Source: a virus | DNA: 34,969 nucleotides | Reading direction: 5' to 3' (one strand) | Virus record (IMG/VR): IMGVR_UViG_3300042888_002852 | Span: 1 to 34,969 of that record | Shown here: piece by piece, positions 1 to 34,969 of the stretch | How positions within the stretch are numbered: the first letter of the stretch is position 1 | Layout of the letters: each line of letters starts with the position of its first letter | Program-made: the position numbers and the translations under genes | Notes under the pieces: generated by a model | What the model saw: only the letters and a program-made list of their open reading frames with translations | Databases searched by the model: none | What the model was told of the DNA's origin: nothing

Positions 1-1
1 T

Positions 2-814
2 AAAAAACCAAAAATTACGGTCACTAAATCACCGACTGGTGTTGATTTAACATATGAGGGTCCGGAAACTGGTTTTTGTATACAACATTCAAAAGGTTCT
101 ACCGGTGATAGTATTCACCAATTAGCTGGTGTGACTCGTGTAATTGTTTCACAATATCTAAAAGAATTATATAAACAAGGAACATTTGTTTATCCAGATT
201 TAAAAAATATTGGTATGACTAAAAAAGATAAATTTTTTAGTATTAATGTACCATTTGTTAAAACTACTGAAAGTAAGGCTATCACAAATTTCAATGAACG
301 TGGTGGTTGGGGACATACCGGTAACGATTCATTTAACGATTTTCTATCCACAATATCTGATACCACAAAATATGGTTTAGTTACTAAAGAAACTAAAGTG
401 GCTTCTGGTGGTAATTCACCTGACATTACTGAAAATTGGGTATCATTTAGAGATCTTGAAAAATTTCCTATTATGACATCAACTGAAGGTGTGGATGAGT
501 CTAATGAAAAAATTGAAAAAATTGAACATAATAATAATCCAAATATTTTAAGAGAAAGGTTAAAAAAGTTGGGTGTTATAATCAATCCAAGTGTCAAATA
601 TGTGGGTACTAATAATGGGTATGTTGAAGTAAAATACTTAACAAATTGTCCTAATGAAGGAAAATGTGATAAAGTAAATTTAAGTTATGTTTTTTCTGAT
701 AGTGGTGAAGAAGATACTGTATTAGAAAAAGTTAAAATTAAAAATACTATTGTAGATGAAATTGATTATTCTATGAAAGGTGTTAAAGGATATATTATTA
801 CTATCCAACAATAA
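2..814 (+). CDS. Partial protein of unknown function (5' end outside window)
   Basis: The frame is open from base 2 with no stop, so the gene starts upstream of the window. A GTG at 131 is only an internal codon. The visible 270 residues contain no family I recognise. They are mixed alpha/beta in character, with a GGWGHTGN stretch in the middle and a Lys/Glu-rich part followed by a possible small beta domain (residues about 190-270) with a pair of cysteines in NCPNEGKCDK. It is followed six bases later by the tagged genes at 821 and 1288 on the same strand, so it probably belongs to the same transcript. A virion or lysis-related role is possible from context but nothing in the sequence proves it. 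Confidence 0.75.
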   Translation, partial: KKPKITVTKSPTGVDLTYEGPETGFCIQHSKGSTGDSIHQLAGVTRVIVSQYLKELYKQGTFVYPDLKNIGMTKKDKFFSINVPFVKTTESKAITNFNERGGWGHTGNDSFNDFLSTISDTTKYGLVTKETKVASGGNSPDITENWVSFRDLEKFPIMTSTEGVDESNEKIEKIEHNNNPNILRERLKKLGVIINPSVKYVGTNNGYVEVKYLTNCPNEGKCDKVNLSYVFSDSGEEDTVLEKVKIKNTIVDEIDYSMKGVKGYIITIQQ

Positions 815-820
815 TTAAAT

Positions 821-1291
821 ATGAAACTATTAATTAAAAAAATCTTAAAGGAAAATATTGATGATAAAATATTTGATTTTGTTTTAACTAACATTGAAAG
901 GGGAATTATTAAACCACCCTACGTTAAAACTTTGTCTGAAGATTTTGATTTACCTAATGATCAAATTAAAAGTATATTGAAAAAAATTATTGGTGGTAAA
1001 GTTACTATGTATAAAAATGGTGATACACTGGTTATTGATCGTAGGGAAAACCGTTTATATGAAGAACATAAAGATGGTTGGTGGATTAAACAACTTTTTG
1101 ATGAAAGGGATAATTTAATTTATAGTGAAACTCACGATGGTTGGGCTAAATGGGAATATGATGGGAATCGGAATCTGACATACTATGAAAATGATGAAGG
1201 TACTTGGGAAAAGATAATGTATGATAAGTGGTCTAATAAAATAATTTATAATGAAACATCTGATGAAGGTGTAGTTAAAGATCTTAGATGA
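821..1291 (+). CDS. Tagged protein with C-terminal WD/YD-like short repeats
   Basis: The 156-residue product opens with the recurrent short tag MKLLIKKILKE. Residues about 15-70 look helical. From about residue 78 onward there are three to four degenerate repeats of roughly 20-22 residues with the pattern DG-W-x-K-x-x-YD-x-x-x-N-x-IYxE, resembling the short beta-hairpin repeats of MORN or YD/RHS proteins. Such repeats often mediate binding, but the partner cannot be deduced. The stop overlaps the start of the next gene (ATGA at 1288-1291), which indicates translational coupling. No enzyme motif is seen. Confidence 0.8.
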   Translation: MKLLIKKILKENIDDKIFDFVLTNIERGIIKPPYVKTLSEDFDLPNDQIKSILKKIIGGKVTMYKNGDTLVIDRRENRLYEEHKDGWWIKQLFDERDNLIYSETHDGWAKWEYDGNRNLTYYENDEGTWEKIMYDKWSNKIIYNETSDEGVVKDLR

Positions 1292-1785
1292 AAAATTTAA
1301 TTAGGAAAATATTAAAAGAATCAGTTGATAATAGAGTTATAGGTCTTATCAATAAAATGAATTTATCAACTTTTAGTGAAATTGATAACTTTTTAGAAGA
1401 GGTTGGGTATAGTGATGATGAAATTATTGAAATTTATCACAATTACTTTAAAACTATTAGTGGTTTAGAATTAAATCCTACAAACTGGATGGACTTTTAC
1501 TTTAGTCCTGATCAATTGGAAATTTTTGAAGATAATAATTATCCCAATACATTATTTATCAAAAAAAATGGTAAGGTTGTAATGGAAAAAGATAAAAATT
1601 TTGAGGAAAATAAATATAAGATTATTTTTATAGATTATCGTTTAATTTGGTCTGTACTTAATAACTTATTTTTTATGAAAGATACGGAAGTAACTAATTT
1701 TTTAAATGAATGGTTGGAAGAAAATTTTAAAATAAAAAACTACAAACCTGTTTATCAATCGTTATCAACATACGGAAGTAACTAA
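1288..1785 (+). CDS. Tagged protein, 3' end altered by a frame-shifting duplication
   Basis: The 165-residue product starts with MKNLIRKILKES, the same tag as its upstream neighbour, and overlaps that gene by four bases. The rest is acidic and mostly helical, without a family I can name. The last 30 codons contain the segment TEVTNFLNEWLEENF and end in STYGSN. Directly after it lies a diverged second copy of the same 84-88 bases in a different frame (1772-1855). The present stop codon lies inside that second copy, so the C-terminal STYGSN is probably a by-product of the duplication. Confidence 0.75.
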   Translation: MKNLIRKILKESVDNRVIGLINKMNLSTFSEIDNFLEEVGYSDDEIIEIYHNYFKTISGLELNPTNWMDFYFSPDQLEIFEDNNYPNTLFIKKNGKVVMEKDKNFEENKYKIIFIDYRLIWSVLNNLFFMKDTEVTNFLNEWLEENFKIKNYKPVYQSLSTYGSN

Positions 1786-1855
1786 TTTTTTAACTGGTTG
1801 GTTAAAAGAAAATTTTAATATAGAGGGTTATAGACCTATTTATCAATCGTTATAA
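1684..1855 (+). repeat. Diverged tandem duplication of a gene 3' end, second copy out of frame
   Basis: Copy one runs from 1684 and copy two from 1772, an offset of 88 bases (29 codons plus one). Both begin ACGGAAGTAACTAATTTTTT and end in CAATCGTTAT. Read in its own frame copy two gives TEVTNFLTGWLKENF, then a tyrosine-rich tail ending YQSL and a TAA at 1853-1855, matching copy one residue by residue with several substitutions. The substitutions mean the duplication is not brand new, while the one-base offset has cut copy two off from the gene. Confidence 0.85.
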
Positions 1856-1894
1856 ATTATATAAAGTTAAAAATTACTTTTTAAACTTTAATTG

Positions 1895-1902
1895 ATATTT
1901 AT
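1895..1902 (+). promoter_or_regulatory. ATATTTAT element before the 1907 gene
   Basis: ATATTTAT (in context GATATTTATA) ends four bases before the ATG at 1907. The same octamer with the same spacing recurs before at least eight other genes in the window, so it is read as a candidate phage promoter giving a nearly leaderless transcript, or as a translation-start element. Confidence 0.5.
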
Positions 1903-1906
1903 ACAT

Positions 1907-3190
1907 ATGAAATTGTATATGAATTTAAGTAAAATAATTAAAGAAGTTATTAATGAGTCGATTTTAACTGAAGCTTTTACTATTGAAGATTTAAAGGATA
2001 AATTCGTTAATAAAGGAACTATTGATGAAGAAACTTTTGAAGAAATAATTGGGTTTAATTTAAAAATAAATTACACTAGTTGGTTACTAAAAATGGTAAA
2101 CACTAATTTAATCCCCTCAGAAGATGTCTATCAATTTATCCATTATTTAGAAGTTTTTAATAAATTTAAAAATCTTTACCCTATTAAAGATATTAATCGT
2201 ATCAATAAAAATGAGGAAATTGAAGAATTCATCAAAACATCAATTAAAATAATTGAACAAAGTAGTACTAGTGGTCAAGAAACGAAGGGTGATAAGAATT
2301 ATGTTACACCAACAGAAATTTCAAGGTTAGATAGGGTTGGTATAAGTTTTTTAGGTACGATTAGTAGATACCAAGTCTTTAAAATACCTTACACCATTAA
2401 TCCTGAAGCGACCTGGAAAGAATATAGAGAAATATTAGGTAGATGTTCTGGTAGAGGTAGTGGTTTATTAGACCCTGATGGTGAACCAGTGGCTGTTAAA
2501 TTTTGTACTATAGCTACACTACCACGTTTTAAACAATACACAGAAGATGGTCCAATGTATGTATTTTTTAATACAGCTGATCATTTAAGTCCTTATCAAT
2601 TTCACTATGAAAGTAGTCAGTATAAAGACAGAAGAAATCTAAACATATTTACGGGTGTAAAAATAGGTAGTAAAGAATTTAAAATTTATAATTCATTTTT
2701 TAACTTTTTATTTGAAAAAGAAGGGAGGGTTATACCTAAAGATGTGTTTGATATTTATATGAAACCAGAATCCAATGGAATAATAAGTCCTAAAAATATA
2801 AAATTATTTGCCCAAGAATTTGGTATAAATACGATACCAACAGAATATTTAGATTCATTACGTGAAAGTTATATTAGAACAATTAATAATAGTTTAAAAA
2901 AATCAAAAATTAATACCATTCCTTTAGAATTTTATGTAAACATACAAAATATATTTAACCCAAAAAATTCAAAATATGTTTTAGATTTTTTAAAAAGTAA
3001 TAGTATTAAAGCACCACAAGAATTGATTGATTTGTCTGAACGTAAGATTAATAAATTTTCAACTATGAGTGACACTGAATTAAAACAATACCCTAAAGGA
3101 ATTGGGGGGAGTAAAAATGTTGACTGGTATGAAAGTACTGAATTTGATGAGTGGGAAAAAGAGATAGAACTTAGAAATTTTTTTAAATAA
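1907..3190 (+). CDS. Tagged protein of the KFCT / YQFH-ES-Q family
   Basis: The ATG at 1907 is chosen because the ATATTTAT element sits four bases upstream; an upstream in-frame TTG and an ATG at 1919 are alternatives. The N-terminus (MNLSKIIKEVINES) is a variant of the recurrent tag. At residues about 198-241 lies a block with KFCT, FKQYTEDGPMYVF and YQFHYESSQYKD. The same ordered motifs occur in the protein at 10061, so the two are paralogues across that domain although their N- and C-terminal parts differ. The conserved Cys, Tyr, His and Glu could be catalytic, but I do not know the activity. It sits upstream of the lysozyme and may be a virion-packaged protein. Confidence 0.8.
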   Translation: MKLYMNLSKIIKEVINESILTEAFTIEDLKDKFVNKGTIDEETFEEIIGFNLKINYTSWLLKMVNTNLIPSEDVYQFIHYLEVFNKFKNLYPIKDINRINKNEEIEEFIKTSIKIIEQSSTSGQETKGDKNYVTPTEISRLDRVGISFLGTISRYQVFKIPYTINPEATWKEYREILGRCSGRGSGLLDPDGEPVAVKFCTIATLPRFKQYTEDGPMYVFFNTADHLSPYQFHYESSQYKDRRNLNIFTGVKIGSKEFKIYNSFFNFLFEKEGRVIPKDVFDIYMKPESNGIISPKNIKLFAQEFGINTIPTEYLDSLRESYIRTINNSLKKSKINTIPLEFYVNIQNIFNPKNSKYVLDFLKSNSIKAPQELIDLSERKINKFSTMSDTELKQYPKGIGGSKNVDWYESTEFDEWEKEIELRNFFK

Positions 3191-3192
3191 AT

Positions 3193-3873
3193 ATGAGAAA
3201 AAAAATTATACAATTAACGGAATCAGATCTTAGAGAATTAGTCCGTAAAATAATGGTTGAGGTTGAGTTACCTACGGAAGAAGTATCTGATCCGGTAATA
3301 GATTCAATAAGAGATAGGGTTATTGATCATGAGGGTAAACGAAATACGGTTTATAAAGATTCTCGTGGAATACCCACAATAGGTGTTGGTTTTAATTTAA
3401 ATAGACAAGATTCAAACGCTTTATTAACACAAGTTGGGGCTAATCCTGGACAAATAAAACGAGGACAAAGTAAACTTAGTAATAAACAAATTAATACATT
3501 ATTAAATAAAGACCTTAAAAAATCTAAAGAAGACGCTAAACAATTAGTTAAAAACTTTACAGGATTACCATCAGAAATACAAGGTGTACTTATTGAAATG
3601 GTATTTAATTTAGGTAAGTTTGGTTTAGCTAAATTTAAGAAATTTTTAGATTACATTAATAAAAAAGATTGGAAAAAAGCTTCAATTGAAATGTTAGATT
3701 CTGATTGGTCTAAACAAGTTGGTAGACGTTCTAAAACACTTTCAAATATAATCGCGTTACAAGGTTCATATGGTGATTTATCTAACGCTAAAAATGTTTA
3801 TGATAAACTTAACCAAACTGATGTTTTTATGGGTAAACAATTTGATAAAAATACTGGTTTAAAGATTAATTAA
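3193..3873 (+). CDS. T4-type lysozyme (GH24 endolysin) with N-terminal tag
   Basis: This 226-residue enzyme should cleave the MurNAc-GlcNAc bond of peptidoglycan. The catalytic set matches T4 lysozyme in identity and spacing: Glu47 (DHEG), Asp56 (YKDS) and Thr62 (PTIGVGF), the same +9 and +15 offsets as Glu11, Asp20 and Thr26 in T4. The downstream helical lobe has VFNLGKFGLAKF, typical of the family. Unlike ordinary endolysins it carries about 30 extra N-terminal residues with the long tag form (IIQLTESDLRELVRKIMVE) and no signal peptide or membrane anchor. This fits a virion-associated lysozyme delivered with the particle, though a conventional lysis role is not excluded. Confidence 0.92.
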   Translation: MRKKIIQLTESDLRELVRKIMVEVELPTEEVSDPVIDSIRDRVIDHEGKRNTVYKDSRGIPTIGVGFNLNRQDSNALLTQVGANPGQIKRGQSKLSNKQINTLLNKDLKKSKEDAKQLVKNFTGLPSEIQGVLIEMVFNLGKFGLAKFKKFLDYINKKDWKKASIEMLDSDWSKQVGRRSKTLSNIIALQGSYGDLSNAKNVYDKLNQTDVFMGKQFDKNTGLKIN

Positions 3874-3875
3874 TT

Positions 3876-3966
3876 ATCCTTAATGGAAAAAATTCTCCAA
3901 TTATCTTGTTTTAGTGGAAAATATTTGTAGATTATACCATTTTTTATTGTTTTAGTGGAAAATATT
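3876..3966 (+). repeat. Direct repeats of about 41-base period in an intergenic region
   Basis: TTGTTTTAGTGGAAAATATT occurs exactly at 3906-3925 and again at 3947-3966. A weaker third copy (TTAATGGAAAAAATTC) lies around 3880-3895. The 144-base gap between the lysozyme and the next gene holds no ORF. A related sequence (ATTGTTTTATTGAAAATAAT) lies near 6919-6938, also just before a gene, so the element may be a promoter or operator. Confidence 0.65.
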
Positions 3967-3983
3967 CCTTAAATTTACCACAC

Positions 3984-4405
3984 AATAACCCCAGTTATAA
4001 AAAAAATAAATTAAAAAATGGAAACAACTATGTATTTTATTTTAGGTATCCTCACGATTATTGTACCAATATTCATTGGTATGATTATTATGGGTTTAGT
4101 TAAGATTAACAGACAACAAAAACAAATAAAAGATCTTATTGAACAAATTAATTTTCAAGGGAGAGATTTTAATAACACATTCTTAGACATTCGTAGGTCA
4201 AAAGAAAATGATACTCGTAATATGTATGAAGAATTACGAGAGTTAGAAAAAAGAGTACAAAATCATTTAGATGATTTTAAAAGAGAAACAAAATCGTATA
4301 CCGATTCTAGGGTTGATAAATTAATTGACACCTATTTTGAATATAAAAAAATAAGTAAAGATAGTAAGGAACTATTAAAGGACTAAAATAAAAACTGGGG
4401 TTATT
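3984..4405. repeat. 13-base perfect inverted repeat flanking the 4018 gene
   Basis: AATAACCCCAGTT at 3984-3996 is the exact reverse complement of AACTGGGGTTATT at 4393-4405. The arms lie just before the start and just after the stop of the membrane/coiled-coil gene at 4018-4386. A GC-rich core of this kind is rare in this AT-rich sequence. No transposase or target duplication is visible. Confidence 0.6.
4018..4386 (+). CDS. Single-span membrane protein with coiled-coil tail
   Basis: The 122-residue product has one long hydrophobic helix at residues about 5-28 (YFILGILTIIVPIFIGMIIM) followed by a charged, heptad-like region to the C-terminus rich in Lys, Glu, Arg and Asp. This is the shape of a membrane-anchored coiled coil with the soluble part inside the cell. 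Spanin or holin roles are not supported, because there is no lipobox and only one span. The gene is bracketed by the 13-base inverted repeat at 3984 and 4393, which sets it apart as a possible unit of its own. Confidence 0.75.
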   Translation: METTMYFILGILTIIVPIFIGMIIMGLVKINRQQKQIKDLIEQINFQGRDFNNTFLDIRRSKENDTRNMYEELRELEKRVQNHLDDFKRETKSYTDSRVDKLIDTYFEYKKISKDSKELLKD

Positions 4406-4436
4406 TTAAACTAAAATTAATTTAATTATAAAGAAT

Positions 4437-4697
4437 ATGCCAAGATTTTCAGAAGAAGTAGATTTCAACATTAGTGTTGAGGAATTTTTATCAAAATGTT
4501 CACCAAAAAATATTAAAGACTTAATACAATTATTAGAAGATGATAATCACATCAACCAATATAATAATAGAGTGTTAAACTTTATGGAGGAGAAGTATGT
4601 TAATCATTGTAATCATTTAAAAAATTCTTACTTACAGATTAGTAAAGAAGATTATGAGATAATAGAAAATTTATCTAAAAAATATGGTGGTTACTAA
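4437..4697 (+). CDS. Small hypothetical protein
   Basis: The 86-residue product (start MPRFSEEVDFNISVEEF) is predicted to be mainly helical and acidic, with two cysteines but no metal-binding pattern. I do not recognise the family. It lies in the same orientation as its neighbours, with 50 bases of A/T-rich sequence before it and the ATATTTAT element of the next gene starting at its stop codon. Confidence 0.65.
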   Translation: MPRFSEEVDFNISVEEFLSKCSPKNIKDLIQLLEDDNHINQYNNRVLNFMEEKYVNHCNHLKNSYLQISKEDYEIIENLSKKYGGY

Positions 4698-4704
4698 TAT
4701 TTAT
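4697..4704 (+). promoter_or_regulatory. ATATTTAT element before the secreted-protein gene
   Basis: ATATTTAT starts at the last base of the preceding stop codon and lies 15 bases before the ATG at 4720. It is one of the longer-spaced examples of the recurrent element. Confidence 0.4.
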
Positions 4705-4719
4705 TAGTAAAAAAACCCA

Positions 4720-5823
4720 ATGAAAAATTATTTTAAATCTTTATTTCTATTTTTTTCAATAATTTGTACTTTACATAGTAATTCTCAGACAATATGTCCA
4801 ACGACAATTCTTTATGATTATATGGAAACATATACCTGGTTTGGTAATTGGAGTACACCCACTAATACTGGATTTTATTTAAACGCTTCGGTAACACCCT
4901 CAGTTAGTGGAGTAATATTTGGATCAGGTAATGGTTCATCGGGGATTGAAACGGCTATATACACTTTACCAAATGTAACTGGTTTAAATAGTCTTTATAA
5001 TTATAAATTTAGATTTAGACTAGCTTCATATAGATTTTCTAATCCAACCACTGCGACAGCTGGTGTTGATAACCCTGATTACATTGATGTAAGATATTCA
5101 ATAAACAATGGAACTTCATACACAACTGAAATGAGGATTACTGGTAACGCTAACGCTTATTGGGATTACAACATTTTAGGTGTGATCACTAAAACAGCTA
5201 CTGGTATTATGACAACATATTCACCATTAGGTGGGGGTAATCGAACAACCACCGGAGATGGGTATTCAGTACTTGAATTAACATTACCAGTTGGTATTAC
5301 ACAATTAATGTTTCAAATAAGTTGTAGAGTTAATTCTGCTGGAGAAGAGTGGTGGTTAGATAATGTTGAATTGATTGAAATGACTCCTTGTTCAATATTA
5401 CCAATAGAATTAGTTAGTTTTGATGGTTTTAACCATATAAATTATAATTATTTAACTTGGGTATCAGCTACTGAGGTAAATAATGATTATTATTTGTTAG
5501 AACGAAGTGTTGATGGTATTAATTGGGTTGAAATAACTAAAAAATATAGTATTGGTACATTAAATACACCCACTTTTTATGATTATTCTGATCATACCTA
5601 TATAAATGGTGAAATTAACTATTATCGTCTATCACAAGTAGATTATGATGGTAAAAAAGTATATTTTAACATAATTAGTTTAGAATCAAAAAATTCCTTA
5701 AATAACTGTCTTTATGAGTATTTTAACTTAAATGGACAAGAAATTGATATCCAAAATGTAAGTTCTGGACTTTATTTAAGGAAATGTGGTAATAAATTTG
5801 AAAAAATTCTTAAAATTGAATAA
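4720..5823 (+). CDS. Secreted protein with Bacteroidota T9SS-like C-terminus
   Basis: The 367-residue product has a signal peptide (basic start MKNYFKSL, hydrophobic core to about residue 19, probable cleavage around NSQ at 21-23). Residues about 25-224 form a beta-rich, Asn/Thr/Gly-rich domain closing with WWLDNVEL, as in jelly-roll adhesion modules. Residues 227-322 begin LPIELVSFDG and contain LTWVSATEVNNDYYLLERS and YYRLSQVDYDGKK, the hallmark module before T9SS sorting domains in Bacteroidota. The last 40 residues (FNLNGQEI, SSGLYLRKCG, KILKIE) match the core of a type A sorting domain, although the usual proline-rich first strand is missing. If functional, it would be exported by the host T9SS and shown at the cell surface. 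It was probably acquired from a host. Confidence 0.85.
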   Translation: MKNYFKSLFLFFSIICTLHSNSQTICPTTILYDYMETYTWFGNWSTPTNTGFYLNASVTPSVSGVIFGSGNGSSGIETAIYTLPNVTGLNSLYNYKFRFRLASYRFSNPTTATAGVDNPDYIDVRYSINNGTSYTTEMRITGNANAYWDYNILGVITKTATGIMTTYSPLGGGNRTTTGDGYSVLELTLPVGITQLMFQISCRVNSAGEEWWLDNVELIEMTPCSILPIELVSFDGFNHINYNYLTWVSATEVNNDYYLLERSVDGINWVEITKKYSIGTLNTPTFYDYSDHTYINGEINYYRLSQVDYDGKKVYFNIISLESKNSLNNCLYEYFNLNGQEIDIQNVSSGLYLRKCGNKFEKILKIE

Positions 5824-5861
5824 TTTTCATAAAAAAATTAGGTTAATTAAAATTAAATTTT

Positions 5862-5869
5862 TACATTTG
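5862..5869 (+). promoter_or_regulatory. Bacteroidota-type -7 promoter element
   Basis: TACATTTG fits the Bacteroidota -7 consensus TAnnTTTG, 33 bases before the ATG at 5903. No clear TTG is seen at the expected -33 position, so this is a moderate call. Confidence 0.5.
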
Positions 5870-5902
5870 TATTAGATAATTAACTATAAAAAAATTAAAG
5901 TT

Positions 5903-6157
5903 ATGGAAACTACTAAAACATATACAAAAAACGAAAATGGGTTCTACACTAATTACACTACAGAAGATGTGGTTAGAGAAATGAATGAACTTAAAGATAG
6001 TAATACTTGTCCTATGACTAACCCAGAATTTTATGAGTTATGGAAATGGGATAACCCAACTAAAGTTGATGATGAAGAAACTAAAAGACTTAAGAGAGAA
6101 AGATATTTAAAAGTTAGGGAACAAGTTAGAAATAATTTGTATAAACATAGAAGATAA
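5903..6157 (+). CDS. Small charged hypothetical protein
   Basis: The 84-residue product begins METTKTYTKNENGFY and ends in a very basic helix (ETKRLKRERYLKVREQVRNN). There is a single CPMTNPEF segment but no zinc pattern. It forms a transcription unit of its own: a TACATTTG promoter element lies upstream and a strong hairpin terminator directly downstream. The family is unknown to me. The isolated promoter-terminator arrangement suggests separate timing from the adjoining tagged genes. Confidence 0.7.
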   Translation: METTKTYTKNENGFYTNYTTEDVVREMNELKDSNTCPMTNPEFYELWKWDNPTKVDDEETKRLKRERYLKVREQVRNNLYKHRR

Positions 6158-6158
6158 T

Positions 6159-6188
6159 AAAAAAGACCATAGTATGGTCTTTTTTTTT
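6159..6188 (+). terminator. Intrinsic terminator
   Basis: GACCAT-AGT-ATGGTC forms a six-pair stem with a three-base loop. It is extended by an A run before and a run of nine T after, so the A/T pairs lengthen the stem. It closes the unit of the gene at 5903. Confidence 0.88.
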
Positions 6189-6195
6189 ATACCTA

Positions 6196-6203
6196 ATATT
6201 TAT
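6196..6203 (+). promoter_or_regulatory. ATATTTAT element before the 6208 gene
   Basis: The octamer ends four bases before the ATG at 6208 and directly follows the terminator at 6159-6188. A new transcript is therefore expected here, which supports a promoter reading. Confidence 0.6.
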
Positions 6204-6207
6204 AATT

Positions 6208-6885
6208 ATGAAATATTTAATAAAAAAAATACTAAACGAAATTGTATTCAATCCTGATAGAGAAAAATTTAAATGGAGAGATATTGGTTCATTAAATGTT
6301 AATGGTAAAAAAATACATACTAGTACTTTTAGGACTCCAACTTATAAATATATAGTAAACGCTGAGGAATATCCAAATCATTTTTATTTAATTTCATTTT
6401 ATCCTTCACTAAATACTGATTTTTTTGTGAAACAATTTTTGAAACAAGAAAGGGGTCGTACTTATTATGATAAGTATAGTTATAGAACAAATGAAAAAGT
6501 TATATCACCAGAAGATCAGGTGAGATTATCTAAAATGGGTGGTAAAGAAAGAAGGGAAGAACTTAATAAATTACCTTCAATGGCCTATAAAGTTTTTGCC
6601 TTAATAATGGAATATATGGATGAAATATTAAAAAAAGATCCATTAGCTTCATTCGGATATTTTGGTGCTGCGGATTCAAAAGGATCTGAAAATCCTGATG
6701 ATGATATAATTGACACTAAAAGATTTAGAGTTTATAGATTAATGTTAGATGATCGTTTTAAAAATACACATACACCATACCATAAAGAATCATTTAGTGG
6801 ATCACTATATATTAATAATGAAGCTGAGAATAATTTCCCTAATATTATTGAGTTTGCCAATAAAATTTTACAGAGTCACCTATAA
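6208..6885 (+). CDS. Tagged protein, unknown function
   Basis: The 225-residue product starts with the short tag MKYLIKKILNE. The body is mixed alpha/beta, with SFGYFGAADSKG and TKRFRVYRLML in the middle and a C-terminal part SLYINNEAENNFPNI. The first two segments recall proteins in which a strand and a loop bind a ligand, but I cannot assign a family. It follows a terminator and carries the ATATTTAT element, so it probably belongs to the same regulon as the other tagged genes. Confidence 0.78.
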   Translation: MKYLIKKILNEIVFNPDREKFKWRDIGSLNVNGKKIHTSTFRTPTYKYIVNAEEYPNHFYLISFYPSLNTDFFVKQFLKQERGRTYYDKYSYRTNEKVISPEDQVRLSKMGGKERREELNKLPSMAYKVFALIMEYMDEILKKDPLASFGYFGAADSKGSENPDDDIIDTKRFRVYRLMLDDRFKNTHTPYHKESFSGSLYINNEAENNFPNIIEFANKILQSHL

Positions 6886-6989
6886 TTTTGTTAAAATTTA
6901 CTTTTTTTACCTTCACCTATTGTTTTATTGAAAATAATTAATTAACTTAGCGTTATAATTCAATTAGTAATAATTTAAAAAAACAAAAA

Positions 6990-7289
6990 ATGAAAAACAG
7001 TAAAAAAAAGGAAAACTTGAAAGACATTAAAAATGTGTCAACAAAAAATGTTAAATCAAATTTAAATGAGACTAAAAAAGTTTCAACAAAAAATGTTGTA
7101 TCAAACACAACAAAAAACGTTAAATCAAATTCAGTTCCCACTTACACACCAGTAAGTAAACACATTTATAATACCGGTGTTAGTTACCGTGTACGTGTAT
7201 ATGTTAAAGGTAAAATGGTTTCTATCACAACTCCAACCAAAAAAGAAGCGTTTCGTGTTAGAAAAGAATTGTTAGGTTTACGAGGTTAA
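6990..7289 (+). CDS. Small basic protein with AP2/arm-like C-terminal domain
   Basis: The 99-residue product has a Lys/Asn/Thr/Ser-rich N-terminal half in which (V)STKNV(K/V)SN recurs three times. The C-terminal 40 residues (SYRVRVYVKGKMVSITTPTK followed by a KEAFRVRKEL helix) form three short strands and a helix, as in AP2 or integrase arm-type DNA-binding domains. Its high positive charge supports nucleic-acid binding. It ends just before a terminator hairpin at 7311. Assignment to a named family is tentative. Confidence 0.75.
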   Translation: MKNSKKKENLKDIKNVSTKNVKSNLNETKKVSTKNVVSNTTKNVKSNSVPTYTPVSKHIYNTGVSYRVRVYVKGKMVSITTPTKKEAFRVRKELLGLRG

Positions 7290-7310
7290 TAAACTTCAAC
7301 GAATAAAAGT

Positions 7311-7340
7311 GAAAAGGAGGTGTTAAAATCTCCTTTTTTT
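7311..7340 (+). terminator. Intrinsic terminator
   Basis: AAAAGGAG pairs with CTCCTTTT across a loop of about ten bases and runs into a T tract. It follows the stop codon at 7289 by 22 bases. Confidence 0.82.
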
Positions 7341-7357
7341 ATTAAAAAAAATAAGAT

Positions 7358-7630
7358 ATGAAATATACAAAAATTAAAGAATTTTTATTATTCTTTTTAA
7401 TACAATTAGTTTTATACCTTTTACTGGTAGTTAATTATAGGTGTGTTGTTAACATCAATTATGTTGGAACTACATTAACTGACTTCATAATAGGATCATT
7501 TAATTTCTTTATAGTTAGGAAAATAGCCAAAAGTGAGGATTCATTACACCAGTGGGCTGGTTATTCAATTGGAGGAGCTATTGGGGATGTTTTGGGATTA
7601 TATATATCTAAAATACTTTTAGAGGTTTAA
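7358..7630 (+). CDS. Small integral membrane protein
   Basis: The 90-residue product has hydrophobic helices at residues about 8-28, 38-54 and 66-85. The last is preceded by LHQWAGYSIGGAIGD, with small residues suited to helix packing. This size and topology is compatible with a holin or another phage membrane protein, but no diagnostic motif is present and the lysozyme gene is 3.5 kb away. The family is not recognised. Confidence 0.72.
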   Translation: MKYTKIKEFLLFFLIQLVLYLLLVVNYRCVVNINYVGTTLTDFIIGSFNFFIVRKIAKSEDSLHQWAGYSIGGAIGDVLGLYISKILLEV

Positions 7631-7659
7631 ATTAAACCTAATACTTTCTATTATTTAAG

Positions 7660-7667
7660 ATATTTAT
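7660..7667 (+). promoter_or_regulatory. ATATTTAT element before the 7672 gene
   Basis: The octamer (AGATATTTATC) ends four bases before the ATG, the same spacing as at 1907, 6208, 9309 and 34694. Confidence 0.5.
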
Positions 7668-7671
7668 CACT

Positions 7672-8217
7672 ATGGAACATATAATTAAAAAATTATTAGT
7701 GGAAATGATTTCAAATGAAGAATTACCATTAAATAAACTTGAAATACTTGCGTTAAAATTTTTAACAAAAACCAATTTAACTCCAAAAACAAATCAAAAT
7801 ATTATAATTAAAAAATTGATGTCTGAGTTAGATTTTACGCGTGAAGAAGCCGTTAAAATTTACTTTTTATTTCTGAGTAATTACCGAAAAGATTCTGATT
7901 ATGAGAGTATTATTACTCCAAATAGATCTTCATTCACTAAAAGTACTAGTACATCCAATAAAAGAGGTAGAGATTTTGTGATAAATAGAATTCCGTTTAC
8001 CGGTTCAAATACAATGGGAAAATATGTTGGTGGGGTTTATGTTGTAACTTCATATAATTGGTACCCAATCTTTGTTTTTAAAAATGGTCAATGGTATGAA
8101 AATGAAAGTGGTTATAGTATGAGTACTAAAAAACAAATTAGTCAATTAAGACCTAATGGTGAGAATATTATAAAATTAAAAGTGGATGAGTTGAAGGATT
8201 TGTATTCTTCTTACTAA
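7672..8217 (+). CDS. Tagged protein, unknown function
   Basis: The 181-residue product starts MEHIIKKLLVE, a variant of the short tag. A helical segment (residues about 20-85) is followed by a Ser/Thr-rich linker and a C-terminal beta-rich domain with GKYVGGVYVVTSYNWYPIFV and NGQWYENESGYS. No catalytic motif is recognised. It is the last plus-strand gene before the opposing block that starts at 8218, and the two stop codons are adjacent. Confidence 0.78.
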   Translation: MEHIIKKLLVEMISNEELPLNKLEILALKFLTKTNLTPKTNQNIIIKKLMSELDFTREEAVKIYFLFLSNYRKDSDYESIITPNRSSFTKSTSTSNKRGRDFVINRIPFTGSNTMGKYVGGVYVVTSYNWYPIFVFKNGQWYENESGYSMSTKKQISQLRPNGENIIKLKVDELKDLYSSY

Positions 8218-8670
8218 TTACTTTAAATGGTTGATCAGATCTGAGAGATTACTCTCATTTTCTCTCATTATTTCTTCTTCCATTTTACTAGTCACCCTTT
8301 TTAATTCCTTATATAATTTAGATACTAATATCTTACCAACAGTGTCTGGTATTATAACATCATGGATATTTTTACCATTGATTACTAAATCAGGTGAAAA
8401 ATTTTTACTGATAATCACCAATCTATATCCTTCTCTACTCTTATTAATAGTAATAAATATGGTTACATTACCATCCTCAAATTTTTTGATATAATGTTTA
8501 TCATCCAGAGGACTGGTATAAAGTTTAGTGTTAGGATCTTTCAATATTTTAGAAAAAATATCTATAACTTTTTTTTGTGAGATAGTTAATTCAGTGCTAT
8601 TGGAACGTTCTAACCAAAGTGCCAACTTCTTGTACTTATAAGATAAACTATTTTTTATTTTTCTTATCAT
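8218..8670 (-). CDS. Hypothetical protein, minus strand
   Basis: The 150-residue product has a basic N-terminus (MIRKIKNSLSYKYKKLALW). It continues with an alpha/beta middle containing IFITINKSREGYRLVIISKN and an acidic helical tail. It overlaps the end of the upstream gene at 8648-8848 by 23 bases, so the two are probably translated together. I do not recognise the family. Confidence 0.7.
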   Translation of the reverse strand: MIRKIKNSLSYKYKKLALWLERSNSTELTISQKKVIDIFSKILKDPNTKLYTSPLDDKHYIKKFEDGNVTIFITINKSREGYRLVIISKNFSPDLVINGKNIHDVIIPDTVGKILVSKLYKELKRVTSKMEEEIMRENESNLSDLINHLK

Positions 8671-8848
8671 TTTTTTGTATTAACTTGTTTAATTCAACTA
8701 ATTTACCATGTTTTAGTAATGTGAAATATTTAGAAGATTTTGAATCTAAAAATATTATGGAATCAGTTCTTAATAATTTATTAATATCATCATTATGATA
8801 CATTTCTAAAAATACTTCTTCATCCAGATATAGTTTATTGAAAGACAT
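8648..8848 (-). CDS. Small hypothetical protein, minus strand
   Basis: The ATG at 8848 (MSFNKLYLDEEVFLEM) is preferred over a TTG six bases upstream because GATATTTG lies three bases before it, the window's usual start architecture. The 66 residues are acidic at the front and Lys-rich at the end (IQKNDKKNKK). It is coupled to the downstream minus-strand gene by a 23-base overlap. No family is recognised. Confidence 0.65.
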   Translation of the reverse strand: MSFNKLYLDEEVFLEMYHNDDINKLLRTDSIIFLDSKSSKYFTLLKHGKLVELNKLIQKNDKKNKK

Positions 8849-8851
8849 ATT

Positions 8852-8859
8852 CAAATATC
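8852..8859 (-). promoter_or_regulatory. GATATTTG promoter-like element abutting a start codon
   Basis: On the minus strand GATATTTG lies three bases before the ATG at 8848. It is intermediate between the Bacteroidota -7 element (TATATTTG) and the phage octamer (GATATTTAT). Confidence 0.45.
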
Positions 8860-8898
8860 GTTTATTTTATTCAATAAATCAATATATAAAGGTATATT

Positions 8899-9288
8899 TT
8901 ATAAAATATTTTTTAAATAATTTTCATCCACTTTACAACCTTTCTTATAATTCTCTTCCCAGGGTATAAATTGTAAGTTTTTAATATTACCCATTTTTTC
9001 CGGTGAAATTTTATTCTTCCAACCATAAGAAATCGGTATAATATGGTCTAAATGGTTTCCTCTAAAAGATCTCAATTCAAACCCCTCTAACATATGGATT
9101 GGTTGTGATTCTGTTATAAACCAAACCTTAGCGTAATATAGTTTTTTATCAACATCCTTAAGATTTTTTATCTTTTTAGTTATTTTAGGTGTCTTCTTAC
9201 AAATTTCCCTAATCAACTTTAATTTTTTTAATCTATTAGAGGTAGGATTTTTTGTAACTTTTTTACGTGATGGTAGTTTTCTTAACAT
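8899..9288 (-). CDS. HNH endonuclease-like protein
   Basis: The 129-residue product has a highly basic N-terminal 45 residues. The HNH core follows at residues about 79-118: HLDHIIPISYG supplies the metal- and water-binding histidines, NLQFIPW follows, and ENYKKG supplies the terminal Asn and Lys. No CxxC zinc ribbon is present, as in the small HNH nucleases common in phages. It probably cuts or nicks double-stranded DNA, and homing or genome-processing roles are both possible. Its start is only 20 bases from the divergent plus-strand DUF192 gene. Confidence 0.82.
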   Translation of the reverse strand: MLRKLPSRKKVTKNPTSNRLKKLKLIREICKKTPKITKKIKNLKDVDKKLYYAKVWFITESQPIHMLEGFELRSFRGNHLDHIIPISYGWKNKISPEKMGNIKNLQFIPWEENYKKGCKVDENYLKNIL

Positions 9289-9296
9289 ATTGATAA

Positions 9297-9304
9297 GTAT
9301 TTAT
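9297..9304 (+). promoter_or_regulatory. GTATTTAT element before the DUF192 gene
   Basis: GTATTTAT ends four bases before the ATG at 9309 and lies in the 20-base gap between divergent genes. It differs from the octamer consensus only at the first base. Confidence 0.45.
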
Positions 9305-9308
9305 AGAT

Positions 9309-9653
9309 ATGAATATATTAATAAATGGTAGAGAATATCCGTTAGAAGTTAAATTAACACAAAAATCTAAATCCAAGGGGATGATGGGTAGAAATAATCT
9401 AAATGGTGGAATGATATTTATATTTGATAAACCACAAACACACTCTTTCTGGATGAAAGATTGTTTAATACCCTTAGATATCATTTTTTTAAGGGGTAAT
9501 ACGATTACAACCATACATCATTCATGTAAACCTTGTGATAAAGATGAATGTGAACGTTATGAAGGTATTGGTGACTCAGTATTAGAGTTTTTAGGGGGTT
9601 TTTGTAAAGATAATGAACTTAGTGTGGGTGACCATGTTGAATTTGTTCATTAA
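9309..9653 (+). CDS. DUF192 (UPF0127) family protein
   Basis: The 114-residue product carries the DUF192 signature in order: KGMMGRNNL, GGMIFIFDKPQTHSFWMKDC, IPLDIIFL, a Cys-rich segment (CKPCDKDEC) and VLEFLGGFCKDN, ending with VGDHVEF. The fold is a small beta barrel found in bacteria, archaea and large phages, and its biochemical role is unknown. There is no signal peptide, so the phage form should be cytoplasmic. It converges on the tagged minus-strand gene, with which it overlaps by 35 bases. Confidence 0.93.
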   Translation: MNILINGREYPLEVKLTQKSKSKGMMGRNNLNGGMIFIFDKPQTHSFWMKDCLIPLDIIFLRGNTITTIHHSCKPCDKDECERYEGIGDSVLEFLGGFCKDNELSVGDHVEFVH

Positions 9654-9954
9654 TAGTTAAATTAAGTTGATTTAGTATCTTTATCTCAATAATTCTGAGT
9701 TCTTTATTCTTTTTTTTAATTTTATTTAACACTTCAGTCACTACTTTTATTGGTACTTCATTATCACTAACCCTATATCTAATTTCATCAATATGTTTAT
9801 CATCACTTAATCTTCTCAATTCATTCACTAATGAATCATATAAATTCCATTCATCCTTACTTTCATTAAACAATGATCTACCATAAATCATTCTTTTACG
9901 GTAATCTGTTTTCAACAAAGATTCTTTTAATATCTTTTTTAATTTTTTTCTCAT
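9619..9954 (-). CDS. Tagged helical protein, minus strand
   Basis: The 111-residue product starts MRKKLKKILKESL, a clear short tag. The remainder is charged and helical, without a recognised domain. The octamer in minus orientation ends five bases before the ATG. Its 3' end overlaps the convergent DUF192 gene by 35 bases. That the tag and octamer occur together on the opposite strand shows that both belong to the gene rather than to a plus-strand operon. Confidence 0.75.
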   Translation of the reverse strand: MRKKLKKILKESLLKTDYRKRMIYGRSLFNESKDEWNLYDSLVNELRRLSDDKHIDEIRYRVSDNEVPIKVVTEVLNKIKKKNKELRIIEIKILNQLNLTINEQIQHGHPH

Positions 9955-9959
9955 TTATA

Positions 9960-9967
9960 ATAAATAT
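9960..9967 (-). promoter_or_regulatory. ATATTTAT element, minus strand
   Basis: Read on the minus strand, ATATTTAT ends five bases before the ATG at 9954. The opposite-strand occurrence supports a directional role. Confidence 0.5.
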
Positions 9968-9972
9968 TTTAT

Positions 9973-9980
9973 TATATTTG
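9973..9980 (+). promoter_or_regulatory. Bacteroidota-type -7 element
   Basis: TATATTTG matches TAnnTTTG, 80 bases upstream of the gene at 10061. No convincing TTG is seen at -33. An ATATTTAA sequence about 30 bases before the ATG is an alternative start signal. Confidence 0.4.
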
Positions 9981-10060
9981 TAACCACTAAATAAATTATA
10001 ACTTTTTTTAGTAAAAGTAGATATTTAATAATAGGTTAAAATCATTAATAACGTTAAACT

Positions 10061-11551
10061 ATGGGTAAAGTAAAAGTTAAAATAACAGAATCTCAAATGA
10101 ATTATTTATTTGAGAATAGTAGAATTGATTATTTAAAAAATCAATTTGGTGTAATAAGTAATACGGAATTTGAAGAACTTTCAAAAGCTGAAAGAACAAA
10201 AGGAAGGGGTAGAAAACCAAAAGACGTAACACCTTCAGATGTTGAAGGTACTGAGACACCAAAAGAAAAGAATTATACATTAACTCCAATTAAAACACCA
10301 GAAGGTGGGTTAATCGCTTTAATCTTAACGGATGAGAAGGGTAAAAGTAAAGTTAGAATTTCAGAAGAAACTTTTAATAATATAGTTAACGCTGATCCAA
10401 CAAATAATAAAATTTATGTTCAATGGTTATTAAAAATTTTAATTGAGTTCATCAAACATAAAGATTTTGAAGAAGCGGCCAGATTTGTTGATGAAGATTT
10501 ACCACAATTAAGTCAAACATTAGTGGTTTTTGATGAAGTCAAAAATCTTAATAAGTTTAAAACTTACGCGGCAAATGAACCTGGATTACCTAGTAACCCT
10601 TCAAATATTTTAAGTTATACTTCAATAACACAACTTTATTTGGCTATTGAACCTTATATTGAAAAATCTGATGCTAGTGATTTAGAAAAAGCGTTAAATA
10701 AATTTATTAAATTAAAGGAAGCTAAAATTGTTTATGAAGATAGTAAATGGTTAGTTTATGAACCATTAACAAGAGAAGCTAACTGTGCTTTACCAAATCC
10801 TGGTTTAGTTAAATTTTGTACTGCTAACCCTGGAAATAGTTACTTTCAAAGATACACCTCAGAAGGTGGTAACTTAGGTCCTGGTGGAGAAAAATCAAGA
10901 ATTTACGATATTATAAATAAAAAAGTGTTGACTGGTGAAAGTGGAGAAGTTTATCAATTCCATTTTGAAAGTGAACAATGGAAGGACGCTAGTAATGGAC
11001 CTAATATAAATCTTGTAAATTTTTTTAGTGCTAATCCAGGATTAGGTCAATTTTTTAGTGACATCTTAAAAGACTTAGCTAAAAGACTTAACGTTAATGA
11101 CTTAGAAAGAAATAAATATTTAAGAATTTTATCACAAATTGGTGAAATTGATAATATTTTAGAATATTTTGATGTTGATTCTGAATCAATAGATCTTAAA
11201 AGTTATAGACTTAAAAATTTATCTTCTGATATTAGTAATTTTAAAAATTTATACTCTTTATCACTTAATAATGCTGGTTTAAAATCATTCCCAAATGAGA
11301 TAACTAAACTTAGTAATTTAGCGATATTATTTGCACCAAATAATAATATTAAAGAACTACCTAAAGATTTTGGGGATTTAAAAGAGTTACACGTACTTAA
11401 TCTTGAAGGTAACCCACTTAAAGAATTGCCGGAATCTATTTCTAAATTGAATGGTAATTTCTTAAAAATTAAACTTCCTAAAGAGATGTCTGAGGAGGCT
11501 AAAAGTAGAGCCACAAAATTATTATCAAAAACGACAATTACTTGGGTATAA
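10061..11551 (+). CDS. Tagged leucine-rich-repeat protein of the KFCT / YQFH-ES-Q family
   Basis: The 496-residue product begins MGKVKVKITESQMNYLFE, the long tag type. A basic RGRGRKPK stretch at 48-55 resembles an AT-hook. The central domain (about 225-330) has VKFCTANPG (Cys253), FQRYTSEGG and VYQFHFESEQWKD, shared with the protein at 1907. Residues about 385-475 hold roughly four leucine-rich repeats (LYSLSLNNAGLKSFPNEI, LAILFAPNNNIKELP, LHVLNLEGNPLKELP). LRRs bind proteins, so the picture is a tagged recognition domain joined to a possible catalytic one. Delivery into the host with the genome is one idea; a purely intracellular role is another. Confidence 0.88.
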   Translation: MGKVKVKITESQMNYLFENSRIDYLKNQFGVISNTEFEELSKAERTKGRGRKPKDVTPSDVEGTETPKEKNYTLTPIKTPEGGLIALILTDEKGKSKVRISEETFNNIVNADPTNNKIYVQWLLKILIEFIKHKDFEEAARFVDEDLPQLSQTLVVFDEVKNLNKFKTYAANEPGLPSNPSNILSYTSITQLYLAIEPYIEKSDASDLEKALNKFIKLKEAKIVYEDSKWLVYEPLTREANCALPNPGLVKFCTANPGNSYFQRYTSEGGNLGPGGEKSRIYDIINKKVLTGESGEVYQFHFESEQWKDASNGPNINLVNFFSANPGLGQFFSDILKDLAKRLNVNDLERNKYLRILSQIGEIDNILEYFDVDSESIDLKSYRLKNLSSDISNFKNLYSLSLNNAGLKSFPNEITKLSNLAILFAPNNNIKELPKDFGDLKELHVLNLEGNPLKELPESISKLNGNFLKIKLPKEMSEEAKSRATKLLSKTTITWV

Positions 11552-11589
11552 ATAATTTTAGATAAAGATTAACTTTTCATTTATCAACC

Positions 11590-11597
11590 ATATTTAT
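11590..11597 (+). promoter_or_regulatory. ATATTTAT element upstream of the tag-only gene
   Basis: The octamer lies 42 bases before the ATG at 11640, farther than in most examples, so a leader would be present here. Confidence 0.35.
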
Positions 11598-11639
11598 AGT
11601 TATAATACTAGTATAACAATTTAATAAAAAAACTAAAAA

Positions 11640-11783
11640 ATGGGTAAAAAAATTAGATTAACTGAATCAGAATTAATCAATCTTCTTGAAAGAATCGTAA
11701 CAGAACATAAAAAAGAAGAAAAGATGAATAAAATTAATGAAAGTAGAAGAGAAAAACTTCAAAATCGTAGAAGATTAAAATAA
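11640..11783 (+). CDS. 47-residue protein consisting mostly of the N-terminal tag
   Basis: The reading frame encodes 47 residues: the long tag (KKIRLTESELINLLERIVTE) followed only by a very basic tail (SRREKLQNRRRLK). There is no room for a further domain. It sits between the LRR gene and a strong bidirectional terminator and has an ATATTTAT element upstream. A small basic protein with a packaging-type tag resembles the internal, DNA-associated proteins of T4-like heads, but that is inference. It could also be a remnant of a larger tagged gene. Confidence 0.75.
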   Translation: MGKKIRLTESELINLLERIVTEHKKEEKMNKINESRREKLQNRRRLK

Positions 11784-11812
11784 AAAAAGGGGATTTAATC
11801 CCCTTTTTTTTT
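11784..11812. terminator. Bidirectional intrinsic terminator
   Basis: GGGGAT-TTA-ATCCCC with seven A before and nine T after forms a symmetric stem. It separates the plus-strand tag-only gene from the convergent clpC 3' fragment and can stop transcription from both sides. Confidence 0.92.
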
Positions 11813-11813
11813 G

Positions 11814-13073
11814 TTACTTACCTATTTTTATTACAATCTTATCTTTAACCTTATCAAATGTTATTTTAATAACAGTATTTTCTTTATCTTCATTCCTTAA
11901 AATCTCTTCTGAAATAGGATCTTCAATAAACTTTTGAATAGCTCTATTTAAAGGTCTAGCCCCAAATTTCTCATCATATCCTTCTTTACCTAAATATTCT
12001 TTAACTGAAGAATTAATTTTTAACGTATAACCAATTTCTTTACTACGTTTTTCTAGTTTTTTAAGTTCAATTTCCACAATTTTATGAATATCTTCTTGTC
12101 TAAGTGAATTAAAGATAATGATATCATCTAACCTATTAATAAACTCTGGCGCGAATTTCTTTTTTAACTCCTTATCAATAATTGATTTTTTTTCTTCCTC
12201 AATAACCACACTTTTACTTTGTGTTGAGAATCCAATACCAGTACCAAAATCTTCTAAATGTCTAACACCAATATTAGATGTCATAATGATCAAACAATTT
12301 TTAAAATTAATTTTTCTACCTAAACCATCAGTCATTTGACCATCATCTAACATTTGTAATAAAATGTTAAAGGTATCTGGATGAGCTTTTTCAATTTCAT
12401 CAAAAAGGATAACACTATATGGTTTTCTTCTAACCTTTTCAGTTAATTGTCCACCATCTTCATGTCCCACATATCCCGGAGGGGCTCCGACTAATCTTGA
12501 TATCGCGTGTTTCTCCATATATTCACTCATATCAATTCTAATTAAAGAATCTTCTGAATCAAACATATATTCAGCCAATAATTTCGCTAAATAAGTGTTG
12601 TGTGATAAAATACCATTAGTATAATATCTACGATTAGAACCTTCTTTTAATTCAAGGTCATACATTACTTCTTCATAACCTAAATTGGTTAATTGTGTAA
12701 CCATTGAATTTAGAGGTTCACCATTATCATTATATTGTGTTATAATTATATCACCTAATTTTAAATCTTTAACAAAAACTTCATCAAAATTAATTGGATT
12801 AACTTCATTGTGTTTAAACACAATATGATTATCAGCACATTTAAGCTCTTTTCCATCACTTAATTTAAGATGATATACTTCATAGGGTATTGTTTTATGT
12901 AAAGCTTCTATGTCAACAAAACCATCATCAGTTAATACTTCGTAATCATTAATTTTGGTTGTTTTAGTAATCTTTTTTAAAGATTCTAATTCATGTTTAT
13001 CAAATAATAAAACATTATCTAATTTCTCAAGTCTTTTTTGTATTTCCTCTACCCTACTCATTTTATTTTCCAT
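11814..13073 (-). CDS. clpC: ClpC fragment 3: split C-intein 2 plus NBD2 of AAA+ unfoldase
   Basis: Residues 1-159 are the C-terminal part of a split intein, including VYHLKLSDGKELKCADNHIV (block B-like) and YEEVMYDLELKEGSNRRYYT followed by the terminal NGILSHN. Thr160 is the first extein residue and continues a Walker A motif (GK|TYLAKLLAEY). The extein (260 residues) holds NBD2: Walker B VILFDEIEKAHP (Asp225, Glu226), the loop DFGTGIGF (an IGF-type ClpP contact), Arg314 in FINRLD as arginine finger, and sensor 2 GARPLNRAIQ. It cannot bind ATP by itself because the P-loop glycines are encoded in fragment 2. A Bacteroidota promoter lies 12 bases upstream. Confidence 0.95.
   Translation of the reverse strand: MENKMSRVEEIQKRLEKLDNVLLFDKHELESLKKITKTTKINDYEVLTDDGFVDIEALHKTIPYEVYHLKLSDGKELKCADNHIVFKHNEVNPINFDEVFVKDLKLGDIIITQYNDNGEPLNSMVTQLTNLGYEEVMYDLELKEGSNRRYYTNGILSHNTYLAKLLAEYMFDSEDSLIRIDMSEYMEKHAISRLVGAPPGYVGHEDGGQLTEKVRRKPYSVILFDEIEKAHPDTFNILLQMLDDGQMTDGLGRKINFKNCLIIMTSNIGVRHLEDFGTGIGFSTQSKSVVIEEEKKSIIDKELKKKFAPEFINRLDDIIIFNSLRQEDIHKIVEIELKKLEKRSKEIGYTLKINSSVKEYLGKEGYDEKFGARPLNRAIQKFIEDPISEEILRNEDKENTVIKITFDKVKDKIVIKIGK
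12597..13073 (-). mobile_element. C-half of split intein 2 (159 residues)
   Basis: It runs from the initiator Met to Asn159, ending SHN before Thr. The part from EVLTDDGF onward is nearly identical to the C-half of intein 1 (LHKTIP-Y-VYHLKLSDGKE and KCADNHIVF in both). The first 40 residues are a charged helix (SRVEEIQKRLEKLDNVLLF) absent from the other intein, which may steer pairing with the correct N-half. Confidence 0.93.
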
Positions 13074-13085
13074 ATTTTATTTTTA

Positions 13086-13116
13086 CAAATATACTATTTT
13101 TCATTTAGAAAAACAA
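13086..13116 (-). promoter_or_regulatory. Bacteroidota promoter for clpC fragment 3
   Basis: On the minus strand TTG (13114-13116), 20 bases and TATATTTG (13086-13093) match the Bacteroidota -33/-7 consensus. It lies in the last codons of the endonuclease gene, 12 bases before the start of fragment 3. Fragment 3 can thus be transcribed without reading through the endonuclease. Confidence 0.7.
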
Positions 13117-14575
13117 TGCATTTATTTATTATTTCTTGTTTATTATTTTTATAATCATATTCACTAATATGTAATACTTGATAACCAGATTCTAATATCA
13201 TTTTATCTCTTTTTTCTTCTCTTAATGAATTTTCTGGTGTTGACCTATGATAGTAAGTACCATCAAACTCAATAATTTTTCCCTTAACTAAATCAATAAA
13301 ATCTGGTAATATTACACCATTTAACAATGATAATCGATATTCATTATTTTTACCACTATCATCAATGTCACCTTTATTAAATGTCGCAAAGAATATATTA
13401 TCGTTTTTAATACTTGGTTCTGTTTCTAATATACCCCAAAATAACTGTTGTGATATTTTACTAAAATTAGTTCTTTTATAATTAGTTAACCACTTATTTT
13501 GTCTTTCATTAAATCTTTTTAATCCGTCTTTTTCACCATATTTCTGGAGACAAATTTCTAAACTAAATGTTGTTTGTCTTTCAGTTACTTTTTCTTTAGA
13601 TTGTTGATACGTGAATCCTCTATTAACCCAATAACTTATATTAGATGGTAATAACCTACTTTCATAATCAATATGTTTTAAAGCATTTAATTGATTGTTT
13701 ACTACCATAATTTTAGCATCTTCTTCAGAGTATCCTTTATCCACCCAAAACTTAACCTGGGATGGTGTTTGACATATTTTATTAATCTCTTCTTCAGAAT
13801 AACCCAATTTTTGTAAATTATCTTTAGAAACTACAAACCTATCTTTAACCATCATAGAATTTTTACTTTGTATTTTTGAAATATTACTTTTAGCTTCTTC
13901 TTCAGAGTAACCTTTACTAACCCAACTATCAACACATAATCTATTAGACTTGACTATAACATCACTCAATTCTTTTAGTTTAACTTCAGCTATGTCTTTA
14001 GGTAGATACGCATTATATAAATTAGATTTAGAATATCCTTTAGTTTCACAAAATTTATTTGAACACCCAGTAATTTTATAATAAAATAAATCTGATATAT
14101 TTTTTATATTCTTTTTAGTTAATATTAAGTCTTCACCACAAATATTACATTTTGGGCGTCTGTTAGATATAAATTCACCACCTTTAAATATTATTTTAAT
14201 ACTTTCATTAAATTCAATTTTATTTTTTTCATTAAGTTTGGTTTTTACACCAATATTAGACCTTTCTTTAGTTATGTTTGAAATCTTGTTTTTACCATAT
14301 TCTTTAGACCAACCGCGTTCTAACCAAAAATCAAGTGTTAATAGATTAGATTTTTTAAACCCAAACTTACTCGGTAACCATCTATTAAATCTAACCCATT
14401 TTATAAGACCATCTTGTGTCAACATATCTTGATAAATTAAATTTATTTTTTCAGTTATTAATTGACTTTCAAAATTAATTTTATTGTTAATATTGACCAA
14501 ATATTCTGTGAACTCATTAGATGTTTTAAAAACTTCTTTAACTTCTTGCCTTTTTCTATCTTTTAAAAATTGCAT
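13094..14575 (-). CDS. Free-standing Vsr-like homing endonuclease between intein halves
   Basis: The 493-residue product ends in a Vsr/EDxHD-type nuclease domain (about 410-493): NGVILPDFIDL, GKIIEFDGTYYH (Asp438, His443), RDKMILESGYQVLHI (Asp457) and SEYDY. A possible zinc site lies at Cys143-x2-Cys146 and Cys171-x4-Cys176. Before and after it are five degenerate repeats of the type FWVDKGYSEEDAK (near 83, 216, 254, 276 and 315), probable DNA-binding units. The gene lies between the gene ending in N-intein 2 and the gene beginning with C-intein 2, the layout described for fractured genes with split inteins (Dassa and co-workers). It should promote homing into uninterrupted clpC genes. An ATATTTAT element lies 17 bases upstream. 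Confidence 0.9.
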   Translation of the reverse strand: MQFLKDRKRQEVKEVFKTSNEFTEYLVNINNKINFESQLITEKINLIYQDMLTQDGLIKWVRFNRWLPSKFGFKKSNLLTLDFWLERGWSKEYGKNKISNITKERSNIGVKTKLNEKNKIEFNESIKIIFKGGEFISNRRPKCNICGEDLILTKKNIKNISDLFYYKITGCSNKFCETKGYSKSNLYNAYLPKDIAEVKLKELSDVIVKSNRLCVDSWVSKGYSEEEAKSNISKIQSKNSMMVKDRFVVSKDNLQKLGYSEEEINKICQTPSQVKFWVDKGYSEEDAKIMVVNNQLNALKHIDYESRLLPSNISYWVNRGFTYQQSKEKVTERQTTFSLEICLQKYGEKDGLKRFNERQNKWLTNYKRTNFSKISQQLFWGILETEPSIKNDNIFFATFNKGDIDDSGKNNEYRLSLLNGVILPDFIDLVKGKIIEFDGTYYHRSTPENSLREEKRDKMILESGYQVLHISEYDYKNNKQEIINKCIVFLNEK

Positions 14576-14592
14576 ATTTATTATGTTTAATA

Positions 14593-14600
14593 ATAAATAT
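14593..14600 (-). promoter_or_regulatory. ATATTTAT element before the endonuclease gene
   Basis: Read on the minus strand, GATATTTATT ends 17 bases before the ATG at 14575. It gives the endonuclease its own start signal, separate from clpC fragment 2. Confidence 0.4.
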
Positions 14601-14660
14601 CACGAAGTTTTGAAAAAGACCTATTTGTTGGAAAATATTTTTAGGGTGAAGTGGGATGAG

Positions 14661-16139
14661 TTAGTGTTTTATCCTATCTATTAATTCATTAATATCAATT
14701 TTTTCAACTAAATTAGTACTTTTATTTCTTATAACTATCTGAGTATGAGATGTAAAACATTTACCAACTCCTGTTGGACCAAGGAAGATGAAGCTTCCTA
14801 TAGGCCTTTTTGGGTTCTTAATACCCACCCTATTCCTTCTAAGAGCTTTCGCAATTTTCTCTACCGCTTCGTTTTGACCGATAACTTTATCACCCAATTC
14901 TTTTCCCATATCTAAAAGTCTTAACCCCTCTTTAGTTGAAACTTTATTAAGTGGGATACCGGTCATCATAGAAACAACTTCCGTTATTGATGATTCATCA
15001 ACAAGACTTCTTTTATGGTTTAATTGTACCTCCCATAATTTTTTAGTTTTTTCTAAATCTTCATTTAGGATTCTTTCCTGATCTCTCAGTAAAGCGGCCT
15101 TTTCAAATTCTTGTGTCTTAACAACTGTGAGTTTTTTCTCCTTTAATTCAACAAGTTTCTTTTCTAATTCAACAATTTCTTTTGGTGGTTTAACAACAAC
15201 TTGAGCTCTAGCTCCAGCTTCATCCAAAATATCAATCGCTTTATCTGGGAATTCTCGATCTGTAATATACCTTTCAGCTAACTTAACACATTCTTCAATA
15301 GCTTCTTTAGAATACTCAACTTTATGGTAATCTTCATACTTACCCTTAATATTATTTAAAATTGTTATAGTATCTTCTGGGGATGTTGGGTTAACCATAA
15401 CTTGTTGAAATCTTCTAGTTAAAGCCCCATCTTTTTCAATGTTCTCTCTAAATTCATCTAATGTAGTCGCCCCAATAATTTGGAGATCTCCTCTAGCCAT
15501 CGCTGGTTTAAAAATATTTGACGCGTCAAGTGATCCGGAACTATTTCCAGCTCCAACAATTGTATGTAATTCATCAATGAATAAAATTACATCTCTATTA
15601 CCAACTAATTCGTCAAGAATACTTTTCATTCGTTCTTCAAACTGACCACGATATTTTGTACCGGCCACTAATGAAGAAAGATCTAAAGAAACAATTCTTT
15701 TACCTATTAATGTTCTTGGGGCTTTACCCTCTTTAATTTTTAACGCTAAACCCTCAATAATTGATGTATTGTGTGATAAAATACCATTAGTGTAGTAACG
15801 TCTATTTGAATTTTCTGTTAATTCAAAGTCATACATAACTTCTTCATAACGTAAATCATTGATTTCAGAAATAACGCTAACAATAATTTGACCATTACCA
15901 TCATCGGTTAAAATTTCATCACCAATATTTAAATCCTTAACAAAAACTTCCACAAAATCTTTATAGAAAACAATATGGTTATCAGCACATTTTAATTCTT
16001 TACCATCAGATAATTTAAGATGATACACTTGATATGGAATTGTTTTATGTAACTTTTCCAATTTTTTAAACCCATTATCAGTTAAGATACTGAAGTTACT
16101 CATATCAAATGATTTTGTAAATTTTTTTAATTCTTTCAT
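14661..16139 (-). CDS. clpC: ClpC fragment 2: C-intein 1, NBD1 body, middle domain, N-intein 2
   Basis: The 492-residue product has an intein part at both ends. Residues 1-124 are C-intein 1, ending NGILSHN before Thr125. The extein (125-460) contains NBD1 with Walker B VILFIDELHTIVGAG (Asp189, Glu190), the Arg-finger region ALTRRFQ, a short middle domain with a UVR-like segment (EFEKAALLRDQE, about 344-355) typical of ClpC rather than ClpB, the NBD2 entry (GQNEAVEKIAKALRR) and Walker A GPTGVGK (454-460). Cys461 starts N-intein 2 (32 residues, CFTSHTQIVIRNKS onward). It can work only after two protein trans-splicing reactions. Confidence 0.95.
   Translation of the reverse strand: MKELKKFTKSFDMSNFSILTDNGFKKLEKLHKTIPYQVYHLKLSDGKELKCADNHIVFYKDFVEVFVKDLNIGDEILTDDGNGQIIVSVISEINDLRYEEVMYDFELTENSNRRYYTNGILSHNTSIIEGLALKIKEGKAPRTLIGKRIVSLDLSSLVAGTKYRGQFEERMKSILDELVGNRDVILFIDELHTIVGAGNSSGSLDASNIFKPAMARGDLQIIGATTLDEFRENIEKDGALTRRFQQVMVNPTSPEDTITILNNIKGKYEDYHKVEYSKEAIEECVKLAERYITDREFPDKAIDILDEAGARAQVVVKPPKEIVELEKKLVELKEKKLTVVKTQEFEKAALLRDQERILNEDLEKTKKLWEVQLNHKRSLVDESSITEVVSMMTGIPLNKVSTKEGLRLLDMGKELGDKVIGQNEAVEKIAKALRRNRVGIKNPKRPIGSFIFLGPTGVGKCFTSHTQIVIRNKSTNLVEKIDINELIDRIKH
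14664..14759 (-). mobile_element. N-half of split intein 2 (32 residues)
   Basis: It begins with the nucleophile Cys directly after Walker A lysine (GPTGVGK|CFTSHTQIVI), ends at a TAA at 14661, and contains only block A and a short helix. It is far shorter than canonical split N-inteins of about 100 residues. Confidence 0.92.
15768..16139 (-). mobile_element. C-half of split intein 1 (124 residues)
   Basis: It runs from Met1 to Asn124 (NGILSHN), followed by Thr and SIIEGLALKI of NBD1. It carries blocks B (DGKELKCADNHIVF), F and G (EEVMYDFEL, RRYYTNGILSHN). There is no endonuclease domain in it and none in the 57-base gap that separates it from its N-half gene. Confidence 0.93.
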
Positions 16140-16196
16140 ATATTTTATTTTTTAGATTCGTTTTTTCCCTTTTATTATAAATGGTAACGTATTTAA

Positions 16197-17021
16197 TTAG
16201 GGATTAGATAATGTTTTCAATAATTCTTCAATAGTAGTTTTTATCACTTCACCTGTTAAATCATTTCTCATAACAACCTCAGTATCAGAACAAATACACT
16301 TACCAACACCCGGGTCGCCTATCAAAACGGGATTATTTTTCTTACGTCTACTCAAAATTTGAGCAACTCTTTGAATCTCATCATCTCTACCAATAACTGG
16401 ATCAATTTTACCTTCTTCAGCTGATACCGTAATATCTTTAGAAAAATTATCTAAAATTGGTGTTTTACTACTAGTTTTAGTGTACTTCTTTTTTTCTGGT
16501 TCAATTGGACTACTTTCTTGTTCGTCACCTTCATAACTCGCCATAATACTTAATTCTTTAATTTTTTGTTTAAAACTATTATAATCAACCTCAAAATCAT
16601 TTAATAAAGAAGCTATGTCAGATTTAGAATTTAACATAGACAAAATCAAATGATTTAAATCAATAAACTCTGACTTTAGACTTACCGCCTCATTATCTGA
16701 ATTATTAATTATTTCTGTACTATCCTTATTTAGGGGTAATATGTTATACTTTTTTTGTACTCTAGGTACGATATTTTGTTGACAATTAAATTGTAACTTA
16801 ACTATCAATTTTTTAGTATCAACATTCATACTCACTAATGTTTTAACCCCCATATTATTATTATCTCTAAGTATTGATAATAAGATATGTTCAGGTCTCA
16901 CATTCACATCATTAAATTCTTTCGCGGTATCAAACGAAGAGTTCATAATTTGTTTCACTTTAGGTATTACTCTTTTCATATTGATTAAGTTTAGTATTTT
17001 TTTTCTTAAAAGTCCAATCAT
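16197..17021 (-). CDS. clpC: ClpC fragment 1: Clp N-domain, NBD1 start, N-intein 1
   Basis: The 274-residue product begins with a Clp N-domain (about 18-160, two repeats; [11 protein letters not shown] and [10 protein letters not shown] mark the halves), the substrate- and adaptor-binding module. A linker leads to [20 protein letters not shown] and [20 protein letters not shown], the usual NBD1 entry, and Walker A GDPGVGK (235-241). Cys242 then starts N-intein 1, 33 residues to the stop. The start is set by the octamer three bases upstream. Joined with fragments 2 and 3 the exteins give 241+336+260 = 837 residues, a normal ClpC length. ClpC-type unfoldases feed proteins into ClpP. Confidence 0.95.
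16200..16298 (-). mobile_element. N-half of split intein 1 (33 residues)
   Basis: It starts with Cys after the Walker A lysine ([17 protein letters not shown]), shows block A, then a helix ([10 protein letters not shown]) and the stop. It is clearly related to N-half 2 (CxxS-x-T-x-[IV]V, then a LINELI-like helix). Confidence 0.92.
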
Positions 17022-17024
17022 TAT

Positions 17025-17032
17025 ATAAATAT
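17025..17032 (-). promoter_or_regulatory. ATATTTAT element before clpC fragment 1
   Basis: On the minus strand AGATATTTATATA ends three bases before the ATG at 17021. The unfoldase therefore shares its start signal with the tagged genes. Confidence 0.5.
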
Positions 17033-17106
17033 CTTCATAAAATTGTTACTTTTTTTAAAATGAAAAAAAATATGTTAAAAAACTTTTTTTATTAGAAAAT
17101 AAGTTA

Positions 17107-17114
17107 TACATTTG
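17107..17114 (+). promoter_or_regulatory. Bacteroidota-type -7 element at the head of the small-gene chain
   Basis: TACATTTG ends five bases before the ATG at 17120, so transcription from it would start at or beside the start codon. It heads the long chain of small genes on the plus strand, divergent from clpC. A -33 TTG is not evident. Confidence 0.6.
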
Positions 17115-17119
17115 TGATT

Positions 17120-17437
17120 ATGTATAATACAGCTCCAAAATATAGAAAAATTGAGATTCTACTAAACAAATCTGGTGAATCAAAATATAATACCCCCATT
17201 CAAGGTGAGAAAAAAGATAAACCAAATAGTATTGGTATTAATAAAGTAACAGATACATCTTTTTCTACAAGAGAGAAATGTGTTTTTGAAGATGTGGCTT
17301 TAGTAGTAACCGGTGGTTATATTTTAATAACCCAAGAAAATGGTGGTGATGATCTGGGTTCTGAAAGAAGTACTATTGGTAGGATTTTTGATTTAAAGGA
17401 TGTATATTCTTATAAAGCGTATTTTGAAGAACGATAA
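17120..17437 (+). CDS. Hypothetical protein, first gene of the small-gene chain
   Basis: The ATG at 17120 (MYNTAPKYRKIEIL) is preferred over a GTG at 17114 that lies inside the promoter element. The 105-residue product is mixed, with a likely beta-rich part near the middle (CVFEDVALVVTGGYILITQE). The family is unknown. Its position directly behind a host-type promoter suggests early expression. Confidence 0.7.
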   Translation: MYNTAPKYRKIEILLNKSGESKYNTPIQGEKKDKPNSIGINKVTDTSFSTREKCVFEDVALVVTGGYILITQENGGDDLGSERSTIGRIFDLKDVYSYKAYFEER

Positions 17438-17460
17438 AAATAATAAATAAATAAAGTAAT

Positions 17461-17760
17461 ATGGTAATATCAAAACAAATGGAAGGATCAGTAGTTCAGT
17501 CACTATATGATTCAAGTAATGTGATAGCTTCACAATTTAATACTGACACTAAAAATTTAGTGATTATATTCAGTAAAGGTAATCAATATCTTTACGAGAA
17601 TGTTGAATACTCTGATTACACAAAATTTGAAGTCTCTAAAAGTCAGGGTAAGTCATTTAATGAATTCATTAAAAAGTATTCCGGTAAAAAATTAGGTGAA
17701 GTGGATGTTACTTCAATAAAAGAAGATATACGATTAATTAAAGAAAGTCATGGAAAATAA
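17461..17760 (+). CDS. KTSC-domain protein
   Basis: The 99-residue product shows the KTSC pattern: VVQSLYDSSNVIASQFNTDT with the leading Ser-Ser-Asn, LVIIFSKGNQYLYENV, and Y-TKFEVSKSQGKSFNEFIK. KTSC is a small alpha/beta domain seen alone or beside nucleic-acid enzymes such as lysyl-tRNA synthetase, and its function is not settled. It overlaps the next gene by 11 bases. Confidence 0.85.
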   Translation: MVISKQMEGSVVQSLYDSSNVIASQFNTDTKNLVIIFSKGNQYLYENVEYSDYTKFEVSKSQGKSFNEFIKKYSGKKLGEVDVTSIKEDIRLIKESHGK

Positions 17761-18025
17761 TTTAGACAGTGAATATACGGCCACACACATAGGTGAAGGT
17801 AAATTTGAAGTTAAAATGTCTAATGGTGATATTAAGAATAGTGGTCCTAATATGGAAGGTATGATACGATACACATATTTTGAAGATTATGAATTACCAC
17901 CAATAGGTTGGAATATTACTAGAGATCAATTAATAAAAGATTATTTTCCAAAGTTAATGAAAGATGTACAAGAAGGTAAAATTGATTTAAATAAACTAAA
18001 ACCAGATGAAAAAACTAACAAGTAA
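17750..18025 (+). CDS. Small hypothetical protein (MEN-start group)
   Basis: The 91-residue acidic product begins ATGGAAAATAAT, the first of five neighbouring genes with the MEN start. It has a beta-like N-terminal part (ATHIGEGKFEVKMSNGD) and a helical tail. Overlaps on both sides (11 and 20 bases) indicate coupled translation. No known family. Confidence 0.7.
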   Translation: MENNLDSEYTATHIGEGKFEVKMSNGDIKNSGPNMEGMIRYTYFEDYELPPIGWNITRDQLIKDYFPKLMKDVQEGKIDLNKLKPDEKTNK

Positions 18026-18263
18026 AAATATAACGAATATAGTTAATCAGTTTCCGGTAAAATATGAATATGGTTTTATGGCTTCTGAAATAAATTCTTT
18101 GTTAACTGAATATGATATTAATGAAGATTCTTTTTATAAGTCTCTTGGTGTTAACACTTGTATGGTTATTGAAGGTCAAACCATCACATATCATTGTGAT
18201 ATTGAGAAGGCTTTATTTTGTGTGGTAGAAAATAGGGGTGAAGATCTTTGGGAATGGGATTAA
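18006..18263 (+). CDS. Small hypothetical protein
   Basis: The 85-residue product (MKKLTSKNITNIVNQFPVKY) has a helical first half and a second half with strands CMVIEGQTITYHCDIEKALF. Three cysteines occur without a zinc spacing. It overlaps the preceding gene by 20 bases. Confidence 0.65.
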   Translation: MKKLTSKNITNIVNQFPVKYEYGFMASEINSLLTEYDINEDSFYKSLGVNTCMVIEGQTITYHCDIEKALFCVVENRGEDLWEWD

Positions 18264-18281
18264 TATTAAATAAACAGTATA

Positions 18282-18518
18282 ATGGGTAAAGAAGAATTTT
18301 ATAAATATGGAGAATCATTAGGTATTAGTATCAATGATTTACAAAGACTTAGAATGTTGAATAATCAAGATGTGTCAGACATTTCAAAAGTAACAAGGTT
18401 TGAAGTTATAGATGAAAGTGGTAGAAGTTATACTAGACATAATTCTAATGTAGAACTATCTTATCAAGATGATGGGAGAACATTAAAAGTATTCATAAAC
18501 AAAGAAGAAAATGGGTAA
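18282..18518 (+). CDS. Small hypothetical protein
   Basis: The 78-residue product begins MGKEEFYKYGESLGISINDL, a helical stretch like a small DNA-binding or adaptor helix pair. It ends with strands (VTRFEVIDESGRSYTRHNS, RTLKVFINKEE). Its last eight bases contain the start of the following membrane peptide gene (ATG at 18511). Unknown family. Confidence 0.65.
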   Translation: MGKEEFYKYGESLGISINDLQRLRMLNNQDVSDISKVTRFEVIDESGRSYTRHNSNVELSYQDDGRTLKVFINKEENG

Positions 18519-18648
18519 AATAGTATACTACACTTGGATAGGAATTGGAATTATTATAGGTTTACCCATAGTTCTAGTTCTTCTATTAGGGTTATGGGTA
18601 CATGATAAGTATCATAAATTAACATGTAAAATGTGTAAAATAAAATAA
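18511..18648 (+). CDS. 45-residue single-span membrane peptide
   Basis: The reading frame encodes 45 residues: MGKIVYYTW, a hydrophobic helix (IGIGIIIGLPIVLVLLLGLW) and a short basic tail with CKMCKIK. It overlaps the upstream gene by eight bases and ends one base before the next ATG, so it is embedded in a translated chain. Small phage membrane peptides of this sort often act on host envelope proteins, but no target can be named. Confidence 0.68.
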   Translation: MGKIVYYTWIGIGIIIGLPIVLVLLLGLWVHDKYHKLTCKMCKIK

Positions 18649-18649
18649 A

Positions 18650-18970
18650 ATGACAAAATACAAAAAACCAAAATGGACTTTCCAGTTCTACAAACCATTC
18701 TACTTTGAATGGAAACCAATTTACAGAAGTTTACCAGAACTAATGTGGAAAGATAAATTTGATTCACCACGTTGTGAACTAGAACCATATTATAAATTTG
18801 AATGGTTATGGTTTGGGGTCAGAGCTCAACAAGGAACTGATGATGAATGGTGTCAGTGGTTGTGGGTATATGAATACAATGATGGTGATGTAGAGAAAGC
18901 GAAAAATAGTTGGGGATGGATAGATTATAATACTAAAAAATCAACTTGGAACGATGGATATGGAAAATAA
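18650..18970 (+). CDS. Trp-rich hypothetical protein
   Basis: The 106-residue product is unusually rich in Trp and Tyr (KWTFQFYKPFYFEWKPIY, YKFEWLWFGVRAQ, WCQWLWVYEYND). This looks like a beta-sheet protein with aromatic surface strands. The composition is distinct from its neighbours. No family is recognised. It overlaps the next gene by eleven bases. Confidence 0.7.
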   Translation: MTKYKKPKWTFQFYKPFYFEWKPIYRSLPELMWKDKFDSPRCELEPYYKFEWLWFGVRAQQGTDDEWCQWLWVYEYNDGDVEKAKNSWGWIDYNTKKSTWNDGYGK

Positions 18971-19502
18971 AAAAAGAGAAGAAGGTATCATTGGTAGTGT
19001 AGTAACTACTTTATTATTTTTAATTTGGAATTTAAGTTTCTTATTTATTTTAATAGACTTTGGATTTGATCCGGTAGGATTTGTTCTTTACTCTGTAGTT
19101 ACATTTATTTTAGGTTTAATGTCTTTTGAATATTGTTTTGGTCTTGAAAAAATAAGAACTTTAGGTTTTACCATTTTTGAATTTGAGATGTGGGATAAAG
19201 ATAATAGAGAATATGTTAAAAGATATGATTGGGGTATTGAGGAGTTACACGCTAAATATTTTTTCCATAAACAAACATCTACAATGTTAACATCAACAAA
19301 AATTGAAGATATTAAAGAACGAGCTTTAAGTTGTAGTTATTCACCAACAAAAGATAAAACAATGGTTATGAAAGTAATATTAGGTTATGTTGAATCAATA
19401 ATTAAAAATCGTGAATCAATTGAAAATGTTAAAATAAAAAATATTGTGACTTTAGAAAGTCATTCATTAGATGAATTAATTAAACTTGTAAATGGAAAAT
19501 AA
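18960..19502 (+). CDS. Membrane protein with cytoplasmic C-terminal domain (MEN-start group)
   Basis: The ATG at 18960 (MENKKREE) is chosen to match the MEN start module; an ATG six bases upstream is possible. Two transmembrane helices occupy residues about 12-32 and 36-56 of the product, followed by a soluble domain of about 120 residues with FEFEMWDKDNREYVKRYDWG and a helical tail. It overlaps its upstream neighbour and its last 11 bases overlap the next start. Function unknown. Confidence 0.7.
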   Translation: MENKKREEGIIGSVVTTLLFLIWNLSFLFILIDFGFDPVGFVLYSVVTFILGLMSFEYCFGLEKIRTLGFTIFEFEMWDKDNREYVKRYDWGIEELHAKYFFHKQTSTMLTSTKIEDIKERALSCSYSPTKDKTMVMKVILGYVESIIKNRESIENVKIKNIVTLESHSLDELIKLVNGK

Positions 19503-19716
19503 AATACCAACAACAGAGGATGTTATGATTCCTTATTTTTTATATGATAATGAAGATAAGGATCTAATTAAATCGGCGATGATTGAATTCGCTAAACTAC
19601 ATGTTGAAGCCGCTTTGAAAGGTTGTTTAAATAAATATCATCACGCTTCAGAAGAAAACTATGTTTTTGGAAGTAGTGAAATTATGAACGCTTACTCACT
19701 AACTAATATAAAATAA
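19492..19716 (+). CDS. Small helical protein (MEN-start group)
   Basis: The 74-residue product starts MENKIPTTEDVMIPYFLY. Its helix SAMIEFAKLHVEAALKGCL resembles the C-terminal helical motif found in many small proteins of Bacteroidota phages. The stop codon directly abuts the ATG of the RNA ligase gene. No enzymatic motif. Confidence 0.68.
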   Translation: MENKIPTTEDVMIPYFLYDNEDKDLIKSAMIEFAKLHVEAALKGCLNKYHHASEENYVFGSSEIMNAYSLTNIK

Positions 19717-20838
19717 ATGGAAAATAATAACTCAGTATCTTATGTAGCTCGTATTAACGAGATTAAAGAAATCCCTGGTGCGGATAATATCGAACAAGGT
19801 ATTATTGGTGGGTGGAATTGTATTATAAAAAAGGGTGACTATAAAGTAGATGATTTAGTCGTAGTGACAACTACAGACGCTGTCATACCTGAAGAATTAT
19901 CTGAAAAATTAGGTGTAACTAATTACTTACGTAAAGGTAATCGTGTTAGAACTGTTAAATTAAGAGGTGTATACTCTGAATGTTTAATTATTCCAATCAC
20001 TTACATCCAAGGTGTTAAACGTGTTGAGGGTGTTGATTGTATGGAATTACTGGGGATATTCAAATACGAACCACCGGTTAAACAAATTCAATTAGCGTCT
20101 GGTAAAAAGATTAAGTATAAAGATAATCCTAACTTCCAAGTTTATTATAAATTCCCTAACTTAAAAAATGTTAAAGGAATGTTTACTGAAGAAGATGTTG
20201 TTGAAATTACTAGAAAAATCCATGGTACAAATGCCCGTTATGGTATTGTTAAGAAAACTAAATTAAAGTTTTTAGATAAAGTTAAAAAGTTTTTTGGTTT
20301 GGTTGATAAATGGGTTGATTATGAATTTGTTTATGGATCACATAATGTAGAGAAGGGTTCTGATTCACAAGGATACTATAGTACAGACGTATGGTCAACT
20401 ATCATTGAAAAATATGATATTAAAAATAAACTTTGGAAATTCTTTAAAGAAAATAATCAATTAATGGGATGGGAAAACCTTATCATTTATGGGGAAATAT
20501 ATGGTCCAGGTATTCAAAAGAATTATGATTATAAATTAGATGAAATTAAATTTGCTGGGTTTGATTCAACAATAAATGGAGTATATGAAAGTACTGAAGG
20601 ATCGTGTCTCACATTTGGATTTTTAGATATACCTTATGTACCTACATTATATCGAGGAAATTGGTCTCAAGAAGTACAAGACAAATATACATTTAATAAC
20701 TTTATTGAAGGGACTAAAGTACCACACGAAGGTATTGTAATTAAACATGAGTCCGGTAATAGACATAAGGTTGCTAAGGTTATAAATCCCGAATATTTAA
20801 TTTATGGAGAAAAATATGATGTAGGAGATTCACACTAA
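19717..20838 (+). CDS. RNA ligase, Rnl5 (DraRnl/DRB0094)-like
   Basis: The 373-residue enzyme should seal RNA or RNA/DNA nicks using ATP. The N-terminal 115 residues form an OB-like module (VARINEIKEIPGADNIEQGI), as in Deinococcus DraRnl. The nucleotidyltransferase domain has motif I KIHGTNARYG with Lys167 as the predicted adenylated residue (DraRnl uses Lys165), motif III YGEIYGPG, motif IV HEGIVIK and motif V HKVAKVINPEYL. It begins with the MEN start module and is followed two genes later by a receiver-like cyclic-phosphate-processing protein, which together suggest repair of RNA cut by host defence nucleases. Confidence 0.93.
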   Translation: MENNNSVSYVARINEIKEIPGADNIEQGIIGGWNCIIKKGDYKVDDLVVVTTTDAVIPEELSEKLGVTNYLRKGNRVRTVKLRGVYSECLIIPITYIQGVKRVEGVDCMELLGIFKYEPPVKQIQLASGKKIKYKDNPNFQVYYKFPNLKNVKGMFTEEDVVEITRKIHGTNARYGIVKKTKLKFLDKVKKFFGLVDKWVDYEFVYGSHNVEKGSDSQGYYSTDVWSTIIEKYDIKNKLWKFFKENNQLMGWENLIIYGEIYGPGIQKNYDYKLDEIKFAGFDSTINGVYESTEGSCLTFGFLDIPYVPTLYRGNWSQEVQDKYTFNNFIEGTKVPHEGIVIKHESGNRHKVAKVINPEYLIYGEKYDVGDSH

Positions 20839-20848
20839 AAATAAAGAT

Positions 20849-21292
20849 ATGGAAAATAACAAACTAATAGCTGAGTTTATGGAAACCGTAGGAAATGTAG
20901 ATTTCCATGATGGTAAAGGATTCGTTCCAATTTATTGGTATGAAGGAATAAATGGTGGTAAAACACCATACAAAGAAGATGAACTAGAATACCATAAATC
21001 ATGGGACTGGTTAATACCAGTAGTAGAAAAGATTGAATCGCTAGATTTAAAGGAGTATGGATATAAGTGGGAAGGAATAGATGGAGAAACTGAATATAAC
21101 AATGGTTCTATTTGTGTTGAGATAGAACAAAATAGATGTTGGATTTATATGAATTTACAATTAGATCCATTTCATACATTTAATGAAAAAACACATAGAC
21201 AAAAATTTGATACCAAAATAGAAGCAGTATATGCTGCTGTAGTAGAGTTTATTGAATACTATAACATACTAATAAAAAACCAAGACAAATGA
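20849..21292 (+). CDS. Hypothetical protein between RNA-repair genes (MEN-start group)
   Basis: The 147-residue acidic product (MENNKLIAEFMETVGNVDFH) contains YHKSWDWLIPVVEKIESLDL and a C-terminal helix KIEAVYAAVVEFIEYYN. This pattern is common in small proteins of Bacteroidota phages, but no function is known to me. It overlaps the next gene by four bases (ATGA). Confidence 0.72.
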   Translation: MENNKLIAEFMETVGNVDFHDGKGFVPIYWYEGINGGKTPYKEDELEYHKSWDWLIPVVEKIESLDLKEYGYKWEGIDGETEYNNGSICVEIEQNRCWIYMNLQLDPFHTFNEKTHRQKFDTKIEAVYAAVVEFIEYYNILIKNQDK

Positions 21293-21705
21293 GAAAAATA
21301 TACTTAGATGATGTAAGAACTCCAGAAGATCCTACCTGGACAGTAGTCCGAAATTATAACGAATTTACTGATGTAATAGAAGAATTTGGTTTAGATACAA
21401 TCGATCAAATCTCTTTAGATCACGATTTAGGTGATAGCGCAATGAAAGAGTACTTCAATAACGTACATCCTAATTATTGTTTGAATTATGACAACATCAC
21501 CGAAAAGACTGGTATGGATTGTGTTAAATGGTTGGTTGAGCTGTGTTTAGATAACAACCTCACTCTACCTTTAATAACTGTACATTCAGCAAATCCTATA
21601 GGAAGTGCTAATATGATGGGTTACATCAATAACTTCTTTATGAATACAAAACGTCCTCAAAACTGCGTAAGAGTTAAAATTCCACATACAATAAAAAGAG
21701 ACTAA
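21289..21705 (+). CDS. Cyclic-phosphate-processing receiver-domain protein
   Basis: The 138-residue product fits the divergent receiver family predicted to process cyclic phosphates in RNA repair: LDDVRTPEDPTWTVVRNYNE, ISLDHDLGD (acidic centre), TGMDCVKWLVE and LITVHSANPIGSANM. The His-Ser and Asp residues replace the phospho-relay features of two-component receivers. The neighbouring RNA ligase supports a role in healing RNA ends before sealing. The assignment rests on motif recognition; the activity is a published prediction, not shown here. Confidence 0.86.
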   Translation: MRKIYLDDVRTPEDPTWTVVRNYNEFTDVIEEFGLDTIDQISLDHDLGDSAMKEYFNNVHPNYCLNYDNITEKTGMDCVKWLVELCLDNNLTLPLITVHSANPIGSANMMGYINNFFMNTKRPQNCVRVKIPHTIKRD

Positions 21706-21706
21706 T

Positions 21707-22036
21707 ATGGAAGAAATAATTTTAGGGGGAGGTTACACTTGTAGCGTATGTGGTCAATACCAAAGAACCTCCGCTTTATGTTATCATAATAATAATTTAA
21801 TACCGGAAGATGTGGACATTGATAATACTAATACGGAACAAACAGCGATAGAATGGTTTACTGAAATAACAACACAACTTGGTTACGTATCAACAGATAT
21901 ACTTGAACAAGCCAAAGAAATGGAAAAACAACATCTTTGTAAAATGTACATTCAAGGGAGAAAAGACAATCACTTAGATTACTATCCAGAAAAACACGCT
22001 AACGAAACCTATAACGAAATGTTTAAAAAAGACTAA
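21707..22036 (+). CDS. Hypothetical protein with N-terminal CxxC and YNE-motif tail
   Basis: The 109-residue product starts MEEIILGGGYTCSVCGQYQR, half of a zinc ribbon. It ends with a helix ILEQAKEMEKQHLCKMYIQG and EKHANETYNEMFKKD. The tail recurs in the gene at 22375 (SEQYYNETFK), so both belong to a family of small proteins sharing this C-terminal helix and Tyr-Asn-Glu motif. Its role is unknown. Confidence 0.72.
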   Translation: MEEIILGGGYTCSVCGQYQRTSALCYHNNNLIPEDVDIDNTNTEQTAIEWFTEITTQLGYVSTDILEQAKEMEKQHLCKMYIQGRKDNHLDYYPEKHANETYNEMFKKD

Positions 22037-22037
22037 T

Positions 22038-22373
22038 ATGAAAACATACATATTAAATATGACACTCTCATCACCAAAAAACATTGAGGAAAGTGAAATC
22101 TTAGACAAATTAGTTCAATTTGCGGAAGATAATAATTACCTATTAGGAGGAGGACTTCAATTGGTGGATGAGATTAATCCCAAAGACCATTGTAATTATA
22201 GTGGTTTACCTTCACCATCAGCTTACGATAAGACTAATATGGAAGAAGAAGTAATTTGTCCAAATTGTGATAATAAAGAAAATTTTCATTTTAATTATGA
22301 TTATAATGATGTTAACTTACCAATTATAGATATATTATGTAATACATGTGGGACTTTTTTTAAAATAAATTAA
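22038..22373 (+). CDS. Small zinc-ribbon protein
   Basis: The 111-residue product has an N-terminal alpha/beta part with LLGGGLQLVDEI and a C-terminal zinc ribbon (VICPNCDNKENFHF ... ILCNTCGTFF, two CxxC pairs 29 residues apart). It probably binds nucleic acid or a protein partner. It follows the previous stop by one base. Confidence 0.76.
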   Translation: MKTYILNMTLSSPKNIEESEILDKLVQFAEDNNYLLGGGLQLVDEINPKDHCNYSGLPSPSAYDKTNMEEEVICPNCDNKENFHFNYDYNDVNLPIIDILCNTCGTFFKIN

Positions 22374-22374
22374 T

Positions 22375-22581
22375 ATGGAAACAACGATGAAAAATCATTT
22401 AGAATGGTTAAAGGGTAGAATGGTGGTAACCCCACAAATGGAAGAGGAACTACTTGAACAAGAAAAACGACAGATTATTGACGCTTATAGTCAAGGTTTA
22501 AATGATTGGATTACTACAGATATGAGTATCAAAACAATTAATAAAGTGTCAGAACAATATTATAACGAAACATTTAAATAA
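22375..22581 (+). CDS. Small helical protein with YNE-motif tail
   Basis: The 68-residue product (METTMKNHLEWLKGRMVVTP) is nearly all helical, with EEELLEQEKRQIIDAYSQGL and the tail EQYYNETFK also found in the 21707 gene. It is one base from its upstream neighbour. Function unknown. Confidence 0.68.
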   Translation: METTMKNHLEWLKGRMVVTPQMEEELLEQEKRQIIDAYSQGLNDWITTDMSIKTINKVSEQYYNETFK

Positions 22582-22588
22582 GATTAGT

Positions 22589-22834
22589 ATGGAAGATAAA
22601 CCAAAATTAGAATCCGCGTCATTTGATTTTTCTCAAGGTGGTAATTGTGTATCAAGTAGTGATGAGGCTGAATTTTTAACTATACAATGTGAATCATCTT
22701 TAGGTATAGATCGGGATGGTGGGTGTTTTTTTATTTTAAAAACAGAAAAATGGTCAGTTGATTGTGAACAAGATTTAAAAGAACTATTTGATAGGATTAA
22801 TACAATTGTTAAAAAAAATGAAAATGAAATATGA
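22589..22834 (+). CDS. Small hypothetical protein
   Basis: The 81-residue acidic product (MEDKPKLESASFDFSQGG) has a beta-like core with GGCFFILKTEKWSVDCEQDL and a C-terminal helix. Four cysteines are present without a recognisable metal site. It overlaps the next gene by four bases (ATGA). Confidence 0.65.
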   Translation: MEDKPKLESASFDFSQGGNCVSSSDEAEFLTIQCESSLGIDRDGGCFFILKTEKWSVDCEQDLKELFDRINTIVKKNENEI

Positions 22835-23079
22835 AAAAAACTAAATTATCTTTAATCAATCACGAAGGAGATTGTCTTTGGGCGATACGTTCCGGTGATG
22901 ATGTGGTTGTTTATGATCAATGGGAAGATCTTGTTGAGATTTTAAATGTAGAAAAATTCTGTTTATGGTTGGATGGTGAAACCGGCCTTACCGATTCACA
23001 CGGAAAAACCTGGTACTGGACAAAAGAAAGTAGAGAGGCTAAACCAAGTATGTGGAAATTGATTAATTTTTTGAAATAA
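22831..23079 (+). CDS. Small Trp-rich hypothetical protein
   Basis: The 82-residue product (MKKTKLSLINHEGDCLWAIR) contains CLWLDGETGLTDSHGKTWYW. It looks like a compact beta protein with exposed aromatic residues. It ends just before a host-type promoter at 23083, so it is probably the last gene of the first part of the chain. Confidence 0.66.
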   Translation: MKKTKLSLINHEGDCLWAIRSGDDVVVYDQWEDLVEILNVEKFCLWLDGETGLTDSHGKTWYWTKESREAKPSMWKLINFLK

Positions 23080-23082
23080 TTT

Positions 23083-23112
23083 TTGTTTTATAATTAATAA
23101 TTCTTATATTTG
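23083..23112 (+). promoter_or_regulatory. Complete Bacteroidota promoter abutting a start codon
   Basis: TTG (23083-23085), 19 bases and TATATTTG (23105-23112) match the -33/-7 consensus. The ATG at 23117 follows after four bases, so the predicted transcript would begin at or next to the start codon. Confidence 0.8.
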
Positions 23113-23116
23113 TAAA

Positions 23117-23290
23117 ATGAATAAAGAAAAAGAGTTTGAAGTTATGTATGATAAAATTGTTGAGGAATCTAAAGGAAACTTAACAAATCAAGAATATAGG
23201 GAATTAATTACATTAGAATATGTTGTCAGTCAAGGTTATGATAAACCAGGTGATACTGAACGATATATGGAGTTAAGTAAAAGAAGATAA
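23117..23290 (+). CDS. 57-residue hypothetical protein (MNKE/D-start group)
   Basis: The product begins MNKEKEFEVMYDKIVEES and is acidic and helical (57 residues). It is directly behind the promoter at 23083. It is the first of four consecutive genes whose first codons read ATG/GTG-AAT-AAA-GA. No family is recognised. Confidence 0.72.
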   Translation: MNKEKEFEVMYDKIVEESKGNLTNQEYRELITLEYVVSQGYDKPGDTERYMELSKRR

Positions 23291-23291
23291 G

Positions 23292-23717
23292 ATGAATAAA
23301 GACCAAGAAGAATTATTGGATGAGGTTTATGAATCTTTTATGTTACAAAATGGATTCAAATACGAAAATGGACTATTGGTGGGTAAAATTGGTGGATTAA
23401 ATCAACTAAATGTCACTTATTGGTTAACAAAGGAAGTGTTCATCAATAAATGTAAAACTAACCCAGAGTTCTCTGAAACGTTGGATCTAAAGATTGAAGA
23501 ACGAGAGTTAACTTTTGAAGAGAGATGGGAATTATCAAAAAAATATGGATACATAAAAAGCGATTGTGAAATACCTTCACCAGATTCGGTTTATATGGGG
23601 ATTAATGAGAGAGAAACAATGATTGGTATCTGGAATGATCCAATAGTAAATAGTAATATCCCAACAAAATTAATCACAATAACATATAACGATAAAACAA
23701 TAGAAAGTTGTGAATAA
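23292..23717 (+). CDS. Hypothetical protein (MNKE/D-start group)
   Basis: The 141-residue product starts MNKDQEELLDEVYESFML. It contains ELTFEERWELSKKYGYIKSD in its middle and a beta-rich C-terminal part. It begins one base after the previous stop and its end overlaps the GTG start of the next gene by eight bases. Unknown function. Confidence 0.7.
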   Translation: MNKDQEELLDEVYESFMLQNGFKYENGLLVGKIGGLNQLNVTYWLTKEVFINKCKTNPEFSETLDLKIEERELTFEERWELSKKYGYIKSDCEIPSPDSVYMGINERETMIGIWNDPIVNSNIPTKLITITYNDKTIESCE

Positions 23718-23886
23718 AGAATTAATATCTAAATTATTAAGGGCGTCTCAAGAGATTGATAGAACACCTAAAGCTGAATATATTCATCTTTCCGAAGACT
23801 TTATACAAAAACAAGCTGACGAAAAGAACATATCATTTGATGAAATGGTAAAGATTATTGAAAACGAACTAAACCCAAAAAAATAG
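23710..23886 (+). CDS. 58-residue helical protein with GTG start (MNKE/D-start group)
   Basis: The GTG at 23710 opens GTGAATAAAGAA, the same start module as its neighbours. The 58-residue product (NKELISKLLRASQEIDRTP) ends with SFDEMVKIIENELNPKK. It overlaps the upstream gene by eight bases. A small helical adaptor is plausible; nothing specific can be said. Confidence 0.6.
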   Translation: MNKELISKLLRASQEIDRTPKAEYIHLSEDFIQKQADEKNISFDEMVKIIENELNPKK

Positions 23887-23892
23887 AAAGTT

Positions 23893-24039
23893 ATGAATAA
23901 AGAAGAAGCAAAAGACGAGCTAATCAAAGTATTAGAATCTCAAGTAATGGACTTATCAATGATGTCTAAAATTGAATTAGGTGATGATGTAATCGCTGAA
24001 CTTAAACGATTAAAAGAGATTATAAATGAAAAGGTTTAA
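23893..24039 (+). CDS. 48-residue helical protein (MNKE/D-start group)
   Basis: The product (MNKEEAKDELIKVLESQVMD) is a charged helix of 48 residues ending EIINEKV. Its last 14 bases contain the start of the next gene, a small membrane protein. The same final codons and overlap recur at the end of the gene at 25096, where the membrane gene is duplicated. Confidence 0.62.
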   Translation: MNKEEAKDELIKVLESQVMDLSMMSKIELGDDVIAELKRLKEIINEKV

Positions 24040-24169
24040 TGACTTGGATGTGAGAATTCAAATGTTAATCATAGTAGGGCCTTTGATTGCTCTTTTAATA
24101 TTTTCACACTACCAACATAGAAATTACCCTTATTGGATGGAAACAAGATATGTAAAAGTTATAAAATGA
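24026..24169 (+). CDS. 47-residue membrane peptide, copy 1
   Basis: MKRFNDLDVRIQM precedes a hydrophobic helix (LIIVGPLIALLIF) and a tail ending WMETRYVKVIK. An almost identical gene lies at 25313-25456. It overlaps both the upstream gene (14 bases) and the downstream gene (ATGA). The short N-terminus and Arg/Lys-rich tail suggest a single-span protein; the orientation is uncertain. Confidence 0.68.
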   Translation: MKRFNDLDVRIQMLIIVGPLIALLIFSHYQHRNYPYWMETRYVKVIK

Positions 24170-24363
24170 ACAGACTCATTAAAACACAAGAAGAACTTGA
24201 AGTATATCAAAAAGAAGTTCGAAACAGACAATATGAAACAAATCCTGTAACGGTTAGTTTTAGTGATGATTGGGATAATATGGAACCTTATAATTTTGAT
24301 ATTGAGTATATAAAAGTTACAAGAACCGATAATCACGAAATTATAGAACGAGTAAAATATTAA
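24166..24363 (+). CDS. Small hypothetical protein
   Basis: The ATG at 24166 (MNRLIKTQEELEVYQKEV), in an ATGA overlap with the preceding stop, is preferred over an upstream ATG at 24133 inside the membrane-peptide gene. The 65-residue product has a helical front and a beta-like back (FDIEYIKVTRTDNHEI). Unknown function. Confidence 0.66.
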   Translation: MNRLIKTQEELEVYQKEVRNRQYETNPVTVSFSDDWDNMEPYNFDIEYIKVTRTDNHEIIERVKY

Positions 24364-24364
24364 A

Positions 24365-24769
24365 ATGAAAGTAATACAAGTATATAAGCCATTACAAGAT
24401 AGTAATACCGAGTTAGAAAAATTGGAACTTGTTGAGTATATTACAAAGACAGAGGATGATTTTAAAAATCCCGGTACTATAACAACAAGTGTACATAAAA
24501 GAATCCCTTACTGGTGTGTTAAATCAGAAATGTTAAAACCAAATGAAACTTATCAAGAATGGTTAAAAAGAAAAAAAGAAGCTATTGAATACGCAAAAGA
24601 ACATTCAACCTCAATTAAAGATGTTGAAGGAATTTATTTCTATGATATACAAGCAATAGGTCTAATAGTAGATGGATGGGATGAAAATAATGAAATAAAA
24701 ATATCTAAGGATAAATTTGGTATGATGGTTAGATATGATTACATTTATAGAGATAATTTAAAAAAATGA
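24365..24769 (+). CDS. Hypothetical protein
   Basis: The 134-residue product begins MKVIQVYKPLQDSNTELEKL. A helical region with ETYQEWLKRKKEAIEYAKEH sits in the middle. The C-terminus is beta-like (GIYFYDIQAIGLIVDGW). It overlaps the next gene by four bases. No family is recognised. Confidence 0.68.
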   Translation: MKVIQVYKPLQDSNTELEKLELVEYITKTEDDFKNPGTITTSVHKRIPYWCVKSEMLKPNETYQEWLKRKKEAIEYAKEHSTSIKDVEGIYFYDIQAIGLIVDGWDENNEIKISKDKFGMMVRYDYIYRDNLKK

Positions 24770-24930
24770 ACAAACTAGATAACACATATTCAATACCACT
24801 ATATGAAAATGGTATTAAAACTGAATGGACTATAGATGGTATAGTTGGAGATGAAAAATATCAAAAATTAATATCAACAGAAGGTAATCTACCTGTGTTA
24901 GTTAATGTTACTACAAAACAAGCAAAATGA
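24766..24930 (+). CDS. 54-residue protein (MNNLDK-start group)
   Basis: ATGAACAAACTAGATAA opens the first of the MNNLDK-type genes; its ATGA overlaps the previous stop. The 54-residue product (MNKLDNTYSIPLYENGIKTE) is probably a small beta structure with GIVGDEKYQKLISTEGN. Both ends overlap neighbours by four bases, indicating tight coupling. Confidence 0.62.
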   Translation: MNKLDNTYSIPLYENGIKTEWTIDGIVGDEKYQKLISTEGNLPVLVNVTTKQAK

Positions 24931-25073
24931 ACAACCTAGATAAACTGACAATAGATAAAGTGGATAAATTTCTTAAAGAATTGTCTGAGGCGAATGTTGG
25001 TATAAGAAGAAAGTTATTAGCTATGAAAAAATTTTTAGAGAAAGAAACTATATTATTAGATAAAAAATTGTAA
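24927..25073 (+). CDS. 48-residue helical protein (MNNLDK-start group)
   Basis: The product begins MNNLDKLTIDKVDKFLKELS and continues as one long charged helix to its end (LLDKKL). It overlaps the previous gene through ATGA and stops two bases before the next start module at 25076. No known family. Confidence 0.62.
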   Translation: MNNLDKLTIDKVDKFLKELSEANVGIRRKLLAMKKFLEKETILLDKKL

Positions 25074-25075
25074 TA

Positions 25076-25099
25076 ATGAACAACCTATATAAACAATGA
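25076..25099 (+). CDS. Seven-codon start-module mini-ORF (MNNLYKQ)
   Basis: ATGAACAACCTATATAAACA is the MNNLDK start module with no gene body behind it. It ends in TGA overlapping the ATG of the gene at 25096. It may be a remnant of a gene or a leader that couples translation into the next gene. Confidence 0.45.
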   Translation: MNNLYKQ

Positions 25100-25326
25100 A
25101 AATCACATACGATAAAAGAACTTATAATATTGAAGATGGTGATAAGAAATATGAAGTTGTTCATATTGTAAAACACCCAAACAAAGAGTATGATACAGAC
25201 ACTTATTATTTCTATGAATATAGAGAAAGTGATATCCCAGATGCTTCTGGTACTTGGCATTTTGAACCATCTGAAGAATTAGTAAATAAAATAAAAGATT
25301 ATATTAGAGAATATGAAAAGGTTTAA
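25096..25326 (+). CDS. Small hypothetical protein
   Basis: The 76-residue product (MKITYDKRTYNIEDGDKKYE) is rich in Tyr, Asp and Glu and probably a small beta sheet with a C-terminal helix (EELVNKIKDYIREYEKV). It is entered from the mini-ORF at 25076 by ATGA overlap. Its last 14 bases start the second membrane-peptide gene. Confidence 0.66.
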   Translation: MKITYDKRTYNIEDGDKKYEVVHIVKHPNKEYDTDTYYFYEYRESDIPDASGTWHFEPSEELVNKIKDYIREYEKV

Positions 25327-25456
25327 TGACTTAGATGTGAGAATTCAAATGGTAATTATAGTACTACCTTTGATTGCTCTTTTTATATTTGCACACTACC
25401 AACATAGAAATGAACCTTATTGGATGGAAACAAGATACGTAAAAATTATAAAATGA
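25313..25456 (+). CDS. 47-residue membrane peptide, copy 2
   Basis: This is nearly identical to the gene at 24026, including MKRFNDLDVRIQM, a hydrophobic core (VIIVLPLIALFIFAHY) and WMETRYVKIIK. Differences concentrate in and around the hydrophobic core. The start lies in the final codons (GAAAAGGTTTAA) of the upstream gene, exactly as for copy 1. The stop overlaps the next start module by four bases. Confidence 0.68.
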   Translation: MKRFNDLDVRIQMVIIVLPLIALFIFAHYQHRNEPYWMETRYVKIIK

Positions 25457-25599
25457 ACAACCTAGATAAACACCTATTACCAAAAGACATTGAACCTTTA
25501 TTTGGACTTTAGGTGATATTTGAACTTAAAAAAATGTCAAAGAGTTATCAATCCAAAGTACTTAATGAAATTAAAAACGGAATATATCCAAAAAAATGA
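25453..25599 (+). pseudogene. MNNLDK-start gene interrupted by an in-frame TAG
   Basis: ATGAACAACCTAGATAAA opens an 19-codon frame that meets TAG at 25510-25512 (FGL*VIFELKKM). The same frame then continues for 28 codons (SKSYQSKVLNEIKNGIYPKK) to a TGA that overlaps the next ATG. Without the TAG it would be a normal 48-residue member of this chain. A nonsense mutation is the simplest reading. Genome-wide TAG recoding is unlikely because TAG ends several other genes here. Confidence 0.6.
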
Positions 25600-25805
25600 A
25601 CAAACTAAATAAAGAACTAATAACACTAACAAAAAGTGATGTAATGTTTCTTATAGCAAGTGCTATGGGTTATGGATGGAACGCGTCTGGTGGATATCGA
25701 GATGGAGAATTTGAAAAAATTCAAAAACGAAAAGAATTAGAAAAAGAAAATTTACTTAAATGGGCAACAACTATAAGTCAAAACAAATATGAACAACCTA
25801 GATAA
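25596..25805 (+). CDS. Small helical protein (MNNLDK-start group)
   Basis: The 69-residue product begins MNKLNKELITLTKSDVMFLI. It contains SAMGYGWNASGGYRDGEFEK and a basic helical tail. It overlaps the upstream disrupted gene by four bases and the thyA start by 17. Function unknown. Confidence 0.66.
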   Translation: MNKLNKELITLTKSDVMFLIASAMGYGWNASGGYRDGEFEKIQKRKELEKENLLKWATTISQNKYEQPR

Positions 25806-27000
25806 AAGTTACACAGACCTACTCCAAGACATCTTAGATAATGGAGTAACAAAAGATGACCGTACAGGTACAGGAACAATCTCAGTATTCGGAAGACAAA
25901 TACGTCATAAAATGAGTGATGGGTTTCCATTGATTACTACGAAACGAATTCCTTTTAGATTAGTGGTTACTGAACTTTTATGGTTCTTACGTGGTGATAC
26001 TTCAATAGAGTATCTTTTAAAGAATGACTGCAATATATGGACAGGAGACGCTTATAAGAATTATATATTTAATTCAGAGTGGTTTCCAATTTCAAGTGTA
26101 ACTGGTGGATTTATTGGAACTAAATCTGATAGTGATGAAATAATGACTCAAGATTTATTCATCAACAAAATCAAAACAGATGATGAGTTTGCTAAGAAGT
26201 GGGGCGATTTAGGTCCTGTGTATGGTAAGCAATGGAGAAGTTGGGGTCCTATGATGAGAGATATTATTCCGTTAGAGACTGGAGGATACGTCTATAAAGG
26301 ACCAATAGACCAAATAGCAAACCTAATCAACGACCTTAAAACAAATCCTGATTCAAGACGCTTAATGGTTAACGCTTGGAATGTTGGCGAATTAGACCAA
26401 ATGGTTCTTCCACCTTGTCATTATGGGTTCCAGCTTTACACAAGAGAGTTAACTGAACGTGAAAGAAATTCACATTCAATAGCATGTGATGTTAGAGGAC
26501 AATTTCGTACAATGTTTTCCGAAGAAGAATTAAATGAATTTAATGTACCCAAAAGAGTAATCTCCCTAATGTTTAATATGAGAAGTACCGATGTTGGACT
26601 TGGCCTTGGATTCAATTTGGCCTCATACGGATTATTATTGATGATGATTGCTAAACAAGTTAATATGGTTCCTAACGAACTGATTTATAATGGAGGTGAT
26701 GTACATTTATATTCAAATCATATTGAACAAGCAAAGGAACAGATTGGTAGAGAAATGAATCACGATGAAAAAGTTAAATACGCTCGTTCATTGTATGGGG
26801 ATAAAGATTGGTGGAATATCAATGATGATAGAGTTTTAGAGATATTACATTCTAACAAAAGAACAAGAGAACCATATCCGTTACCAACAGTAAAATTATC
26901 TGATAGAGTTGTGAATGATATTTCAGAATATACTTTGGATGATATTGTTTTAGAAAATTATCAATCACATCCATCCATAAAAATGCCGTTATCTAATTAA
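25789..27000 (+). CDS. thyA: Thymidylate synthase ThyA with family-typical insertions
   Basis: The enzyme converts dUMP to dTMP with methylene-tetrahydrofolate. Conserved parts appear in order: DRTGTGTISVFGRQIRHKM, GDLGPVYGKQWRSW, PDSRRLMVNAWNVGELDQM, LPPCHYGFQ with nucleophile Cys210, RSTDVGLGLGFNLASYGLL, GGDVHLYSNH and the C-terminal SHPSIKMPLSN. At 403 residues it is longer than E. coli ThyA (264) because of three insertions: before GDLGPVYGKQW, between the Cys and RSTD segments, and near residues 325-360. The start carries the MNNLDK module, so a chain start has been attached to a long-conserved enzyme. It is followed by a GIY-YIG endonuclease. Confidence 0.97.
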   Translation: MNNLDKSYTDLLQDILDNGVTKDDRTGTGTISVFGRQIRHKMSDGFPLITTKRIPFRLVVTELLWFLRGDTSIEYLLKNDCNIWTGDAYKNYIFNSEWFPISSVTGGFIGTKSDSDEIMTQDLFINKIKTDDEFAKKWGDLGPVYGKQWRSWGPMMRDIIPLETGGYVYKGPIDQIANLINDLKTNPDSRRLMVNAWNVGELDQMVLPPCHYGFQLYTRELTERERNSHSIACDVRGQFRTMFSEEELNEFNVPKRVISLMFNMRSTDVGLGLGFNLASYGLLLMMIAKQVNMVPNELIYNGGDVHLYSNHIEQAKEQIGREMNHDEKVKYARSLYGDKDWWNINDDRVLEILHSNKRTREPYPLPTVKLSDRVVNDISEYTLDDIVLENYQSHPSIKMPLSN

Positions 27001-27055
27001 TTTTTTCAAAATTTCCGATACTTATATTAAAGGATAAACCTTAAAGTAAATCAAT

Positions 27056-27889
27056 ATGAAGAAGTTTTTAGTGTATGAAATCAAAAACAATATAAACGGT
27101 AAATCTTATATCGGGCAATATAGTGGATTATCATTTGAGAAATATTTTGGGAGTGGAAAGTTGATTAAGTTAGCAATAAAAAAATACGGATTAGAAAATT
27201 TCTCTAAAACTATTTTAGAGGAGTGTTCTAATAAAGACGAGTTGAATGAAAAAGAAATTTTTTGGATTGATAAACTCAAAACAATTGAGAACGGTTATAA
27301 TTTAACAGAAGGTGGCACTGGTGGAGACCTATCTGAATTTATTAAGTATGATGAGAGTTGGGTTGAAAACCAAAGACTCTCAACAAAAAAGTATTGGGAC
27401 AATATAAATGATGATGAAAGAAAAATAAGAAGTGAAAATGTGTTTGGTGAGAAAAATGGGATGTATGGTAAAGACGGATTTTGGAAGGGTAAAAAAATAC
27501 CTAAAGAAATCGTTAAAAAGTCATTAGATAATAGAAGAAGTTATAAAAAAGAACTGAACCCAAATTGGAAAGGGGGTTTAACTTACGTCTATTGTGAATG
27601 TGGTAAAAGAATAGGTTACGGACACACTCATTGTAATAAGTGTAGACACCGAAGTGAAAATAATAATCCATTCTTTGGTAAAAAACATACTGAAACATAT
27701 AAGAAAAAATCGTCAGATAGAATGATGGGTGTTTATAATGGAAAAAAAAACATACCAATAATAATTGATGGTGTTGAGTTCAGGTCGGCAGGAGAGGCGT
27801 CAAAAGTTCTAAATATTCCTATGGTAACTATAAGGTGGAGAGTTAAAAGTAAAAATAAAAAATTTGACAATTACAAATATAAAGATTAA
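27056..27889 (+). CDS. GIY-YIG homing endonuclease with NUMOD-type tail
   Basis: The 277-residue product has an N-terminal GIY-YIG-type nuclease (VYEIKNNINGKSYIGQ at about 6-21, then a FGSGKLIKLAIKKYG helix, EKEIFWI with the catalytic Glu, and NLTEGGTGG). Next come repeated NUMOD3-like segments (GKKIPKEIVKKSLDNRR; FFGKKHTETYKKKSSDRM) around a small Cys-rich knob (CECGKRIGYGHTHCNKC). A C-terminal NUMOD1-like helix-turn-helix closes it (GEASKVLNIPMVTIRWRV). It is a free-standing mobile nuclease whose target is probably in or near thyA, recalling I-TevI and td in T4, though no intron is seen. Confidence 0.92.
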   Translation: MKKFLVYEIKNNINGKSYIGQYSGLSFEKYFGSGKLIKLAIKKYGLENFSKTILEECSNKDELNEKEIFWIDKLKTIENGYNLTEGGTGGDLSEFIKYDESWVENQRLSTKKYWDNINDDERKIRSENVFGEKNGMYGKDGFWKGKKIPKEIVKKSLDNRRSYKKELNPNWKGGLTYVYCECGKRIGYGHTHCNKCRHRSENNNPFFGKKHTETYKKKSSDRMMGVYNGKKNIPIIIDGVEFRSAGEASKVLNIPMVTIRWRVKSKNKKFDNYKYKD

Positions 27890-27897
27890 ATTAATAT

Positions 27898-28107
27898 ATG
27901 ATTAGATTAAAATTAGTAAATCCAGTTGGTGACATCATTAAAGATATTGAATTGTTAGAATGGACAGATATTGAAAGTTTCATAGCGAGTCATAGATTTA
28001 TATTAGAATCTAATGATGGTTCAATATTTAATTATTCATCAAAAGAATGGATGGAATTACCCCCCTCTGAATCTCACCCCACCATTAAACCCCCCCTATC
28101 TAATTAA
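27898..28107 (+). CDS. Small protein ending in a ThyA-like C-terminal tail
   Basis: The first 55 residues (MIRLKLVNPVGDIIKDIELL onward) are an unrecognised alpha/beta piece. The last eleven, SHPTIKPPLSN, match the ThyA C-terminus SHPSIKMPLSN nine of eleven, up to the same stop codon and TCTAATTAA. The coding sequence just before the end has several runs of C (CCCCCC) that stand out in this AT-rich DNA. The tail is best read as a second copy of the thyA 3' end, fused to another gene when the endonuclease inserted or moved. Confidence 0.75.
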   Translation: MIRLKLVNPVGDIIKDIELLEWTDIESFIASHRFILESNDGSIFNYSSKEWMELPPSESHPTIKPPLSN

Positions 28108-28119
28108 AAATATAAAATT

Positions 28120-28269
28120 ATGTGGAATATTGAAATGATAAAACAAGTAGATAACTATTATATAGTTATGACACCGGATGGGGAAACTCATTGTATTGAT
28201 AACACAACTTTTGAACTATTTAAAAAACAAAATAGAATTATTGGGGTTATTAATGAAGTTGACATTTAA
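28120..28269 (+). CDS. 49-residue hypothetical protein
   Basis: The product (MWNIEMIKQVDNYYIVMTPD) is a small, probably beta-rich protein with GETHCIDNTTFELFKKQ. Spacing (12 bases from the previous stop) and coding-like composition support it. No family is recognised. Confidence 0.58.
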   Translation: MWNIEMIKQVDNYYIVMTPDGETHCIDNTTFELFKKQNRIIGVINEVDI

Positions 28270-28282
28270 AAATATTTTAACT

Positions 28283-28290
28283 ATATTTAT
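28283..28290 (+). promoter_or_regulatory. ATATTTAT element before the 28294 gene
   Basis: The octamer ends three bases before the ATG at 28294, matching the tight spacing seen elsewhere. Confidence 0.5.
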
Positions 28291-28293
28291 TTT

Positions 28294-28494
28294 ATGAAAG
28301 AAAGGATATTTGAATGGTTAAAAATTATATTATTTTTTATGGTCGCCATTTTAGTGATTGGATTTTTACAAAGTTTAGGTACTGAAGATCCCCACGAAAT
28401 AACCATAGATGGTAAAAAATATATTCGATCAAAAGAATATGTTGGTGATGGTCATTATCAAATAATAATTACACCCAAAGATTCCACAAAATGA
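28294..28494 (+). CDS. Small single-span membrane protein
   Basis: The 66-residue product has a hydrophobic helix at about 8-27 (WLKIILFFMVAILVIGFLQS) and a short soluble C-terminal part (ITIDGKKYIRSKEYVGDGHY). It is preceded closely by the ATATTTAT element and overlaps the next gene by four bases (ATGA). No lipobox is seen. A phage envelope protein is likely. Confidence 0.7.
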   Translation: MKERIFEWLKIILFFMVAILVIGFLQSLGTEDPHEITIDGKKYIRSKEYVGDGHYQIIITPKDSTK

Positions 28495-28799
28495 TAGAAG
28501 TTAAAATACAGTCTGATGTTGAATTATATTCATACTACGTTGTAAGGGATAACACTTTATTTAAGACAAAGAATTTAAATGATGTTAATGTGAATGAAGA
28601 GTTTTGTCATACATTCACCACACCATCAACACCCCCAGATGTAGCCTTATTAGTTGAAAGAAAAACTAATGAGACTATTAAGTGGCTTAATTCTTATATT
28701 AAAGAAGTTATTAATATGGATTATTTAACTCCGGAAGGGATTAAAAATTTCTTATTGGGTATTGGTGAATTTAAAAATTGGTGGGAAATAAAAAATTAA
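28491..28799 (+). CDS. Hypothetical protein
   Basis: The 102-residue product (MIEVKIQSDVELYSYYVVRD) begins with a beta-rich part and ends in a helical part with NSYIKEVINMDYLTPEGIKN. There is no recognised motif. It is coupled to the preceding membrane gene by ATGA. Confidence 0.68.
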   Translation: MIEVKIQSDVELYSYYVVRDNTLFKTKNLNDVNVNEEFCHTFTTPSTPPDVALLVERKTNETIKWLNSYIKEVINMDYLTPEGIKNFLLGIGEFKNWWEIKN

Positions 28800-28810
28800 A
28801 AAATTAAATT

Positions 28811-29410
28811 ATGGAAGTAACATTTACAGATGGTTTTAGTAAATCATTAAAAAGATTGATTTGGCACGAAAGCCGATTATATAAAACATATTCTTTATTT
28901 AGATATGATTTACCAAGATTTTTTGGTAATATTTGGAGATTTAGAAAAGGTCTATGGAATCATTACTGGTGGGATCATCATGGTGTATTAAAATTTATGG
29001 ACGCTGGTTTAACCCATATGGCGGATAATCTTGAAAAGAAAGGTCTTGAAATTGAGGGACCCAGAGAGAAGAAAGTTAAATCAATACGTAGAGCTGTTGA
29101 ATTAATTAGAAATTATGATCAGGATCTTTATACCGATATGGCCGAAAAAGAACTTGGGGAACTAATTCACCATCCATTTGAATTTGAAGATGTACCGGAT
29201 AAACCTGGATTTAGTAGATTGGTTGATAATGATAATGAAGAAGAACGTGAACACAATAGTAAGGTCTATGAAAGAAGTCGTGATATCCAGGAGTCTGAAT
29301 GGAATGAACTTTGGGATACATTAAAAGGTCAAGACTATAGAAAATTTGATTATGATAAAGAATGGTATGACCAATTTGATGGTACTGGGTTAAGAGGTTG
29401 GTGGGATTAA
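28811..29410 (+). CDS. Conserved-looking acidic phage protein
   Basis: The 199-residue product has a Trp/His-rich section (IWRFRKGLWNHYWWDHHGVL) followed by a helix MDAGLTHMADNLEKKGLE and an acidic C-terminal half with PGFSRLVDNDNEEEREH. Similar WDHHG-type proteins occur in other large phages as unassigned genes, by my recollection. No enzyme signature can be named. A hairpin 37 bases downstream ends the unit. Confidence 0.72.
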   Translation: MEVTFTDGFSKSLKRLIWHESRLYKTYSLFRYDLPRFFGNIWRFRKGLWNHYWWDHHGVLKFMDAGLTHMADNLEKKGLEIEGPREKKVKSIRRAVELIRNYDQDLYTDMAEKELGELIHHPFEFEDVPDKPGFSRLVDNDNEEEREHNSKVYERSRDIQESEWNELWDTLKGQDYRKFDYDKEWYDQFDGTGLRGWWD

Positions 29411-29447
29411 TATACCAACTTATTGTATAATAATAAATTATTTTAGT

Positions 29448-29477
29448 ATCCTCATAGAAAAATCAATCTATGGGGAT
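29448..29477 (+). terminator. Hairpin between units, overlapping the next promoter element
   Basis: ATCCTCATAGA pairs with TCTATGGGGAT (one G-T pair), loop about eight bases. A short T-rich stretch follows. The last bases of the stem belong to GATATTTAT of the following gene, so the hairpin may stop one transcript and mark the start of the next. Confidence 0.6.
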
Positions 29478-29483
29478 ATTTAT
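29476..29483 (+). promoter_or_regulatory. ATATTTAT element before the nucleotidyltransferase gene
   Basis: The octamer ends five bases before the ATG at 29489 and begins inside the 3' arm of the hairpin at 29448-29477. Confidence 0.5.
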
Positions 29484-29488
29484 TTTAG

Positions 29489-30262
29489 ATGAACAATTTT
29501 AAAATGAAAAAAATTAACGAATTAGTTAAACCAGATGATATCAATTTATCATCTTTTAAAGTTAGAGACGAATTAAACCCTAAGTTTTGGGTTAAGTTAG
29601 AAAATGGTGATTATAAATTAAAATCTAAGATAAAAAATAGACTTTTAATGATTTCTGATGATTTTTTTGAAACATTGGATATCCCTTGGGTTGACGTTGA
29701 GGATATTATTTTAACCGGTAGTATTTCTAATTTTAACTGGTCTAAGTTTTCTGATGTTGATTTACATGTCGTTATACCTTATACTGAGGTAGATGATAAT
29801 ATGGACTTAGTTAAGGAATATCTTACAGCTAAAAAAACTGTATGGAATAATAAACATAATATTAAAATATATGGTCACGATGTTGAATTATACGCTCAGG
29901 ATACTGAAGAACCTCATTACTCTACTGGTGTTTATTCACTAATGTTAGATAAATGGATCATTAAACCTGAAACTGGAAAACCTAAGATTAATCATGAAAA
30001 GATAAAAGATAAATCATCTAACATAATGAACATTACTGATAGTATTGAATCAATGTATAAAGATGGTGAATACGATAAGGTTATTAGAAGAGTGAATGGG
30101 TTGATTGAAAAAATAAAAAATATGAGATCCGCTGGGTTAGAGAAGGATGGTGAATATTCATCAGAAAATTTAACGTTCAAAGTTTTACGTAGAAATGGTT
30201 ACATTGAAAAATTAATGAACTTAAAAGATATTTCTTATGATAAATCTTTAACTTTAAATTAA
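29489..30262 (+). CDS. Predicted nucleotidyltransferase (Pol beta superfamily)
   Basis: The 257-residue product carries the Pol beta-type nucleotidyltransferase core: LTGSISNFNWSKFSDVDLHV (Gly77-Ser78 and Asp89-x-Asp91) and a third carboxylate strand HDVELYAQD (Asp131/Glu133). Metal-binding residues are thus complete. The C-terminal part is helical. The substrate could be a protein, RNA end or small molecule. The octamer five bases upstream supports the 29489 start over an ATG at residue six. Similar genes are known to me from T4-like phages, but without an assigned function. Confidence 0.83.
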   Translation: MNNFKMKKINELVKPDDINLSSFKVRDELNPKFWVKLENGDYKLKSKIKNRLLMISDDFFETLDIPWVDVEDIILTGSISNFNWSKFSDVDLHVVIPYTEVDDNMDLVKEYLTAKKTVWNNKHNIKIYGHDVELYAQDTEEPHYSTGVYSLMLDKWIIKPETGKPKINHEKIKDKSSNIMNITDSIESMYKDGEYDKVIRRVNGLIEKIKNMRSAGLEKDGEYSSENLTFKVLRRNGYIEKLMNLKDISYDKSLTLN

Positions 30263-30279
30263 TTTTACATATTTAGATT

Positions 30280-30287
30280 ATATTTAT
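30280..30287 (+). promoter_or_regulatory. ATATTTAT element before the 30306 gene
   Basis: The octamer lies 18 bases before the ATG at 30306, preceded by a second partial copy (CATATTTAG). Confidence 0.4.
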
Positions 30288-30305
30288 TAAGAAATACATA
30301 ATAAA

Positions 30306-30470
30306 ATGACTGGTACAACTGAACAATTATTAATACAACTAATAAACCTATCTGGACCTTGTCCTAGCGTTTGTGATGGAACAAAACAAATTGGTGGACC
30401 TGAAGGAACTAGTGACATTAATATTATCACTGGATGGCCTATAGATAATTCACCTTCTGGTGGTAGATAA
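30306..30470 (+). CDS. 54-residue Gly/Pro-rich hypothetical protein
   Basis: The product (MTGTTEQLLIQLINLSGPCP) is short, with two cysteines in GPCPSVCDG and a Gly/Pro-rich second half (GGPEGTSDINIITGWPIDNS). Composition differs from its neighbours. An ATATTTAT element lies 18 bases upstream. Head or tail decoration peptides can look like this, but there is no evidence beyond context. Confidence 0.6.
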   Translation: MTGTTEQLLIQLINLSGPCPSVCDGTKQIGGPEGTSDINIITGWPIDNSPSGGR

Positions 30471-30501
30471 GATAAAATAAAAATAAAATAAATCAATTAA
30501 T

Positions 30502-32202
30502 ATGAATATAAAACCAACAGGATTAAAGGGTGGAGATAAAATCCAAAGAATCCAAAATTTAATGACTAAATTAAGTCCATTAAATGAATCAACAACTAAT
30601 TCTTCTTTAGAACATATAAAATATGGTCCGGATGAGACTGTTTATGGTATCATTAGAGAAAACCATACATATTTTATTAAAACCGCTAACAAAACAAATG
30701 ATAAATTAACATCAGGAGATTTTGAATATATTGGTGGACTTCAAAATAAAATGGATGAATCATATAGATCATATGAAGACGCACTTAGACATTTAAATAT
30801 GAAGTTTAAAGATTTAAATGAATCTTATGGTATTAGAGAAAATATTAATTTATTTAAATCAGATTTCTTATTAGAAACTACTAAAAAGAAAACTATTAAA
30901 AATGAACAAGATGAAGAAACAACTTTTAAATTAAAAGTTGACGCACCAGAAGCTACTCCTACACCAATGGATACTACAACACCGGATATGGGTGAAGTAC
31001 CAACTGATGATATGTCAACTGATGTACCAACAGATTTACCAACTGATGATATGGAAATGGGTGATGAAACAGATGTACCTGATGATACTGAAGGAGATGA
31101 AGATACTGGTGATCTTGAAAAAGATATTCAAAGATTGACTGGTAAAATTGGTCAAAAAATGAGAGAATTAGATGAACCTGACGCTGAGTTAGAAAAGTAT
31201 GTATTAAACTCTATTATGTCTGCGTTAAATCTTGATGATATGGATGAAGATTTTAAAGAAGATTTAATTTCTAAATTAGAGGGTGAAACTGAAGAAACTT
31301 CTGACGAAACTGATACTGAAGAAGTTCCAGAAGAACCTATTGATGATGAAGAAGTTCCAATGGAAGAACCTACTGATACTGAAGAAGTTCCAGAAGAAAC
31401 TCCAATGAAAGCTGAAGGTAGAGTAATTTCTAAAAAAACTTTACTTGAAAATCTTAAAAATAAAAAATCATTAGAGATTAAATTAAAGAAAACTGTTAAG
31501 GAATCTGATGAATTTGATTACAGAAGAGACTTTTTAGGTAATAAGGAAAAACCTGAATTTGATTACAGAAGAGACTTTTTAGGTAATAAGGAAAAAGATG
31601 AATTTGATTACAGAAGAGACTTTTTAGGTAATAAGGAAGAAGAAAAATTCGTTAGAGGTGGAAGACCTAGTAAATTTTTAAAAAATCCTAATTTACCAGA
31701 TGATGATGATTTTTTAGAAGAAGAAGAAACTATAACCAATTATAAGGATGTAAATGATTTTAAAACTAATAATCCTAAATTAGCACCTAAATCAAAATTT
31801 AGTGTTACTGGTGTTGAAGGTAATTTTATGAAGGAAATGAATGAAGATGAAACTATCTATGAAATTGAATTAGATGAAGATTCAATGGAAGAAGGTAACG
31901 CTTTCACTCGTATGTTATCTAAAACTAAAAAAGGTGAAAAATTTAACTTAGGTGGTAGAAGTTATACTGATAAATCAGATTATGATGAATTAGATGAGTC
32001 AGATATAGAAGAATATTATTCACCTGATGAAGATAAAGAATATCCTAAGAGTTATTATGAACCTGGAACTAGATATAAAAGTCCAAATTATGATAAAGGT
32101 ATTGATATTGAGTTTAATGATGAAAAGGCGACTGATGAAAAAGAAGTTACTGAAACTAGACAAAGAAGATTTAAACCTTTTCAACCAAAAAGAAGTAGAT
32201 AG
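30502..32202 (+). CDS. Long acidic protein with 15-residue tandem repeats, possible scaffold or core protein
   Basis: The 566-residue product has a structured N-terminal part (about 1-145), a very acidic Pro/Thr/Asp/Glu linker with repeated TEEVPEE and TDDM, a helical domain (about 210-260; EKDIQRLTGKIGQKMRELDE) and three copies of a 15-residue repeat EFDYRRDFLGNKEKx at DNA period 45. The C-terminus is acidic, ending in a basic QRRFKPFQPKRSR. Several short KE/ES and LxE sites are scattered through it. The acidity and modular form resemble phage prohead core proteins, but this is inference only. It stands at the head of a run of conserved phage genes. Confidence 0.85.
   Translation: MNIKPTGLKGGDKIQRIQNLMTKLSPLNESTTNSSLEHIKYGPDETVYGIIRENHTYFIKTANKTNDKLTSGDFEYIGGLQNKMDESYRSYEDALRHLNMKFKDLNESYGIRENINLFKSDFLLETTKKKTIKNEQDEETTFKLKVDAPEATPTPMDTTTPDMGEVPTDDMSTDVPTDLPTDDMEMGDETDVPDDTEGDEDTGDLEKDIQRLTGKIGQKMRELDEPDAELEKYVLNSIMSALNLDDMDEDFKEDLISKLEGETEETSDETDTEEVPEEPIDDEEVPMEEPTDTEEVPEETPMKAEGRVISKKTLLENLKNKKSLEIKLKKTVKESDEFDYRRDFLGNKEKPEFDYRRDFLGNKEKDEFDYRRDFLGNKEEEKFVRGGRPSKFLKNPNLPDDDDFLEEEETITNYKDVNDFKTNNPKLAPKSKFSVTGVEGNFMKEMNEDETIYEIELDEDSMEEGNAFTRMLSKTKKGEKFNLGGRSYTDKSDYDELDESDIEEYYSPDEDKEYPKSYYEPGTRYKSPNYDKGIDIEFNDEKATDEKEVTETRQRRFKPFQPKRSR
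31510..31641 (+). repeat. Three 45-base in-frame tandem repeats
   Basis: Copies start at 31510, 31555 and 31600, each opening GAATTTGATTACAGAAGAGA and continuing CTTTTTAGGTAATAAGGAA. They are identical over almost the whole unit, which points to recent expansion by slippage or unequal exchange. Confidence 0.95.
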
Positions 32203-32204
32203 TA

Positions 32205-32630
32205 ATGGAATTATTTATAATCTATATAAATAAAATAGGTAAAAATTGGAAAGATGAATTTATGTATGAATTCATCTTTTCAAATTCTATAGAAAATATT
32301 GATGGTGATGAGTGGGATAGTTATCCAGCTTCTGGAAACCCAGGACCACCAAATCACGAATTCATAAAAAAAGTTGGTACATTAACCACTAACATCAATT
32401 TAGATGTTATCCAAAATAGTGAGTCTTTTGCGATTTGGGATGCGGTGGATGGTGTAATTTCAATGGCTTGGGAAAATTTAGATGGGTATGAAGAATACCC
32501 TGAAACTAGATTATTTTTTAAGTTTGGTGAACAAATAAACTCTGTCGAAGATAAATTATATGAGAGAGATATGGTATTAAAATACGATGAAAAAAATGAA
32601 AAGAAAAGTAATAAAACTGAAAGAGTCTGA
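32205..32630 (+). CDS. Conserved phage protein, unknown function
   Basis: The 141-residue product (MELFIIYINKIGKNWKDEFM) contains YEFIFSNSIENIDGDEWDSY, then PASGNPGPPNHEFI and AIWDAVDGVISMAWENLDGY. I recall similar sequences, unassigned, in other large Bacteroidota phages. The Asp/Trp-rich blocks and length suggest a compact alpha/beta protein. It overlaps the tagged gene at 32587 by 44 bases. Confidence 0.75.
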   Translation: MELFIIYINKIGKNWKDEFMYEFIFSNSIENIDGDEWDSYPASGNPGPPNHEFIKKVGTLTTNINLDVIQNSESFAIWDAVDGVISMAWENLDGYEEYPETRLFFKFGEQINSVEDKLYERDMVLKYDEKNEKKSNKTERV

Positions 32631-33087
32631 TTTAGAAAAATTAGTTAAGAAAATTTTAAAAGAAGATATGGGTGGTATGGATGATACACATCCAACATTT
32701 GGTAATTTAAATTTATCAAGAATTAGTGACGAAGAAATTATGTCTTTATTAAATAGAAATATGGGTGAAATTAAAACTGATGGTGATGATGATTTAGAAC
32801 ACGGAACTTTTGATGATGAAGCTATTCATAATTATGTTTCATATAACTTAACTAATAATATGGTCCATATATTTGATACGATTGGACATAATATGCCTAG
32901 AGAGTTAGAAGGTAATGAATATGAAGAAACTATGGATAATGCTTATGATGACGCTTTCAAACATTTTAAAAAATTTCCAGAAACTATGACTAATAGATTT
33001 GATAGAAAATTTAATCGTTTTGATGAATCAAGTAAAAAATCTATGAGTTATAAACAAATATTATCAAATAAAAGATTAAGAAAATAA
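32587..33087 (+). CDS. Tagged protein, clearest long tag
   Basis: The 166-residue product has KVIKLKESDLEKLVKKILKE, in which the long tag ends in the short tag, followed by DMGGMDDTHPTFGN and an acidic helical body. The C-terminus is basic (YKQILSNKRLRK). It starts in the last 44 bases of the preceding gene; ATG codons at 32587 and 32596 are both possible. It is the best single example for defining the motif. The function of the body is unknown. Confidence 0.78.
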   Translation: MKKMKRKVIKLKESDLEKLVKKILKEDMGGMDDTHPTFGNLNLSRISDEEIMSLLNRNMGEIKTDGDDDLEHGTFDDEAIHNYVSYNLTNNMVHIFDTIGHNMPRELEGNEYEETMDNAYDDAFKHFKKFPETMTNRFDRKFNRFDESSKKSMSYKQILSNKRLRK

Positions 33088-33100
33088 ATCATTAACGATA

Positions 33101-33466
33101 ATGGCGAAAAAAATGAAATTGTTATACGATGAATATTCACAAATGATGGATGAATTGTATAGTGCGGTTAAAGAAAAACCAATAGAAGAAAAATTTGTCT
33201 CTAAAGACCAACAAAAATATTTTTATTGGAAAGCTGGTCAAAAGGGTAAAAAGGGTGAGGAATGGAAAAAAATGGCTGATGAATTTTCTAATACTATGAC
33301 TAAAAAAGATTGGGAAAAATTACCAAAAAAGGTAACTAATGAATCGGTTAAGAATTTAAACCCTAAAATTAATAAAAAGTCTTTAATTGAATATGTTATA
33401 AAACAAAATGTACCGGTTAAGGTTACTAAAAAAGAAATTGTTAAACAAATAAAAAGAAATGACTAA
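33101..33466 (+). CDS. DUF3008-like small basic protein
   Basis: The 121-residue product has the block FVSKDQQKYFYWKAGQKGKK and GEEWKKMADEFSNTMTKKDW, which resembles DUF3008 (small proteins found mostly in phages, VSKxQQKFF-A-KAG). The tail is basic and helical. It sits between tagged genes and overlaps the next by eight bases. The function of the family is not known; nucleic-acid binding is plausible from its charge. Confidence 0.7.
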   Translation: MAKKMKLLYDEYSQMMDELYSAVKEKPIEEKFVSKDQQKYFYWKAGQKGKKGEEWKKMADEFSNTMTKKDWEKLPKKVTNESVKNLNPKINKKSLIEYVIKQNVPVKVTKKEIVKQIKRND

Positions 33467-34676
33467 AATTCGTAGAAATATCTCACTTAAACTTTTTGAA
33501 CAGTATAAACGAGATTTAGGTGTTGTTGATGGGATTGAATATGATTTAAACCATTCAGAAATGATACATCCAGATATTGAGAAAAAACTTAAAAATGGTA
33601 ACCATCATTTAGGTACTCATCCATCATTCCCAGAACTTGATTCAAACCAAAATTTTGGTGAAAAATTAGCTTCAAAAAGTTTTAAAGATATTGTTAAAAA
33701 AGTTAAGAAATATTCTGGAGTTAAAGATATTACCGAAAAACAAGTTATGGAGATGAGAGATCTTTTAGAAGAAATTATCTCAATTGAAAAAAATGAAAGA
33801 AACCTTTTAGAAAAATTAGCTATAGATATCGTAAAAAAAGAATTTGGTATTACCGATCAATTATTATTTGACGCTAAATTAGTTGATGCTGGTAACATTA
33901 ATTTTGATGAAAATGTAAGTAAAAATGATGAAATTTTTATTGATTTTGATAATGCCGCGGAGGAAGAAACTATAGTTTCTGAAGTTGAAAAACAAAAATT
34001 ACTTAATGGTTTAGCTCAAGGAGCTGCCAAAAAAGGACATTATATGTTTCATAGAATTGAAGATGAATTAGATAAGATTGACACATCTTTGAGTAATCTT
34101 TATGGTAAATTAATGTCAATTAGTGATTTCACTTACTGGATTACACCAGATGAAGCTATGATGATTATGGTTGGTGGTGATGAAAATTTAGTTGGTGGTG
34201 AAAATATTGATTTAAATACGACACCCCCTACAATAAAGGCTAAAGCTTTAACTTTTCCAATATTAGTACAAGAATTAATTACCGGTATAATGAAAATTAT
34301 GTCTATGGACGCTTTACCAGGTGATGAAAACATTAAAAAATATGTTGATAATAAATGTAAATTTGTAACTTCAGAATTTTGGGATGTACGTTTAGGTCCA
34401 GGTTTATGGGATAGATTTAAAGAAGTTATTGGAACTAATGATCAAGATTTAAAATATTATCTTTACAATGAGATATCATTAATACCGGCCAAAGAGTTCA
34501 ATTCATTTATGAATGACTTATTTAAGGGTGATGAAACAGCTAAACAAAAATTAGTTGATATGGCGAATAACATTAGAGAGGAAATGAAAGAAGATAATTA
34601 TACAGAATTAATTGGTTATTATGATAACGATAATAAAGTTGAAGATGATATTGACATCATAGACCTTTTTAGATAG
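33459..34676 (+). CDS. Large conserved phage protein, probable virion or assembly role
   Basis: The 405-residue product starts MTKIRRNISLKLFEQYKRDL, a basic helical head loosely like the tag. The body holds IHPDIEKKLKNGNHHLGTHP, an acidic helical region, MFHRIEDELDKIDTSLSNLY and a C-terminal domain with PILVQELITGIMKIMSMDAL and FWDVRLGPGLWDRF. I know of comparable proteins in large phages only as unassigned genes. Its size, acid content and location downstream of the acidic repeat protein support a structural or assembly role, without proof. Confidence 0.78.
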   Translation: MTKIRRNISLKLFEQYKRDLGVVDGIEYDLNHSEMIHPDIEKKLKNGNHHLGTHPSFPELDSNQNFGEKLASKSFKDIVKKVKKYSGVKDITEKQVMEMRDLLEEIISIEKNERNLLEKLAIDIVKKEFGITDQLLFDAKLVDAGNINFDENVSKNDEIFIDFDNAAEEETIVSEVEKQKLLNGLAQGAAKKGHYMFHRIEDELDKIDTSLSNLYGKLMSISDFTYWITPDEAMMIMVGGDENLVGGENIDLNTTPPTIKAKALTFPILVQELITGIMKIMSMDALPGDENIKKYVDNKCKFVTSEFWDVRLGPGLWDRFKEVIGTNDQDLKYYLYNEISLIPAKEFNSFMNDLFKGDETAKQKLVDMANNIREEMKEDNYTELIGYYDNDNKVEDDIDIIDLFR

Positions 34677-34681
34677 TAGGG

Positions 34682-34689
34682 ATATTTAT
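34682..34689 (+). promoter_or_regulatory. ATATTTAT element before the 34694 gene
   Basis: The octamer starts six bases after the previous stop codon and ends four bases before the ATG at 34694. Confidence 0.5.
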
Positions 34690-34693
34690 CAAT

Positions 34694-34969
34694 ATGTTGA
34701 AGAAAATTACCCATAAATTATTAAAAGAAGAAATTACTGATAGGGAAATAAAATTTGTTAATAATTTCGCCACTAAAAGACCAGAACTTGATTGGGAAGG
34801 TGTTAGAGATGAGTTAATTGAGATGGGTTATACTAATGAGGAATCTATGTTATTAATTTTAAAGACGATTTCTTCTGAAGATACTGAATGGGTTGAAGAT
34901 CCTTTAGAATTATTTGATCTTGGTCATTGGTTTTCGGCTTTTGGTAAAGATACACTAGAAATACTTAAA
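34694..34969 (+). CDS. Tagged protein, 3' end outside window
   Basis: Ninety-two codons are visible: MLKKITHKLLKEEITDREIK (the short tag) and an acidic helical domain with DWEGVRDELIEMGYTNEESM. The frame is open to the last base. The octamer at 34682 fixes the start. The protein continues beyond the window, so no function can be read from what is present. Confidence 0.75.
   Translation, partial: MLKKITHKLLKEEITDREIKFVNNFATKRPELDWEGVRDELIEMGYTNEESMLLILKTISSEDTEWVEDPLELFDLGHWFSAFGKDTLEILK

Follow-up and report, generated by a model that had tools for sequence, protein, structure and literature searches.

Phage-encoded cargo of the type IX secretion system (T9SS) is already known as a general idea. 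Cryophage was reported in 2020 to encode T9SS type A cargo, with host secretion and superinfection exclusion suggested (PMC7468147); the genes concerned, described as variable, encode an endoglucanase, a GH39 hydrolase and a PA14 protein. In Flavobacterium johnsoniae, type A C-terminal sorting domains (CTDs) rely on the PorV shuttle, which is followed by static anchoring or release (PMC12618676). Shorter signals have been described in Prevotella intermedia, where short CTDs of 40-51 residues form one three-stranded sheet and carry motifs B, D and E with a short B-D spacing, and where short and long CTDs both support cleavage and glycosylation (PMC11969387). For HBP35, the last 22 residues suffice for GFP export (PMC4804311).

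Here we describe a phage protein whose family, to judge by the published description, differs from the Cryophage cargo: it is built around a non-enzymatic jelly-roll, occurs in many phages, mostly ends in a short CTD and is partly fixed beside capsid genes. The window – the whole stretch of DNA that was analyzed – is IMG/VR virus record IMGVR_UViG_3300042888_002852, 34,969 bases in length. Its phage origin is safe because the record carries genes for a phage lysozyme, RNA ligase, thymidylate synthase, homing endonucleases and a viral-type ATP-dependent protease, and the record is likely to be part of a larger genome. No T9SS genes were found on it.

Several other features of the window were recorded in passing (coordinates refer to the + strand unless marked otherwise). 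Three genes (17021-11814, - strand) share between them a Clp-type AAA+ unfoldase, whose broken ends, at both Walker A sites, resemble intein halves. A free-standing DUF559/EDxHD-like nuclease gene (14575-13094, - strand) lies between the unfoldase parts, an arrangement that resembles the ‘fractured gene’ split-intein layout. A 496-aa phage protein whose C-terminus has leucine-rich repeats is encoded at 10061-11551, and a GIY-YIG-type homing endonuclease gene (27056-27889) comes immediately after that for thymidylate synthase (25789-27000). Many unrelated open reading frames, at 821, 1288, 3193 (the lysozyme), 6208, 7672, 9954 (- strand), 32587 and 34694, have similar N-terminal tags, MKxLIKKILKE or ...LTESDLxxLVKKI..E, reminiscent of the T4 internal-protein capsid-targeting peptides that are cut after (L/I)xE.

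The gene under study runs from an ATG at 4720 to a stop codon included at 5823 and encodes a predicted T9SS cargo protein of 367 aa. A signal peptide is followed by a jelly-roll domain (residues 27-222), a fibronectin type III (FN3)-like domain (226-322) and a 45-residue C-terminal tail. A sequence-only reading had described this open reading frame through the motifs LPIELVSF, LTWVSATEVNNDYYLLERS, YYRLSQVDYDGKK, GQEI, SSGLYLRKCG and KILKIE, and all of them are present. The leader (residues 1-23, MKNYFKSLFLFFSIICTLHSNSQ, 4720-4788) reads as a Sec-type signal peptide and is modeled as a helix over residues 4-18. By sequence and a simple hydropathy heuristic (not SignalP), the protein carries the Sec signal peptide of T9SS cargo, and a hydrophobic, Q-ending leader of the same character is found by this heuristic in 39 of the 40 distinct relatives whose N-terminus can be read.

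The N domain (4798-5385) was modeled by AlphaFold as a jelly-roll beta-sandwich with a pLDDT of 91.9 and a pTM of 0.89. Foldseek matched the model to MAM, CBM16, CBM61 and CBM22 domains and a porphyran-binding CBM at TM-scores of ~0.4-0.64, and the model also resembles ephrin-receptor domains. In relation to the MAM, CBM16, CBM61 and CBM22 domains the likeness is one of jelly-roll fold, with identities mostly of 8-15% in the matches listed. The domain is thus like the carbohydrate-binding type in its predicted structure, but its ligand and function are not fixed by the fold, because the matches represent a broad superfold at low identity. Matches to CBM_56 and delta-endotoxin C were set aside, being sub-threshold and inconsistent over the family (CBM_56 appeared below threshold in one of 45 members). 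Domain profile searches and Foldseek found no enzyme family for the protein, and with the window protein as query there was no match in NCBIfam or PHROGs.

The middle domain, D2 (LPIEL ... YYRLSQVDYDGKK, 5395-5685), has an FN3-like fold and is a domain that typically stands directly ahead of T9SS sorting domains. Relatives of D2 and of the N domain occur in Bacteroidota. In phylum samples of 198-247 Bacteroidota genomes, drawn evenly and not amounting to a census, D2 reached E<=1e-10 in 103 of 247 genomes, and the N domain was present in four of 198. Every complete host protein that we read continues from D2 into a type A-like tail of 59-105 residues that reaches the C-terminus. Host proteins related to the N domain are likewise secreted: L116 is a 316-residue frame in which a signal peptide and the N domain are followed by a type A sorting domain (51.8 bits against a cut-off of 23), and L115 and L117 are larger proteins resembling endonuclease I. 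The N domain and D2 thus both come from T9SS cargo.

The sequence-only reading had called the C-terminus T9SS-type, and this holds through the domain company and the relatives, though not through the tail alone, which falls under curated cut-offs. Scored alone, the tail reaches 15 bits for PF18962 against a cut-off of 27 and has no NCBIfam match; the window protein thus lies outside the long type A CTD class as defined by TIGR04183 or PF18962 above cut-off. The T9SS assignment therefore rests on domain company and relatives rather than on the tail alone. The window tail scored 10.0 bits with a profile built from host type A tails, compared with an average of -0.7 and a maximum of 9.3 for shuffled tails, and hhalign related the short tails of the relatives to host type A CTDs with a probability of 72 and an E-value of 3.4e-5. 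The short viral tails occupy the same position as the type A domain, follow the same D2 and, by profile comparison, align with part of it, but the window tail is about half as long. Between the two glycines, host long CTDs have ~26-27 residues in the examples counted, versus 11 in the window.

That same reading had taken the tail to lack its usual first strands and had suggested that export could be weak. We found instead that the tail has the anatomy of the P. intermedia short CTDs. This predicted short CTD (residues 323-367, 5686-5820) comprises the 45 residues after D2, within the 40-51-residue range, and is supported by its strands, by alignment and by hhalign. Its model contains a three-stranded sheet (residues 333-335, a short strand, 350-356 and 359-365), in a block with a pLDDT of ~62-85. 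A motif B-like NLNGQEI (5725-5745) includes Gly339, and a motif D-like SGLYL (5764-5778) with GxY includes Gly350, 11 residues further on; both glycines are invariant in alignment A1, and the GxY is not kept by every relative. A motif E-like basic strand, FEKILKIE (5797-5820), is identified from the sequence and from the relatives' tails, and forms the end of the protein. Because the window tail shares its length, three-strand topology and B, D and E motifs – and also the short B-D spacing – with the P. intermedia short CTDs as described, the ‘missing strands’ are better read, by analogy, as a short CTD. P. intermedia is the only species reported to have short CTDs, and there they are chromosomal, whereas here they occur in phages and in a few hosts among other Bacteroidota.

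Tails of the same short type end the host proteins L120, L123-L129, L132 and L133, several of which have clear signal peptides. The host form is LGREV...YxDGSxxKxxxx. Few genomes have it: four of 247 across the phylum, where some cases are not true short tails, and 10 of 249 in one order. From sequence, these LGREV-type tails are possibly an unannotated short T9SS signal outside Prevotella.

The weak scores of the tail also bear on a different outcome, in which Sec exports the protein to the periplasm, the short tail no longer acts as an export signal, and the protein works in the periplasm or at the inner face of the outer membrane. The scores under curated sorting-domain cut-offs favor this outcome, as does the departure of most viral tails from the canonical motif D GxY, the commonest viral form being GIxxEIYDDGTxKK. 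We nevertheless consider it unlikely. The window tail aligns with the tails of all relatives and is kept at the exact C-terminus, with dN/dS mostly below 0.3; host secreted proteins such as L120, L132 and L127 share this kind of tail; the short CTDs of P. intermedia function (PMC11969387); and relatives with full CTDs exist. Two of these are viral proteins, L063 and L054, in which the same N domain is joined to a TIGR04183 type A sorting domain (35.2 and 31.5 bits against a cut-off of 23).

Other T9SS-type proteins are encoded by related phages. Among 48 sister viral records, type B CHU_C domains were above cut-off in seven and full Por_Secre_tail domains in seven, compared with none of 14 control genomes for either domain. 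Searches of GenBank phages gave four matches, all in uncultured records of 462-642 kb and with D2 common to all; three of these four huge-phage records also contain Por_Secre_tail above cut-off, and the D2 proteins of LR756502 and LR745206 end in short tails of the family kind. In L056 the family gene adjoins type B cargo genes, and in L072 and L073 a subtilase gene sits between two family copies.

Two observations were made beside these genes. Small signal-peptide proteins occur in runs near or beside the family gene in L056 (4369-12834) and L041 (19496-20619), and either have gliding-type (type B, CHU_C) sorting domains or cluster with phage proteins that do. The subtilase of L073 (11081-13105; also in L072) begins with a signal-peptide-like stretch, contains SprB repeats and ends in a similar short T9SS-like tail.

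Homologues of the whole protein are overwhelmingly viral. A single-sequence scan of viral contigs identified 23 relatives and an alignment-based scan of IMG/VR identified 62 loci, with a best E-value of 3e-123; L002 is the nearest of them, with 55% identity over residues 9-358. In bacterial genomes, a single-sequence search with peptide patterns found no relative, and the alignment-based search found one partial relative, L081, with only D2 and the tail. In the alignment, three host sequences are 26-31% identical to the window protein and the viral ones 46-59%. Because of the 62 viral loci, the near-absence from bacteria and the greater closeness of viral than of host relatives, the family is viral, with cellular ancestry. 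A protein of an uncultured Caudovirales phage in BFVD (A0A6J5PHN9, 354 aa) is 41% identical over the whole model; it is annotated as uncharacterized, and its record description gives no function or secretion route.

The cargo gene also shares an upstream element with its phage. The element TATTTATT (4698-4705) lies 22 nt upstream of the start codon and is common to other phage genes: TATTTAT(A/T) occurs within 35 nt upstream of nine of 57 window genes (0.6 expected), for example at 4698, 6197, 9298, 28284 and 29477 and, on the - strand, at 9966, 14599 and 17031. TATTTAT likewise precedes 13 of 34 family genes (1.9 expected). The sites are 10-24 nt ahead of start codons, and since most lie at 10-12 nt, which is too close, the element is unlike an ordinary -10 box; it may serve the phage as a promoter or in initiation. 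The T4 late promoter TATAAATA was upstream of none of the 34 family genes and was rejected.

The clear descent of its domains from Bacteroidota T9SS cargo could be taken to mean that the gene is a host cargo gene without a phage role, present through recent pickup or misassembly. This is scarcely credible. The architecture recurs in 62 viral loci, and misassembly is refuted by the many independent assemblies that carry the gene and by its recurring neighbors, which dispels the concern that the region might be chimeric. The viral relatives are far closer than any host relative. The gene suits its phage in GC content (0.290 against a gene mean of 0.282), in its unexceptional codon usage and in the upstream element that it shares with other window genes. 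It is also under purifying selection, with dN/dS of ~0.09-0.29 for the whole gene over eight pairs, in several of which pS is high.

Gene context varies over the family. In about 13 loci the family gene directly follows the prohead protease (Peptidase_S77, gp21) and Gp23 major capsid genes on the same strand, a position that suggests late expression. In about 11 others it is ahead of a MoxR-like AAA gene and near a GroEL-like gene. These two larger contexts differ, so the neighborhood does not pin down function. Ig-like domains are frequent in phage decoration proteins, and together with the position after the gp23 capsid gene this could point to a virion protein – for example, an Ig/FN3-like capsid decoration protein – with leader and tail as ancestral leftovers. 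We regard such a role as quite improbable: the signal peptide, kept in nearly all relatives, would take the protein out of the cytoplasm, where heads are assembled, and at other loci, the window included, the gene is not beside capsid genes.

In the window, the cargo gene is instead downstream of the lysozyme gene and of a gene (4018-4386) for a small protein with one N-terminal membrane segment, a coiled coil and a weak Rz-spanin-like profile match. The latter also adjoins the cargo gene in L037 and L070. Between this gene and the cargo gene of the window, a small conserved protein is encoded (4437-4697), with a homologue near the cargo gene in L056. This arrangement would suit a T9SS-exported protein that, instead of masking receptors or acting in adhesion, serves lysis or release in concert with the neighboring lysozyme and spanin-like genes. 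Such a function seems improbable, given that the two largest context groups are without such neighbors, that no enzyme family was found in the cargo protein and that the N-terminal tag on the lysozyme means that it may be an internal virion protein.

We therefore return to export to the outside of the cell. The signal peptide, the company that D2 keeps with sorting domains, the relatives and the virus-dominated family bear out the earlier claim of a phage-encoded predicted T9SS cargo, and display or release by the infected cell, as that claim implied, is the best reading of such a protein from its sequence. As candidate roles the sequence-only reading had named a block to superinfection, altered gliding or adhesion, and help with release. 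From sequence and modeled structure, we think it quite probable that this is a glycan-binding-like phage protein exported by Sec and then by T9SS onto or off the infected cell. Sec would carry it to the periplasm, where T9SS, with its SprA translocon and PorV shuttle, would recognize the tail, as known biology suggests; the protein would then be anchored on the cell or released. More tentatively, expression may come late in infection, and the jelly-roll domain may coat the infected cell by binding either surface glycans of that cell or extracellular polysaccharide. Receptor masking with superinfection exclusion is the use of such a coating that we prefer, although as a specific function it is rather doubtful; a change in adhesion or aggregation is our second choice, after coating to block later phages.

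Within open-licence papers, we found no account of a widespread virus-specific family of this kind, of its short CTD or of the link to the capsid block, and nothing usable on huge-phage surface proteins or on T9SS-linked phage resistance. A broader proposal, to which we give somewhat less than an even chance, is that large Bacteroidota phages (both T4-like ones and those of 460-640 kb being included) routinely re-dress the infected cell via the host T9SS. They would do so with a virus-specific family that bears a minimal sorting signal, has a fixed place in the capsid gene block of many phages and comes with cargo of types A and B – a jelly-roll protein, a subtilase, and SprB-repeat and gliding-type proteins.

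The short tail would also be a minimal T9SS signal of natural origin from outside Prevotella, and tags of 35-45 residues would make the requirements of T9SS recognition directly testable. If the proposal is right, a common group of phages places virus-chosen proteins outside the cell via the host's outer-membrane secretion machine, an intervention beyond lysis that would bear on superinfection, on cell adhesion and on phage ecology where Bacteroidota abound.
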